Shown here: positions 1 to 64,000 of the stretch, in pieces | Layout: each line of letters begins with the position of its first letter | Position numbering within the stretch: position 1 is the stretch's first letter | DNA from: Thermodesulfobacteriota bacterium | Lineage (GTDB): Bacteria; Thermosulfidibacterota; Thermosulfidibacteria; Thermosulfidibacterales; B14-G1 | Direction: 5' to 3' | DNA: 64,000 nt | Assembly (NCBI GenBank): GCA_024274915.1 | Contig: JAJSAC010000063.1 | Location: forward strand, 1 to 64,000 | Position numbers and translations under genes: made by a program | The notes under the pieces: generated by a model | Told to the model about the DNA's origin: nothing | The model's input: the letters and a program-made list of their open reading frames with translations, nothing else | Database searches by the model: none

Positions 1-3000
1 AATGCCGTGGGCGAGGGGTCCTATGTAGAAGTCACTGACATGGGGGTTGGCATTCTTGGTACAGTGGGGTCTTCGTCTTTCTCCAATAGTGGGGTCATCT
101 CCACCAATGCAGTGGCGGGTAATGCATCTGAGGAAGATTCTTGGGTGTACCTTGGTTGGGGGGACTATTATCCGATCTATGGAGTTCTCTTTGGTGATAG
201 TGTAGGCAGCTTCGACAACAGCGGCACCATATCAGCTATCGCCCAGGCAGGGAGTGCCAGTGGATATGACTCTTATGTGGGTATCGGTGGTGTCTTTGGC
301 ACAATCTTCGGCTATTTCGGAGGTGACGTAGGCAGTTTCACCAACACCGGCACCATAAGCGCCAGTGCGGTGGTGGGTGGTGCCAGCGAATACGGTTCGT
401 GGGTTGAAATATACGACGTCTATGGTGCCTACTTTGGTGGCTATGTAAGTACCTTCACCAACTCGAGTCCGGACACCATCAGTGCCAGTGCAAGCATAGG
501 GGACGTGAGTGGCGAAGATGCCTATGCTGAGATCTGCAGCTACTATGAAGGTTCGGCCGGTGTTACAGGTGCCTACTTCTACTACCCTGTGGGTAGCTTT
601 GAGAACAGCGGTACCATCAGTGCCAGTGCGAGCATAGGAGATGTGAGTGGCTATGATGCTGGTGCTGATATTTACAGTTATTACGAAGGCTCACCAGCAG
701 TAACAGGTGCCTACTTCTACTATGGTGTGGATAGCTTTAAGAACAGTGGCACCATCAGTGCCAGTGCAAGCATAGGGGATGTGAGTGGAGAGGACGCCTA
801 TGCTGAGATCTGCAGCTACGACGATGAGGCTCCTGCTGTGGCAGGTGTGTTTTTCTATGATGAGGTGGGCACCTTCACCAACTCAAGCCCGGACACCATT
901 AGTGCCAGTGCGAGTATAGGGGATGTGAGTGGCGAAGATGCCTATGCTGGGATATGGAGTTATTATTCGCCAGCAGTAACAGGTGCCTACTTCTACTACC
1001 CTGTGGGTAGCTTTGAGAACAGCGGTACCATCTCTGCCAGTGCAAGCATAGGGAACGTGAGTGGCGAAGATGCCTATGCTGAGATCTGCAGCTACGACGA
1101 TGAGGCTCCTGCTGTGGCAGGTGTGTTTTTCTATGATGAGGTGGGCACCTTCACCAACTCAAGCCCGGACACCATCAGCGCCAGTGCAAGCATAGGGGAT
1201 GTGAGTGGAGATTATGCCGATGCTGAGATTTACGGCTACTACGAAGGTTCGCCAGCAGTTACAGGGGCTTACTTCTACTATGGGGTAGATGATTTTGATA
1301 ACAGTGGCACCATTAGTGCCAGTGCGAGCATAGGTGATGTGAGTGGCGATTATGCCTATGCTGAGATCTGGAATGATGACTATGAGGCACCTGCAGTGGC
1401 GGGTGTCTTCTTCTACGATGAGGTGGGTACCTTCACCAACAGTGGAGACATCTTGGCCAGTGCGAGCATAGGCGATGTGAGCGGAGACTATGCCAGTGCT
1501 TACATAGATGGTTACTATGAGGGTTCGCCAGCAGTTACAGGGGCCTACTTCTACTACCCGGTGGGCAGTTTTGATAACAGTGGCACTATCTCTGCCAGTG
1601 CGAGCATAGGTGATGTGAGTGGCTATAGAGCCGATGCTGAGATTTACAGTGATGACTATGATACCGCAGCTGTAGCAGGCGTCTTCTTCTACGATGAGGT
1701 GGGTACCTTTACCAATTCAAGCCCGGACACCATCAGCGCCAGTGCGAGCATAGGTGATGTGAGTGGAGAAGGTGCCTATGCTGGGATTTACGGTTACTAC
1801 GAAGGTTCGCCTGCAGTGACAGGAGCCTATTTCTACTATGGTGTGGACAGCTTTGAGAACAGCGGTACCATCTTGGCCAGTGCGAGCATAGGGGACGTGA
1901 GTGGCGAAGATGCCTATGCTGAGATCTGGAATGATGACTACGAGGCTCCTGCGGTGGCGGGTCTGTTTTTCTATGATGAGGTGGGTTCCTTTAATAACAG
2001 TGGCACCATCAGCGCCAGTGCGAGCATAGGCAACGTGAGTGGCTATGATGCTGGTGCCTGGATTTACAGTTATTACTATTATGCACCGGCAGTAACAGGA
2101 GCCTATTTCTACTATGGTGTGGATAGCTTTGATAACAGCGGTACCATCTTGGCCAGTGCGAGCATAGGCGATGTGAGTGGAGATTATGCCTATGTTGGGA
2201 TTGGGGCTTATGAAGATGAGGCTCCTGCGGTGGCTGGTGTATCCTTCTACGATGAGGTAGGTACCTTCACCAACTCAAGCTCGGATACCATCGGTGCCAG
2301 TGCGAGCATAGGTGATGTGAGCGGCTATGATACCTATGCTGAGATTTCTGGCTACTACGAAGGTTCGCCTGCAGTAACAGGTGCCTACTTTTACTATGGT
2401 GCGGATAGCTTTGATAACAGCGGCACCATCAGCGCCAGTGCGAGCATAGGTGATGTGAGTGGAGAGGATGCCTATGCTGAGATTTACAGTGATGACGATG
2501 ATACCGCTGCTGTAGCAGGTGTGTTCTTTTATGATGAAGTTGGTACCTTCACCAATAGTGGTACCATTTCTGCCAGTGCAAGCATAGGGGACGTGAGTGG
2601 AGATTATGCCTATGCCGGGATTTACGGCTATGACGAAGATGCGCCTGCAGTAACAGGTGCCCACTTCTATTACCCTGTGGGCACCTTTGAGAACAGCGGT
2701 ACCATCTCTGCAAGCGCCCAAATAGGGAATGCCAGTGGGTATGATTCGGAGATTGAGGTGTACGATATCAACGGTATCTACTTTGATGACGAGGTGGGCA
2801 CCTTCACCAATTCAAGCCCGGACACCATCAGCGCCAGTGTTGTGGCGGGTGATGCCAGTGAGACTGATGCCTCAATTCAATTGGGAGAGCCGTTTGATGG
2901 AGTCTACGGTGTAAAGTTTGGAGACTATGTGGACAGTTTCAGCAACAGTGGAACAATAACTGCCTCTGCTCGTGCCGGGGATGCCAGTGGAGAGGATGCC

Positions 3001-4923
3001 ACAGTTGGGATTAGTACTGTTGTGGCAACGGTATTTAATGGAGTGGGGAGTTTCACAAATGAGGGTAATATACACACCGATGTGGTGGTTGGTGATGCTA
3101 GCGGTACCGATAGCTCTGTAAGTGTTGATACAATCGGAGGAGCAGTATTCATGGGAGATGCTGACTCGGTTGTCAACCGCGGCAATATCACCACCTCGGT
3201 CTCTGCAGGAAGTGGCAGTCAGGTTTCGCACGTATCAGCTTTGACCTCTTTTGGGGGATATGCAGATATCACAAACTATGGCAATATAGGGACACAGATC
3301 ACTGTTGGGGCCGATTCCTATGTGGACCATGTGTACGGTGTGCACCTGTGGGGTTCTTACGGCTCCTTTACAAACTATGGCAATGTTTTCCTCTATGTTG
3401 ATCCTATCTTTGTTATAGGTGGTGGGGGCGGCTCTGCAACTGCAGATAGCGCCGCTGGGATCTACGTTGAGAACTCCGAGGTGACTATATCCAGTCCGGG
3501 CACCATCTATCTCTACACGGACATTCCCGATGCAGACATCAGGACCCTGTGGATGAAGGACTCTTACGTCACTTTCCTGGATAAATTTGGGATCGTCTTT
3601 GGCTCCCCTGGCATCACCAAGAGGCCCATATATCTGGATGACATGGGGACCACCCTTGACCTGAACGGTGCCAGGTTGGTTGCCTATGCCGATAGGGACC
3701 TCAAGATCAATCACCCGTATTACCTCATAGAGCTCAGTGATCCCGAGGTGGATACGGTGTCCGATTACTTTGGTGGCCTCATTGATGGTACCAGGAACCC
3801 CGATATCAGCCCCAGTTGGTATGGACCTGCCCGTGGGGAGGATGCGCCGGAGGAAGTGGCGGTTATCTGGAGATATGACCCCCAACACTCCACGGCGGAT
3901 TTGTCCATCCATGCCTCTCAGGTGGTGGCTAGGAACATGATGAGCTTTGTCACCTCCCACCTCATGTATAACAAGCTCCTGTGGTGGGTGACAGAGAAGG
4001 GAGAAGAGGGGAATGTGAAGCTGGCGGACAGCGGCCAGATAGCCACTGAAGCGGGTCCTCCAGTGGCAACGGCGGCATCGACTACCAGGGAGTACAGGAA
4101 CGGTGCCTTCTTCTATCCCGTGTACACCGACGTGGAAGCTGACGATCTGGGTTACGATGCCCATGGCATAGGCTTCACCCTTGGTCTTGAGCGCATGGTC
4201 ACCGATGCTGTGAACGTGGGGATCTTTGGAGGAATCTCCAAGGTGGACGTGAACTTCAACGACTATGATTACGGTGGCATTGACGACGAGCAGGACATTT
4301 ACACCGTAGGGCTCTATGTCAATTACGCCTGTCGTCCCTGGTATCTGGGAATGGTTGCCATGGGCTACGGGGTGCAGCATGACTACGAAGGACGCACAGG
4401 TCCTGACTACAACATGAGGGAGACTGCAGACTACTGGAGCCACGGATTCGAGGGCGAGCTGGTGGGTGGCTATGTCCTGGGAGACCAGAGGAACTGGATG
4501 ATCATGCCCGAGCTGGGAGTGGGCTTCAGCTACTGGAGGGTGGGCGATTACAAGACGGACGCTGACTACTCCAACTGGGACAAGGAGTACGACAGCGAAG
4601 ACGACAGCTACTTCCGCTCCATTGTGGGGCTTACGGGTTTGAAGAGGTGGGTGGTCAAAGACACCAAGATAGACCTGTTGGCCTCGGTGAAATGGGAGCA
4701 GGCGTTGGGAGACAATGATATTTCCATAACCCAGTCCATACCCGGTATAGGCTCCGGTAAAGAGGACGTGGAAGAGGATATTGGAGATACCTCCATAGTC
4801 GGAAGACTAGGCTTGAGTCTGACCATAATGGATAGGGCCAAGCTCAACCTGACCTTCAGGAGCGAGTTCAACGAGGACTATACCGTGTACTCTGGCCGGG
4901 TGTCCCTGGGAATCTCTTTCTAG
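1..4923 (+). CDS. Giant repeat-rich autotransporter (5' end outside window)
   Basis: The reading frame is open at base 1 (N-A-V-G-E-G...) and its first residues fit the repeat pattern that follows, so the GTG at 7 in the ORF track is almost certainly internal and the true start lies upstream. About the first 1,200 residues are beta-helix-like repeats of the form F-x-N-S-G-T-I-S-A-S-A, including 16 highly similar copies. After residue 1,370 comes a domain with alternating aromatic and hydrophobic strands (GAFFYPVYTDVEADD, GIGFTLGLERM, WYLGMVAMGYGVQHDYEG) ending in ...VSLGISF, a terminal Phe as expected of outer-membrane barrels; this fits an autotransporter beta-domain. Predicted role: surface-exposed or secreted passenger, possibly an adhesin, anchored by its own barrel. 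A terminator follows immediately. Family assignment is by pattern only; the passenger function is unknown. Confidence 0.85.
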   Translation, partial: NAVGEGSYVEVTDMGVGILGTVGSSSFSNSGVISTNAVAGNASEEDSWVYLGWGDYYPIYGVLFGDSVGSFDNSGTISAIAQAGSASGYDSYVGIGGVFGTIFGYFGGDVGSFTNTGTISASAVVGGASEYGSWVEIYDVYGAYFGGYVSTFTNSSPDTISASASIGDVSGEDAYAEICSYYEGSAGVTGAYFYYPVGSFENSGTISASASIGDVSGYDAGADIYSYYEGSPAVTGAYFYYGVDSFKNSGTISASASIGDVSGEDAYAEICSYDDEAPAVAGVFFYDEVGTFTNSSPDTISASASIGDVSGEDAYAGIWSYYSPAVTGAYFYYPVGSFENSGTISASASIGNVSGEDAYAEICSYDDEAPAVAGVFFYDEVGTFTNSSPDTISASASIGDVSGDYADAEIYGYYEGSPAVTGAYFYYGVDDFDNSGTISASASIGDVSGDYAYAEIWNDDYEAPAVAGVFFYDEVGTFTNSGDILASASIGDVSGDYASAYIDGYYEGSPAVTGAYFYYPVGSFDNSGTISASASIGDVSGYRADAEIYSDDYDTAAVAGVFFYDEVGTFTNSSPDTISASASIGDVSGEGAYAGIYGYYEGSPAVTGAYFYYGVDSFENSGTILASASIGDVSGEDAYAEIWNDDYEAPAVAGLFFYDEVGSFNNSGTISASASIGNVSGYDAGAWIYSYYYYAPAVTGAYFYYGVDSFDNSGTILASASIGDVSGDYAYVGIGAYEDEAPAVAGVSFYDEVGTFTNSSSDTIGASASIGDVSGYDTYAEISGYYEGSPAVTGAYFYYGADSFDNSGTISASASIGDVSGEDAYAEIYSDDDDTAAVAGVFFYDEVGTFTNSGTISASASIGDVSGDYAYAGIYGYDEDAPAVTGAHFYYPVGTFENSGTISASAQIGNASGYDSEIEVYDINGIYFDDEVGTFTNSSPDTISASVVAGDASETDASIQLGEPFDGVYGVKFGDYVDSFSNSGTITASARAGDASGEDATVGISTVVATVFNGVGSFTNEGNIHTDVVVGDASGTDSSVSVDTIGGAVFMGDADSVVNRGNITTSVSAGSGSQVSHVSALTSFGGYADITNYGNIGTQITVGADSYVDHVYGVHLWGSYGSFTNYGNVFLYVDPIFVIGGGGGSATADSAAGIYVENSEVTISSPGTIYLYTDIPDADIRTLWMKDSYVTFLDKFGIVFGSPGITKRPIYLDDMGTTLDLNGARLVAYADRDLKINHPYYLIELSDPEVDTVSDYFGGLIDGTRNPDISPSWYGPARGEDAPEEVAVIWRYDPQHSTADLSIHASQVVARNMMSFVTSHLMYNKLLWWVTEKGEEGNVKLADSGQIATEAGPPVATAASTTREYRNGAFFYPVYTDVEADDLGYDAHGIGFTLGLERMVTDAVNVGIFGGISKVDVNFNDYDYGGIDDEQDIYTVGLYVNYACRPWYLGMVAMGYGVQHDYEGRTGPDYNMRETADYWSHGFEGELVGGYVLGDQRNWMIMPELGVGFSYWRVGDYKTDADYSNWDKEYDSEDDSYFRSIVGLTGLKRWVVKDTKIDLLASVKWEQALGDNDISITQSIPGIGSGKEDVEEDIGDTSIVGRLGLSLTIMDRAKLNLTFRSEFNEDYTVYSGRVSLGISF
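475..2700 (+). repeat. 16 coding tandem repeats of ~140 bp in alternating A/B types
   Basis: Sixteen successive units of about 46-48 residues each begin with a variant of T-I-S-A-S-A-S-I-G-D-V-S-G. Two kinds alternate: type A contains PAVTGAYFYY, type B contains PAVAGVFFYDEV. The order is A A B A B A B A B A B A B A B A, so the effective unit is a ~280 bp dimer. Nucleotide identity between copies is high (gccagtgcgagcatagg recurs nearly unchanged), which indicates recent duplication or gene conversion. More divergent units flank the block on both sides. Confidence 0.92.
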
Positions 4924-4946
4924 ACCTTGGCTTAAGACGGGAGTCA

Positions 4947-4979
4947 AGCCCCCCTCCAAAAAGGGGGGCTTTTTATTTT
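4947..4979 (+). terminator. Rho-independent terminator after the autotransporter
   Basis: AGCCCCCC pairs with GGGGGGCT around an eight-base loop (TCCAAAAA) and is followed by TTTTATTTT. It starts 23 bases after the autotransporter stop codon. Confidence 0.9.
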
Positions 4980-5098
4980 CATGGAGGATCCCTTTGCCAC
5001 GGGTTCAGGCAGCGTTCCATTGAGCGTGTCTGTTTTGACTTAGGGGGAAGGTCTTACTGGATAACCTGGAAACCTTGTGAAGCCTTGCAGTGTTTTCC

Positions 5099-5353
5099 CA
5101 GGACTTCCCCCAAAATTCCCTTCCTGGTAAAGGCATCATGTTCAGAATCCTGGATTTTTTCTCTCCAACAAGTGAAAGGGCGGGGCATTCCTCCCTCCCT
5201 TGCCCATGGCTGATAGCTGATGGCTCATGGCTCATGGCTGATAGCAACTGTGAGCTATGAACCATGAACTACGAGCTATGAACTATGAGCTATCATCTCT
5301 GCGTTCGGAACACCCCGCCCTGACCCATAGGACTAAAACTGGGGGAAGTCCTG
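5099..5353 (+). mobile_element. MITE-like element, copy A (255 bp)
   Basis: The ends are perfect inverted repeats CAGGACTTCCCCCA / TGGGGGAAGTCCTG. They are flanked by GTGTTTTCC (5090-5098) and GTGTTTCCC (5354-5362), a 9-bp duplication with one mismatch. A second inverted pair lies inside (GGGCGGGGCATTCC with GGAACACCCCGCCC). The centre consists of short repeated words (ATGGCTGATAGC, ATGGCTC, GAGCTATGAAC) and is the longest of the three copies. No ORF of its own. It fills most of the 508-bp gap between the autotransporter and the aminotransferase gene; the rest of the gap holds the upstream terminator and a promoter just downstream of the element. Confidence 0.85.
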
Positions 5354-5365
5354 GTGTTTCCCCCC

Positions 5366-5393
5366 TTGAAAATATTGGCCACAAGAGTATTCT
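5366..5393 (+). promoter_or_regulatory. Likely sigma-70 promoter for alaC-hom
   Basis: TTGAAA, a 16-base spacer and TATTCT lie 38 bases upstream of the ATG at 5432 and 12 bases outside the right end of MITE copy A, so the insertion did not separate the promoter from its gene. Confidence 0.5.
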
Positions 5394-5431
5394 CACAGGA
5401 CAAATCTTAAGAGTCGGAGGGACGTGGACCT

Positions 5432-6637
5432 ATGTTGGAGCGGGAGTTTTTGAGGATTAAGAGGCTTCCCCCTTACGTCTTCGCCATTGTGAATGACCTC
5501 AAGTACAAGGCAAGGCGTAGGGGAGAGGATATTATAGACCTGGGCATGGGGAATCCCGACATCCCCACCCCCACCCACATCGTGGACAAACTGGTGGAGG
5601 CGGCCAGGAATCCCAGGAACCACAGGTATTCCAGCTCCAAGGGTATTCCCAAGCTCAGGGAGGCCATTTGCAACTGGTACAAGAGGAAGTTCAACGTGGA
5701 CCTGGACCCTGAGACGGAAGCCATAGCCACCATTGGGGCGAAGGAGGGCATTGCCCACTTCACCCTGGCGGCCCTGAGGCCCGGGGATGTGGCTCTGGTG
5801 CCCACTCCCACCTATCCCATTCACGCCTATTCCATTGTGATAGCTGGGGGCGATCTGAGGAGTGTGCCCCTTCTGAATGGCACAGACTTCTTCGAGAGCC
5901 TTATGAAGGCTGTGCGCCAGACCTGGCCTGTGCCCGAGATGCTTATTCTGAGTTTTCCCCACAATCCCACCACCAAGGTGGTGGATATGGAGTTCTTCTA
6001 TAAAGTGGTGGACTTCGCTAGGGATCACGACATCATTGTGGTCCACGACTTTGCTTATGCTGAGCTGGTTTTCGATGACTATTGCCCTCCCTCCATTCTC
6101 CAGGTTCCCGGGGCTAAAGATGTGGCGGTGGAGTTTTATTCCCTCTCCAAGACCTATTCCATGCCTGGATGGCGGGTGGGTTTCATGGTGGGCAACTCCA
6201 AACTGGTGGAGGCCCTGGCCAAGCTGAAGAGTTACTATGATTATGGCATCTTCCAGCCCATCCAGATCGCCGCCATCGTTGCCCTTAATGGTCCCCAGGA
6301 GTGCGTTAAGGAGATCGTGGATACCTATAGAAGAAGGCGAGATGTCCTGGTAGACGGCCTGAATCGCATAGGTTGGAGAGTGGAGAAGCCTAAAGGCACC
6401 ATGTTTGTATGGGCCGAAATCCCGGGCGAATATAAACACATGGGTTCTCTGGAGTTTTCCAAGTTTCTCCTGAAGGAGGGTAAGGTGGCGGTCTCTCCCG
6501 GCATTGGCTTTGGTTACAACGCCGACGACTATGTGCGGTTTGCTTTGGTGGAAAATGAGCAGCGGATTCGCCAGGCCCTGAGGGGTATGAAGAAAGTCTT
6601 AACCCTGGGGGAGAAAAAGAAATGGGTGGCCGTGTGA
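5432..6637 (+). CDS. alaC: PLP-dependent class I/II aminotransferase (alanine aminotransferase AlaC-like)
   Basis: 401 residues, the usual size for fold-type I aminotransferases. Visible marks are [11 protein letters not shown] near the N-terminus, the substrate and PLP-contact segment FPHNPTT, and [14 protein letters not shown], whose Lys should form the Schiff base with PLP. The closest subfamily by eye is the AlaC/LL-diaminopimelate aminotransferase group; members annotated as glutamate-pyruvate aminotransferase commonly sit next to homoserine dehydrogenase, as here. It overlaps the start of hom by 16 nt, implying co-translation. The precise amino donor is not decided by the sequence. Confidence 0.82.
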
Positions 6638-7977
6638 GCCCGGAGTCTCCGAAAGGTCGTGGGACTTTTCGGGATGCTATTGGGATTGGTCTCATCGGCT
6701 TTGGCACTGTGGGCACTGGGGTGGTGCGTATTCTCATGGAGAAGGGTGAACTCCTCAAGGAGCGCTTGGGTGCCCAGCTGGAACTGGTAAGGATTGCTGA
6801 TGTGGACCTGGTGAGACCCAGGGATGTCCAGGTGGACGCATCCCTTTTGACCACTGATGCCATGGAAGCCATTCACCATCCCCAGGTGGACGTAGTGGTA
6901 GAGCTTGTGGGTGGTATAGAGCCTGCCAAGAGCTTCATTTTGGAGGCTCTTGGGGCAGGTAAGCCTGTGGTGACGGCCAATAAAGCCCTCCTGGCTGAGG
7001 CTGGGGAAGAGATCCTTCGGGCCCTGGAAGAGACAGGTGTCGATCTGGGTTTTGAGGCCAGTGTGGCAGGAGGTATCCCTATCCTGAAGGCCTTGAGGGA
7101 AGGTTTGGTGGCTAACACTATCTCCTGTATTTACGGTATTATCAATGGAACGGCCAATTATGTTCTTACCATGATGGAGAGGGAGAGGCTCTCTTTCCAG
7201 GAGGCTCTGGCCAACGCCCAGGCCGAAGGTTACGCCGAGGCTGATCCCACCCTGGATATCAGTGGTATGGACGCCGCCCACAAGGCTGCTATCTTGGCCA
7301 CCATGGCCTTTGGACGCTACTTCAAGGCCCAAGAGATCTATGTAGAGGGTATAGACCGGGTGGACTCCAAAGACATACTCTACGCCCAGGAGCTGGGTTA
7401 TCGGGTTAAACTGCTGGCTATAATAAAGGGCGGTGATCGGGTGGAGATTCGGGTTCACCCCACCATGATACCTCTGGACCATTCCTTGGCCAAGGTGGAG
7501 GGGGTTTTCAATGCCGTCTACGTAGAGGGTGATGGGGTGGGCCCTACCATGTTCTATGGCCGTGGGGCAGGGGAGATGCCCACGGCCAGTGCTGTGGTGG
7601 CCGATGTGGTGGACATAGCCCGGGACCTTTTGAAGGGGGTGGGGCGCAGGGTGCCTCCGTTCTCCTATGATAAACTGGATAGAGAGGTGGCACTAAAGCC
7701 CATGGACGAGGTGGTGACCCGGTATTACATGCGGTTTACAGCCCAGGATCGTCCGGGGGTACTCTCCAAGATCTCGGGGATCTTGGCTTCCAGGCATATT
7801 TCCATAGAGTCGGTGATCCAGAAGGGACGCCGAGAGGAAGGTACGGTTCCTGTGGTGATGATGACCCACGAGGCTACGGAGAGGGACGTGAGGGAGGCCT
7901 TGGAAGAGATAGATCGGCTGGATGTCATTGGCAGGAAAACAGTTCTTATCCGGGTGGAGGACGGGGGAGGCTGGTAG
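6622..7977 (+). CDS. hom: Homoserine dehydrogenase with C-terminal ACT domain
   Basis: Reduces aspartate semialdehyde to homoserine, the branch point to threonine and methionine. The N-terminal Rossmann motif is [13 protein letters not shown] (residues ~23-35); the family segments VTANKALLA and [10 protein letters not shown] follow. The last ~80 residues ([21 protein letters not shown]) form an ACT domain, which in this family mediates feedback inhibition by threonine. 451 residues is normal for the ACT-bearing form. The ATG at 6622 lies inside the 3' end of the aminotransferase gene; a GTG at 6634 is an alternative start. Confidence 0.95.
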
Positions 7978-8003
7978 TTTTTTCCTATTATCCCCCTTCT
8001 GAG

Positions 8004-8031
8004 TTGAAGAAATTTCTGTTTAGTATAGATT
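8004..8031 (+). promoter_or_regulatory. Possible promoter upstream of apgM
   Basis: TTGAAG, 16 bases, TAGATT in the short AT-rich gap between hom and apgM. Moderate match only; apgM could also be read through from hom. Confidence 0.3.
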
Positions 8032-8061
8032 TTAGTTATCTGAATCCTGAAGGGGAGAGAG

Positions 8062-9285
8062 ATGGCCAAATACGTGGTACTCCTCGGCGACGGCATGGCT
8101 GACGAGTCTTTAGAGGAGCTAGGAGGAAAGACGCCCTTGGAGGTGGCTTCCGTACCTAACATGGATAGGATGGCCCAAGAGGGGATCTGCGGCTGGGTGA
8201 GGACCGTGCCCCCGGGAATGCCCCCAGGTTCCGATGTGGCCAACCTTTCGGTTTTGGGTTTTGATCCGGCCAGGTACTACACAGGCAGGGCCCCTCTAGA
8301 AGCCGCCAGCATGGGGGTGGAAATGGGTCCTGGGGATGTGGCCTATCGTTGCAACCTGGTGACGGTGAAGGACGGGATCATGGAGGACTACAGCGCTGGG
8401 CACATCTCATCGGAGGAGGCCTCTTTGCTCATAAGGGACCTTCAAGAAACCCTGGGGAACGAAGAGTTTTCTTTTTATCCCGGGGTGAGCTACCGCCATT
8501 TGCTGCTGTGGAGGGACGGCGGGGATGCAATAGAGACAACGCCTCCCCATGACATTTCTGGTAGGCCTATCCGGGACTATCTACCAAGGGGAGAGGAATC
8601 GGAGAAGATTTTAGAGCTTATGGAGAGGTCCCGGGAAGTCCTGGCCCGTCATCCTGTTAACAGAAGGAGGGTGGAGGAGGGCAAGAACCCTGCCACCATG
8701 ATTTGGCTTTGGGGCCAGGGGGAACGACCCAGTTTGCCTGCTTTTCGGGATGTTTACGGTTTGAGAGGAGCTGTTATCTCGGCGGTGGATCTCATGAAGG
8801 GGTTGGCTGTTCTTCTGGGGATGGAACCCATAAGTGTGCCTGGGGCCACAGGCTATCTGGACACCAATTATGAGGGCAAAGCCCGGGCGACTTTGGACTT
8901 TCTCCGGGAGAAGGGGGACCTGGTCTACTTGCATATCGAGGCCCCCGATGAGGCAGGGCATCAGGGGGATGTGGAAGCCAAGATCCGGGCCATTGAAGAT
9001 ATAGATTCTCGGGTGCTCCCCCTCCTTCTGGATGCGGCCCATTCCAGCGAGGAACCCTTCAGTATCCTGTTGCTCTGCGATCATCCCACCCCCATCACCA
9101 TCAAGACCCACACGGCAGATCCCGTACCTTTCGTGATATGGCGAAGCCACCAGGAGAGGGCAGGGGAGGGGGGCTACAACGAAAGGGCCCTCCAGCACCT
9201 CACCCCCTACACCATAGAGGAGGGCCACAAGCTCATGTCCCTCTTTCTGGGCCATCTCTGCCACGGGTGCGGGGGCTGTGGGTAG
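8062..9285 (+). CDS. apgM: Archaeal-type 2,3-bisphosphoglycerate-independent phosphoglycerate mutase family (possible homoserine kinase)
   Basis: 407 residues of the alkaline-phosphatase superfamily ApgM group. Expected residues are present: the first metal Asp in LLGDGMAD (~9-14), the Ser nucleophile in GSDVANLS (Ser ~57), EAPDEAGHQGD with Asp and His ligands, and CDHPTP...HTADPVPF with the second Asp/His set. The family either interconverts 2- and 3-phosphoglycerate or, in some anaerobes where it sits with threonine genes, has been proposed to phosphorylate homoserine. Its position between hom and lysC, with no thrB in the window, makes the second role plausible. ATG preceded by GGGGAGAG. 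A second, altered homologue lies at 24936. Confidence 0.85.
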   Translation: MAKYVVLLGDGMADESLEELGGKTPLEVASVPNMDRMAQEGICGWVRTVPPGMPPGSDVANLSVLGFDPARYYTGRAPLEAASMGVEMGPGDVAYRCNLVTVKDGIMEDYSAGHISSEEASLLIRDLQETLGNEEFSFYPGVSYRHLLLWRDGGDAIETTPPHDISGRPIRDYLPRGEESEKILELMERSREVLARHPVNRRRVEEGKNPATMIWLWGQGERPSLPAFRDVYGLRGAVISAVDLMKGLAVLLGMEPISVPGATGYLDTNYEGKARATLDFLREKGDLVYLHIEAPDEAGHQGDVEAKIRAIEDIDSRVLPLLLDAAHSSEEPFSILLLCDHPTPITIKTHTADPVPFVIWRSHQERAGEGGYNERALQHLTPYTIEEGHKLMSLFLGHLCHGCGGCG

Positions 9286-9288
9286 GAG

Positions 9289-9390
9289 AGGCTAAGGGCT
9301 AAGGACGAAGGGCTGGAGGCTAAAGGCTAGAGGCTAAAGGCTAGAGGCTAAAGGCTAGAGGCTAGAGGCTAAAGGCGAAGGGCAGAGGGT
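9289..9390. repeat. Imperfect GGCTAAAGGCTAGA short-word tandem repeat
   Basis: About 100 bp immediately after the apgM stop consists of 6-8 bp words related to GGCTA(A/G)AGGCTAGA repeated around a dozen times with small changes. No ORF or terminator is evident in it. The same style of repeat recurs at 12378-12450 and 48192-48240. Confidence 0.8.
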
Positions 9391-9406
9391 AGTGAATAAA
9401 ATTTGT

Positions 9407-9425
9407 GGTTTTTGTCACAAAAACC
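9407..9425. promoter_or_regulatory. 19-bp perfect palindrome upstream of lysC
   Basis: GGTTTTTGT-C-ACAAAAACC has perfect 9-bp arms around one base and lies 128-146 bases before the lysC start. Its form suits a dimeric regulator's operator; it could also form a small hairpin. No regulator gene is adjacent. Confidence 0.45.
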
Positions 9426-9552
9426 GTTGAAGGTGGTGGTTCCTTTTGCTATGGAGGGGGGCAAGTTTTGAGAAAGCCTTGCGAGGATTCCAAGGTCTCT
9501 GAGGCCTGGAGCCTGGGGACTGGATGGGGATTTCTTCCAGGAGGGAAGAGCG

Positions 9553-10797
9553 ATGGCACTGGTAGTGCAAAAGTACGGTGGAACTTCCGTGGGCACGGTG
9601 GAGAAGATCAAGAGCGTGGCCAGGAGGGTGGCCAAGACCAAAGACGCCGGAAATGATGTGGTGGTGGTCATCTCGGCCATGGCGGGGGAGACGGACAGGC
9701 TAATAAGCTTGGCCAAGGAGATCACAGAGATGCCCGACGAGAGAGAGATGGACATGCTCCTTTCGTCGGGAGAGAGGGTCTCATCCGCTTTGTTGGCCAT
9801 AACCCTCAAGGCCATGGACTATCCTGCCCGTTCTTTTACGGGTAGGCAGGCAGGTTTCATCACCGACGGTGTTCACACCAAAGCCAGGATAAAAAAGATT
9901 GAGGCTCAGCAGGTGAGAGATGCCCTGGCCCGGGGCGAGATCGCTGTGGTGGCGGGTTTTCAGGGTGTGGACGAGTTGTCCCATGATGTGACCACCTTGG
10001 GGCGCGGTGGTTCCGACACCACGGCGGTGGCCCTGGCGGCTGCCCTCCAGGCCGATGTGTGTGAGATCTACACGGATGTGGAGGGTGTTTATACTGCTGA
10101 TCCCAGGATCGTGCCCCACGCCAGGAAGTTAGATCGTGTATGTTTCGAGGAGATGATGGAGATGGCCAGTGCCGGGGCCAAGGTGCTCCAGGTCAGATCC
10201 GTAGAGATGGGTATGAAGTATGGGATACCCATACATGTGAGATCCACCTTTACAGATAAGGAGGGAACCATGGTGGTGCCATTCAGCGAAGAGATGGAAG
10301 CGGTGTTGGTTTCGGGAGTGACCCATGACAAGAACCAGGCCAAGATTACGGTCATGGGAGTGCCTGACAGGCCGGGCATAGCCAAGGCCCTCTTCACTCC
10401 CATTGCCGATGCGGCCATAAATGTGGACATGATCATCCAGAACGTGAGTCAAGACGGACTCACTGACATCTCCTTCACTGTGGCCAGGACGGACCTGCCC
10501 AAGGCCATTGAGGTGATGAAGGAGGTGGTACCCACATTAGGGGCCAAGGGTTTCACCACCAATGCGGATATTGCCAAGGTTTCTATAGTGGGTGTGGGAA
10601 TGCGGTCCCATCCCGGCGTGGCCGCCAAGATGTTCGAAACCCTGGCCAACGAGGGGATCAACATCCTCATGATTTCCACCTCTGAGATCAAGGTGAGTTG
10701 TGTCATCGAGGACAAGTATACCGAGTTGGCTGTTAGGGCTTTACACGATGCTTTTATAGGAGAGAGGGGAAGTAGTGGAAAAGGTGAAGAAGGTTAA
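9553..10797 (+). CDS. lysC: Aspartate kinase
   Basis: Phosphorylates aspartate, the first step to lysine, threonine and methionine. Starts [11 protein letters not shown], the kinase ATP-binding signature; further marks are [24 protein letters not shown] and [12 protein letters not shown]. Two ACT domains follow from about residue 265 ([16 protein letters not shown] and [18 protein letters not shown]), the normal arrangement for single-domain kinases with end-product inhibition. 414 residues is typical. RBS GGAGGGAAGAG precedes the ATG. It overlaps cimA by 23 nt, so the two are translationally coupled. It is separated from apgM by a 267-bp gap with repeats and a palindrome. Confidence 0.96.
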
Positions 10798-12376
10798 GCT
10801 TTACGATACCACTTTGAGGGATGGTACCCAGGCGGAGGAGATCAGCTTCTCCAGCATGGACAAGCTCATGATCGCCGAGAAGCTGGACGAGCTGGGTATC
10901 CATTACATTGAAGGTGGGTGGCCTGGGTCCAATCCCAAGGATATGGAGTTTTTTGCGCTGAGCAAGAGGCTCAACCTGAAACAGGCCAAGATTGCCGCCT
11001 TCGGTTCTACCAGGAGGGCAGGGATTAAGGCCCAGGACGATCCCAACATCAAGATGCTTCTCAAGGCCGATGTGCCCGTGGTCACCATCTTCGGTAAATC
11101 CTGGGATCTCCACGTCACCGATGCCCTGAGGTGCAGTCTGGATGAGAACCTGAAGATGATCTACGATTCCGTCTATTACGTTAAGGATCGGGTGTCCGAG
11201 GTGATTTACGATGCCGAGCACTTTTTCGACGGGTACAAGCGGAACCCCGAGTACGCCATGAGGACCATATGGGCTGCCGAGGAGGCAGGGGCCGATTGTA
11301 TTGTTCTCTGCGACACCAATGGGGGGTGTCTACCCTTTGAGATCCAGGAGATCGTGGCCAGGGTGCGCCAGGAGATCTCGGCGCCTTTGGGTATCCATGC
11401 CCACAACGATTCGGAAACGGCTGTGGCCAATTCCATCATGGCCGTTCTTTGCGGGGCTGAGCACGTACAGGGGACCATTAACGGCTTCGGTGAGCGCTGT
11501 GGCAACGCCAACCTCTGCTCCATCATCCCAAATCTCCAGCTCAAGATGGGCATTGAGTGTGTCTCTCCCCAACAGCTCAATGACTTGACCAGGATTTCCC
11601 GTTTTGTCTATGAGGTGGCCAACCTGAAGCCCTGGCCCCACCAGCCTTATGTGGGCAAGAGCGCTTTCGCCCACAAGGGCGGGGTTCATGTATCGGCGGT
11701 CATGCGCAATCCCGAAACCTATGAGCATATCCGGCCCGAGTTGGTGGGTAATCGCCAGAGGGTGCTGGTCTCCGACCTCTCGGGCAGAAGCAACATCGTC
11801 TACAAGGCCCAGGAGTTTGGTTTGGATTTGGACTCTAAAGACCCCGTGGTCCAGAATGTTCTGGAGGACCTCAAGGTGTTGGAGCACCAGGGTTATCAGT
11901 TTGAGGGGGCCGAGGCTTCTTTTGAAATTCTGATTAAGAAGGCCATGAAGAGGTTTAAGCCTTACTTTTCCCTAAAGGGCTTTCGGGTCATTGTGGATAA
12001 GAGGAGTCGAGAGGACGAACCTGTGAGTGAGGCTATGGTGAGGGTGAGTGTGCCCCCTGATAGGATGGAGCACCAGTTTATGGCTGCTGAGGGTAACGGT
12101 CCTGTCAATGCCCTGGACAGGGCATTGAGGAAGGCCCTGGAGGAGTTCTATCCCAGTCTCTCCACCGTCCAGCTCACCGATTACAAGGTCCGTATCCTGG
12201 ATGAGGCGGCGGGAACGGCGGCCAAGGTCCGGGTCATTATAGAGTCCACCGATGGCAAACGCCGCTGGGGCACTGTGGGGGTCCATGAGAACGTAATAGA
12301 GGCTTCCTGGCAGGCTCTGGTGGACTCCATTGAGTACAAGCTCATGAAGGACGAAGAAGAGAACGGCCAAGAGTAA
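10775..12376 (+). CDS. cimA: (R)-citramalate synthase
   Basis: Condenses pyruvate and acetyl-CoA to citramalate for threonine-independent isoleucine synthesis. The N-terminal TIM barrel has [14 protein letters not shown], the metal-binding [13 protein letters not shown] and [12 protein letters not shown]; the C-terminal third carries the LeuA-type regulatory domain. 533 residues and the sequence style match the long citramalate synthase group found in Geobacter and relatives rather than 2-isopropylmalate synthase. The start is a GTG inside lysC. A strong terminator follows about 75 bases after the stop. Confidence 0.93.
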
Positions 12377-12377
12377 G

Positions 12378-12450
12378 TACGGGCAGAGGTAGAGGCAAAG
12401 GTAGAGATAGTGAAGTTCAGATAGCGGCAGAGTAGGGGTAGAGAGGGCTG
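12378..12450. repeat. Degenerate GGTAGAGGCAAAGGTAGAG short-word repeat
   Basis: The space between cimA and the terminator is made of variants of GGCAGAGGTAGAGG. Resembles the repeat after apgM but is shorter and more degraded. No gene is seen here. Confidence 0.5.
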
Positions 12451-12451
12451 A

Positions 12452-12487
12452 GGGCAGAGGAGGGAAATCCTCTGCCCTTTATTTTTT
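12452..12487 (+). terminator. Terminator between convergent cimA and DUF3108 gene
   Basis: GGGCAGAGGA and TCCTCTGCCC form a perfect 10-bp stem with a six-base loop, followed by TTTATTTTTT. The T-rich tail overlaps the stop codon of the minus-strand gene, so the stem can also serve as that gene's 3' end. Confidence 0.88.
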
Positions 12488-13237
12488 CTCAGCCTTTGCC
12501 TTTACCTCTGCCTGCTTTATCTCGTAGCCTGTCAGTTCCCCCACCACCTTGCCCAGGAAGATGTCCACTTCCACTTTAGCGGGGATGCGGTGCTGATCCT
12601 TGGTGAACCAGACGTACACATGACCCCCCTTCTTCTTTCTGAAGACCCCCTTCATCTTTTTCCATCGGGGCTCTACCTTGAAGGTGTCGAAGGTACCGGC
12701 GGGCACCTTCACCCTTTCCTCTTTTAAGGGGATTACCTGAATCTTTTCCACCCTCTTGCCATCGGTGGAAGGCAGGGAGCAGGAGGCGCTTTCCCGGGGA
12801 CAGCGGAACCGGAAGGCGTACAGTATGGAGCAGGGATCGTAGAGGGGAGGGGGGACGGTCTTTTGACTTTTGAGCTTCCCGTTTTTGCGGTAGATGAGCT
12901 TCCCTGTGGAAGGATTGTAAGTAACCTCGTCGTGACGGTGGTATCCTACTTCCTTCAGGCGTTTCTCGTAATGAAGGAAAGAGGATATATCAGGCGGCGT
13001 AGAGGAGAAGAAGTAGTCCCTCACGGAGAAGAAGGAATCTATAGGGGCTACTGTCTTGGCTTTCATCTCGATGGTGAGAATTTCTTTCCCTCTTTCCATG
13101 GTGATACTGGCTTTGGCTATTCCAATCAGCTTGTTCCAGCTGATGCGGTAGGTGAGTGTCTCCCTCTGGGGTACCTCCAAGGCCAACAGGGGAGAGGAGA
13201 GGAGGAGGGTTAAAGTGATGACAAAGGCCCTTCTCAT
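12479..13237 (-). CDS. Exported DUF3108-like protein
   Basis: 252 residues with a clear signal peptide (MRRAFVITLTLLLSSPLLALE). The pattern LTYRISWNKLIGIAKASI, a mid-region FFSVRDYFFSSTPP and a late AGTFDTFKVEP...YVWFTKDQHRIPAKVE match the DUF3108 family of periplasmic or outer-membrane-associated proteins of unknown function. It overlaps the upstream hydrolase gene by 4 nt, so the two form one minus-strand operon. No function can be inferred beyond export. Confidence 0.75.
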   Translation of the reverse strand: MRRAFVITLTLLLSSPLLALEVPQRETLTYRISWNKLIGIAKASITMERGKEILTIEMKAKTVAPIDSFFSVRDYFFSSTPPDISSFLHYEKRLKEVGYHRHDEVTYNPSTGKLIYRKNGKLKSQKTVPPPLYDPCSILYAFRFRCPRESASCSLPSTDGKRVEKIQVIPLKEERVKVPAGTFDTFKVEPRWKKMKGVFRKKKGGHVYVWFTKDQHRIPAKVEVDIFLGKVVGELTGYEIKQAEVKAKAEKK

Positions 13238-14232
13238 CCCTCTTCCTCTTTGAGGCTATAGAGAATGAGGCCTTTCTCCCGCCGGCTGGTTACCACTCCC
13301 TCCATTTCCAATAGGTCCAGACGCCCCATAACTTCTGATAGCAGTACAAAGGCTTCTCCTTTCCGGCTCTGGGGATAGAGTCTTCTCATGATCTGAAAAG
13401 GGGTCAGAGCCCCTTCTTTAAGGGTGTCCATGTAGATCTTCTTTTTGTATTCCATGCGCTTTCTCAACTCTTCCAAGGCCGTCTCTGTTCTTCCCTCTTT
13501 CTCCCGATGTCCGGGGAAGAAGGTGTTTATGCCCCGAGCGGCGAATCTTTTCAAGGACTCCAGGTGCAAGGGCATGGACGGGGTCCTGAAGCCGCTGGGA
13601 GTTATGTCTATAATAGGATCAGGAGTGATATGGGTGAAGATGAAGTCCCCCGTGATGGCCCACCCTTCTCTTGGGCATAATAGGACCACGTGGCCAGGGG
13701 AATGGCCTGGGGTGTGCATCACTTCTAATTTTAACCCTTCCCAGAAGAGCAGGGTGCCTTCTTCTAAGGGATGAACCTTCTCGAGGTCCCTGGCATACGG
13801 AGTTTCCCAAACTATGAATTTGACGAAGTAGGCCAAGTAATCTGATGGCATGCCCATTTGGGCCAGATAAGGTTTCATCTTTAGGTAGTAATCTCTCCGG
13901 TCAGTCACTTTGTCCCAGTCCCTGGGATGGATAAGAACGGTCTTGCCCCCCTCTTCTATGAGGCCCTGGGCAGCCCCGTAGTGGTCTGAATGGCCGTGGG
14001 TCAGTAGGAGCTGTTCTATCCGGTTCAGATTCAATCCCAGGCAATAGAGTTGTTCTTGAAGGGCCGCCAGGGATTCGGGGCTGTTAACCCCCACATCGAC
14101 GAGGGTGATGGGTTCCAGTTTTATGAGGTAGGTATAGACGGGTCCTATAGGGTAGGGGGTGGGTAGTTCCAGCTGGAATATGCCGGGTCTTATCTCGTAG
14201 GGTTGAACCTTTTCTGCCATGCCCTTTTTCAT
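13234..14232 (-). CDS. MBL-fold metallo-hydrolase (LACTB2/glyoxalase II-like)
   Basis: 332 residues with the metal-binding motif THGHSDHYGA (H-x-H-x-D-H) near residue 80, a third ligand in MHTPGHSPGHVVLL and a fourth Asp/His region in AITGDFIF and FFPGHRE. The C-terminal ~80 residues have a small winged-helix look (LTPFQIMRRLYPQSR), as in LACTB2-like members that act on nucleic acids or thioesters. First gene of a two-gene minus-strand operon. MITE copy B starts 44 bases upstream of its start codon. Substrate unknown. Confidence 0.82.
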   Translation of the reverse strand: MKKGMAEKVQPYEIRPGIFQLELPTPYPIGPVYTYLIKLEPITLVDVGVNSPESLAALQEQLYCLGLNLNRIEQLLLTHGHSDHYGAAQGLIEEGGKTVLIHPRDWDKVTDRRDYYLKMKPYLAQMGMPSDYLAYFVKFIVWETPYARDLEKVHPLEEGTLLFWEGLKLEVMHTPGHSPGHVVLLCPREGWAITGDFIFTHITPDPIIDITPSGFRTPSMPLHLESLKRFAARGINTFFPGHREKEGRTETALEELRKRMEYKKKIYMDTLKEGALTPFQIMRRLYPQSRKGEAFVLLSEVMGRLDLLEMEGVVTSRREKGLILYSLKEEEG

Positions 14233-14276
14233 ACAACATGGGAAAGGATCTGGGAAGCGTAAGAACCTTTAAAGGA

Positions 14277-14471
14277 CAGGACTTCCCCCAAAACTCCCTT
14301 CTTGGTAAAGGCATCGTGTTCAGAATCCTGGATTTTTTCTTTCCAACAAGTGAAAGGGCGGGGCATTCCTCCCTTGCCCATGGCTCATGGCTGATAGCAA
14401 CTATGAGCTATCATCTCTGCGGTCGGAACGCCCCGCCCTGACCCATAAGGGTAAAACTGGGGGAAGTCCTG
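14277..14471 (+). mobile_element. MITE-like element, copy B (195 bp), with perfect 8-bp target duplication
   Basis: Terminal repeats CAGGACTTCCCCCA / TGGGGGAAGTCCTG are perfect and the flanks are TTAAAGGA (14269-14276) and TTAAAGGA (14472-14479). Inner inverted repeat GGGCGGGGCATTCC with GGAACGCCCCGCCC. The centre is the shortest of the three copies and folds as GATAGC-AACTATGA-GCTATC. The outer ~85 bp on the left side differ from copy A at only a few positions. It occupies the intergenic region between divergent genes; the rest of that region holds the tolC promoter. Confidence 0.92.
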
Positions 14472-14561
14472 TTAAAGGAATGTTGCTAGATGAGGTGAAC
14501 TCGGTCTATCCTGACAAGAAAGGTCTGGGCACTATTCTTTTGTGAGATCTCAAATTGGGTA

Positions 14562-14590
14562 TTGACATCTTAATATAATGATATACTAAT
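14562..14590 (+). promoter_or_regulatory. Promoter for the RND efflux operon
   Basis: A perfect TTGACA with a 17-base spacer to ACTAAT in a markedly AT-rich stretch, 20-27 bases upstream of the first start codon. Confidence 0.5.
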
Positions 14591-14616
14591 ATCGAAAGTT
14601 CCTTTAGGGGGTGGGC

Positions 14617-15984
14617 ATGTTGAGGGGGAAGAAGCTCAGGGTTTGGGGAGTAGGGTTACTTCTGTTTCTTTTGCCCTTTTCTGCTTCGGCGGGGGAATTG
14701 AAAGGCTTGGTGGAGCGAGCTCTGAAGGAGAACCATGGGTTGAAGGGAGAGGGATGGTCCACGGTGGCTTCCAAGGAGGAGTATCTGGCTTCTTGGGGCC
14801 TCTTCTTTCCCCGGCTCTGGTTTCAGGAGGAAGGCTTTAGATCCAACAATCCGCCTTTTGTTTGGATGACCAAGATGAGCAGGCGGGACGTGACCCTGGG
14901 GATGATGAATCTGGAGGGTTTCAACCGACCCCATGCCGTCACCGATTTCAAGTCTTCGGTCAATGTGGCCTGGCCCCTTTTCCACGGGGGGGAGGTCTAT
15001 TCTACAGTGATGATGAACCGGGCCTTCTACCATTCGGCCCAGAGGTGGTTGGGTTCCAACAAAGAGAGGGTGGCTTTGATGGTGGTGGAGAGGTACCTGG
15101 AAGCGGCCTGGGCCAGGAGTCGGGTGGAGGCGGCCCGTTTGGCGGTGGAGAGTGCGCGGGGTCATGTGTCCACTGCCCAGGCCAGGTTCAAGAGGGGAAT
15201 GGCCCTCAGGGCGGATGTACTCAGGGCCAAGGTCTATTTGGCTTCCATGGAGGACCGCTTGGCCAGGGAAGAGACGGCTTGGGAGGTGGCCAAGCGATCC
15301 CTCAGTCTGGTGGTGGGGGGGGATCCCCGGGTTCCTGTGGAGATCAAGGGGGACTTGAAGAGTCTCTATGGTGATCTCCGGGATTTTCACGCTACCCTTG
15401 ATAGCCTGGTGAGTAGGGCCTTGGAGAAGCGGGGGGACTACCTGGCCCAGAAGGCCCGGGTGGAGGCGGAGAGGTATGGGGTGAAGCGGGCCAAGTCCGA
15501 TTATTTTCCCAAGATAGACCTGATGGCATCTTGGGAGTGGCATGGCCACAACTTCCCCGGGGATAGCGACGCTTCCAATTGGATGGTGGGGGGGGTGGCC
15601 AAGATCAATATATTCGATGGTTTTGCCCGGGAGCATAGGGTGAGGAAGGCCAGGGCCCTTTTGGCCATGGAAAGGGAGAGGGTGGAGGAGAAGAGGCGGG
15701 AGCTGGTATTGGAGGTGGTGTCAGGTTTGCTGAAGGTGAGAGAGGCAAGAAAGAGGGTAGACTCTTCCAGGTCTTCAGTGGAGGAGGCTAAGGAAGCTTT
15801 GAGGGTGGTGGAGAAGCGCTATGGCGCTGGCTTGGCTACCATAGTGGAGGTGAATGACGCCCAGTCAGCTCTGGTGGAGGCTAGGAGCCTCTATCTTGGG
15901 GCCCTTCATGATTATCTGGCGGCCCTTTATACCCTCCAGTACTCCACTGGAGGACTGTTGGATTTTATGGGAGTGGAGGAATAG
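14617..15984 (+). CDS. TolC-family outer-membrane efflux channel
   Basis: About 455 residues. A signal peptide (VWGVGLLLFLLPFSASAGE) precedes two repeats of long alpha-helical hairpins rich in A-R-V-E-A and ending with the VNDAQSALVEAR segment typical of outer-membrane efflux proteins. The ORF track starts at a GTG (14611), but AGGGGG sits six bases before the ATG at 14617, which is the better start. First gene of a three-gene tripartite pump with the adaptor at 16088 and the RND pump at 17247; a 100-bp gap separates it from the adaptor. Confidence 0.9.
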   Translation: MLRGKKLRVWGVGLLLFLLPFSASAGELKGLVERALKENHGLKGEGWSTVASKEEYLASWGLFFPRLWFQEEGFRSNNPPFVWMTKMSRRDVTLGMMNLEGFNRPHAVTDFKSSVNVAWPLFHGGEVYSTVMMNRAFYHSAQRWLGSNKERVALMVVERYLEAAWARSRVEAARLAVESARGHVSTAQARFKRGMALRADVLRAKVYLASMEDRLAREETAWEVAKRSLSLVVGGDPRVPVEIKGDLKSLYGDLRDFHATLDSLVSRALEKRGDYLAQKARVEAERYGVKRAKSDYFPKIDLMASWEWHGHNFPGDSDASNWMVGGVAKINIFDGFAREHRVRKARALLAMERERVEEKRRELVLEVVSGLLKVREARKRVDSSRSSVEEAKEALRVVEKRYGAGLATIVEVNDAQSALVEARSLYLGALHDYLAALYTLQYSTGGLLDFMGVEE

Positions 15985-16087
15985 GGTCCCAGGACCTCCT
16001 CATGGGTTGGGGTAGATGGAGGTCTGAGGGTTTTCTCAAAAAATCGGGGTCCAGGGGGGTAAAGGGCCCCCTTGAGGGAGGACGAGC

Positions 16088-17257
16088 ATGATGGATAGGG
16101 GGTGGAGAAGGGGATTGCTGGGAGGTGTGTTTGCCATTTCCCTGCTCCTTGTGGGCTGCGGGGGCAAGAAGGAGCGTGCCGTTGAGAGGCCCAGGGTGCA
16201 GGCCGACACTGCCAGGGTAAAGGCTTACGAGATACCTATGGTGAGGGAGTTCCCAGGCCGGGTAGAGGCCAGGGGTGAGCTCACTTTGGCCAGTAAAGTG
16301 GCCGGTTATGTGAGGGAGGTGAGGGTGGAGGAGGGGCAAAGGGTGAAGAAGGGGCAGCTTCTCCTCATCCTGGACGATAAGGATGTCAGGGCCAGGATCA
16401 GGGCCCTGGAGGAGACCCGAAAGGCCTTGGAGAAGCAGAAGGCTGCTCTGGCTTCCCGGCTCGCCTATGCCCAGGCCAACTTTCGGCGTTATGCCCTCCT
16501 GCTAAAAGAAAAGGCGGTGACCCAGGAGGAGTTTGACAAGGTCCGATCCCAGTATCAGGCCCTGGTGGAGGAAGAGAAAGCCCTGGAGTACAGGATTAAA
16601 GGGATCAGGTCCCAGACCCAGGCCCTGGCCCAGACCCTGAGATACACCGTTATTCGGGCTCCTTATGGTGGGGTGGTCACTGCCCGGAGGGTAGACCCGG
16701 GTACCTATGTGAGCCCCGGCACCCCTCTCCTGACCCTGGAGTCTCCGGGGGCCGGATACTGGTTTGTTGCCCAAGTGGATGAGGCCTATCTTTCTCGGTT
16801 AAAGAGTGGGGAGGTGGTTTTTCTCTACATCAAGCCCCTAGGCGAAGCCTACAGGGCCAGATTGGATCGGGTTGTGCCCTGGGTGAATCCCCATACGGGG
16901 GGGTTCAAGGTGAAAGTGGATGTGTCCTCCTTCCCTGTCAGGTCAGGCATGTTTGGCAAGTTGTATCTGGTGGTGGACAAGGCCCGCCGAGTCCTCATTC
17001 CGTGGAGGGCTGTGGTGAGAAGGGGGAATCTGGACGCAGTTTATACTGTGGACCAAGGCAACGTGGTCCATTTCCGGATCATTAGAACGGGCAGGAGCTA
17101 TAAAAGGGCGGGAAATGAATGGATGCCTGTGGCTACCTCTCAGGAAGCCCTGCGGCGTGGCTTGTGGGTAGAGGTGCTGGGGGGGCTGGACCCGGGAGAG
17201 AGGTTGGTGGTTTCCAATCTGGACGAGATGAGGGAGGGAGTGAGCCTTGAGCGGTGA
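16088..17257 (+). CDS. RND efflux periplasmic adaptor (membrane fusion lipoprotein)
   Basis: 389 residues. N-terminal lipobox [10 protein letters not shown] indicates a lipoprotein. The lipoyl half-motif [34 protein letters not shown] is followed by a coiled-coil hairpin (~95-175), the second lipoyl half ([22 protein letters not shown]) and a beta-barrel domain. This order is that of HlyD/AcrA adaptors linking pump and channel. GAGGGAGGACGAGC precedes the ATG. It overlaps the pump gene by 11 nt. Confidence 0.92.
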
Positions 17258-20200
17258 GGAGCACAGGACCCTCGAGTCGGATAAGGAGGGAAAAGTAGAA
17301 GGAAAGGACAAGGGGGCGGAGGAGCACCAGCATCCCGGGCTTCACCACGGCGGCTTTGTTTCCAAGATTACCGAGATCTTTGTAGATTCAAAGATCACTC
17401 CTCTCTTTATCATCATCACCTTGCTCCTGGGGCTCTTTGCCATATTTAACACCCCCAGCGAGGAAGAGCCCCAGATCGTTGTGCCCATGGTAGACATCTT
17501 TGTCCGTATGCCCGGGGCCACTCCCAAGGAGATAGAGAACCGGGTGATAGGGCCCATGGAGAAGCTCATTTGGGAGATTCCCGGGGTGGAGTACGTCTAT
17601 TCAACAGCCATGCCCGGTAGGGCTATGACGGTGGTGAGGTTCTACGTGGGCCAGGATGTGGAGAAGAGCCTTGTCAAGGTCTATGACAAACTCTACGCCC
17701 ATCTGGACTGGATTCCACTGGGGTGTTCCAAGCCCATACTGAAGCCCCGATCCATAAACGATGTACCCTTCCTGGTCCTCACATTTTGGGGGGAGCACTA
17801 TGATGGTTATACCCTACGACAGATAGTGGCCAGGGTGAACGATGAGGTCCGCTCTATCTTTGGCATCTCCGAGACCTCCGTCAAAGGGGGGCTTCGACGT
17901 GAAGTCCGGGTGGATCTGGATCCGGCCAAACTGACCAATCTGGGTCTGGACCCTGTGGATGTGGCCCAGGCCGTGTTGGGGCAGAATCAGGCTTTGGAAA
18001 CCGGGGGATTTGACCGGGAGAACTACCGTTTTTTGGTGCGTTTGAACAACTTTTTCGTCTCCAAGGAAGACGTGGAGCGTACGGTGGTGAAGGTGGTGGG
18101 TGGAAAACCCGTCTTCCTGAGGGACGTGGCCCGTATCACCGATGGTCCCCAGGAGCCCCAGGATTATGTCCTTTTTGCTGCCGGTCCTTCAGGGGCAGAA
18201 AAGGGTCTTAGAGAGCCGCCAGGCCGGCTCTATCCCGCTGTTTCTCTGACCATTGCCAAGAGGAAGGGAAAGGATGCCACTCGGCTGGCTAAGAAGGTGT
18301 TGCGCAAAGTGGAGCTTTTGAAGGGCAGTCTCATCCCCCGGGATGTTCAGGTGACTGTCACCCGGAACTACGGGGAGACGGCTAAAGAGAAGTCCAACGA
18401 GCTTCTGGAGCACCTGGGCATTGCCACTCTGTCTGTGGCCATCCTCATTGCCCTCTTCTTGGGTTTGAGGGCCAGTTTGGTAGTCCTGGTGGCGGTGCCC
18501 GTCACCTTGGCCATCACCCTGTTCGTCTACTATTTTCACGGGTATACCCTGAACCGGGTCACCCTTTTTGCCCTCATCTTTTGCATAGCCATTCTTGTCG
18601 ATGATCCCATAGTGGATGTGGAGAATATCTTCCGCCATCTCCATCTGCCAGAGAATAAAGGCAAACCTTTCAAGGACGTGATTGTCCAGGCCGTCAATGA
18701 GGTGAGGAGTCCTTTGATTTTGGCCACCTTTACCGTTATCGCAGCTATTTTACCCATGGCCTTCGTCCGGGGACTGATGGGGCCGTACATGCGGCCCATG
18801 CCCGTGGGGGCTTCGGTGGCCATGTTCTTCTCCATGGTTGTGGCCTTTGTGGTGACCCCCTGGACGGCTTATCACTTTCTGGGCAGGGGTGGCCATGCCT
18901 TTGAGGCCGAGAAGGAGAACATAGCTACCCGATATTATCGGTGGGCCATGGGCCATCTCATAAGGGACAAGAGGTGGAGATGGGCCTTTCTGGGTTCTGT
19001 GGTCTTCCTCCTTTTGGCGGCTTGTTCCCTCTTCTACTACAAGGTGGTCATAGTGAAGATGCTTCCCTTCGACAACAAGAGCGAGTTCCAGGTCATTGTG
19101 GACATGCCCGAGGGGTCGACTCTGGAGAAGACGGCCAAGGTGGCCGAGGCATTGGGCCAGTATTTGCTCAGCGAGCCTGAGGTGACGGATTACGAGATCT
19201 ACGTGGGCACAGCGGCTCCCTTTAATTTCAATGGCTTGGTACGCAACTACTATTTGCGAAAGGGACCAAACGTGGCCGACATCCAGGTGAACCTCTTGCC
19301 CAAAAGTAAAAGGAAGCTCCAGAGTCATGACATTGCCAAGCGGGTGAGACCCGGTCTCACCAGGATTGCCAGGGCGTACAGGGCGAGGGTGAAGGTGGTA
19401 GAGATCCCTCCTGGACCGCCGGTTTTGGACACCCTGGTGGCCGAGGTCTACGGGCCGGATTATGAGAAGCAGATAGGTGTTGCCAGAAAGGTGTTGGGCA
19501 TTTTTGATCACACCCCCGGCGTGGTGGACGCAGACTGGTATATGACCGCTCCTCAGAAGGAGTATCGGGTGGTGGTGGACAGGGATAAGGCGGTGGCTAT
19601 GGGTGTTGTACCCTCCAGGGTGAAGGAGGTGGTGGAGTCGGCTTTGAAAGGCAGGATCTTGGGGCTTCTCCACGATCCCGATGCCAGGGAGGATGTTTAT
19701 GTCTTCATGCGTTATCCCCGGCCTTTACGGTCTGGCCTTCCTGAACTGGAGTCTATCAGGGTGAAGTCCTTGACGGGCAAATTGGTCTCTCTCGCCGAGG
19801 TGGCCCATATAGAGGAGGGGGTTATAGACCATCCCATTTACCATAAAAACCTGAAACCTGTGGTCTACGTAATCGGCGATGTGGCGGGTCGGGAGGAGAG
19901 TCCTATTTATGCCATGTTCAAGATGAACAAGGAGCTGGACAAGCTCATCACCCCTGGGGGCTATCCCTTGAAGCGCTACTATATTCGCCAGCCCTTTACC
20001 CAGGATGAGTATTCCATGAAATGGGATGGGGAGTGGCAGATCACGTATGAGGTTTTCAGGGATCTAGGTCTGGCCTTCGGGGCTGTTATGATAATCATCT
20101 ATATTCTCATTGTAGGCTGGTTCCGCTCATATTCGGTGCCCATCACCATCATGGCTCCCATACCCCTCTCCCTGATAGGCATAGTGCCCGCCCATGCCCT

Positions 20201-20552
20201 CATGGGGGCCTTCTTCACGGCCACGTCCATGATAGGTTTCATCGCCGGTGCGGGTATCGTCGTGCGGAATTCCATTATTCTGGCAGACTTCATAGAGTTG
20301 CGCTTGGCCCAGGGCATGCCTTTGGAAGAAGCGGTGATAGACGCTGGGGCCGTTCGCTTCCGGCCTATGCTCCTTACAGCTTCGGCCGTGGTGGTGGGTT
20401 CCTTTGTCATCCTTTTCGATCCTATATTCCAAGGGTTGGCCATCTCCCTTATGGCAGGGGAAGTGGCCTCAACCCTTTTCTCACGCATGGTGGTACCCAT
20501 TCTTTATTACCTGGATCATCGCTGGAAGCGGGAAAAGAGGATAGTCCTTTAG
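17247..20552 (+). CDS. RND-family inner-membrane efflux pump
   Basis: 1,101 residues, slightly longer than AcrB because of a charged N-terminal extension of ~30 residues before the first membrane helix ([18 protein letters not shown]). The fourth helix contains [13 protein letters not shown], which carries the pair of Asp residues used for proton relay in RND pumps. Two large periplasmic loops and a second helix bundle ([34 protein letters not shown]) complete the duplicated topology. Belongs to the acriflavine/HAE side rather than clear metal-efflux CusA; the substrate cannot be told. Confidence 0.93.
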
Positions 20553-20613
20553 GCTGGCCGTGTTGCCTGGTGGAGCCTGGATGTATTAAGTTAGGGGACC
20601 AGAGGAGGGGGTT

Positions 20614-21288
20614 ATGAAAAAGCTTGAAATGATGGCTTTGGTTCTTTTCTTTCTGGTGGGGTGTGCAGGGGTCCCTAAGGGCTATTGGCCCATTCTTCCT
20701 TCCCCTATCACCCAGGCGTCCAAGCCCCAGAAGATTTGTATAAAAATGGAGGGCAAGGAAGCCCGAAAGTATACCCTTAAATTGTCTATCTATCCTTCGA
20801 AGCTCTCCTTTGTGTGTATGAAGCCCAACGTGGATTATGAGTTGAAAAAATACATCAGGTCGGAGCTTTCTGATTTTCGCGAGGTGTATTTCTTGGGTGA
20901 GAAAGGGAAGGTTCCCCGGGGGTGTTATCTCGTCTCCCTGTCTTGGAAGAATAGCTATAGAGGGTATATCAAAGGTGGGTTGGGCATCTTCGGGAGAACC
21001 TATGTGATAGGGGGGACGATCAAGGGGACTTTAGAAGGAAAGAAGGGGAGTTACGACTGTTCTGTGGCGGGGTGGGAGGTGGTGTCTGAGGGGGATTTCC
21101 ACGGTGCCGAGGGTTACATGTGCAAGGACAGCCCGGCGGAGGTCTTCTTTAATAAAGTGGCTTCTCGGCTGGCTTATAAAATGGCCCTGAGGATAAGGAA
21201 GGCCCTTTTGGTGGACATGGGTTACCGCCCCTCTACTGAGTTGGGGGCTGCCGATGAGAGGATGGCTGAGGAGCTGAGGGAGTGGTAG
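20614..21288 (+). CDS. Lipoprotein of unknown function with five Cys after the lipobox
   Basis: 224 residues. Signal sequence with lipobox LVGC at residues ~14-17; five further Cys are spread through the mature part (KICIK, FVCMK, RGCYL, YDCSV, YMCKD), which could pair as disulfides in the periplasm. A Gly-rich central segment ([18 protein letters not shown]) is the only other striking feature. I do not recognise the family. It follows the RND pump by 61 bases with its own RBS (AGGAGGGGG) and may be an accessory of the efflux operon; the PHP gene overlaps its 3' end. Confidence 0.7.
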
Positions 21289-21947
21289 ACCTCCACACCC
21301 ACACCACTTTCAGTGATGGAGAGCTCATCCCCAGTGAGCTTGTGAGGCGAGCCCAGGTGTTGGGTGTGAGATACTTGGGCATAACGGATCATGGGGATCT
21401 TTCCAACCTGGAAATCATTGTGCCGGCCATGGTACGGGTGGCTCTCCAGCTCAATGGTGTGCTGGAGGATATCAGGGTGATACCGGGCATAGAACTCACC
21501 CACGTGCCCCCCTCAGAGATTCCTTCCCTTATCTCCATGGCTAGGGGGCTAGGGGCCAGGATAGTGGTAGTTCATGGGGAGACCCTGGTAGAGCCTGTGG
21601 CCCCTGGAACAAACCTGGCAGCTATAGAAGGAGGAGCCGACATTTTGGCCCACCCCGGGCTGATCACGGAAGAAGAGGTGACTTTGGCTGCCGAGAAGAG
21701 GGTCTATTTAGAGATATCTTCTCGGAGGGGCCATTCTTTGGCCAATGGCCATGTGGCCAGGCTGGCCAGGAAACTGGGGGCTCCTTTAGTGTTTAACACA
21801 GATGCCCATGCTCCTGGTGACCTCATTGACAGGGATAGGGCTTTTGGTGTTCTTCTGGGGGCAGGCCTTTCCTGGGGGGAGGCTAAAGAGGTGCTCTCTG
21901 AAGGGGAAGACCTTGCAAAAAGGCTGGGGGGTGAAGGGAATGGCTAG
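21282..21947 (+). CDS. PHP-domain metal-dependent phosphoesterase
   Basis: 221 residues. Begins with [14 protein letters not shown] and continues with [23 protein letters not shown] and [11 protein letters not shown], giving the full set of His/Asp metal ligands of the PHP fold (histidinol phosphatase and trpH-like enzymes). The GTG start overlaps the lipoprotein gene by 7 nt, and the ATG of the following TPR gene lies inside its last codons, so translation is coupled through the cluster. Substrate unknown; histidinol phosphate or short nucleic acids are family possibilities. Confidence 0.85.
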
Positions 21948-22605
21948 AAGATCTGGGGAAGTGGAGTCGTCCGATCCTTTCCTCGAGGCTTTTTCTAGGG
22001 CCTCGGATTGGGTTCTTAAGAATAAAGTTTCTGTGATAGGCGGCCTCGTGGTAGTTCTGGTGGTGATAGCTGCTGTCACTGGCTGGGTTTACCATCGTAG
22101 GAGTTATGAGAGGAAGGCTGCTACGGCCTTCGCCAGAGCTGTACGTCTCTATAAAGGCTTACCTCTCCAGGCTAAGGCAGATGATATGAAAAGAACTGTT
22201 CAGGCTTTCGAGGAGGTGGTGAAAGGGTATCCCGGGTCCCGATGGGCCTCTTTTGCCCATCTCTATTTGGGTAAGTGCTACCTTGGAATGGGGAAGGAGG
22301 AAGATGGGGTGAGGGAGTACGCCCTGGGGGTGAAAGGTATTAGGTCCGAAAGGTATTTCTGGCCCCAGTGGCTTACTGCCATGGCGTTAGCCCAGGAACC
22401 GGATAAAGGCATAGGGACCTTGAAGGAGGGGCTCAAAGGAGAGAAACCTTTCTTGGAGCCATACCTCAGATACAATTTGGCCTTCCTTTATCAGGAGAAG
22501 GGTGATTTAAGTAAGGCCGCCAAAATTTTGGAGGACCTCCGGGGACGCTTTCCTTCCTCTCCCTTTGGGATAGAGGCCCAGCGTCTTTTGGAGGTTCTCA
22601 AGTGA
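21940..22605 (+). CDS. Membrane-anchored TPR protein (YfgM/PF09976-like)
   Basis: The ORF track begins at 21802, but that extension lies entirely over the PHP gene; the ATG at 21940 ([12 protein letters not shown]) gives 221 residues and the usual 8-nt overlap. One membrane helix ([20 protein letters not shown], ~33-52) is followed by a region of TPR-like helices ([40 protein letters not shown]). Fits the tetratricopeptide-like family that includes E. coli YfgM, associated with the Sec machinery and envelope proteins. The stop overlaps the iorA start (GTGA). Confidence 0.78.
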
Positions 22606-24338
22606 GGGTTCTTCTCTCTGGTGATGAGGCCATTGCCTGGGGGGCTTGGGAGGAGGGAGTGGCGGTGGCTGCTGCATATCCCGGCACTCCCAGCACAGAG
22701 ATTCTAGAAACCCTGGCCACCCTTCCCGGAGTCCGGGCCCAATGGTCTTCCAACGAGAAAGTGGCCTTAGAGGTGGGTATAGGGGCTAGTATGGCGGGAG
22801 TGAGGGTCTTGGTGGCCATGAAACATGTGGGCCTCAACGTGGCAGCTGATCCTTTCATGACCCTCTCTTACACCGGTGTTGGAGGGGGGTTGGTGGTGGT
22901 CTCCGCAGATGATCCGGCCCTTTACAGTTCCCAGAACGAGCAGGACAACCGCCATTATGCCCGGATAGCCAAGGTTCCCATGCTAGAGCCTGCCGATAGC
23001 TGGGAATGTAAAGAACTCGTGGGAGAGGCCTATCATATTTCGGAGACCTTTGACACCCCGGTACTTTTCCGTGTCACCACCCGTATAGCCCATGGCAAGG
23101 GTGTGGTGGAGCTGGGGGGGCGTAAGGAGATTTCCCCCCGGAGCATGGAATTGGACCCTGCCAAATGGGTCATGCTTCCCAACTTTGCCAGGGAACGCCA
23201 TCCCATGGTGGAGGAGCGCATGAGGCGCCTGGTGAGTTACGGTGAAAGCTTTCCTGGTAACAGGATGGAGTTGAGGGATCTTTCCATGGGATTCATCACT
23301 TCAGGGGTGGCATATCAATATGTGCGGGAGGCCTTTCCCAGGGCTTCAGTGTTGAAGCTCACCCTTACCCATCCCTTTCCCAAGGCCAGGGTTTTGGATT
23401 TCGCTGGTAGGGTAGAAAGGCTCTTTGTAGTGGAGGAGCTGGATCCCTTCCTGGAGGAGCAGGTCCGGGCCCTGGGCATAGAGGTGGTGGGTAAGGAGGT
23501 TTTCCCAAGGGTGGGGGAACTCTCCCCGGAGTTGGTGAAGGCGGGGGTGGAAAGGGGTTATAAACCTTCTTTCGTTTCATTCTCCGCCATACCTCAGCGG
23601 CCTCCCACCTTGTGTCCCGGCTGCCCCCACAGGGGTGTATTCGTGGTCCTCAAAAAGCTGAAGATGACGGTCTTGGGGGATATAGGTTGCTATACCCTGG
23701 GGGCTTTGCCCCCCCTTTCCAGTCTCCACTCTTGCATCTGCATGGGGGCGGGAGTGGGCATGGTCCACGGGGCTGAAAAGGCTGGGGCCCCTGGGGGGAT
23801 GGTGGCAGTTATAGGGGACAGTACCTTTTACCACTCTGGGATAACCGGGCTGGCGGACATCGTTTACAACGGAGGCACATCCACGGTGGTGATCATGGAT
23901 AACGGTACCACGGCCATGACAGGTAGGCAAGGCCATCCTGGTACGGGGGTGGCTCTCCAGGGTGGGGGCAGGAGGGTTGATTTGGAGTCCCTGGTGAAGG
24001 GTTTGGGTGTGAATAGGTTGAGGGTGGTGGACCCTTACGACTTGAAGACTATGGAGGAGGTTTTTCGAGAGGAGACGGAGGCCCGGGAGCCCTCAGTGAT
24101 TGTGACCCGGCGCCCTTGCACCCTTATCACCTCCGGCCCCATAGGTACCTTCTCGGTCGACGAGGATCTCTGCATAGGTTGTGGGCTTTGTGTGGGTGTG
24201 GGTTGTATAGCTCTGGCCATGGTGGGGGAGGGGAAGGGCAAAAAGTCCCGTATAGACCCACACCTCTGCTATGGCTGTGGGGTCTGTGCTCAGGTCTGTC
24301 CTAAAGGGGCCATAGGGGAGGCTGAAGGTGCTTCATGA
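22602..24338 (+). CDS. iorA: Indolepyruvate:ferredoxin oxidoreductase, alpha subunit
   Basis: 578 residues. Oxidative decarboxylation of arylpyruvates to aryl-acetyl-CoA with ferredoxin. The N-terminal pyrimidine-binding part starts LLSGDEAIAWGAWEEGVAVAAAYPGTPSTE; the thiamine diphosphate domain has CPGCPHRG and GDIGCYTLG, with GDSTFYHSG further on. The C-terminus has two [4Fe-4S] motifs, CIGCGLCVGVGC and CYGCGVCAQVCP. Domain order matches the fused IorA of archaea and anaerobic bacteria. GTG start overlapping the TPR gene by 4 nt. IorB follows with an 11-nt overlap. Confidence 0.94.
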   Translation: MRVLLSGDEAIAWGAWEEGVAVAAAYPGTPSTEILETLATLPGVRAQWSSNEKVALEVGIGASMAGVRVLVAMKHVGLNVAADPFMTLSYTGVGGGLVVVSADDPALYSSQNEQDNRHYARIAKVPMLEPADSWECKELVGEAYHISETFDTPVLFRVTTRIAHGKGVVELGGRKEISPRSMELDPAKWVMLPNFARERHPMVEERMRRLVSYGESFPGNRMELRDLSMGFITSGVAYQYVREAFPRASVLKLTLTHPFPKARVLDFAGRVERLFVVEELDPFLEEQVRALGIEVVGKEVFPRVGELSPELVKAGVERGYKPSFVSFSAIPQRPPTLCPGCPHRGVFVVLKKLKMTVLGDIGCYTLGALPPLSSLHSCICMGAGVGMVHGAEKAGAPGGMVAVIGDSTFYHSGITGLADIVYNGGTSTVVIMDNGTTAMTGRQGHPGTGVALQGGGRRVDLESLVKGLGVNRLRVVDPYDLKTMEEVFREETEAREPSVIVTRRPCTLITSGPIGTFSVDEDLCIGCGLCVGVGCIALAMVGEGKGKKSRIDPHLCYGCGVCAQVCPKGAIGEAEGAS

Positions 24339-24915
24339 TGGCGTGGTGAATCTGGTCTTCTGTGGTGTGGGCGGTCAGGGGGTACTCCTTGCCTCGGAGG
24401 TGGTGGCTCAGGTGGCTTTGGAGGCTGGGTTGGATGTGAAGAAGAGCGAGGTCCATGGTATGGCCCAAAGGGGGGGCTCCGTGTTTTCCCATGTGAGGTT
24501 CGGGCGGAAGGTCTATTCTCCTGTCATTCCCTTGAGTGGGGCCCATGTGCTGGTGGCTTTCGAGGAGCTGGAGGCCCTGAGGTACGCTCCTTATGCCTCT
24601 CCCCAGGCCAGGATTTTGGTAAATACATTGGAAATAAACCCCGCCACCGTCCTTTCGGGGGATGCTACATACCCGAAAGATCCCCTTGGTATGTTGAGGG
24701 ACCATTTCGTCCACGTGGAGGCCGTGGATGCTTTGGCCTTGGCCCAAAAGGCAGGATCGTCCAGGGCAGTTAATTCGGTGATGTTGGGCCTTTTGTCCCG
24801 TTATCTCCCCTTTGCACTCCCGTTGTGGCTGGAAGTTTTGGGTCAGCGGGTACCTGCCAAGGCCAAGGAAATAAACGTTAAGGCCTTTGGCCTGGGGAGG
24901 GAGCTTTCTTCCTGA
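24328..24915 (+). CDS. iorB: Indolepyruvate:ferredoxin oxidoreductase, beta subunit
   Basis: 195 residues of the gamma-type pyruvate/ketoisovalerate oxidoreductase domain: NLVFCGVGGQGVLLASEVVA at the start, then EVHGMAQRGGSVFSHVRFG, typical of IorB. Forms a heterodimer with IorA and completes the enzyme. The GTG start lies inside iorA. A separate ApgM-like gene starts 21 bases after the stop, apparently in the same transcript. Confidence 0.93.
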   Translation: MLHDGVVNLVFCGVGGQGVLLASEVVAQVALEAGLDVKKSEVHGMAQRGGSVFSHVRFGRKVYSPVIPLSGAHVLVAFEELEALRYAPYASPQARILVNTLEINPATVLSGDATYPKDPLGMLRDHFVHVEAVDALALAQKAGSSRAVNSVMLGLLSRYLPFALPLWLEVLGQRVPAKAKEINVKAFGLGRELSS

Positions 24916-24935
24916 AAGCGGCAGGTAGGGAAAGG

Positions 24936-26189
24936 GTGCTTCTAGTGGTCCTGGATGGTCTGGGTGACCAGGCCCTGGAGGCTCTGGGAGGTAGGACACC
25001 CCTCCAGGTGGCCAGAACGCCCCAGCTTGATCATCTGGCCCTTCTGGGGGGAGGAGGGAGCTATCACCCTGGCAGGATGGGGGTGGCCTATTTCAGTGAT
25101 CTGGCTTTCTTTATTGCTTTAGGGTACTCCCAGGGGGAATTTCCCGGTAGGGGGGTTCTGGGTGGGTACGCAGCTGGGCTTTCCATATCTCCTGGAGAGG
25201 TTTACGCCTTGGCTTCCATGGTTTCCCTGGAGGAGAGCTGTCCAGACGGACCCATCTTGGTGGAGCGGGGCGGTGATCTGGCACCAGAGGAGTGGGAAGA
25301 AGCCCTGGAGATCCTGTCTCGTCCCTGGCATGGCAACGGGGTAGAGATCACCTTCCATCCTTTGGAAGTGGGTATAGGAATCCTGAAGCTTGAAGGGGAA
25401 GTAGATCATCGAATCACCGATTCAGACCCTTCTCATAGGGGAGGGAAGGTCTACCAGGTGATGTCCAGAGGCGAAGAAGGAGAACTGGCAAGCCACACGG
25501 CCAGGGAGTTGAATCGTTACCTGGATGGGGTGGCTTGGAGGCTGAGGGAGGCTTCCTTTAACGCGTTGAGGATCAGGGAGGGCAAGAATCCCATGAATGC
25601 CCTTTTGGTTCAAGGGGCGGGCAGAGATAAGTTCCTGCCGTTTTTGAAGGAGCGCTGGGGGTTCGATGGTGCCCTGGTGGCTTCTGAGCCGTTTATCCTG
25701 GGGATAGGGAAGAAGTTGGGCATGGCGGTGATAGGGGTGGGAGAGGGAAGTCCCAAAAAGGAGCTCCTGATCAAATTTAAAGAGGCCCTACCCCTGCTTG
25801 AAACCTACTCCATGGTGGTGATCCATACCCGTGCTCCGAAGCTGGCTTCCAGGAAACACAACCCCTGGGAGAAGGTGAAAGTGGTAGAGGAACTGGATGG
25901 GGCCTTTTCCTATCTCCTGGAATACCTTGTACCCAGGGAAGAGAGGCTATTAGTGGTATGGGGCGGTTCTTCTACATCTACGGGAGGCCCTTATCTCTAT
26001 TCAGGAGATCCATCCCCCCTGTTGATGATAGGTCCCCGGGTGAGGAGGGGGCCTAGCCTCAAGTTTGATGAGCCTTCCCTGGCCTATGGGTCTATAGGTT
26101 TTCTAAAGAGGGAAGAGCTTATGCTCACTATCTTGAGCTATACGGGTAGGGCACCTCTCTGGGGAAGACACCAGGGTTTGCTGGTATAA
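24936..26189 (+). CDS. ApgM-family paralogue lacking the usual metal ligands
   Basis: 417 residues, clearly homologous to the gene at 8062: LVVLDGLGDQALEALGGRTP corresponds to VVLLGDGMADESLEELGGKTP, and the nucleophile region FSDLAFFIALGY keeps Ser-Asp. However EAPDEAGHQGD of the first copy is replaced by RAPKLASRKHN, and CDHPTP...HTADP by WGGSST...LYSGDP, removing Asp/His residues that bind the two metals in this superfamily. It is therefore probably not a normal phosphoglycerate mutase. It ends the iorAB transcript. GTG start, weak RBS; the true start could be a few codons upstream. Function unknown. Confidence 0.8.
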   Translation: MLLVVLDGLGDQALEALGGRTPLQVARTPQLDHLALLGGGGSYHPGRMGVAYFSDLAFFIALGYSQGEFPGRGVLGGYAAGLSISPGEVYALASMVSLEESCPDGPILVERGGDLAPEEWEEALEILSRPWHGNGVEITFHPLEVGIGILKLEGEVDHRITDSDPSHRGGKVYQVMSRGEEGELASHTARELNRYLDGVAWRLREASFNALRIREGKNPMNALLVQGAGRDKFLPFLKERWGFDGALVASEPFILGIGKKLGMAVIGVGEGSPKKELLIKFKEALPLLETYSMVVIHTRAPKLASRKHNPWEKVKVVEELDGAFSYLLEYLVPREERLLVVWGGSSTSTGGPYLYSGDPSPLLMIGPRVRRGPSLKFDEPSLAYGSIGFLKREELMLTILSYTGRAPLWGRHQGLLV

Positions 26190-26322
26190 ATTGCATTCTT
26201 GTGCAGTATTTTCTCCTCCAACCTTTCCCTTGATGGGGACATGGCCTGGAAAAGATGTTGAAAATGCAAGCCTAATCTGTCTGGCATGTTTTTGTGTTTA
26301 ACTGATGGGCAGGAGGGAGTAG

Positions 26323-26352
26323 TTGACAGTTATGGAACTTTTGGCTTATCTA
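26323..26352 (+). promoter_or_regulatory. Promoter for the cytochrome c3-like gene
   Basis: Perfect TTGACA with an 18-base spacer to TATCTA, about 50 bases before the ATG. The preceding ~130 bp after the ApgM paralogue show no gene or clear terminator. Confidence 0.4.
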
Positions 26353-26402
26353 GTCTGGGAAAGTGAGTATAAGAGCTTTAAAACGAAAGGAGGTGACCGC
26401 GC

Positions 26403-26777
26403 ATGAGGAAGATACTCAGCTTGTTGGTAGCAGTGGTTTTTGTGTTTAGTGCCATGGCGGTGGTGACGGCGGCAGAGTCGAACAAGGGGGCAGAGAAATA
26501 CACCATCGACAAGTGTCAGAAGAGGAAAGGCCCTGTTCTCTTTAACCACTGGCAGCATCAGAAGATCCAGGGTGTTACCTGTAAGACCTGTCATCATAAG
26601 GCGGAGGAAGGTAAGGCCATCAAGAGTTGTCTTCAGTGCCATCAATGCAAGAAGGGAGAGGCTCCCGCTGCAAAGATGGCCTTCCACAAGACCTGCAAGG
26701 GCTGCCATATGAAGATGAAGAAGGCGGGCAAGAAGACTGGGCCCACCGGCTGTACCAAGTGTCACGTCAAAAAGTGA
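26403..26777 (+). CDS. Tetraheme class III (c3-type) periplasmic cytochrome
   Basis: 124 residues with a Sec signal peptide (LVAVVFVFSAMAVVTAAES). Four heme-binding C-x-x-C-H motifs are present: CKTCH, CLQCH, CKGCH and CTKCH. Additional His residues (FNHWQHQ, CHH, AFH) can supply the distal ligands, so four bis-His hemes are possible, as in cytochrome c3. In sulfate and metal reducers such proteins shuttle electrons from periplasmic hydrogenases or formate dehydrogenases to membrane complexes. The RBS is exceptionally strong (AAAGGAGGTGA), which with a dedicated promoter and terminator suggests high expression as a monocistronic gene. Confidence 0.93.
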   Translation: MRKILSLLVAVVFVFSAMAVVTAAESNKGAEKYTIDKCQKRKGPVLFNHWQHQKIQGVTCKTCHHKAEEGKAIKSCLQCHQCKKGEAPAAKMAFHKTCKGCHMKMKKAGKKTGPTGCTKCHVKK

Positions 26778-26790
26778 GTCTGCAGGGGTA

Positions 26791-26827
26791 GGGGGAAGGG
26801 GTTCTAGGCCCTTTCCCCTTTTCCTTT
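26791..26827 (+). terminator. Terminator after the cytochrome gene
   Basis: GGGGGAAGGG pairs with CCCTTTCCCC (one G-T wobble) around GTTCTAGG and is followed by TTTTCCTTT. It separates the cytochrome gene from the dnaG promoter. Confidence 0.8.
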
Positions 26828-26844
26828 AAAATCCTTTCATCCCC

Positions 26845-26872
26845 TTGAAAACCCGGGGGCCAGGTCTATATT
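26845..26872 (+). promoter_or_regulatory. Promoter for dnaG-rpoD
   Basis: TTGAAA, 16 bases, TATATT, ending 11 bases before the preferred dnaG ATG. The first T is the TTG taken by the ORF track as the start, which argues that the track's start is too early. Confidence 0.55.
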
Positions 26873-26883
26873 GTCCCCCAATC

Positions 26884-28602
26884 ATGGGAAGAGTTGCCCC
26901 GGATATTTTGGAGGAGATCAAGGAGCGTATAGATATCGTCCAATTGGTCTCCCAGTATCTTCCCCTCAAGAGGGCGGGTAGGAATTTTAAGGCTCTCTGC
27001 CCTTTTCACGTGGAGAAGACCCCTTCCTTCACCGTCAGTCCTGAAAAACAGTTTTTTCATTGCTTTGGCTGCGGGGCCAGTGGGGATATTTTCCAGTTCC
27101 TGATGAGGATGGAGAATATAACTTTCCCCGAAGCCATGGAAAAGTTGGCTGAGCAAGCGGGAGTGGAGATTCCCAAAGGGCGGGAGGAAGAGGGGGACGG
27201 GGAGAGGAATAGGCTCTATTACCTTCACAAGGTGGCTACCGACTATTTCCACCAGGCCCTTCTCTCTCCTCCAGGCCAAAAGGCCCGGGAGTTGGTTTTA
27301 TCCAGGGGTATAGGGTCTTCTGCCTGGGAGACCTTTCAGCTGGGTTATGCCCCTGACAGCTGGGATAGGCTCAGGGATGTGTTGAAGGCGAAAGGGTTCA
27401 CTGCAGCTGAGATGCTTTCTGTAGGCCTGTTGGGGGAGAGGGAAGGGGGGAGAGACCCCTATGTCAAATTCCGCCATCGCCTCATGATTCCCATATGGGA
27501 TTCCAAAGGACGGGTGGTGGCTTTTGGGGGTAGGGCTTTAGACCCGAACCAGGAACCCAAATACCTCAATTCCCCGGAGCACCTCCTCTTCAAAAAGGGG
27601 GAGATCCTCTATCCTTTTCATATGGCCAGGAAGGCGGTCAGGGACATGGGGTATGTTTTGTTGGTGGAAGGGTATATGGACGCCATCACCTGCCATCTCC
27701 GCGGTTTCCCCAACGCTTTAGCTGCTCTGGGCACGGCCCTTACACCTTCCCAGGCTCGGAAGGTGGCCCGGCTTTCCAGAGAGGTGGTCTTAGCTTACGA
27801 CGGTGACGATGCGGGGCGGAAGGCTGCCTTGAGGGCTGCTTCTGTCCTCTTCCAGGTGGGTGTGGTACCCAGGGTGGTTTTGCTTCCTCCTGGAGAAGAT
27901 CCAGACAGTTTCCTCAGGAACCGAGGCCAGGGGACCTTTGCGTCCCTCGTAGAGGGGGCTGAGGATGTGGTGTTGTGGTACATGGCGGAACTGGAATCCC
28001 TCCATTCCCTTTCCCATCCCCGGGAAAGGGCCCGGTGGCTTAAGGAGGTTTTGGGCTTCCTTGCCCCATTGAAGGGTTCCCTGGATCTGGAGTCTTACCT
28101 GGTGGAGGTTGCGTCCAAGACGGGTGTCACCCTGGAGGGTCTTAAGAGGGAGATCTATGGGGGGGGTAAGGGGAAGGTAGGGAAGACATCCCGTGCCATT
28201 ATGGGGTCTTGGGAGATGTTGTATTTGGCCTTGGCCCTGTCCAATCCCAGGTGGTGGAGGGTCTTCAAGGGGGAGGTGTTGGAGGACGCCTTTGTCCACT
28301 CCCTGTGGGAAAAAGTGAAAGGGGAGGACGACCCTTCCCTTGCTCTGTCCATGCTGGATGATAAGGAGAGGTCCCTTCTAGTGGCCAAAGTTATGGAGAT
28401 CCCTGAGGAAGGAGTGGAAGATCTCTTTGCATCCTGCCACAGGAGGGCGGAAAGGAAGGCCTTGGAGAGGGAGGCCAGAAGGTTGAAGATGAATATGGAG
28501 GGTGTTTCTGGAGATGAGAGGGAGCACCTTTTGGCCCGGTATATAGAGATAATGAAGAGTATTAAAGGTACAGGGGAGGAGGGAGTTTATGAAACCCATT
28601 GA
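26884..28602 (+). CDS. dnaG: DNA primase
   Basis: 572 residues from the ATG at 26884 ([19 protein letters not shown]), which matches the usual DnaG N-terminus; the TTG at 26845 would add 13 residues that overlap the promoter. The CHC2 zinc finger is [13 protein letters not shown]...CFGCGASGD (~38-66). The TOPRIM core has [11 protein letters not shown] and [15 protein letters not shown]. Synthesises RNA primers at the replication fork. The rpoD start lies inside its last codons, the familiar macromolecular-synthesis operon order dnaG-rpoD (rpsU is not seen here). Confidence 0.96.
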
Positions 28603-30370
28603 GGTATCTAAGCTTACTGAGCTCAGGAAACTCATCGCTTTGGGAAAGAAGAAAGGGTTTCTCACCTATGATGAAATCCATGAGATGCTTCCTGGGGAGC
28701 TCAGTGTGCCCGAGCAACTTGAAGACATCTTTCATCTTTTGGAGGAGATGGACATCCAGGTTCTGGACCATCCCCAGGGCAAGCTGGGGACCAGTAAGGC
28801 CATATTGGGGGAGACCACAGGGGATGGGGAGCTCTTAGGCATGGTGATGGAGGAGCATGAAGAGGACTCAGGGGTTTCAGCGGATCCTGTGAGAATGTAT
28901 CTCCAGGAGATGGGTTCCATTCCCCTTCTTTCCAGGGAGGAGGAGGTGGAGCTGGCCAAAAGGATCGAAGAAGGCCGGAATCTGGCCATAGAGGCTGTCA
29001 TGTCTATTCCTCTTACGGTGAAGGAAATCATGAAGCTCCGGGATGGGTTGGAGGCGGAAGAGCTGGAGCTGGACCAGGTCTTCATATTGGAGGAGGATCT
29101 CTCGTCTGAAGATTCGGCTAAGGTGAGACAAAGGATTCTGCTGGAGTTGGAGGCCCTAAACAGGGTGTTTGACCTTTACGAGAAGAAGCGGAGGGAGCTC
29201 TTCCTGGGTGGTGATGCCATGACTTCGGAGGAGAGGGAGCGTATCCAGGAAGAGATAGAGAATAAAAGGATGGAAATGATAGCCCTTATAAAGAAGCTGA
29301 GCCTTTCCAGTGCCCAGGTGGAGCGCCTTGTGGACCTTATCCGTGGGTATGTGCAGAGTGGTGACAGGGCTTTGGCCGAGATTAAGGAATGTGAGGAAGT
29401 CCTCCTCATGCCCGCTGACACTTTTATCCGGTTCTACGAAGATCTGGATACTTTGAATTCCTATGGAGAGAGGGAAGAAAGGGCCAGACAGGTGACCACT
29501 TTGTCTTTTGAGACCCTCTCTGGGTACTACGAAAAGATTTTGAAGGCCAGGGATGAGATCGGGTTCATCGAGTTGGAATCCACCCTTTCTCTGAGCGAGC
29601 TTAAAGAGATTCTCGCGGAGATCGAGAGGGGTCTGCATCAGGAGAAGGAGGCTAAGCGGCTTTTGGCTGAAGCCAACCTGAGGTTAGTGGTGAGTATCGC
29701 CAAGAAGTATACCAATAAAGGTCTTCAGTTGCTGGATCTCATCCAGGAGGGGAATATCGGTCTTATGAAGGCCGTAGAGAAGTTCGAGTACAGAAGGGGA
29801 TACAAGTTCAGCACTTATGCCACGTGGTGGATAAGGCAAGCCATCACCCGGGCCATAGCCGATCAGGCCAGGACCATCAGGATTCCCGTTCACATGATAG
29901 AGACCATCAATAAGCTGGTGAGAACTTCCCGGCAGCTGGTCCAGGAATTGGGCAGGGAGCCCACTCCTGAGGAGGTGGCCCGCAGGTTGGAGATGGTCCC
30001 CGAAAAGGTGAGAAAGATCTTGAAGATTGCCAAGGAACCCATCTCTTTGGAGACTCCCATCGGTGAGGAGGAGGATAGCCATTTGGGAGACTTTATTGAG
30101 GACAAGTCTATAGATTCACCAATAGACACAGCCATTGATGAGAGCCTGAGGGAGCAGATAGAGCAGGCTTTGGAAACCCTTACCGACAGGGAGAAGACGG
30201 TTCTTAAGATGAGATTCGGTTTGGACATGGATTCGGAGCACACCCTGGAGGAGGTAGGCCGGGTTTTCCATGTGACCAGGGAGAGGATCCGACAGATAGA
30301 AGCCAAGGCCCTGAAGAAACTCCGTCATCCTCGGAGGAACAAGAATATCAAGAGTTTGCTGGAGGTCTAG
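28589..30370 (+). CDS. rpoD: RNA polymerase principal sigma factor
   Basis: 593 residues with the complete sigma-70 group 1 layout: region 1.1 (residues 1-80), region 1.2 starting [17 protein letters not shown], a long non-conserved acidic insert (~130-330), region 2 with [20 protein letters not shown] and [15 protein letters not shown] (promoter melting and -10 contact), region 3, and region 4 with [21 protein letters not shown] for -35 recognition. The presence of regions 1.1 and the insert marks the housekeeping factor. It overlaps dnaG by 14 nt and shares its stop bases (CTAG) with the convergent antiporter gene. Confidence 0.97.
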
Positions 30371-31809
30371 CGGAAGAAGATCAGGGTCACTACCACGAAT
30401 ATGGGGATGAGGATCACCAGGGAATATTTGAGGATGTAGCCAAAGAAGCTGGGCATCTCCACTCCGGCTTCTTCGGCTATGGATCTCACCATGAAGTTGG
30501 GAGCGTTACCTATATAGGTGTTGGCTCCCATGAAGACTGCCCCGGCGGAGATGGCCTCCAGGTAGATACCTTTCTGGGAGATGAGGTGGGCTACAGCTGT
30601 TTTTTCAGGCACTCCTGCGAAGAAGCGGCCCAGGGCAGTGTTAAGGAAAGTGAGATAAGTGGGGGCGTTATCCAAGAAGCTGGAGAGGCCACCTGTAATC
30701 CAGAAGAAGTGGTAGGGCTCTCTCACAGAGGCTATCAGGGCCCTGGCGGCACCTTCTTCCCCTGCCCTCAGGATGGCAAGGGCGGGGATCATGGTCATGA
30801 AGATACCGGCGAAAAGAATGGCCACCTCCTGGATGGGGAACCAGGTGAACTCGTTCTCTTCTCTGATCTGCCACGGGGTGAACTTGAGGGAGAGGAGTCC
30901 CATAGCCACCATAGCGGCGTCTCTGATGAGGGACTGGGTACTTCTTTCCACTCCCAGTATCTCTACGTAGCCCAGGTGGACAATGCCACTGAAAAGTACA
31001 GCTGCCACCACTCCCAAGAGGAAGAGGAAGTTGATGGAGCCCACTATTTTCAGTCTTTCCTCATCTTCTTCCCTATCGGGCAAGGTCTCTTTTTTGAAAT
31101 TGATATAGTCCATGATGAAGTAGAGGGCGATGAGAAGGCCGGCCACCGTGAGCATATGGGGTAGGATTTTGAAGGTCCAGAAAAAAGGCACGCCATGGAG
31201 GAATCCCAGGAAGAGGGGGGGATCTCCCAGGGGAGTGAGGGAGCCTCCGATGTTGCATACCAGGAAGATAAAGAAGACCACCATGTAAGTCTTTTTCTTT
31301 CGATAGGCGTTGGCTCTGAGGAAGGGCCTGATGAGGAGCATGGCTGCCCCTGTGGTACCCACCCAGGAAGCCAGGGCAGTTCCCACTGTCAGCATCCCTG
31401 TGTTGACCAAAGGGGTGCCCCGGAGTTTTCCCTTCAGTAGGATACCTCCTGCCACGGTATATAGGGACCACAGGAGGATGATGAAGGGTATGTAGTCGGC
31501 TATGAAGATGTGAAGGATTTCGTGGAGGGCTGCGCCTTTAAAGACCAATAAGAAGGGAATGGCTACTACCAATCCCCAGAAAGTGGACACTTTTCCAAAG
31601 TGGCTGTGCCAGAAATGGGGGACCAGTAGGGGGAAAAGGGCTATGGAGAGGAGAATGCCAGCGAAGGGTATGATGCTCCATAAAGGTAATTCGGTGCCAA
31701 GCTCGTGGGAGACTTCCGATGCCCATGAAGGGGTGGGGAGGATTAGAAGGGTGACACCGACCACACAAAAAATAAAAACGAGAGAGGCTGAGGATCCTTT
31801 ATTACTCAT
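30367..31809 (-). CDS. nhaD: NhaD-type sodium:proton antiporter
   Basis: 480 residues, largely hydrophobic with about 12-13 membrane segments. Signal-like N-terminus followed by [28 protein letters not shown], typical of NhaD; further family segments are [19 protein letters not shown] and [19 protein letters not shown], where the Asp residues are candidates for ion binding. Belongs to the ion transporter superfamily; a role in sodium/pH homeostasis is expected. Convergent to rpoD with the two stop codons overlapping in one CTAG, so no terminator fits between them. Divergent from pilM with a ~100-bp gap. Confidence 0.87.
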
Positions 31810-31913
31810 TTGCTCAGCTCCTTGGCCGTATTTCTAAAGACGGCGCAGGTATATATCTGTGAAATTCTGTTGTCAAGGTGGTGTGTTTTTGGTACCAGGG
31901 TAGATTAGTTACT

Positions 31914-32972
31914 ATGAGACGGGGTGTTAGAGTGCTTTTATTTAACCTGCTGAAAAGGAGAAAAAAGTACGCCTTTGGAGTAGACATAGGCCATTCAGGG
32001 CTGAAAATAGCGGTGTTTAAGAAAGAAGGTGGAAAGAAAATGGTGGAGAAATTACATTTGAGGAACTTCCCTCCAGAAGTGATGTCTGAGGGTAAGGTAG
32101 TGGATGAAGAAGCAGTGGTAAGGTCCCTTAGAGATTTGTGGAGAGGGGAGTCGTTCCCCAAAGGTACGGTGGTCGCTGCTGTACCGGGAGGCAATGTGGA
32201 AGTGAAAAAAATTAGGCTGCCAGTGATGGATAAGAAAGAACTGGACAGGTATGTTGCTTTAGAAGCGGAACGAGTTTTTGCTATGCCCTTTCTCAGTCTG
32301 GTTATAGACTATGTGGTCCTGAAAGAGGAGAAGGATTACACGGATCTGTTGGTTGTAGCTGTCCCCAGGGAAAAAGTTACTATGGTTAGAGAACTTTTTT
32401 ATAAGGCTGGAATAGAGCTTCATGTATTGGAGGTGAATGCTTTGGCTTTATATCACCTTCTCACTTTTTTAGATGGTGAAAGGTTTAAAGGTCTTTCCGT
32501 GCTTTTGGATGTAGGTAAGAGTACGACCACTGTGGTGATAATTCTAGACGGTGAGCTCCTTTGTGCCAAGGAAGTGTTTGTGGGAGGAGATGTGGTCACT
32601 GAGATGATTCAGAATGAGGAAGGTTTAACTTATGGAGAAGCAGAAGCACTGAAGAGAGGGGGGTTTTCACAAAAACCGTATAAGAGGAAAATTCTAGACA
32701 AGTTTGTTATTTCCTTGGGCCATGAGTTGAAACTGGTGTTGGATAGCTGTAGACTATGGTTGGAATCGGGAGAAGGAGAGGTGAAGAGGGTTTTTTATAC
32801 GGGAGGGGGAGCTTTATTAGAGGATTTTGATAAAGCTTTTGAAGAAAGGTTTGACGTAGAGGTTAAAAGTGTGTATTATTTGGATTTTGAAGGGGTGCTG
32901 GGAGAGGGGGGTGAGGCATTGGATAGACATTCTGTGGCGTTGGGTTTGTCTATCAGAGGGGCATCAGTATGA
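31914..32972 (+). CDS. pilM: Type IV pilus assembly protein PilM
   Basis: About 352 residues from the ATG at 31914; the track's 31878 start adds an unlikely MVCFWYQGRLVT. Actin-like ATPase fold: FGVDIGHSGLKIAVF (phosphate 1), LSVLLDVGKSTTTVVII (phosphate 2) and VFYTGGGALLEDF (adenosine region). Cytoplasmic partner of PilN in the pilus alignment complex. First gene of pilMNOPQ, each overlapping or nearly touching the next. The RBS before 31914 is weak, so the exact start is uncertain. Confidence 0.88.
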   Translation: MRRGVRVLLFNLLKRRKKYAFGVDIGHSGLKIAVFKKEGGKKMVEKLHLRNFPPEVMSEGKVVDEEAVVRSLRDLWRGESFPKGTVVAAVPGGNVEVKKIRLPVMDKKELDRYVALEAERVFAMPFLSLVIDYVVLKEEKDYTDLLVVAVPREKVTMVRELFYKAGIELHVLEVNALALYHLLTFLDGERFKGLSVLLDVGKSTTTVVIILDGELLCAKEVFVGGDVVTEMIQNEEGLTYGEAEALKRGGFSQKPYKRKILDKFVISLGHELKLVLDSCRLWLESGEGEVKRVFYTGGGALLEDFDKAFEERFDVEVKSVYYLDFEGVLGEGGEALDRHSVALGLSIRGASV

Positions 32973-33559
32973 ATAAAGCAGAAGTTGTAGGCATAAATCT
33001 ACTTAAAAGAGAGGTCAAAAGGCCTGTTGCAAGAAGGGTGGGAAGGAGGCCTGGAGAGAGGCGACCCTTCAGTTTAGACAGGGATAAAGCGATTATACTT
33101 GCCCTATTCCTGGTTTTTCTCCTGGGTTTTGGCGGATATTATTTGAAGCTGGAGAGCACCATCAAGGCCAAGGAGAGGATTCTGGTGGAAAAGAAAACCG
33201 AGTTGAAGAAGCTGGAAAAGGTCTACACCAGAATAAAGCTCTTGGAGGCCAGGAAACAGGAACTTCAAAGAATGGTGAAGGTGATTGAGAACCTCTCTTC
33301 AGGCAGGGATAGAGTGGTGCGATTTTTTGAAAAGCTAGAGGGCGCTCTCCCAGAGAATTCTTGGTTAAATTCGCTTAACTTTAAGGGAAATGAAGTGCGG
33401 CTAGTGGGGTACTCCCTTGAGGATAACGGCGTAGCAGACTTCATGGAAAATCTGTCGCGTGTTGAAGGGGTTTCCCGTTGCAAGTTGAAGTATATAAAAG
33501 AGGTGGGACTTGCCGGTATGAAGGTTAAACAGTTTGCTCTCACAGCTTTTTTGAGGTAG
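32969..33559 (+). CDS. pilN: Type IV pilus assembly protein PilN
   Basis: 196 residues. Short cytoplasmic N-terminus containing VGINLLKREV, the PilM-binding INLL motif; a single membrane helix (AIILALFLVFLLGFGGYY); then a coiled coil and a periplasmic ferredoxin-like domain. Overlaps pilM by 4 nt (ATGA). Forms the inner-membrane alignment complex with PilO. Confidence 0.9.
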   Translation: MNKAEVVGINLLKREVKRPVARRVGRRPGERRPFSLDRDKAIILALFLVFLLGFGGYYLKLESTIKAKERILVEKKTELKKLEKVYTRIKLLEARKQELQRMVKVIENLSSGRDRVVRFFEKLEGALPENSWLNSLNFKGNEVRLVGYSLEDNGVADFMENLSRVEGVSRCKLKYIKEVGLAGMKVKQFALTAFLR

Positions 33560-33569
33560 GGTGCTGCCC

Positions 33570-34166
33570 ATGGACAAGAGCCTTTTGAAGAAGGTATTGG
33601 CCTCTGTTCTATTGCTGGTGGCTTTGGGGTATGTGGGTAATTTATACGTTCTAAAACCCAAGAAAGAGCAGATCACAAGATTGGATAGAGAGATCAAGAA
33701 TGTAACCTTAAAGATAGAGAAAGGCAAGAAAGCCCTGAGAAGAGAAAAGGCCCTCACTAAAGAGATTGCAGCATTGGAAGCCAAGCTGGAAACTATGAAA
33801 TCTGTGCTCCCTACTAAGGAGGAGATTCCGGGTCTCATAAGAGAGATATCCAGGTTGGGCTATTATAATAGGATCAATTACGCCCTATTTCAGCCTGGAA
33901 GGGAGGTGGTCAAAGCGGACCAGGGTTACGCTATTCTGGCTATCAGACTTGAGTTCAAGGCTTTTTATCCCCAGCTTATTTCTCTTTTAAGCGGTATTTC
34001 TAAAATGGAGAGGCTGGTAAAGCCCGTAACCCTGAAGGTTCTTTATGCTTCCAAGGGTAGGAAGGTGGTTCTGGAGAACCCCCACCTGATGGTGAAATGT
34101 GTCTTGGAGACCTACAGGTATGTGCCTCTCCAGAAGGTAAAGGAGAAGAAGGGTGGTAAGAAATAG
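33570..34166 (+). CDS. pilO: Type IV pilus assembly protein PilO
   Basis: 198 residues from the ATG at 33570 (MDKSLLKKVL), preceded by AGGTAGGG; the track uses a GTG 9 bases earlier. One membrane helix near the N-terminus (VLASVLLLVALGYVGNLYVL), a coiled coil (~30-85) and a C-terminal periplasmic domain with LIREISRLGYYNRINYALF, characteristic of PilO. Pairs with PilN. The pilP start lies inside its 3' end. Confidence 0.9.
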   Translation: MDKSLLKKVLASVLLLVALGYVGNLYVLKPKKEQITRLDREIKNVTLKIEKGKKALRREKALTKEIAALEAKLETMKSVLPTKEEIPGLIREISRLGYYNRINYALFQPGREVVKADQGYAILAIRLEFKAFYPQLISLLSGISKMERLVKPVTLKVLYASKGRKVVLENPHLMVKCVLETYRYVPLQKVKEKKGGKK

Positions 34167-34563
34167 GATTATAGGAATCTTGATGATCGTGGGATTGGTT
34201 GTCTTTTCTCTCACGTCCCTCATGGCCTGGGGGGAAGTGGAGAAGAAGGGGGGCTTGACCCCTCCTTCGGTGGTGATACGGAATCCTTTCCAGCCGCCTC
34301 CCGCCGTCACCAAAAGGTTGTTGCGTGCTAAAAGGGCCAATGTTCTCCTTTCTCCCCTTCAGAAGTACGATGTGGAGTCTTTTGTGCTTACAGGTGTCGT
34401 GGATGATATGGCTATGGTGGTTTCTCCAGACGGAGCCACCTACATTATAAGAAAGGGTACTCAAATAGGTAAATATGGGGAAGAGGTGGTGGGGGTTTAC
34501 AGAGATAGAGTGGCGATAAAAAGAGGGAACAAGGTCATATATCTCGCCTTTCCCAAGGATTGA
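34153..34563 (+). CDS. pilP: Type IV pilus assembly protein PilP (short form)
   Basis: 136 residues. A membrane/signal segment (IIGILMIVGLVVFSLTSLMAW) precedes a disordered linker and a small beta domain with YDVESFVLTGVVDDMAMVV and YIIRKGTQIGKYGEEVVGV, matching the PilP HR domain that contacts the secretin. No lipobox Cys is seen, unlike PilP lipoproteins of gamma-proteobacteria. GTG start overlapping pilO by 14 nt. PilQ follows after 17 bases. Confidence 0.85.
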   Translation: MVRNRIIGILMIVGLVVFSLTSLMAWGEVEKKGGLTPPSVVIRNPFQPPPAVTKRLLRAKRANVLLSPLQKYDVESFVLTGVVDDMAMVVSPDGATYIIRKGTQIGKYGEEVVGVYRDRVAIKRGNKVIYLAFPKD

Positions 34564-34580
34564 ATTAAGGAGAGGTTATT

Positions 34581-36731
34581 ATGAGGGTAAAATGGTTACT
34601 TTGGGTGATTGGAGGGTTGCTGGCTTTTGGACTGGGTCTGGCAGAAGCCAAGGGGGCAGTTTATACAATTCAAATTGCTGCCATTAAACATGCCAATAAT
34701 CTGCCTGTCCTTGAGAAAGAGGCCATGGAGTTTTCACAGAAAGTGGGTCTCCCCGTGTTTCTGGTCCAGAAGGACTCCACCTATGCCCTCATGGTGGGCC
34801 ATTTCACCAGCCAGAGTGAGGGAAGTGTTTTCAAGGACAAGATATCCGATACTTTTCCCGATGCTTTTGTGATTCCTTGGAAGGGTATGAAAGTGGTGGA
34901 GGTTTTCAAAGGGGGAACTCCTGTTAAGGAGGGTGATGTATCTCAGGCCAAGAGCCCCTCTCCACCTGAGAAGAAGTCTGGCGCTGTGGAGGAGGGGAAG
35001 ACAAGGGTGACCGGGGAGAAGATGGGTGGACTTCCCAAGGGTATTTATCCCAAGAACTCCCTTGTCAAAATCAAGGCCTTGGGATCCGCTCTGGTTTTGG
35101 TGGGTATGAATCCCTGGGGGTTTGTGGATCTAGAGAAGTTCTATCCACCCCTCCGTTATGTTGTTCATCTTTTTAACACCAGCCCCGCTGTCACCCTGGA
35201 TACCCTCTATTCTCCCACTCCTGGGGTGGAGAAGGTGAAGATCCTCTTCGATTATGTGGATAGGAAAACAGACGTGGTGATCTACCCTTCCGGTCCCACC
35301 CCTCTGGCACTGGAGAAGAGGGGAAAGGTGCTGGTCCTTTCCCTGAGGGGTCTTCAGGAAGAAGTTGGGGAGAAGAAGGGGGAGGTGAAGGCCTCTGTTC
35401 CCACCTTTGAAGGGAAGAAAAAGGTCTATACGGGGAAGAAGGTATCCTTAGAGTTTAAAAACGCCGACATAAGGGACGTTATAAGGATACTGTCCGAGGT
35501 GAGTGGCCTCAATTTCGTTGTGGACCCTGATGTTAAAGGGACGGTGACCGTGAAGCTGGACAATGTCCCTTGGGATCAGGCCTTGGACGTGATTCTTAGG
35601 ACAAATAGATTGGGCAAGGTGGTGGAAGACGGCATAGTGAGGATAGGTACCCTTAAGAGTCTGGCCCAGGAGGGGCAGGCCCAGGAGTCTGCAAGGAAGG
35701 CCTTAGAGAAGACGAAGCCATTGGTATTGGAGGTAATTCCCCTCAATTTCGTGGAGGCGAGTAAGGTTAAGACCCTTATAACACCCCTCTTGAGTGATAG
35801 TGGTAAGGTGGACTATCTCGAGAGGATCAACGCCCTGGTGGTGAAGGACAACGCCGAAAGGATAGCTAAGATAAAGGACTTTGTGAAGAAAATAGACACA
35901 CCTACCCCCCAGATCCAGATAGGGGCCAGGATTGTGGAGATTGTGACCACCTACATGAAGGAGTTGGGAATCCAGTGGGGGTTCTTGTGGAGACAGACCC
36001 GTACAGATATGCTCTTTCCTTACTCTTTCGGGGTGGGGGGTGGAGTGTCCACTGCTCCTGCCGCTACCCAGGCCTTGACCACTATGGAGGGGGTGTCTGG
36101 TTGGTCTCCCGCTTCCATAGCCCCCGGCTATGTGGTGGATCTACCCGCAGCAGTCATGACCGGTTCGGGTGGGGCTATTGCAGCCAGTTTGTTGAACGCC
36201 AGCGAGACTTTTGGCCTGGACATTCGTCTTTCTGCTCTGGAGGAGGAGGGTGTAGCCAGAACCGTTTCCAATCCCAAGCTGGTCACCTTGGATAATCAGG
36301 AGGCGGAAATCAGCCAGGGATATGAGATTCCCTTCGCCACGGTGTCTGAGTCTGGTACCCAGACGGAGTTTAAAGAGGCAAAACTTAAGCTCCTGGTGAA
36401 ACCCCATGTCACTTCTAGTGGTGACATTGTGATGGATGTGGAAGTCTCAAAGGATTCGCCCGATTTTACCCACGTGACCCCTGACGGTGTGCCTATCCAG
36501 ACCCGTTCTGTGAAGACATCGGTTCGGATGAAGAACGGGGACACCCTCATCATAGGTGGCATATATGAGATGACCAAGAGCAAGAAGAACAATCAGGTAC
36601 CCGGGCTGAGCCGCATTCCTCTGTTGAGCTGGCTCTTCCGCCATAGATCAGAGAACCTGGAAAAGAGGGAACTTCTCATCTTTATCACTCCCACGGTGAT
36701 TGAGGCCGGGATAGTTCAAGGGAAGAGATGA
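34581..36731 (+). CDS. pilQ: Type IV pilus secretin PilQ with N-terminal SPOR-like domain
   Basis: 716 residues. After a signal peptide comes a SPOR-like domain ([14 protein letters not shown] ... [14 protein letters not shown] ... FPDAFVIPW, ~25-105), a linker, an AMIN-like beta domain (~155-270), the secretin-TonB short domain ([20 protein letters not shown]), NolW ([16 protein letters not shown]) and the secretin channel domain ([27 protein letters not shown]). Forms the outer-membrane pore for the pilus. A SPOR domain, which binds septal peptidoglycan in other proteins, is unusual at this position. The stop overlaps aroC by 4 nt. Confidence 0.94.
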
Positions 36732-37861
36732 GGTTTCTCACGGCGGGGGAGTCCCACGGGGCTGCCCTAGTTGCCATAGTCGAGGGCGTACCCGCCCATC
36801 TGCCCATTGCGGCTGACTACATCGATGCCCATCTGGCCAGGCGCCAGGTGGGCATCGGTCGTGGTGGACGAATGAAGATAGAGAGGGACAGGGTGCAGAT
36901 TCTATCCGGCGTGCGGGGCGGCTTCACCCTGGGATCACCCATTGCCCTCCTTATAGAGAACCTGGACTGGCCCAATTGGGAAAGGGTGATGGCCGTGGAG
37001 GGTTCTTTGGAGGGGGAGAAGGTGACCAAGCCCCGCCCGGGGCATGCGGATCTCTCCGGGGCCCTTAAGTACCTTCACCGGGACATGAGGAACGTGTTGG
37101 AAAGGGCCAGTGCTCGGGAGACGGCAGCCAGAACGGCGGTAGGGGCAGTGGCCAGGAGGCTTCTGGAGGAGTTGGGTATAGTTGTTCTCTCCCATGTGGT
37201 GAGCATTGGACCTGTGGTGGTGGAGGAGGTGGTCTTTGACCGGGTGGAGGATTCTCCTTTGAGGTGTGGTGATCCCCGGGCAGAGGAAGCCATGAAGGAG
37301 GCTATATTTCGTGCCCAGGATGAAGGTGACACCTTGGGCGGTGTTTTTGAGGTGAGGGCAAGGGGGGTACTGCCCGGGTTGGGGAGCTATGTCCAATGGG
37401 ACAGGCGTCTGGATGCCAGGTTGGCCCAGGCCATTATCTCCATTCCTGGGGTGAAAGGGGTGGAGATAGGTGAGGCCTTTTCCCTCTCTTCCAAGCCCGG
37501 CTCCCACGTCCACGATGCCATCTATTGGAGTGCTGAGAGGGGTTTTTACCGTGAAACCAACAGGGCTGGGGGTATTGAAGGGGGCGTGAGCAATGGCGAG
37601 GAAATAGTGGTAAGGGGAGCCATGAAACCCATCCCTACCCTTTCCAGGCCTCTGGACTCGGTGGATATTGAGACCAAGGAGCCCTTTCCCTCCCATAAGG
37701 AGAGGTCCGACGTTTGTGCCGTACCTGCTGCAGGGGTGGTGGCGGAGGCCATGGTGGCTTGGATATTGGCCCAGGCTGTTATGGAGAAGATGGGTGGGGA
37801 CACTCTGGAAGAGGTGAAGAAGCGTTGGGAGGAGCATCGGGAGAAGGTGAGGACCTTCTGA
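36728..37861 (+). CDS. aroC: Chorismate synthase
   Basis: 377 residues. Converts EPSP to chorismate with reduced FMN. Starts [10 protein letters not shown], with [17 protein letters not shown] and [13 protein letters not shown], and later [17 protein letters not shown] and [13 protein letters not shown], all conserved in the family. ATG overlaps pilQ by 4 nt. The pilMNOPQ-aro order recalls the enterobacterial hofMNOPQ-aroK context, a conserved arrangement. Confidence 0.97.
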
Positions 37862-38358
37862 AGGGGCGGCCCCTTTTTCTGTTGGGTTTCATGGGGTCAG
37901 GGAAGAGCACCGTGGGCCTCCTACTGGCTAAGGCTCTGGGTTGTCCCTTTGTCGATTTGGATGCCCTCATTGTGGAGCGGGTGGGTAGGAGCATTGAGGA
38001 CATCTTTGATACCGAGGGGGAAGAGGGTTTCAGGAGGTACGAGACCCAGGCCTTAAGGGCAGTGGCTAGGAAAGCCTCGGTGGTGGCCACCGGTGGGGGG
38101 GTGGTGACCCGTGAGGAAAACTGGGGGGTGCTGAATAGTGGCATTACGGTGGCCCTTACAGCATCTCCTGGTGCGTTAAGGCGGAGGTTGAGAAGGGGTG
38201 ATGGACGCCCCCTTCTTCGGGGTGAGAAGGGTTGGGAGGAGTTGCTGATAGAGAGGGAACCCCTTTACAGGAGGGCCTGGCTGGTTATAGATACTACAAA
38301 CTTGACGCCCCGAGAGGTGGTCGATCGCATCTTGAGGGCTCTCGAGGAGGGGTCTTGA
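37825..38358 (+). CDS. aroK: Shikimate kinase
   Basis: Phosphorylates shikimate. P-loop [10 protein letters not shown], substrate-binding Asp in [25 protein letters not shown] and VVATGGGVV are diagnostic. The track's start at 37714 lies deep in aroC and gives a Gly/Arg-rich shadow N-terminus; no ATG or GTG is suitably placed, so I prefer TTG at 37825 (177 residues). A CTG at 37858, touching the aroC stop, is another possibility. The stop overlaps the start of aroQ (TTGA). Confidence 0.9.
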
Positions 38359-38807
38359 AGGTCTTGGTCGTTAACGGTCCTAACATGAATCTCTTGGGCA
38401 AGAGAGAGAGGGATCTATACGGCTCCTGGACTTTGGAGGATCTCCAGGGGGCTTTAAGGGAGAAGGGGAGGACTCTGGGCATAGTGGTGGATTTTTTCCA
38501 GTCCAACCACGAGGGGGAGATTGTTGAGAAAATTCAGGGGGCCGAAGATTACGACTATCTTGTGGTCAATGCAGCTGCCTATACCCATACCAGCGTTGCT
38601 ATAAGGGATGCCCTTCTTGCCTTGGGTAAACCTTTCATAGAGGTACATATGACCAACGTTTATGCCCGAGAGCCCTTCCGTCATCGCTCTTATCTCTCCG
38701 ACGTGGCAATGGGTCAGGTAGTGGGTTTCGGTGTATGGAGCTACTTTTTGGCTTTAGATGCTTTGGGCTATATGGGGGAGGGTAGGGGTGGACCTGGAGG
38801 GGATTAG
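38355..38807 (+). CDS. aroQ: Type II 3-dehydroquinate dehydratase
   Basis: 150 residues from the TTG at 38355 ([22 protein letters not shown]), the usual family start; the track's 38232 start is within aroK. NGPNMNLLG with the downstream Tyr, FFQSNHEGEIVEKIQ, NAAAYTHTSVAIRDAL and VHMTNVYAREPFR are all diagnostic. Dehydrates 3-dehydroquinate in the shikimate pathway. The next gene starts inside its 3' end. Confidence 0.93.
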   Translation: MKVLVVNGPNMNLLGKRERDLYGSWTLEDLQGALREKGRTLGIVVDFFQSNHEGEIVEKIQGAEDYDYLVVNAAAYTHTSVAIRDALLALGKPFIEVHMTNVYAREPFRHRSYLSDVAMGQVVGFGVWSYFLALDALGYMGEGRGGPGGD

Positions 38808-39840
38808 GGAAAGGCTTTCCAGGGAGGAGGTGGAAGCTTTTCTCATATCCAATATCGTTAATGTCCGTTATGTCTCGGGTTTTACTGGTTCTTCTGCCTT
38901 TATTCTCATCAGCTCCAAGGAGGTGCTCTTTGTGACCGATCCCCGGTACGGAGAACAGGCTTCTTCCCAAATCCCCCCTTTCTACGATTTGGTGGTACTT
39001 AAACCGGGAGAGCGCCTCTCCTCGGTGATTAAAGGGAAAGGATGGTCTTCTCTGGCTGTGGAAGACTCCATTACCCTGGCCCAGTACAACTCTCTGAAAG
39101 AGGGACTGGAGGGGGTAGAGTTGGTGGCGTGGAAGGGAGTGGTGGAGACAGCCAGGAGGATAAAGGCACCTTGGGAAGTGGAAAAAATGAGGGGAGCTGT
39201 GGCCCTGGCTCAGGAGGCCTTTAATAGGCTCAGGGGCGTGATGAGACCTGGAGTGGTCGAGAGGGATTTAGCTCTGGAATTGGAGTTTGTCATGAGGAAG
39301 GCCGGGGCGGAGGGTGTGGCCTTTCCTGCTATTGTGGCCTCTGGCCCTCGATCGGCCCTACCCCACGGAGAGGCCTCTTCTAGGACCATAGGAGAAGAGG
39401 ATTTGGTTGTGTTGGATTTTGGGGCCCGGTGGCAGGGCTACTACTCTGACATGACTCGGACCCTGAAATTCGGCCAGTGGCGGAGTTGGGAGAGGAAGGT
39501 TTGTCGGGTGGTCCTGGAGGCCCAGCAGGCAGCCTTGGAGGTGGTGAAGCCTGGGGTCGAGGCCAGAGAGGTGGACGCTGTGGCCCGGGGGGTTATAGAG
39601 AAGGCAGGTTATGGGGAGTTTTTCGGCCATGGCTTGGGCCACGGGGTGGGGCTGGAGGTTCACGAGGCCCCTTCCCTTTCTCCCTCATCCCGGGATGTGC
39701 TGGAGGAGGGGATGGTTTTCACTGTGGAGCCTGGTATCTATCTTCCTGGTAAAGGGGGTGTGAGAATAGAGGACATGGTCTATCTGGGTTTGGAGGGACC
39801 GGAAGTGCTCACCAGCCTTCCCAGGGAGGTGGAGGAATGA
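38788..39840 (+). CDS. M24B aminopeptidase P / prolidase-type metallopeptidase
   Basis: About 350 residues from the GTG at 38788 (VDLEGIRERLS), preceded by GGGGGAGGG; the track begins at an ATG 30 bases earlier inside aroQ. N-terminal creatinase-like domain, then the pita-bread fold with metal ligands in VVLDFGARWQGYYSDMTRT (two Asp), GHGLGHGVGLEVHEAP (His), FTVEPGIY (Glu) and VRIEDM (Glu). Cleaves X-Pro peptide bonds. In many genomes it sits between aroQ and efp; here a thioesterase follows instead, overlapping by 4 nt. Confidence 0.9.
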   Translation: MDLEGIRERLSREEVEAFLISNIVNVRYVSGFTGSSAFILISSKEVLFVTDPRYGEQASSQIPPFYDLVVLKPGERLSSVIKGKGWSSLAVEDSITLAQYNSLKEGLEGVELVAWKGVVETARRIKAPWEVEKMRGAVALAQEAFNRLRGVMRPGVVERDLALELEFVMRKAGAEGVAFPAIVASGPRSALPHGEASSRTIGEEDLVVLDFGARWQGYYSDMTRTLKFGQWRSWERKVCRVVLEAQQAALEVVKPGVEAREVDAVARGVIEKAGYGEFFGHGLGHGVGLEVHEAPSLSPSSRDVLEEGMVFTVEPGIYLPGKGGVRIEDMVYLGLEGPEVLTSLPREVEE

Positions 39841-40250
39841 AGAAGGCCAGGGCCACCTTTAGGGTGAGGTACGGAGAGACGGACAGAATGGGAGGGGTCT
39901 ATTACGCCAACTACGTGGCGTGGTTTGAAATGGGGCGGAGTACCCTCATGAGGGAGGCAGGATGTCCTTACAGCCTTCTGGAGGAAGGAGGGTGTGTCCT
40001 GCCGGTGGTGGAGGCTTACTGTAAGTATAGGTGCCCTGCCCATTACGATGATCGTTTGGTGATGGAGACGTGGCTTACCAAACTCACCAAGAGGGACATC
40101 ACCTTCAGCTATCGGATTTTGAGGGACGGGAAAGTGCTGGCTGAGGGTTATACCCGCCACATACCCGTTAGTCCTGAAGGGAAGCGTATACCTGTGCCCC
40201 CTCGCCTCTTCCCTTTGCTGGAGCCTTACTTGGATGTTAGTGGGGTTTGA
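39837..40250 (+). CDS. Hotdog-fold acyl-CoA thioesterase (YbgC/4HBT family)
   Basis: 137 residues. YGETDRMGGVYYANYVAWFEMGR contains the catalytic Asp region (usually D-x-M/A-G-V-V-Y-Y-x-N-Y) of 4-hydroxybenzoyl-CoA-like thioesterases. ATG overlaps the peptidase stop by 4 nt. Probable end of the pil-aro transcript. Substrate unknown. Confidence 0.85.
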   Translation: MKKARATFRVRYGETDRMGGVYYANYVAWFEMGRSTLMREAGCPYSLLEEGGCVLPVVEAYCKYRCPAHYDDRLVMETWLTKLTKRDITFSYRILRDGKVLAEGYTRHIPVSPEGKRIPVPPRLFPLLEPYLDVSGV

Positions 40251-40436
40251 CAGGAGAATTATTTATGTTGTAGTTAGTCTTAGCGAGCCTTCCGCTGTTT
40301 CTGGGATGGAGAGGTTAGAAACGGAAGAGAGGGGTGGCCTTTTGTTTGGTTCTTCCCGCCCTGTGGGGCCGGCGAGGGGTAGAAAAGTTATATCTACCTT
40401 TCCTGTTTTATACCATCTTCTCCCCGGGGTGAGTTT

Positions 40437-41726
40437 ATGTTGAAGATCTACAAGGTGGGGGATTTCTCTTTCACCCACTGGTTAGATAGGTTGGAGAGAC
40501 GGGGAGAGGTGTTGGAGTCTCGGGTAGTAGAGGAGGTTCGGGGTATCATTGAGGCTGTCAGGACCAAGGGGGACGAAGCCCTTTTGGAATATACCGAAAA
40601 GTGGGATGATTTTCGGATCTCTTCTCCTCAAGAGTTGATTATAGAGAGGTCCCAGATGGAAGCGGCCTTTCTTTCCCTGCCATCCGAGCTCCGTCTAGCT
40701 TTGGAGAAGGCGTCGGACAGGATCAAGAGGTTTCACGAGGTTCAGAGGGAAAATTCTTGGTTCTTTTGCGAAGAGAATGGCACTATTCTGGGACAGAAGG
40801 TGACCCCTTTGGATAGAGTGGGGGCTTATGTTCCTGGAGGTAGGGCCAGTTACCCTTCTTCTTTATTGATGAATGTGATCCCTGCCCGGGTGGCTGGGGT
40901 CAAGGAGGTGGTGGTTTGTTCTCCCACCCCCAGGGGCGAGGTTAATGAAGCCCTCCTGGGCGCGGCCTATCTGGCCCAGGTGGACAGAATATACAGGGTG
41001 GGTGGGGCCCAGGCCGTGGCTGCCATGGCTTACGGTACAAGGCTCATACCACCTGTGGACAAGATAGTGGGACCGGGCAATATCTATGTGGCCACAGCCA
41101 AAAAGATGCTTTACGGCAAGGTGGACATCGACATGGTGGCTGGTCCCAGTGAGATTCTCGTTTTGGCGGATGACACAGCCCCTCCCTCCTATGTCGCTGC
41201 AGATCTCCTTTCCCAAGCTGAACACGATCCCTTGGCTTCAGCTATTCTCATCACTCCTTCCATGGCATTGGCCGAAGAGGTGGCAAAGGAAGTAGAGAAC
41301 CTTTTGGAGGGGTTGACCACTTCCTCTACAGCTCGGGATTCCCTGGCTGAATATGGAGGGGCAGTGGTGTGTTCTACCCTGGAAGAGGGGATAGATCTGG
41401 TGAATAGGCTTGCTCCCGAGCACCTGGAGATCCTTACCCGGGATCCCTGGGGGGTATTGCCCCTGGTAGACCACGCAGGGGCAATTTTTTTGGGTGTATA
41501 TTCTCCAGAACCCATGGGGGATTACATGGCGGGACCCAACCACGTCCTGCCCACGGGAGGTCGGGCTAGGTTTTCTTCTCCCCTCGGTACCAGGGACTTT
41601 GTTAAGTACTCTAGTGTGATATCTCTGAGTAAAGGGGCTTTCAGAGAGCTGCAGGATGGGGTGGTTACCCTGGCCAGGTGGGAGGGGTTACCTGCCCATG
41701 CAAGGGCCGTGAAGATTAGAGAGTAG
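40437..41726 (+). CDS. hisD: Histidinol dehydrogenase
   Basis: 429 residues. Catalyses the last two steps of histidine synthesis with NAD. Marks are VGAYVPGGRASYPSSLLMNVIPARVAG, VDKIVGPGNIYVATAKK, DMVAGPSEILVLAD, SQAEHDP (zinc ligand His), APEHLEIL and GPNHVLPTGG. It is the only his gene in the window. The 186-bp gap upstream contains no gene or convincing promoter that I can see. PpsA follows after 18 bases. Confidence 0.96.
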   Translation: MLKIYKVGDFSFTHWLDRLERRGEVLESRVVEEVRGIIEAVRTKGDEALLEYTEKWDDFRISSPQELIIERSQMEAAFLSLPSELRLALEKASDRIKRFHEVQRENSWFFCEENGTILGQKVTPLDRVGAYVPGGRASYPSSLLMNVIPARVAGVKEVVVCSPTPRGEVNEALLGAAYLAQVDRIYRVGGAQAVAAMAYGTRLIPPVDKIVGPGNIYVATAKKMLYGKVDIDMVAGPSEILVLADDTAPPSYVAADLLSQAEHDPLASAILITPSMALAEEVAKEVENLLEGLTTSSTARDSLAEYGGAVVCSTLEEGIDLVNRLAPEHLEILTRDPWGVLPLVDHAGAIFLGVYSPEPMGDYMAGPNHVLPTGGRARFSSPLGTRDFVKYSSVISLSKGAFRELQDGVVTLARWEGLPAHARAVKIRE

Positions 41727-41744
41727 AAGGATGGGGAGGAAAAG

Positions 41745-44186
41745 ATGAAATATATCAAATGGTTCAGAGAGATAGGCATGGAGGACTTGCCTCTAGTGGG
41801 GGGCAAGAACGCCTCTCTGGGAGAGATGTTTCGGGCCCTTACGCCCAAGGGGGTGAAGGTTCCCGATGGCTTTGCTATTACGGTGGACGCCTATTGGGAT
41901 ATTCTCGAGCATAACAATCTCAGGGAGAGGATCCAGGAGATCCTGGAGGATCTGGACACCTCAGACATGGAGGATCTGGCCGCCAGGGGAAAGAAGGTGA
42001 GGGACCTTATCTATTATTCCAGTTTTCCAGAGGAGCTGGAGGCGGAGATCAGAGAGGCGTACGAAAGGTTGTGCGAGGAGTATGGTTCCGATACGGATGT
42101 GGCCGTCCGTTCTTCTGCCACGGCAGAGGATTTGCCTGATGCCTCCTTTGCAGGTCAGCAGGACACCTACCTCAACATCAAAGGGGCTGACAAGGTGATA
42201 GATGCCTGTAAGAAGTGTTTTGCTTCCCTTTTTACCAACAGGGCCATCTCTTACCGGCATGATAAGGGTTTTGACCAGTTTAGCGTGGGGCTGTCCATAG
42301 GTATTCAGAAGATGGTTCGTTCTGACCTGGCCTGCAGTGGGGTGATGTTCACCATAGACACAGAGAGCGGATTTAAGGACGTGGTTTACATCACCGCCAC
42401 TTATGGTTTGGGTGAAGTCTTGGTCCAGGGAGAGGTGAATCCCGATGAGTATTATGTGTTCAAGCCCACTCTTTTTAAGGGTTACCGTCCCATTGTGAGG
42501 AAGCAGCTGGGGAAGAAGCAGATCAAGATGATTTACTCTGACAAAGTGGGTACCAAGAGTGTTAAGAAGGTGGTGGTACCTAAGCTGGAGAGGATGAAGT
42601 TTGCCCTCAACGATGACGAGATCCTCAGGTTGGCCCATTGGGCGGTGCTCATTGAGGACCACTATACCCAGAAGGCGGGTTCCCCCCGTCCCATGGACAT
42701 AGAGTGGGCCAAGGACGGCATCACCGATGAGCTTTTCATAGTTCAGGCTCGCCCCGAGACGGTCCATTCCCAGCGGCGTATGGACGTTATGGAGACCTAT
42801 CGTCTAAAGGAACGGGGCAAGGTGCTGGTGACAGGCAAAAGCGTTGGTGACAAGGTGGGCACGGGCAAGGTGAGGGTCATATCCAATGTCAAGGAGATGC
42901 ACAAATTCCAGCCGGGGGAGGTGCTGGTCACAGAGATGACGGACCCCGACTGGGAGCCCATCATGAAGTTTGCCTCGGCCATCGTTACAGATAAGGGGGG
43001 CAGGACCTGCCACGCTGCCATAGTTAGCCGGGAGATGGGGGTGCCCGCTGTGGTGGGCACGGGTAACGCCACAGAGGTACTCATGACCGGTCAAGAGGTG
43101 ACCGTTTCCTGTGCTGAAGGGGATGTGGGATACGTTTATGAGGGTATCCTGGGGTATGAAGTGGACAGGGTGGACCTCAAGGACCTGCCTCGCCCCAAGA
43201 CCAAGATCATGATGAACCTGGGCAATCCCGAGGAGGCCTTCAAGTACTCTTTCGTCCCCAACGACGGTGTGGGGTTGGCCAGATTGGAGTTCATCATCAA
43301 CTCTTACATTAAGATCCATCCCCTGGCCCTGGCTTATTTCCACAGGCTGGAGGAGATTGGGGCCAGGGCGGGAGCCACTCCCGAGCAGATAAAGGATTTG
43401 AAGGCCACCATTGAGGAGATGACTTTGGGGTATCCTAGCAAAACGGAGTACTTTGTGAGAAAGCTGGCTGAGGGTGTGGGCACCATTGCCGCCGCCTTCT
43501 ATCCCAATGATGTGATAGTTCGTATGAGCGATTTCAAGAGTAACGAGTATGCCAACCTCATTGGTGGGTTCCTCTTCGAACCCGAAGAAAACAACCCTAT
43601 GCTGGGTTTCAGGGGTGCCAGCCGGTACTACCATCCCAAGTACAGGGACGGATTTGCCCTGGAATGTAGGGCCATGAGGGTGGTGAGGGACGAAATGGGC
43701 CTCACCAACGTGAAGCTTATGGTACCTTTCTGCCGCACCCCCGAAGAGGGGATCAAAGTGATCGAGGAGATGGAGAAGAACGGTCTTGTCCAGGGAGATA
43801 ATGGTCTTCAGGTCTATGTCATGTGCGAGCTCCCCGTGAACGTGGTCTTGGCCGATGCTTTTTCCGATATCTTCGATGGGTTCTCCATCGGGTCCAATGA
43901 CCTCACCCAGCTGGTCCTGGGGGTGGACAGAGATTCGGAGCTGATTGCCGACATCTTTGACGAAAGAAACGAGGCGGTGAAGCGCATGATTGCCCAGGTG
44001 ATAGAGGTGGCCCATCGATACGATCGGAAGGTGGGTATCTGTGGACAGGCCCCTTCGGACTACCCCGAGTTTGCCCAGTTCTTGGTGGAATGTGGCATAG
44101 ACAGCATATCCCTCAACCCCGACACGGTTCTCAAAGGCACCCTTACCATACTGGAGGCTGAGGGCAAGGGCAAAGTAGTGAGTTGA
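41745..44186 (+). CDS. ppsA: Phosphoenolpyruvate synthase
   Basis: 813 residues. Makes PEP from pyruvate and ATP for gluconeogenesis. N-terminal ATP-grasp part begins LPLVGGKNASLGEMFR, with VRSSATAEDLPDASFAGQQDT; the central phospho-His domain has GGRTCHAAIVSREMGVPAVVG; the C-terminal PEP barrel has FGEL-like MCELPVNVVLADAF and GFSIGSNDLTQLVLGVDRD, with CGQAPSDYPE near the end. Size and motifs indicate PpsA rather than pyruvate phosphate dikinase. Convergent with the HD-GYP gene. Confidence 0.95.
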   Translation: MKYIKWFREIGMEDLPLVGGKNASLGEMFRALTPKGVKVPDGFAITVDAYWDILEHNNLRERIQEILEDLDTSDMEDLAARGKKVRDLIYYSSFPEELEAEIREAYERLCEEYGSDTDVAVRSSATAEDLPDASFAGQQDTYLNIKGADKVIDACKKCFASLFTNRAISYRHDKGFDQFSVGLSIGIQKMVRSDLACSGVMFTIDTESGFKDVVYITATYGLGEVLVQGEVNPDEYYVFKPTLFKGYRPIVRKQLGKKQIKMIYSDKVGTKSVKKVVVPKLERMKFALNDDEILRLAHWAVLIEDHYTQKAGSPRPMDIEWAKDGITDELFIVQARPETVHSQRRMDVMETYRLKERGKVLVTGKSVGDKVGTGKVRVISNVKEMHKFQPGEVLVTEMTDPDWEPIMKFASAIVTDKGGRTCHAAIVSREMGVPAVVGTGNATEVLMTGQEVTVSCAEGDVGYVYEGILGYEVDRVDLKDLPRPKTKIMMNLGNPEEAFKYSFVPNDGVGLARLEFIINSYIKIHPLALAYFHRLEEIGARAGATPEQIKDLKATIEEMTLGYPSKTEYFVRKLAEGVGTIAAAFYPNDVIVRMSDFKSNEYANLIGGFLFEPEENNPMLGFRGASRYYHPKYRDGFALECRAMRVVRDEMGLTNVKLMVPFCRTPEEGIKVIEEMEKNGLVQGDNGLQVYVMCELPVNVVLADAFSDIFDGFSIGSNDLTQLVLGVDRDSELIADIFDERNEAVKRMIAQVIEVAHRYDRKVGICGQAPSDYPEFAQFLVECGIDSISLNPDTVLKGTLTILEAEGKGKVVS

Positions 44187-44200
44187 TTTGTTGTGTTGGG

Positions 44201-44229
44201 GAGGGGGGATAGTCTAGCCTTCCCCCCTC
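44201..44229. terminator. Possible bidirectional stem between ppsA and the HD-GYP gene
   Basis: GAGGGGGGA and TCCCCCCTC form a perfect 9-bp stem around an 11-base loop. No T-tract follows on the plus strand and the right arm overlaps the end of the minus-strand gene, so terminator function is uncertain. Confidence 0.4.
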
Positions 44230-45329
44230 TTCAGACTCTCCAGGACCTTTAGAGTGCTTTTCACCCTCGAGTCTTGGATGGTCTTTTGTATCTCTTGAAT
44301 CTCTGGCAGTGTGTCGAAGAAGGCCTCCACTATGAGAGGGTCGAAGTGTTTGCCAGATTCTCTTTTGATCACTTCCAAGACCTCCTTGTTATCCATGGCC
44401 GGCCGGTAGACCCTGTGAGAAGTGCAGGCGTCGAAAAAGTCTGCCAGGCCACATATACGCCCTTCCAAGGGGATCTCATCTCCCCGAAGCCCATGGGGGT
44501 AGCCTTTGCCGTCCCAGCGTTCGTGGTGGGTGAGGGCCATGGTCTCTGCCATTTTTAATACGGGGTGCTGGGAACCTGAGAGGATCTCTGCACCTATGAC
44601 GGTGTGGCGTTTCATGATCTCGAACTCTTCTTTGCTGAGGGGGCCTTGTTTCAAAAGGATGTTGTCGGGGATTCCTATCTTGCCCACGTCGTGCATGGGG
44701 GAGGCGTAGAGAATTTCTTTCTGTTCTTCCAAGGATAGCCCCATCTCCCGGGCCAGGACCTGGCAGTAACGACTCATTCTCTGGATGTGCTCTCCTGTCT
44801 CGTCGTCCCTGTATTCGGCGGCTCTACCGAGGCGCTGGATGATTTCAAGATAAGCGTTGTCCAGTTTTTTGTAGGCTTCCTGGAGTTCCTGGGTCCTTTT
44901 GTTCACCTCCCTTTCCAGGAGATCCTTTATGCCTTCCAGGTAGTCGTTGTAGGCTTTCACCTTCAGCAGGTTCTTGACTCTGAGAAGGAGTTCTACCCTG
45001 TCTATAGGTTTTACCAGGTATTCATCGGCCCCAACTTCCAAACCCTTGAGCTTGGATTCCCTGTCTCCCAGGGCCGTCACCATGACAATGGGTGTGGTGG
45101 ACAGTTCCTTCTTGGACTTGAGGGTCTTGCATACTTCGAATCCGCTGATGTCAGGGAGCATGATGTCCAGAAGGATGATGCTGGGTTTTTCCTTTTGGGC
45201 TTTTTCTAGGGCTTCTGTGCCTGTTACTGCTTTGGACACCTGGTAGCCCAGTTGTTGAAGAATGGTTTCTAAAAGCATGAGATTGACGGGGTCGTCGTCT
45301 ACCACCAGAATTTTAGTTGGCTCTTCCAT
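44214..45329 (-). CDS. Response regulator with HD-GYP domain (c-di-GMP phosphodiesterase type)
   Basis: 371 residues. Receiver domain (ILVVDDDPVNLMLLETIL, phospho-acceptor in IILLDIMLPDISGFEV, Lys in YLVKPIDRVE), a coiled-coil linker (~125-165), then HD-GYP: SPMHDVGKIGIPDNILLK, MKRHTVIGAEIL, HHERWDGKGYPHGLRGDEIPLEGRI and LADFFDACTSHRVYRPAM. The metal and GYP residues are intact, so hydrolysis of cyclic di-GMP is likely. Its start overlaps the histidine kinase gene by 17 nt, making the kinase its probable partner. Confidence 0.92.
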   Translation of the reverse strand: MEEPTKILVVDDDPVNLMLLETILQQLGYQVSKAVTGTEALEKAQKEKPSIILLDIMLPDISGFEVCKTLKSKKELSTTPIVMVTALGDRESKLKGLEVGADEYLVKPIDRVELLLRVKNLLKVKAYNDYLEGIKDLLEREVNKRTQELQEAYKKLDNAYLEIIQRLGRAAEYRDDETGEHIQRMSRYCQVLAREMGLSLEEQKEILYASPMHDVGKIGIPDNILLKQGPLSKEEFEIMKRHTVIGAEILSGSQHPVLKMAETMALTHHERWDGKGYPHGLRGDEIPLEGRICGLADFFDACTSHRVYRPAMDNKEVLEVIKRESGKHFDPLIVEAFFDTLPEIQEIQKTIQDSRVKSTLKVLESLKRGEG

Positions 45330-46488
45330 CGTGTCCTCCGGTTTTTCTTGGGGGCTGGGGGATTATCATCACAAATCTGACCCCTTTTCCACCCTCTCCT
45401 CGTTCTACCCATACATCCCCCCCATGGGCTGTGACAATCCTCCTCACCAGAGGAAGCCCCACACCCATGCCCTGATACTTCCTGGTGAGGGGGTCTTCCA
45501 GCTGTTTAAAAGGCTCCCATATCTCTTCCATGTATTGGGGGGGGATTCCTATACCCGTGTCCCACACGGATACTTTAATTCCTCCCGGGGCTTCTTCCAC
45601 CTTTATCCCAATCTTTCCCCCTGGCGGGGTGAACTTTACAGCATTGGACAGGAGATGGTGGAGGGCTCTGTGGATCTTTCCCTTGTCAAGGAGGGCTCGA
45701 CCGATTTTTACCTCCTTGACAAGGGAAAGGTTCTTTTCGAGGACTCTTGGACCCAGGGTTTCCAGCACCTTGTCTATCAGGGAAAGGAGATCCACGCTCT
45801 CTAATTTTATCTTCCCTTCTTCTCTTTTCATCTCCCACAGTAGAGTGATATCATTTATTGTATCTTTCATCTCTTGGGCTTTCTCTAAAATGTGGTTCAG
45901 ACATTCTTGGGTGTGGCTTGGTAGCTTGTCTCTCTCTTCTTCCAGTACCTGGGAGAACCCAATTATGCTGTGGAGAGGTGTCCGTAGTTCGTGAGCCACT
46001 CGTTTCATAAAAGTTGCCTGGATCTCCATGTTTTTTTTGAGTTCCCTGATGGTTTCCGAGAGCTCTTCTTCTCGAGCTTGGAGCTGTTGGGAGAGCTCCT
46101 TCTCCCTCCAGATCTTCTCAAGGGATGATGCGAGGATTTCTGCTATGACTTGCCAAATTTCTTCCTCTTCTGGACTCATTTCCCAGGTATTTGATGGTAA
46201 TATTATGAGACTCCCCAGTTGAGTGTCTCCCAGTTTTATGGCGAAATGTCTTCCCTTTTCTGTTTCTTGGGCCTTGTGGAGGAGTTGGGGATTGGAGGGT
46301 GGGAATGTGAAGGTCTCCTTCTCACCCCAGGGGGGGGCCATGATCAGAACCAGGCCTTCAAGACCCAAATCTTCCAGAGGAATGTCTTTGAGGGCGTTGA
46401 GGATCCCCTCCTTTTCTCGGGCCTTGATTATGCGAGAGCAGAGGTTTAAAAGGCTTCTTCCCCTTCTACCAAGAGAAGTTTTTTTCAT
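45313..46488 (-). CDS. Soluble sensor histidine kinase
   Basis: 391 residues without an evident membrane helix, so cytoplasmic. The N-terminal ~130 residues look like a small GAF-type sensor; a coiled coil (~130-170) leads to the H-box VAHELRTPLHSIIGFSQVL, then the ATPase domain with HHLLSNAVKFTPPGG (N-box), VWDTGIGIPP (G1) and GMGVGLPLVRRIVTAHGG (G2). Transcribed with the HD-GYP regulator. A 19-bp perfect inverted repeat lies inside the coding sequence (45676-45729). Confidence 0.92.
   Translation of the reverse strand: MKKTSLGRRGRSLLNLCSRIIKAREKEGILNALKDIPLEDLGLEGLVLIMAPPWGEKETFTFPPSNPQLLHKAQETEKGRHFAIKLGDTQLGSLIILPSNTWEMSPEEEEIWQVIAEILASSLEKIWREKELSQQLQAREEELSETIRELKKNMEIQATFMKRVAHELRTPLHSIIGFSQVLEEERDKLPSHTQECLNHILEKAQEMKDTINDITLLWEMKREEGKIKLESVDLLSLIDKVLETLGPRVLEKNLSLVKEVKIGRALLDKGKIHRALHHLLSNAVKFTPPGGKIGIKVEEAPGGIKVSVWDTGIGIPPQYMEEIWEPFKQLEDPLTRKYQGMGVGLPLVRRIVTAHGGDVWVERGEGGKGVRFVMIIPQPPRKTGGHDGRAN
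45676..45729. repeat. 19-bp perfect inverted repeat inside the kinase gene
   Basis: CTTTCCCTTGTCAAGGAGG and CCTCCTTGACAAGGGAAAG are exact reverse complements separated by 16 bases. In the protein the arms encode SLVKEVK and ALLDKGK-type segments, so the symmetry is not demanded by a protein repeat. Confidence 0.85.
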
Positions 46489-46687
46489 CTTTCCCTTCCT
46501 ATGAAAGATATGCGTTTCCCGTTTTCCAAGTTAGAATACCCCCTTTCTGTTTCCAGTCAATTCCATGTCAGTCAAACGTGGTATCCGGCTTGAGAGGTCT
46601 CTTCAGTTCGCATTTTGTGGATTCTATCCAATTAAAGACTTAAACTCCATCCCTGTGTAAGTACAGAAATTACACACTTTTTCCCAA

Positions 46688-46715
46688 TTGCCAACCCACT
46701 GGTTATAGGTATTAT
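46688..46715 (+). promoter_or_regulatory. Promoter for the NarL-type regulator
   Basis: TTGCCA, 16 bases, TATTAT, about 40 bases upstream of the ATG in an AT-rich stretch. The remaining ~200 bp of this divergent intergenic region show no gene. Confidence 0.5.
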
Positions 46716-46756
46716 GGGGTATCAAAAGTTTTAAATAAATAAATCAAGGGGTCGTT

Positions 46757-47395
46757 ATGGTAAAGGTTATTTTAGTAGACGATCATACGCTTTTCAGAGA
46801 AGGATTGAGGCGCTTGTTGGAGGCGGAGGGAGACATTGAGGTAGTAGGAGAGGCTGAGGAAGGACTGAAGGCCCTTGGTATGGTTAGAGTTTATAGGCCC
46901 GACGTGGCCATTGTGGACATAGCCATGCCTGGGCTCAATGGAATAGAGATCACCAAGCTCCTCAAAGAATCTTCCCCGGAGACCAAGGTGATAATCCTGT
47001 CTGTTTATGATCGTTTGGACTATGTGAAGGAGGCTCGCGAGGCGGGGGCCTCTGCCTATCTGGATAAGGACGTCTCTTCCCAGGTGTTGCTGGATGTTTT
47101 AAGGAGGATTCTGAAGGGAGAGGAGTATTTCCCCCAGTTGGGTGACTTGAGGGGCAAGGAGAGGAAGAGGCAGCTCACTCCCAGGGAAAAAGAGGTGGTG
47201 AAGCTCATCGCCTTGGGTAAGACCAGCAGGGAGATCGCTCAGATTTTGGGTTTGAGTGTTAAAACGGTGAATACCCACAGGAACAACATTATGAGAAAGT
47301 TGGAGATTAAGAATACGGCTGGTCTGGTGAGGTATGCCCTATTCTCGGGCTTGGTCACCCCTTTTGACTTGGGGGAAGAAGAGCTCAATATGTGA
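46757..47395 (+). CDS. NarL/FixJ-type response regulator
   Basis: 212 residues. Receiver domain with ILVDDHTLFREGL, phospho-acceptor Asp in VAIVDIAMPGLNGIE and YLDKDVSS; C-terminal LuxR-type helix-turn-helix with LTPREKEVVKLIALGKTSREIAQILGLSVKTVNTHRNNIMRKL. Transcriptional regulator. It is divergent from the kinase/HD-GYP pair, whose kinase might also feed it, but no dedicated kinase is adjacent on its own strand. Confidence 0.92.
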   Translation: MVKVILVDDHTLFREGLRRLLEAEGDIEVVGEAEEGLKALGMVRVYRPDVAIVDIAMPGLNGIEITKLLKESSPETKVIILSVYDRLDYVKEAREAGASAYLDKDVSSQVLLDVLRRILKGEEYFPQLGDLRGKERKRQLTPREKEVVKLIALGKTSREIAQILGLSVKTVNTHRNNIMRKLEIKNTAGLVRYALFSGLVTPFDLGEEELNM

Positions 47396-47417
47396 AGGGC
47401 CCCTTGGAGGGGCTTTT
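47395..47417 (+). terminator. Terminator after the NarL-type regulator
   Basis: AAGGGCCCC and GGGGCTTTT pair over nine positions (two G-T wobbles) around TTGGA, the right arm supplying a short T run. The stem begins at the last base of the stop codon. Confidence 0.5.
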
Positions 47418-47431
47418 ACCAGTGACAATAG

Positions 47432-47459
47432 GATTGGGCCTTTGCAAGAAGGCCCAATC
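47432..47459 (+). other. Strong 11-bp hairpin before the transaldolase gene
   Basis: GATTGGGCCTT and AAGGCCCAATC are perfect complements around TGCAAG, 79 bases upstream of the transaldolase ATG. There is no T-tract after it, so it is either a second weak terminator or a 5' leader structure. Confidence 0.6.
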
Positions 47460-47537
47460 TTATGGCTCGGCTTTGACACCCCCCTTCACTGTTGCTACTA
47501 AGGTTTGCACCAGAGAATCTAGGGAGGGTGGAATTCC

Positions 47538-48191
47538 ATGAAGTTCTTTCTCGATACTGCGATAGTGGAGGAGATCAGAGAGGCTGTAGGGTGGGGAGTG
47601 GTGGATGGAGTCACCACCAATCCCTCTCTGGTGGCCAAGGCGGGCAGGTCTATGGAAGAGGTGATCCTGGAGATATGTGAGATAGTGGACGGTCCTGTTT
47701 CTGCCGAGGTTCTGAGTCTTACCGCTGAAGAGATGGTACCCGAGGCCCAGAAACTGGCGGCCATCCACCCCAACGTGGTGATAAAGATCCCCATGACGGA
47801 GGAGGGGCTCAAAACGGTTAGTCGCCTTTCTCCATTGGGGGTGAAGACCAACGTCACCCTGGTCTTTTCCGCCAATCAGGCCCTCATGGCGGCCAAGGCC
47901 GGGGCCACCTTTGTCTCTCCCTTCATCGGTCGTCTGGATGACATTTCCCATGAGGGGATGGACATTATTAGAGAGATAGTGCCCATCTTCCAGAATTACG
48001 ACCTGGAAACCCAGGTGATAGTGGCCAGCATCAGGCATCCCCGCCATGTGGTGGAGGCCGCCCTTATCGGCGCCGATGTAGCCACCATTCCCTTCAAGGT
48101 GTTGAAACAGATGGTGAAGCACCCCCTGACCGACATTGGTATTGCTCGTTTCCTGGAGGACTATAAGAAGGCGTTCGGTGAGAAAGACTGA
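47538..48191 (+). CDS. Transaldolase / fructose-6-phosphate aldolase family
   Basis: 217 residues, the small (class I, FSA/TalC) type. [40 protein letters not shown] with the Schiff-base Lys, [12 protein letters not shown] and [11 protein letters not shown] are characteristic. Transfers or cleaves dihydroxyacetone units in sugar phosphate metabolism; the family does not distinguish transaldolase from aldolase by sequence alone at this level. RBS GGGAGGGTGG. Followed by repeat-rich intergenic DNA. Confidence 0.9.
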
Positions 48192-48358
48192 GAGGTCAAA
48201 GGCTAAGGGCTAGAGACTGAAGGCTAAGGGTTAAGGGCGGGGGGGCAGCGTTCAGAGTTCTATGTTCAGTGTTCTAGGTCCTCTGAACCAGGGGATAAAG
48301 CTTTGAACCTTGGACGTAGAACGTTGAACAAGTGTCATGCTGTTACCCGTTACGTATC
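48192..48358. repeat. Mosaic of short-word repeats between transaldolase and rsmA
   Basis: Three different word types lie side by side: AAAGGCTAAGGGCTAGAG (48192-48240), GTTCAGAGTTCTATGTTCAGTGTTCTAGG with an inverted partner CTTTGAACCTTGGACGTAGAACGTTGAAC (48250-48329), and GTTACCCGTTACGTATCACG (48342-48361). No gene is seen. Confidence 0.7.
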
Positions 48359-48361
48359 ACG

Positions 48362-49189
48362 CTAGGAGAGCCAGCCCCTGGTCACGGCCTCTCTCGCCAG
48401 GGCGATCCACTGGCGGGGGGAGAGTTCCTGGGCTCTCGCCTGGGGAGAGAGGCCCAACTCTTCCTGGAGTTTTTCCCAGTCTCTCCCGGGATGAACCAGT
48501 TTCAAGCTGTTGACCAGAGTTTTTCTACGATGCCGGAACCCCGCTTCCACCAGGGTCTTGAAGGGCTTTTTTAGGGGTCCGAGCTTATCACTCCTCCAGG
48601 TGATTCTCACCACCGCCGAGTCCACGTCGGGGACGGGGCGGAATCAGTGGCGGGACACCCGGTGGACCACCTCAACCTCGTGGGTGGTGGCGAAAAGGAC
48701 GGTGATGAGGGAGTAGTCTTTTGTGCCTGAGGGGGCCGTGAGCCTTTGGGCCGCTTCCCATTGGACCATAATGATCATCTCCCGGTATCGACCCTCCATC
48801 TCCCATAACCTGTAAAGCAAGGGAGATGTGATGTTGTAGGGGAGATTGGCCACCAACTTCTCCGGTGGTAGGTCTTCTATGGGTGTCTTCATTACGTCTC
48901 CTTCAATAAGGTGGAGGGAGGGATGGTTTCCCAGGAACTCCTGGAGGTACCGGTAAAGTCTTGGGTCTTTCTCTATGGCCCATACCTCTGCTCCCCTGGC
49001 CAACAGTCCCCATGTGAGTACCCCGTTTCCCGGCCCCACTTCCAGGATCTTACTCCCTGGAGCGATATGGGAGGCTTCCAGGATGATCTCTCGTATGTTG
49101 TCGTCCACCAGGAAGTTCTGGCCCCACCTTTTGGAAGCCTTGAACCCCTTCTCTTTGAGGGCTCGGTATAGTGAAGTACAACTCTCCAT
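48362..49189 (-). pseudogene. rsmA: 16S rRNA dimethyladenosine transferase interrupted by in-frame UGA
   Basis: Two ORF-track entries (48644-49222 and 48362-48625) are one gene in one frame. The N-terminal part has WGQNFLVDD, ILEVGPGNGVLTWGLL and VANLPYNITSPLLY, the SAM and catalytic motifs of KsgA/RsmA. It stops at TGA (48644-48646) in ...HRVSRH-stop-FRPVPDVDSAVVRI..., where homologues read through with a small residue or Cys. The C-terminal domain then continues in frame for ~90 codons. The preferred start is the ATG at 49189. A nonsense mutation, sequencing error or recoding could each explain it. Full length would be 275 residues, the normal size. Confidence 0.88.
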
Positions 49190-49237
49190 GACAGACCCTT
49201 TATAACCTCCGTTATCCTCCACTGCCTAGGGGTTTTA

Positions 49238-49267
49238 TTGACTTTGGAGAAGGCCCTTTGCTACTAT
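49238..49267 (+). promoter_or_regulatory. Promoter for the carboxylase-mutase operon
   Basis: TTGACT, an 18-base spacer and TACTAT, about 52 bases before the ATG at 49320, followed by an AT-rich stretch. Confidence 0.5.
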
Positions 49268-49319
49268 TTTCCACATTCGAAATTTTAAATTTTTATCTAT
49301 TCTAGGTCAGGGGGGTTCT

Positions 49320-50870
49320 ATGGGCATAGAGGAGAAACTCCGGGAGTTGCACCGGCTTAACGAACTGGCAGAGCTGGGTGGGGGAAAGGCTCGGATCGAA
49401 AAACAACATAAAATGGGTAAACTCACAGCCCGGGAGAGGCTGGATATCCTTTTGGATAAAGGCACTTTTGTGGAGATGGACAGGTTTGTGGTTCATAGGT
49501 GTCCCCATTTTGGCATCGACAAACAAAAGATCCTGGGCGACGGCGTAGTTACTGGCTACGGGAAGATAGACGGCCGCCTGGTCTATGTTTTTTCCCACGA
49601 TTTCACCACCTTTGGTGGTTCTCTCTCCGAGATGTTCGGCAAGAAGGTGTGTAAGATCATGGACCTGGCTATGCGCAATGGGGCTCCTGTCATAGGTCTC
49701 AATGATTCAGGGGGGGCCAGGATTCAGGAAGGGGTGGTCAGTTTGGTGGCTTATGCAGATATCTTCCTCAGGAACGTGCTGGCCTCCGGGGTGGTTCCTC
49801 AGATCTCGGCTATCATGGGTCCCTGTGCCGGTGGAGCCGTCTATTCCCCTGCCATGACGGATTTCACCTTCATGGTTAAGGGGACCAGTTACATGTTCAT
49901 CACCGGTCCCGATGTGATCAGGGCCACCACCCATGAGGAGATCACCAAGGAGGAACTGGGTGGTGCCATGGCCCATAACACCATAAGTGGTGTGGCCCAC
50001 TTTGCCGCTGAAAACGATGAGGAGTGCCTCCTCATGATTCGGGAACTCATGAGCTTCTTGCCCAGCAACAACCTGGAGGACCCCCCTTACAGAGAGACCA
50101 ATGACGATCCCTACCGGGAAGATGAGGACCTCAACTATCTGGTGCCCGACGATCCCAACAAACCCTACGACATGAAGGAGCTCATCAAAGCCGTGGTGGA
50201 CGACCACTACTTCTTGGAGGTTCATCCCCACTACGCCCAGAATATTGTTGTAGGTTTTGCTCGTTTTAACGGTCAGCCGGTGGGTATAGTGGCCAATCAG
50301 CCCATGGTCTTGGCGGGCTGCCTGGATATAAAGGCTTCCATCAAGGGGGCTCGTTTCGTCCGTTTCTGTGATGCCTTCAACATTCCCATTGTCACCTTCG
50401 AAGACGTTCCCGGTTTCCTTCCCGGGGTGGCCCAGGAGCACGGAGGTATCATCCTCCATGGCGCTAAGCTCCTCTATGCCTACTGCGAGGCTACGGTGCC
50501 TAAAGTGACGGTGGTTGCCCGGAAGGCTTATGGTGGTGCCTTTGACGTGTTGGGCTCCAAAAACGTGAGGGGAGATATAAACCTTGCCTATCCAACGGCG
50601 GAGATCGCCGTTATGGGTCCTGATGGAGCCGTGAATATCATTTTCAGGAAGCAACTCATGGAGGCCGAAGATCCCGAGGCAGAGAAGGAGAGGTTGGTGG
50701 CCGAGTACCGAAAGACCTTTGCCAATCCCTATATGGCGGCTCAACTGGGTTACATCGACGAGGTTATCGAGCCCAAAATCACCAGGAAGCGCATCGTTCA
50801 GGCTCTGGAGTCTCTCCAGAACAAGAGGGATACCAATCCTCCCAAGAAACACGGGAATATCCCGCTGTAG
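49320..50870 (+). CDS. Acyl-CoA (propionyl/acetyl-CoA) carboxylase carboxyltransferase subunit
   Basis: 516 residues of the PccB/MmdA type. [30 protein letters not shown] is the standard start; the oxyanion-hole and CoA-site segments [27 protein letters not shown] and [27 protein letters not shown] are present. Transfers CO2 from biotin to propionyl-CoA or a related acyl-CoA. Followed by biotin carboxylase and carrier subunits and methylmalonyl-CoA mutase, which favours propionyl-CoA as substrate; a decarboxylase working with a sodium pump is less likely because a biotin carboxylase is present. Confidence 0.93.
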
Positions 50871-50881
50871 GGGGTGGGGAG

Positions 50882-52390
50882 ATGTTCAAAAAGATCCTGG
50901 TTGCCAACAGAAGCGAGATTGCCGTGAGGCTTCTCAGGGCCTGTCGGGAGATGGGCATCACCTGTGCCACCGTCTTCTCCGATGTGGACAGGGATGCCCT
51001 CCATGTGCGCTATGCCGATGAGGCCTATCACATAGGTCCCGCCCCCGCCCGGGAAAGCTATCTCAATATTGAGAGGATAATCGAGGTGGCCAAGAAGGCG
51101 GGTTGTGATGCCATACATCCCGGCTATGGTTTTCTGGCGGAGAACGCCGATTTCGCCACCCGCTGCGAGGAGGAAGGTATAGTCTTTATAGGTCCTCCCA
51201 AAGAGGCCATCGTGGCCATGGGTAGCAAGACGGTGGCCCGTCAGACGGCCAAAGAGGCAGGGGCACCGGTGATTCCCGGTACCCTGGAGCCTTTAGGCGA
51301 TGAGGAGATCATAGCCCAGGCCCGTAAGATGGGTTATCCTGTTATGCTTAAGGCCGTCTCCGGTGGTGGTGGCAAGGGTATGAGACTGGTGGAGAAGGAA
51401 GAGGAGATGGCCAGTGCCATCAGGATGGCCCGTTCCGAAGCCAGGTCGGCTTTCGACGATGACTCCCTCTACCTGGAGAAGTATATTGAGAACCCCCGTC
51501 ACGTGGAGATGCAGATTCTGGTGGACAGGGATGGTAACGGTATCTATCTGGGTGAGAGGGAGTGCTCCATCCAAAGGAGGCACCAGAAGGTGATCGAAGA
51601 GGCTCCTTCCGTCCTTATAGATGAGGATCTGCGCCGAAGGATGGGAGAGGCGGCCCTCAAGGTGGCCCAGGCGGCGGGCTACTACAGTGCAGGTACAGTG
51701 GAGTTTCTCATGGACAGGGATAGAAACTTCTACTTCCTGGAGGTGAACACCCGTCTCCAGGTGGAACATCCCGTCACGGAGATGGTGACGGGTATAGACA
51801 TCGTTAAGGAGATGATAAAAATAGCCGCCGGGGAGTCCCTCACCATTGCCCAGCATGAAGTGAAGATGAGGGGCCACTCCATTGAATGCCGTATCTACGC
51901 CGAGGACCCCTACAACAACTTTTTGCCTTCTCCCGGCACTATCTGGGGTCTCAGGCTTCCAGGTGGACCTGGGGTGAGGGTGGACATCGGGGTCTTCGAG
52001 GGTGCTGTAGTGCCCATGGAGTACGATCCCATCATCGGTAAGCTGATTGTGTGGGGCAAGGACAGGCGAGAGGCGGTGGAACGGACCAGGAGGGCCCTCT
52101 CGGAGTTTGTAGTGAAGGGCATCAAGACCACCATACCCTTCCATGAGCGGGTCATGGACAACCCCCTCTTTCTGGAGGGTAACTTCGATACCACCTTTAT
52201 AGACACTGTCTTCAAAAAGATGGAGGAGGGACGGGAGCCCCAATACCTGGACATAGCCCTGGCTGCCACGGCTGTCCATGTTTATCTGGAGGAGAAGGCT
52301 CCTAAGGCAGCTGCTCCCACTCAAAGCCAGGGGATAAGCCCCTGGAAGCTCTACGGCCGCAAGCTCCAGATGAGAACGGGGCTCTGTTAA
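50882..52390 (+). CDS. accC: Biotin carboxylase subunit of acyl-CoA carboxylase
   Basis: 502 residues. FKKILVANRSEIAVRLLRACREMGI, HPGYGFLAENADFA, ATP-grasp loop AVSGGGGKGMRL, ERECSIQRRHQKVIEEAPS and FLEVNTRLQVEHPVTEMVTG are all present. Carboxylates the biotin carrier using ATP and bicarbonate. It starts 11 bases after the carboxyltransferase gene. The C-terminal ~50 residues extend a little beyond AccC of E. coli, as in PccA-type subunits, but there is no fused biotinyl domain; that is the next gene. Confidence 0.94.
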   Translation: MFKKILVANRSEIAVRLLRACREMGITCATVFSDVDRDALHVRYADEAYHIGPAPARESYLNIERIIEVAKKAGCDAIHPGYGFLAENADFATRCEEEGIVFIGPPKEAIVAMGSKTVARQTAKEAGAPVIPGTLEPLGDEEIIAQARKMGYPVMLKAVSGGGGKGMRLVEKEEEMASAIRMARSEARSAFDDDSLYLEKYIENPRHVEMQILVDRDGNGIYLGERECSIQRRHQKVIEEAPSVLIDEDLRRRMGEAALKVAQAAGYYSAGTVEFLMDRDRNFYFLEVNTRLQVEHPVTEMVTGIDIVKEMIKIAAGESLTIAQHEVKMRGHSIECRIYAEDPYNNFLPSPGTIWGLRLPGGPGVRVDIGVFEGAVVPMEYDPIIGKLIVWGKDRREAVERTRRALSEFVVKGIKTTIPFHERVMDNPLFLEGNFDTTFIDTVFKKMEEGREPQYLDIALAATAVHVYLEEKAPKAAAPTQSQGISPWKLYGRKLQMRTGLC

Positions 52391-52413
52391 ATCTGGACTG
52401 AAGGAGAAGCATC

Positions 52414-52938
52414 ATGGCTTACGTTGCTACCATAGAAGAGTTGGGTAAAGAGTTCAGGGTGGAAGTGGTGCCCTTGGGGGGGGATCTTTATAAGGTGGTG
52501 GTGGACGGTGAGAGAGGGCTGGTCCTGGATGTCCGGCGCCACGGCTGCTGTGTTTACTCTGTGCTCAAAGAAGGCGAGAGCTACGAGGTGGACGTGGATA
52601 ACAGGCCTGGGGGAGGCTTCAGCGTCCTGGTGAAAGGAGAGCATTTCCACATCGATCTTATGGACGAGATGAAAAAGAAGCTTCTCTCCATCCTGGGTGA
52701 GGCTGTAGGGGCTGGTACAGGCGAGGTGGCCACGGCCATGCCTGGTAAGGTGGTGAAGGTGTTGGTCTCCGAGGGAGACCAGGTGAAGAAGGACCAGCCC
52801 CTGGTCATTCTAGAGGCCATGAAAATGGAGAATGAGTTTAAGGCCCCTTACGATGGGGTGGTGAAGAGCATAAAGGTGAAAGAGGGAGACACGGTGGAGG
52901 CCAGTGCCGTGCTGGTGGTCCTGGAACCTCAGGAGTGA
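52414..52938 (+). CDS. Biotin carboxyl carrier subunit
   Basis: 174 residues. C-terminal biotinyl domain with VILEAMKMENEFKAPYDGVV, where the Lys between two Met is biotinylated. The N-terminal ~90 residues form a separate beta-rich domain (VVVDGERGLVLDVRRHG) seen in carriers that dock to PccB-type subunits. RBS GAAGGAGAAG before the ATG. Links the biotin carboxylase and carboxyltransferase reactions. Confidence 0.92.
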   Translation: MAYVATIEELGKEFRVEVVPLGGDLYKVVVDGERGLVLDVRRHGCCVYSVLKEGESYEVDVDNRPGGGFSVLVKGEHFHIDLMDEMKKKLLSILGEAVGAGTGEVATAMPGKVVKVLVSEGDQVKKDQPLVILEAMKMENEFKAPYDGVVKSIKVKEGDTVEASAVLVVLEPQE

Positions 52939-52995
52939 ATCTGTGGATTAGGAAGGCAAGGGGGGAGTCTTTTGGTGAGGGAGGTATAGGCAGAC

Positions 52996-54684
<1,689 letters not shown>

Positions 54685-54705
54685 TTGGCCAATCATTGCT
54701 TCAAT

Positions 54706-54744
54706 CGGGCCCTGGGGGAATATCCCCTGGGCCCGGTTTTATTT
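54706..54744 (+). terminator. Terminator after the methylmalonyl-CoA mutase gene
   Basis: CGGGCCC-T-GGGG and CCCC-T-GGGCCCG pair with one T-T mismatch and a short loop, followed by GTTTTATTT. Confidence 0.88.
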
Positions 54745-54809
54745 CTTGGTAGCCATGGGAATAAGAATGAACAAAAAGGATCCGCTCTCAGTGTTGCCCC
54801 ATAGGGAAT

Positions 54810-55032
54810 CAGGACTTCCCTCATTTTTGGTCTTATGGGTCAGGGCGAGGCGTTCCGACCGCAGAGATGATAGCTCATAGTTCATAGCTCACAGTTGCTA
54901 TCAGCCATGAGCCATCAGCTATCAGCCATGGGCAAGGGAGGAATGCCCCGCCTTTTCACTTGTTGGAAAGAAAAAATCCAGGATTCTGAACATGATGCCT
55001 TTACCAGGAAGGGAATTTTGGGGGAAGTCCTG
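54810..55032 (-). mobile_element. MITE-like element, copy C (223 bp), reverse orientation, 9-bp target duplication
   Basis: Ends CAGGACTTCCCTCA / TGGGGGAAGTCCTG (one mismatch between arms). Flanks ATAGGGAAT (54801-54809) and ATAGGGAAT (55033-55041) are identical, a perfect 9-bp duplication. Read on the minus strand it matches copies A and B closely, with a central word array of intermediate length. It fills most of the 397-bp gap between the mutase terminator and the NFACT gene. Confidence 0.92.
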
Positions 55033-55081
55033 ATAGGGAATCATTTGCCTAACGGGTTTATCCTCCGTAAACTGTTCTGCC

Positions 55082-56785
55082 GTGGACTACTTTCTCTTCA
55101 CAGCTGTGGTGAAGGCCCTGGGGGAGGTGCTGCCCGGGGCCCGGGTGAGGCGGGTTTTCCATACCACTCCCCTGGGGGTGGGGCTGGAACTGGGGGGTGG
55201 TATACTTTATTTCGCCCTGGACCCTGCCAGGGCGGGGGTCTATTGGCTGAAGGACCCTTCTTTCTTGTCGAAGGAGGCGGACCACTTTGCCCGCTATCTG
55301 GGGAGCCTCCTGAGGGGGGCTGTGATCCGGAGGGTGAGCCAGGTTCCTTCCGAGCGCATCCTTCATCTGGAGCTGGTGAAGAAAGACCTGGTAGGCCACG
55401 GCGATGCCTACATCCTGGTGGCGGAGATCATGGGTCGTCACTCCAATCTCATGGTCCTTGACAATAGTGGCAAGATTCTCGAGGCGGCCAAGCGCATCTA
55501 TCGGGACATGAGCCGGGTGAGGGAGGTGTTGCCGGGCAGATCCTACACCCCGCCCCCTCCCCATAACCGGTTGGATCCCTTTGCCCTGGACAGGGAGGCT
55601 TTTTTAGAACTCTTGACCCGGGAAGCCACTCCCCTGGAGTCCCTGGCCCGCCATGCCCTCTTTCCGCCCTATGCCCTGAGGGAAATGGAATACCGCATGG
55701 GGGATGTCCAGGGGCCCTGGGCCCTCCTTAAGGCCTGGGAGGTGGGGCAGGAGATGCGGGAGGAGATGGAGGAGGGTGTGGGGCATTTATATCGGAGGGG
55801 TGAAAGCCCTATAGGGGTTTATCCCTTTCCCCTTCACCATCTGGGCCAGGGGGAGGTGGGGCCTTTGCTCTCACTCTTGGAGGCTTTTGTCCGGGAAAAG
55901 TGGGAGGGACAGGTCGCAGAGGCCCTTAGGTCTCGGCTTTTAAAGGCGGTAAGGAAGGAACTGAGGAAGGTGGGAAAGATTCTGGCTATCCTGGAAAAGG
56001 AGGAAAAGGAGACCCAGGATGTCCAGCGGTTTAAGAAGTGGGGGGAAACCCTCTTCATCCATCTTTCCCGCATTCCTCCCGGGACCCGGGAGGTGGAGAT
56101 GGAGGACCCCTATTCTCCCGGGGAGATGCTCAAAATACCCATACCCCAGGGCCTCACCCCTTCCAGGGCGGCCCAGGAGTACTTTCGTCGGTATTCCAAG
56201 CTCAAGAGGAAGGCCCGGGCTATGGCCGCTAGGAAGGAAGGGCTGGAGGCCAGGAAGGGGTATCTGGAGGAGCTGGAGTGGCTTCTGGGATCGGCCCAGG
56301 GCCTGGAGGAACTGGAGATCATGCGGGGGGAGCTGGAGGCAGGTGGGCTTGGGATGACCAGAGACCGGGGACGGGGGACGGCAGGAAAGGGTAGGAGGAG
56401 CCAGGGTCCCAGCGTGTTGCCCTACCGGGTTTTCAGGTCTTCCATGGGGAATACCATCCTGGTGGGGCGCCACCCTAGAGGCAACGAAGAGGTAACCTTC
56501 AAGCGCTCTCACAGGCGAGATCTGTGGTTTCACGTCAGGGCTTACCCCGGTGCCCATGTGATTCTAAAAAGCTCTCAGCCCCTTGGCCAGGAGATCCAGG
56601 AAGCAGCGGCTCTGGCGGCTTACTTTAGCAAGGCCCGTCAGTCCCCGGCGGTGGATGTGGACTACACCCAGCGGCGCTACGTGAGGAAGATTCCTAAGGC
56701 TGCCCCCGGACTGGTCACCTACACCAACTTCTCCACCATACGGGTAGAGCCCCAGATCCCACCGGGGGTGGTGGAGGAGGGTTGA
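55082..56785 (+). CDS. rqcH: NFACT-family protein RqcH (ribosome quality control)
   Basis: 567 residues. NFACT-N region starts DYFLFTAVVKALGEVLPGARVRRVF with the domain running to ~residue 230; a long coiled coil (~265-430) is followed by the NFACT-R domain (FRSSMGNTILVGRHPRGNEEVTF, RRDLWFHVRAYPGAHVIL). In bacteria RqcH binds stalled 50S subunits and adds Ala tails; older annotation is fibronectin-binding protein. GTG start with no visible RBS, 49 bases from MITE copy C. A TTGCCT-N17-TAAACT box ends only 8 bases before the start, so leader and promoter are unclear. Confidence 0.9.
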   Translation: MDYFLFTAVVKALGEVLPGARVRRVFHTTPLGVGLELGGGILYFALDPARAGVYWLKDPSFLSKEADHFARYLGSLLRGAVIRRVSQVPSERILHLELVKKDLVGHGDAYILVAEIMGRHSNLMVLDNSGKILEAAKRIYRDMSRVREVLPGRSYTPPPPHNRLDPFALDREAFLELLTREATPLESLARHALFPPYALREMEYRMGDVQGPWALLKAWEVGQEMREEMEEGVGHLYRRGESPIGVYPFPLHHLGQGEVGPLLSLLEAFVREKWEGQVAEALRSRLLKAVRKELRKVGKILAILEKEEKETQDVQRFKKWGETLFIHLSRIPPGTREVEMEDPYSPGEMLKIPIPQGLTPSRAAQEYFRRYSKLKRKARAMAARKEGLEARKGYLEELEWLLGSAQGLEELEIMRGELEAGGLGMTRDRGRGTAGKGRRSQGPSVLPYRVFRSSMGNTILVGRHPRGNEEVTFKRSHRRDLWFHVRAYPGAHVILKSSQPLGQEIQEAAALAAYFSKARQSPAVDVDYTQRRYVRKIPKAAPGLVTYTNFSTIRVEPQIPPGVVEEG

Positions 56786-56865
56786 AGAACCCCCTCTTCC
56801 CTTGTGTAATAGTGGGGGAAGGATTATTAAATTTGGAGCACAGATAGATGGGTGGGGGGTAAGAG

Positions 56866-57066
56866 GTGAACCTTTTAGAGGAGACTATTAAAAGGGTGGA
56901 GAGTTTTTCAGAGGAAGAACTCAGAGCTTTTAGGGAGTGGTTCGAGGAGTTCGATGCCAGGATATGGGACGAAAAGCTGGAAAGAGACGTTAGGGCGGGG
57001 AAGCTAGACGATCTGGCGACCCGGGCTATGGAGGACTTTAAGAAGGGGAAGTGTACTGAGTTATGA
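56866..57066 (+). CDS. Small acidic antitoxin-like protein paired with a RelE-like toxin
   Basis: 66 residues: an all-helical acidic protein with EELRAFREWFEEFDARIWDE and a C-terminal RAGKLDDLATRAMEDF stretch. This pattern, followed by a ParE/RelE-like gene starting RHFASPSFW, is a familiar type II toxin-antitoxin arrangement (no DNA-binding motif is obvious). GTG start with AAGAG upstream. The stop overlaps the toxin start (ATGA). Appears intact. Confidence 0.75.
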   Translation: MNLLEETIKRVESFSEEELRAFREWFEEFDARIWDEKLERDVRAGKLDDLATRAMEDFKKGKCTEL

Positions 57067-57319
57067 GGCATTTTGCTTCCCCTTCTTTTTGGGATTGTTA
57101 TAATAGATTGCCCAAATGGGTTCAGGGTCTGGCCGATAAGAGTTTCCAGTTGATGAAGACCCAACCTAAGCATCCTTCCCTCAAATCGAAGAAGGTAGGA
57201 AGATACTGGTCTGTCAGAGTAGGGAAGAGATACAGGGCCCTGGGAACGGAGGTAGATGAGGGGATGTCTGGTTTTGGATAGGTTCCCATTCCGATTATGA
57301 TAAACTGGTGGGAAGATAA
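57063..57319 (+). pseudogene. RelE/ParE-like toxin with single-base frameshift
   Basis: The track ORF (57063-57281) reads RHFASPSFWDCYNRLPKWVQ ... GRYWSVRVGKRYRALGTEVDEG and then ends in MSGFG-stop. Shifting frame near 57265 gives VWFWIGSHSDYDKLVGR-stop (57266-57319), the expected C-terminus of this toxin family. Restoring one G (ATGGTC for ATGTC) rejoins the frames. The toxin is thus probably inactive while its antitoxin remains whole; a sequencing error is the alternative. Confidence 0.82.
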
Positions 57320-57337
57320 TGGGATCAGGAGGTGGAC

Positions 57338-57736
57338 ATGTATGAAAAAGTGAGTCACATAGGGGTGGCCGTGAGGGATTTGGAGAAGGCCAAGGAGATT
57401 TTCAGGGCCCTGGGCCTGGAAGTGGAAGGGGAAGAAGTGGTGGAGGAGCAGAAGGTGAAGGTGGCCTTCATTCCCGTGGGTGAGACCCGTATCGAGCTTC
57501 TGGAAGCCACTTCTCCCGATTCTCCCGTGGCAAAGTTTATAGAGAAGAGAGGGGAAGGGGTGCATCACCTGGCCTTAGGAGTGGACAGCGTGGAGGCCAT
57601 GCTGGAGAAGCTAAAGGCCAGGGGGGTCCGGCTGGTGGACGAGAAGCCTCGGAAGGGAGCCCACAACACCCTCATCGCCTTCCTCCATCCCAAGTCCACG
57701 GGGGGGCTTTTGCTGGAACTGTGCCAGGAAGAATAG
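57338..57736 (+). CDS. mce: Methylmalonyl-CoA epimerase
   Basis: 132 residues from the ATG at 57338 (MYEKVSHIGVAVRDLEKAKEIF), with AGGAGG six bases before it; the track uses an upstream GTG. Glyoxalase-fold pattern: HIGVAV with metal His, RIELLEATSPDSPVAKFIEKRGEGVHHLALGVD and STGGLLLELCQ with the Glu ligand. Interconverts R and S methylmalonyl-CoA, working with the mutase and carboxylase 2.6-8 kb upstream, from which it is separated by MITE C, rqcH and the toxin-antitoxin remnant. Confidence 0.92.
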   Translation: MYEKVSHIGVAVRDLEKAKEIFRALGLEVEGEEVVEEQKVKVAFIPVGETRIELLEATSPDSPVAKFIEKRGEGVHHLALGVDSVEAMLEKLKARGVRLVDEKPRKGAHNTLIAFLHPKSTGGLLLELCQEE

Positions 57737-57774
57737 CTCGTGGCTCATGCTCATAGCTGGTGAGTAGAGGGAAG

Positions 57775-59094
57775 ATGGAGGAGTCGATTTGGCGCAAGGC
57801 CCTGTGGGGAGGGTATAACATCCTTTTAGGGGGAGGTGCCCTGGTGGCCTCTCCCCTTTTGGCTTACAAGGTGGCTGCCACTCCCCGCTGGCGGGTGGGT
57901 TGGGAGGAGAGGGTGGCCCTGGAGTTGCCCCCCGAGCCCCAGGGGGAGCCCGTTTTCTGGATCCACGCTGTCTCCGTTGGAGAGGTGATGGCCGTATCCC
58001 CTTTGGTCAAGGCCTTGCGGGAGAAGTATCCCCAGGCCTCCATCTACCTCTCCACGGTGACGGAGACGGGCAAGGAGACGGTCTTGGAACGGGTGGGGAG
58101 GTACATAGACCATCACCTCTTCCTGCCCCTGGACTGGGCTCCTCTGGTGGGGCGGGTGGTGAGGAGGATTTGTCCCCAGCTCTTTGCCTTGGTGGAGACA
58201 GAGATATGGCCCAACCTTCTGCGGTCCCTGGCCTTGAAAGGGACCCAGGTTGTTTTGGTGAACGGGAGGATTTCCCCCTCTTCTTTTGAGGGCTACGGCA
58301 AGGCTCAGCCCCTCTTGAGGCACGTATGGAGATACTTCCAGTCCATGGCCATGCAGTCTCCCCGGGATGCCGCCCGGATTCTAGCCCTGGGGGCACCCAA
58401 CGAAAAGGTGGTGGTGGCGGGTAACCTCAAGTATGACCAGGCCATCCTCCAGCTGGAGGAGGTGGATCCCCGGGAGGTGTTGGAAAGGTTCCGTTTATCC
58501 CGGGATGAGGAAGTGATAGTGGCGGGCTCCACCCATCCCGGGGAGGAGGAGTTGATATTGGATGCCTTTGTCTCTTTGAGGGGGGAGTTTCCCCATCTCA
58601 CCCTCCTTTTAGCTCCTCGCCATCCCCGTAGGAGGGACGAAGTGGAGTCTGTCCTCCGGGACAGGGGAATGGCTTGGGTGCTAAGGACCCAGATAGAAGA
58701 ACGCAAGGGAGAGCCCGTCATTCTTCTGGATACATTGGGGGAGCTGGCGGCAGCTTACTCTGTGGCCAGGATAGCCCTGGTGGGGGGATCCTGGATTGAC
58801 CGGGGAGGCCACAACCCCCTGGAGCCCGCCTTCTTTGCCAAGTCCATCCTCATGGGTCCTAGCTATTTCAACTTTGTGGATATGGTGGAGGACCTAAGGA
58901 GGGGAGGAGGGATAAGGGTGGTGGCTCGGGAGGATCTGGAGAAGGAGATGAGGGCCTTCCTGGCCGATGAAGGGAAGGCCAGCTCCATGGGGGAGCGGGC
59001 CCGGGGGGTGCTCTTGAGAAATAAAGGGGCCCTGGATCGCCACATGGAGCTTATCCAGACCCTTTTGTCTGGTGGTCCAGAAGAAGCATTGTGA
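57775..59094 (+). CDS. waaA: 3-deoxy-D-manno-octulosonic acid (Kdo) transferase
   Basis: 439 residues from the ATG at 57775 (AGAGGGAAG upstream); the track starts at a GTG 15 bases earlier. N-terminal hydrophobic anchor, then WIHAVSVGEVMAVSPLVKAL, STVTETGKETV and ETEIWPNLLRSL, followed by the GT-B nucleotide-binding half with VAGNLKYDQA, AGSTHPGEEELIL and VGGSWIDRGGHNPLEPAFF. Adds Kdo to lipid A precursor at the inner membrane, showing the host makes lipopolysaccharide. Convergent with the HEPN/MNT pair. Confidence 0.94.
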   Translation: MEESIWRKALWGGYNILLGGGALVASPLLAYKVAATPRWRVGWEERVALELPPEPQGEPVFWIHAVSVGEVMAVSPLVKALREKYPQASIYLSTVTETGKETVLERVGRYIDHHLFLPLDWAPLVGRVVRRICPQLFALVETEIWPNLLRSLALKGTQVVLVNGRISPSSFEGYGKAQPLLRHVWRYFQSMAMQSPRDAARILALGAPNEKVVVAGNLKYDQAILQLEEVDPREVLERFRLSRDEEVIVAGSTHPGEEELILDAFVSLRGEFPHLTLLLAPRHPRRRDEVESVLRDRGMAWVLRTQIEERKGEPVILLDTLGELAAAYSVARIALVGGSWIDRGGHNPLEPAFFAKSILMGPSYFNFVDMVEDLRRGGGIRVVAREDLEKEMRAFLADEGKASSMGERARGVLLRNKGALDRHMELIQTLLSGGPEEAL

Positions 59095-59245
59095 CCCTGT
59101 TTTCATCTCCCTTTCATCATGACCCATCCTTTTCTTGGCAAAGCTGGGGAAAAACGGGATAGCCCTATCAAAATCGCAGAGACATACGATTGTTACCCCC
59201 GGAATTGTCCCGGGTGAGAATCAAGGCCTCGGTTGTTTGGGGATT

Positions 59246-59611
59246 TCAAAGGTGAGGTTGGCTTTCTCCCAGGGGCACCACGGGGCCCAGGGACTGGAGA
59301 TATCTTTCCCTCTCTTCCTGGGGTGCGAGAATGAGGTCGAAGGAGATCTCCAGTCTGGATGCCAGAAGGTCGTACACCCGGGAGTAGAGTTCCCGGAAAT
59401 TCTCCCGGGTGAGTCCCTGGGCTACCACCAGGATGTCCATGTCGCTGGTGCCCGTGTGATCTCCCCGGGCCAGGGAGCCGAAGAGATAGACCTCCCTCAC
59501 CCAGGGCAGTTCTTTCTTGAGGGCCTGGGCTGTTTCCAGAGCCAGGGCCAGGGCCTTGTCCCTATCCAGAGATAAGACCTTTACAGAACCCCATGATCCT
59601 TTCCGCCGCAT
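59246..59611 (-). CDS. MNT-type nucleotidyltransferase (antitoxin of HEPN/MNT pair)
   Basis: 121 residues. FGSLARGDHTGTSDMDILVV is the minimal nucleotidyltransferase signature (G-S-x-A-R-G-x(n)-S-D-x-D). Overlaps the upstream HEPN gene by 50 nt. In studied HEPN/MNT modules the MNT protein modifies the HEPN ribonuclease and neutralises it. The first ~10 residues (RRKGSWGSVK) may be extra; the start is uncertain. Confidence 0.88.
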   Translation of the reverse strand: MRRKGSWGSVKVLSLDRDKALALALETAQALKKELPWVREVYLFGSLARGDHTGTSDMDILVVAQGLTRENFRELYSRVYDLLASRLEISFDLILAPQEERERYLQSLGPVVPLGESQPHL

Positions 59612-59960
59612 TTATGGCCTCCAGGGCATCCTTTTGGGTGTAATAGTCGGAGGGGTTTCCCCAAGGGAATCCGTTGGGGTACCTGGTGGGTATGTACAAC
59701 TTGTCCAGGGTCTTGGCCAGCTCCTTCAGGTCCCCTGGTATGGGTAGTTCCCCTTCTCTTTCTAAGACCCTTAGCATCTCCAAGAGGGAATGGCCCCAGA
59801 TGGTGAGTCCCCGGTGCATGGCCAGGGCTTTCACGGCCTTTTCTGAGGCCTGCTGGCTGGTGAAACAGGCCCATTCGTAATACCCGTGCTCCAGGTCCAC
59901 TCTGGCCTTTTCCAGGTCCCGTTCCCCCTGCCTTAACCAGTCCAGGTGTCTCTTCACCAC
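59562..59960 (-). CDS. HEPN-domain protein (toxin of HEPN/MNT pair)
   Basis: 132 residues, helical. WLRQGERDLEKARVDLEHGYYEWACFTSQQASEKAVKAL is typical of COG2250 HEPN proteins, as is DKLYIPTRYPNGFPWGNPSDYYT. Expected to be an RNase-type toxin or a partner in RNA binding. It lies first in the pair. The classic R-x4-6-H catalytic motif is not clearly visible to me, so activity is uncertain. Confidence 0.85.
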   Translation of the reverse strand: MVKRHLDWLRQGERDLEKARVDLEHGYYEWACFTSQQASEKAVKALAMHRGLTIWGHSLLEMLRVLEREGELPIPGDLKELAKTLDKLYIPTRYPNGFPWGNPSDYYTQKDALEAINAAERIMGFCKGLISG

Positions 59961-59969
59961 CTCACCCCA

Positions 59970-61747
<1,778 letters not shown>

Positions 61748-61860
61748 TTAAATGGGTATCATAGGATCAGGTGGGAAGGCCAGGCCCTCTTTTCCCCTCC
61801 CTGTGTGCTTTAAACCTGGTGGAGGCTCTGGTAATCTGAAAACAAAAAGGAGGGTTTGTG

Positions 61861-62538
61861 ATGACACGCCCCACCCTATTTGAGCTAAATCACCTTTGCA
61901 ACGAAGAGTCTTGGAGGATGTTTCGCATCATAGGGGATTTTGTTGAAGGTTTCGACGCCTTGCCTGCCTTTTTGCCGGCGGTTACCGTTTATGGCTCGGC
62001 CCGGGTGAAGGAAGGGGACCGGGTTTACCAGTTGGCCAGGGAGGTGGGAGTGGAGTTGGCAAAGGCGGGTTTTTCCGTCTTCACCGGAGGGGGGCCAGGG
62101 GTCATGGAGGCGGCCAACAGGGGAGCTTTTGAGGCGGGCGGTAAGTCCGTGGGCCTGAACATTGATCTACCCCACGAACAAAAGCCCAACCCTTACACCA
62201 CCCTCACCTTGAATTTCCATTACTTCTTTGTTCGCAAAGTGATGTTGGTGCGCTATGCTACAGCCTTTGTTCTCCTTCCCGGTGGTCTTGGGACCATAGA
62301 CGAGTTTTTTGAGACTATCTTGCTCATCCAGACCTCCAAGATACAGCCTTTTCCTGTGGTGTTGGTGAGTAAGGAGTACTGGACGGGGCTGGTGGAGTGG
62401 CTCAAGGGTGAGGTGCTTGGCAGGGGATACATAGACGAGGACAATCTGGATATTTTTCATATCGTGGAATCGGCCCAGGAGGCTGTAGAGAGAATCATTG
62501 TCTGGTATCATGAGCACGAGAGGGAGTTTGTGATATAG
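61861..62538 (+). CDS. LOG-family (TIGR00730) nucleoside monophosphate phosphoribohydrolase
   Basis: 225 residues from the ATG at 61861, six bases after AAGGAGGG; the track starts one codon earlier at GTG. VYGSARVKEGD, FTGGGPGVMEAANRGAFEAGG and LLPGGLGTIDEFFETI are the LOG family signatures (PGGxGTxxE). Such proteins hydrolyse cytokinin-type nucleoside monophosphates or AMP; the bacterial role is often unclear. Divergent from eno. Confidence 0.9.
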   Translation: MTRPTLFELNHLCNEESWRMFRIIGDFVEGFDALPAFLPAVTVYGSARVKEGDRVYQLAREVGVELAKAGFSVFTGGGPGVMEAANRGAFEAGGKSVGLNIDLPHEQKPNPYTTLTLNFHYFFVRKVMLVRYATAFVLLPGGLGTIDEFFETILLIQTSKIQPFPVVLVSKEYWTGLVEWLKGEVLGRGYIDEDNLDIFHIVESAQEAVERIIVWYHEHEREFVI

Positions 62539-62546
62539 GGGAAGGG

Positions 62547-62645
62547 ATGGGTAAGGGGCTTTTCATCATAGAGGTCGTTGCCTGGGTGAATGTGGTGGCC
62601 GTTCTCATTTGGTTTGGCATCAAGTTCTTCCGGCGTAGGCTCTGA
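62547..62645 (+). CDS. Possible 32-residue single-span membrane protein
   Basis: ATG-GGT-AAG... runs 33 codons to TGA and encodes a hydrophobic stretch (VVAWVNVVAVLIWFGIKFF) ending in RRRL, a plausible one-helix membrane peptide with a positive cytoplasmic tail. It starts 8 bases after the LOG gene stop with GGGGAAGGG in between. Too short for the ORF track; no family recognised. Confidence 0.45.
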   Translation: MGKGLFIIEVVAWVNVVAVLIWFGIKFFRRRL

Positions 62646-62746
62646 GCGTGGTGCTTTTGCCTTAGTCTGGTGACGGGCAGGGCCCTCTAATGGTATGGCC
62701 CAGGCAGATTCGTTTGGAAGTTTCTTTGGGCTCTGGAGTGGGGCCC

Positions 62747-63646
62747 CTATCGTGCCCGATGGGATAATAGGGAGAGGATGATCTCTTCTATCTCTTTGTA
62801 ACGGGAGATGGTCTTTTCTATGATCTCCTGGGGCAAAGGTGGAGCTGGGGGCCTTTTGTCCCAGTCCAGGGTCTCCAGATAATCCCGGATGAACTGCTTG
62901 TCATAGTTGGGGGGGCTGGTGCCTACCTGGTAGGTCCTCTGTGACCAGAAGCGGCTGGAGTCGGGGGTGAGGACCTCGTCTATGAGGTAGAGGTTGCTTT
63001 CTTGGTCCAGGCCGAACTCGAATTTGGTGTCTGAGAGGATGATGCCCCTGTCCCACAAGAGGTTGTGGGCCCAGGAGTAGATCTCCAGGGAGATCTCCTT
63101 CACCCTGTGGGCTATCTCTTCGTTGCCGACGATCCTGACGTACTCTTCGAAAGGGATGTTTTCGTCGTGGCCACTCTCTGCCTTGGTGGCAGGGGTGAAG
63201 ATGGGTCGGGGAAAGCGCTCGGCCTGTTTCATGCCCGGTGGGAGTTTTATGCCGCATATCTCTCCCGTGGTCTGGTAGTCTTTCCAGGCACTTCCAAAGA
63301 GGTAGCCCCGGGCCACACACTCCACGTCCAGCCTTTTCAGTTTCTTCACCAGGACGGCCCTGTCTTCTAGCTCAGGGTAGTTGGCCAAAAAAGGTAGTTC
63401 TTCTTGGGGATGGGTGGAGATGAGGTGGTTGGGTACCTGGTCTATCATGCTGAACCATTTATTGGAGATGCGGGTGAGAACCTGGCCCTTGCCGGGGATG
63501 CCTTCGTCGAAAACCACGTCGAAGGCCGAGATGCGATCCGTAGCCACCAGAAGGATTTTGTCCCCATCCGCTTGGTAAACGTCCCTCACCTTGCCGGAGA
63601 AAAGTTTCTTAAGCTCCCTGATACTGGTACTGGTGACGGCTTCCAT
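62747..63646 (-). CDS. purC: Phosphoribosylaminoimidazole-succinocarboxamide synthase
   Basis: 299 residues from the ATG at 63646 (MEAVTSTSIRELKKLFSGKVRDVY), preceded by GGAGGAG; the track's start at 63796 adds 50 residues over the promoter region and is unlikely. LLVATDRISAFDVVFDEGIPGKG, ARGYLFGSAWKDY, and LWDRGIILSDTKFEFGLD are diagnostic for the purine pathway enzyme SAICAR synthetase. Length fits the longer, yeast-like PurC branch (about 300). No other pur gene is in the window. Confidence 0.95.
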   Translation of the reverse strand: MEAVTSTSIRELKKLFSGKVRDVYQADGDKILLVATDRISAFDVVFDEGIPGKGQVLTRISNKWFSMIDQVPNHLISTHPQEELPFLANYPELEDRAVLVKKLKRLDVECVARGYLFGSAWKDYQTTGEICGIKLPPGMKQAERFPRPIFTPATKAESGHDENIPFEEYVRIVGNEEIAHRVKEISLEIYSWAHNLLWDRGIILSDTKFEFGLDQESNLYLIDEVLTPDSSRFWSQRTYQVGTSPPNYDKQFIRDYLETLDWDKRPPAPPLPQEIIEKTISRYKEIEEIILSLLSHRAR

Positions 63647-63678
63647 TTTCTCCTCCTTCTTTATTACGGCTGTTCCCC

Positions 63679-63707
63679 ATCTTAGTATGGTATAGGTGCT
63701 GGAGCAA
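63679..63707 (-). promoter_or_regulatory. Possible purC promoter
   Basis: On the minus strand TTGCTC, 17 bases, TAAGAT ends about 33 bases upstream of the preferred purC ATG, supporting that start over the longer one. Confidence 0.4.
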
Positions 63708-63789
63708 TGGGATCTACGATGAAGGGAGGGAAGTTCTTTCCCTGGGCCCCTTGGTAAAAGTTTGTGGGAGCCCAGTGGACCGTTTTCTC

Positions 63790-63818
63790 TTGCCAAGGTG
63801 GGAGTAGGGACCTATATT
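63790..63818 (+). promoter_or_regulatory. Promoter for the rel/spoT-like gene
   Basis: TTGCCA, exactly 17 bases, TATATT, ending 28 bases before the ATG at 63846. Confidence 0.5.
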
Positions 63819-63845
63819 CCCACTATCCCGGGGAGAAGAAGAGAG

Positions 63846-64000
63846 ATGGAACCGGTCTACACTAAATACGAGGAATACGAGGAACAGCTGGAGGATATAA
63901 AGAGGGAGATTCTTTCCCATCACCCCCAGAGTTCCTTGGAGATATTGGAAAGGGCTTTCCACTTTGCCGACGAGGCCCACAAGGGTCAGAAAAGGAAGTC
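63846..64000 (+). CDS. RelA/SpoT-type (p)ppGpp synthetase/hydrolase, N-terminal fragment (runs off window)
   Basis: The frame from the ATG at 63846 is open to the last base (51 codons). It reads MEPVYTKYEEYEEQLEDIKREIL and then ILERAFHFADEAHKGQKRK, which matches the start of the HD hydrolase domain in Rel/SpoT proteins (usually FA-x-EAH-x-GQ-x-RKSG-EPY). The gene is cut by the window edge. Expected role: stringent-response nucleotide metabolism. The minus-strand ORF in the track here is a shadow. Confidence 0.85.
   Translation, partial: MEPVYTKYEEYEEQLEDIKREILSHHPQSSLEILERAFHFADEAHKGQKRK

Follow-up and report, generated by a model that had tools for sequence, protein, structure and literature searches.

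The gene at 8062-9285 of the window (the whole stretch of 64,000 nucleotides analysed here) most likely codes for the enzyme that forms O-phosphohomoserine on the way to threonine, in a lineage where none of the known homoserine kinases occurs. We put the probability of this sequence-based reading at roughly 85%. Homoserine kinase is among the commonest missing amino acid steps, with only low-confidence candidates in 29 of the 148 prototrophs analysed with GapMind (PMC7311316). The earlier note regarded the protein as a candidate homoserine kinase and stated that ApgM-like proteins had been proposed for this role in anaerobes. Such a proposal does exist in the literature, as the family model TIGR02535, in GapMind (PMC7311316) and as ThrB2 (PMC9026213). 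The idea is thus already published, and the protein of the window adds one member to a predicted family. The candidate itself is supported by what was observed in sequence, context, genome content and residue pattern, namely the lack of any known homoserine kinase gene, the presence of thrC, the neighbouring genes, the rare co-occurrence with thrB and the residues of the active site.

The open reading frame starts with ATG, contains no internal stops and encodes a protein with the domains Metalloenzyme and PhosphMutase. The gene is the third in a same-strand run with the order aminotransferase-hom-apgM-lysC-cimA, and the hom/lysC/cimA neighbourhood claimed from the first inspection was confirmed (Table 1). 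An Rfam search for RNA regulators in the gene run yielded matches only far under the gathering scores, and promoter-like sites were about as numerous as in shuffled sequence. The gap between apgM and lysC carries a tandem array with the 7-base unit AGGCTAA in 12.6 copies (9289-9376), which is absent at the locus of the sister species (L041). Comparable 7-base arrays occur upstream of the gene run at 5205-5293. Further upstream, a large open reading frame on the forward strand (7-4923, 1638 aa) encodes a C-terminal autotransporter beta-domain and contains a 138/276-base tandem repeat array at 474-2706.

Table 1. Positions of the gene run, of key codons of the candidate and of other relevant features in the window.
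Feature	Position	Strand	Remark
Terminator-like hairpin 5' of the gene run	4946-4971	+	Weak; such matches in the region are near the chance number
PLP aminotransferase (alanine / LL-diaminopimelate aminotransferase type)	5432-6637	+	Opens the gene run
hom, homoserine dehydrogenase with ACT domain	6622-7977	+	Would supply the proposed substrate
Candidate homoserine kinase / homoserine phosphotransferase, TIGR02535 protein (ApgM superfamily)	8062-9285	+	407 aa
Codon of metal ligand D10	8089-8091	+	Conserved 113/113
Codon of nucleophile S57, motif PPGSDVANLS	8230-8232	+	Conserved 113/113
Residues 110-114, YSAGH	8389-8403	+	In place of RRAGR of PGM-type relatives; alignment and pattern-free subset
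W215-x-W217	8704-8712	+	W217 in place of PGM arginine; W215 113/113, W217 112/113; 36/36 in pattern-free subset
E293 to H300, EAPDEAGH	8938-8961	+	Metal ligands D296 and H300; E293 in place of PGM lysine
Metal ligands D340 and H341	9079-9084	+	Alignment of 113
Metal ligand H350	9109-9111	+	Alignment of 113
lysC, aspartate kinase	9553-10797	+	
cimA, citramalate synthase	10775-12376	+	
Terminator-like hairpin 3' of cimA	12450-12479	+	12 base pairs; weak by itself
Second ApgM-like open reading frame	24936-26189	+	Has lost metal ligands; no candidate for kinase or mutase
Shikimate kinase domain	37891-38343	+	Between aroC-like and aroQ-like frames; only full SKI match of the genome

The database names for the protein conflict, since it exceeds the cut-offs of both the NCBIfam model TIGR02535 'proposed homoserine kinase' (572.5 bits, cut-off 446.3) and NF003242 'cofactor-independent phosphoglycerate mutase' (579.5 bits, cut-off 426). 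NF003242 and TIGR02535 seem to be two names for one protein group. The protein also matches the apgM model TIGR00306 (554 bits, cut-off 320) and fails PRK04024 (NF003104), an equivalog model for phosphoglycerate mutase (PGM), with 322 bits against a cut-off of 489. In a quick tree of 73 rows, the TIGR02535 proteins including the one of the window form a single clade apart from PGM-type relatives (SH-aLRT 100). Structure prediction gave a poor model from a six-sequence alignment (pLDDT 66.8) and a confident one from a deeper alignment (pLDDT 95.7, pTM 0.91). The closest solved structure to the model is 2zkt (TM 0.83).

No known type of homoserine kinase was detected in the genome, which is a draft of 2.03 Mb in 77 contigs and 93% complete. 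The earlier note had suggested a genome search for a GHMK-type thrB, and none was found (TIGR00191); the only GHMP kinase is IspE, and a domain search found no GHMP domain in the candidate itself. The alternative kinase thrB_alt (TIGR00938) was rejected as the homoserine kinase of the genome, with zero matches here or in any of the nine genomes of the phylum. A shikimate-kinase-type homoserine kinase as in Desulfovibrio was likewise rejected, because no additional SKI gene was found; the genome has one full SKI match and one marginal P-loop match covering 35 positions. The position of the full match between aroC-like and aroQ-like frames makes such a role unlikely. The window was said to lack both thrB and thrC, which is correct, with thrB found nowhere in the genome and the sole match to threonine synthase (thrC) located outside the window on contig C31. 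The same contig bears an HcyBio (DUF39) gene and a NIL-ferredoxin gene. In Desulfovibrio, such genes yield homocysteine without a homoserine intermediate (PMC5764234). Their presence suggests that methionine synthesis in this genome is independent of homoserine, which may hence serve threonine alone.

Absence from a single draft is weak evidence and the genomes of relatives were therefore examined. In the phylum of the window, thrB exceeds the cut-off in 0/9 genomes and TIGR02535 in all seven genomes searched. Among 50 TIGR02535-bearing genomes of named relatives (Nitrospirota, deltaproteobacteria, Dadabacteria, Methanosarcina and others), only three have thrB over cut-off. A second phylum, the one to which a Geobacteraceae member belongs, was sampled with 148 near-complete genomes; TIGR02535 is over cut-off in 122 of these and thrB in two. 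Control genomes carried thrB over cut-off in 11 of 14 cases, the exceptions being Caulobacter, Bacteroides ihuae and Methanosarcina acetivorans. The latter two match TIGR02535, and 2/3 of the matching controls are over cut-off. These counts agree with the complementary pattern of thrB and TIGR02535 published for gut bacteria (PMC9026213). In all five genomes found to have both genes, with thrB over cut-off (L083, L104, L126, G062 and G064), the examined flank of the TIGR02535 gene contains no hom, lysC or thrC. Two of these genomes are from related Clostridia and have the gene beside urease-like genes (L083:6998-8212, L104:6980-8218). Their proteins carry E, not H, at position 114, and a change of function is possible. 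In L126 and G064 the gene lies beside a CTP synthase-like gene; the urease and CTP synthase names were assigned by reading open reading frames, with no family search.

Threonine-pathway genes are frequent neighbours of TIGR02535 genes in other lineages as well. Across 80 loci from named records, the genes adjacent on the same strand within 400 bp include thrC (26 loci), lysC (24) and hom (7); another 11 loci have lysC on the opposite strand. Any of the three genes is near in 57 of the 80 loci. For the 55 loci with adequate flank (at least 3 kb upstream and at least 2.5 kb downstream) the count is 43, with a chance expectation of about one. The identity of thrC was confirmed by NCBIfam in three example loci. 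The order hom-apgM-lysC-cimA recurs in a Nitrospinota genome (L120) and in the sister species (L050). Within the phylum of the window, hom and apgM are linked in 4/4 genomes of family f1; no such link was found on the short contigs of families f2 and f3. Several Nitrospirota loci (L075:3914-6981, L084, L110) have two different, adjacent thrC genes separating hom from apgM.

The active site combines an intact catalytic centre with a consistent loss of residues typical of phosphoglycerate mutases. The comparison was based on an alignment of 113 TIGR02535 proteins, two archaeal PGMs of known structure and four paralogues of the type found on contig C55. All seven catalytic residues (D10, S57, D296, H300, D340, H341 and H350) are present in the candidate, as the first inspection had stated, and are kept in 113/113 TIGR02535 proteins. 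We take the roles of these positions to be those of their counterparts in iPGM, by analogy. Thirteen basic positions are invariant in the six PGM-type rows, a small comparison set. Six of these (R76, R96, R145, K307, H341 and H350) are kept in every TIGR02535 protein, and seven (H61, R110, R111, R114, H144, R217 and K293) are lost in every one, usually replaced by N, Y, S, H, Y, W and E, respectively. Newly conserved residues are W215 and E297 (113/113) and D243 (112/113). The patterns of the genome scan spanned residues 107-114 and 158-165, which inflates conservation there for loci L050-L129. The count was therefore redone on 36 sequences obtained by HMM or from the window, and the loss of the seven basic residues was unchanged in this pattern-free subset. 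Judging from their conservation, we infer that the seven positions are probably substrate-binding in PGM; no residue-level data on the substrate residues of archaeal PGM ApgM were found in the literature searched. Their loss is evidence against phosphoglycerate as the substrate, and the loss of positive charge with a gain of acid would fit a change from anionic phosphoglycerate to zwitterionic homoserine.

A separate phosphoglycerate mutase likely exists in the same genome. The earlier note counted two family members and suggested that they could have specialised. Two is too few, as the genome holds four ApgM-type genes and one short distant relative. The argument of specialisation has to be revised, since the likely mutase is another family member, located on contig C55, and not the second one of the window. 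The residues specific to PGM are retained in the C55 paralogue (L002:1444-2673), whose score with the PGM model PRK04135 is 600 bits against a cut-off of 468, and it is thus the best candidate phosphoglycerate mutase of the genome. The metal ligand His300 is replaced by Glu in the PRK04135-type protein of all four phylum members having one. A further ApgM-type gene on contig C61 has lost several PGM-specific residues. In the second ApgM-like frame of the window, five metal ligands are replaced (D296K, H300R, D340G, H341S and H350Y), and the frame stays open. The frame follows iorA-iorB in 4/4 genomes of its family, and its dN/dS of about 0.08 against the sister species equals that of the intact gene. 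By these sequence criteria it is a conserved predicted pseudo-enzyme next to indolepyruvate ferredoxin oxidoreductase-like genes.

The candidate could combine phosphoglycerate mutase and homoserine phosphotransferase activities in one promiscuous protein, perhaps with phosphoglycerate as donor. A phosphoserine mechanism would permit both activities, and no C55-type gene was seen in three of the seven phylum genomes (G001, G002 and G004), where an additional PGM role is possible. However, these three drafts are incomplete, and the PGM-specific arginines and lysine are lost throughout the clade, including in these genomes, so that we consider a dual function improbable. An ordinary archaeal-type cofactor-independent phosphoglycerate mutase, placed by chance beside hom and lysC, would explain the intact catalytic residues and the archaeal PGMs as best PDB matches. 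NCBI names these proteins phosphoglycerate mutase in the NF003242 model (579 against 426 bits), and archaeal-type genes of deltaproteobacteria and Bacteroidetes were counted as iPGM by Foster 2010 (PMC2964296). Yet all 113 clade members lack the seven basic residues listed above, while the C55 paralogue of the same genome retains them and scores 600 bits for PRK04135. Geobacter genomes additionally have a bacterial-type iPGM (PMC2964296). A chance neighbour can explain neither the threonine context in 43/55 loci nor the rarity beside thrB. We rejected this as the main reading on the residue loss and the threonine-gene context, and consider it very improbable. Another threonine-related role, such as an L-threonine kinase for cobalamin with something else as the true homoserine kinase, would be in line with the corrinoid-operon position of the Dehalobacter member Dehre_1608 (PMC4285132) and with the negative complementation of E. 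coli thrB by BT2402 (PMC7311316). It is nevertheless the least probable reading, given the hom/thrC/lysC neighbourhood with zero cobalamin genes among the classified neighbours and given that threonine rescues BT2402 mutants (PMC7311316), as would suit a function upstream of threonine and not downstream of it.

As an O-phosphohomoserine-forming enzyme, the candidate would act between Hom and ThrC. Hom would produce homoserine, the candidate would phosphorylate its hydroxyl group, and the ThrC encoded on contig C31 would convert O-phosphohomoserine to threonine. By analogy with phosphoglycerate mutase, the two-metal centre (D10, D296, H300, D340, H341 and H350) would activate S57. This residue would accept phosphate from a donor, and the enzyme, now carrying phosphoserine, would hand the phosphate on to homoserine. 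The homoserine pocket might be formed where arginine, lysine and histidine of the PGM type are swapped for S, H, Y and W together with the acidic E293 and D243. Candidate phosphate donors would be phosphoenolpyruvate (PEP), ATP or another phosphate compound. The loss of the PGM residues makes phosphoglycerate a poor donor candidate, and PEP or ATP remain. A PEP-like donor was proposed by the TIGRFam curators (cited in PMC7311316). More specifically, the protein might be a metal-dependent homoserine phosphotransferase that draws its phosphate from a donor other than a nucleotide, for example phosphoenolpyruvate, and transfers it by way of phosphoserine; we rate this tentative proposal from sequence at somewhat short of even odds. 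The literature searched held no biochemical homoserine kinase assay for the TIGR02535 family. Mutants of Bacteroides BT2402, a TIGR02535 member, require threonine (PMC7311316), and a personal communication cited in PMC7311316 states that the gene did not complement an E. coli thrB mutant. The failed complementation might have come from metal loading, oxygen or the supply of the donor, or the reading may be wrong.

The protein resembles other members of TIGR02535 / ThrB2, such as BT2402 of Bacteroides thetaiotaomicron (PMC7311316, PMC9026213), in its score over cut-off, the intact metallo-centre, the hom/thrC/lysC context and the absence of thrB. In Bacteroidetes, ThrB2 shares its operon with thrC and an asd-hom fusion (PMC9026213), in contrast to the gene of the window, which lies in its aminotransferase-hom-apgM-lysC-cimA run with thrC elsewhere. 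Unlike BT2402, it belongs to a small and little-known phylum, here covered by nine genomes. The archaeal ApgM proteins (PDB 2zkt, 3kd8) share the fold (TM 0.83 to 2zkt) and the seven catalytic residues, but H61, R110, R111, R114, H144, R217 and K293 are all substituted in the TIGR02535 clade. The shikimate-kinase-type homoserine kinase DvMF_0971 of Desulfovibrio vulgaris (PMC5764234) is likewise a non-orthologous replacement of ThrB, though from an unrelated family of which no second clear gene is present here. Dehre_1608 of Dehalobacter, a proposed L-threonine kinase (PMC4285132), has the TIGR02535 domain as well; its gene belongs to a corrinoid operon, whereas the gene of the window lies amid threonine-pathway genes.

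The genome counts suggest that TIGR02535 proteins are the standard replacement of homoserine kinase in at least one large phylum (122/148 genomes) and in the phylum of the window (7/7 searched). The old prediction held up against the refuting searches made here and now has a residue-level argument against the mutase annotation. Databases confuse TIGR02535 proteins with genuine phosphoglycerate mutases, and the residue pattern also provides a simple way to tell the two apart. If the protein is indeed a phosphotransferase with a non-nucleotide donor, a large share of anaerobic bacteria and Methanosarcina would make threonine without a direct ATP cost at the homoserine step, and proteins labelled phosphoglycerate mutase across those groups would be misnamed.
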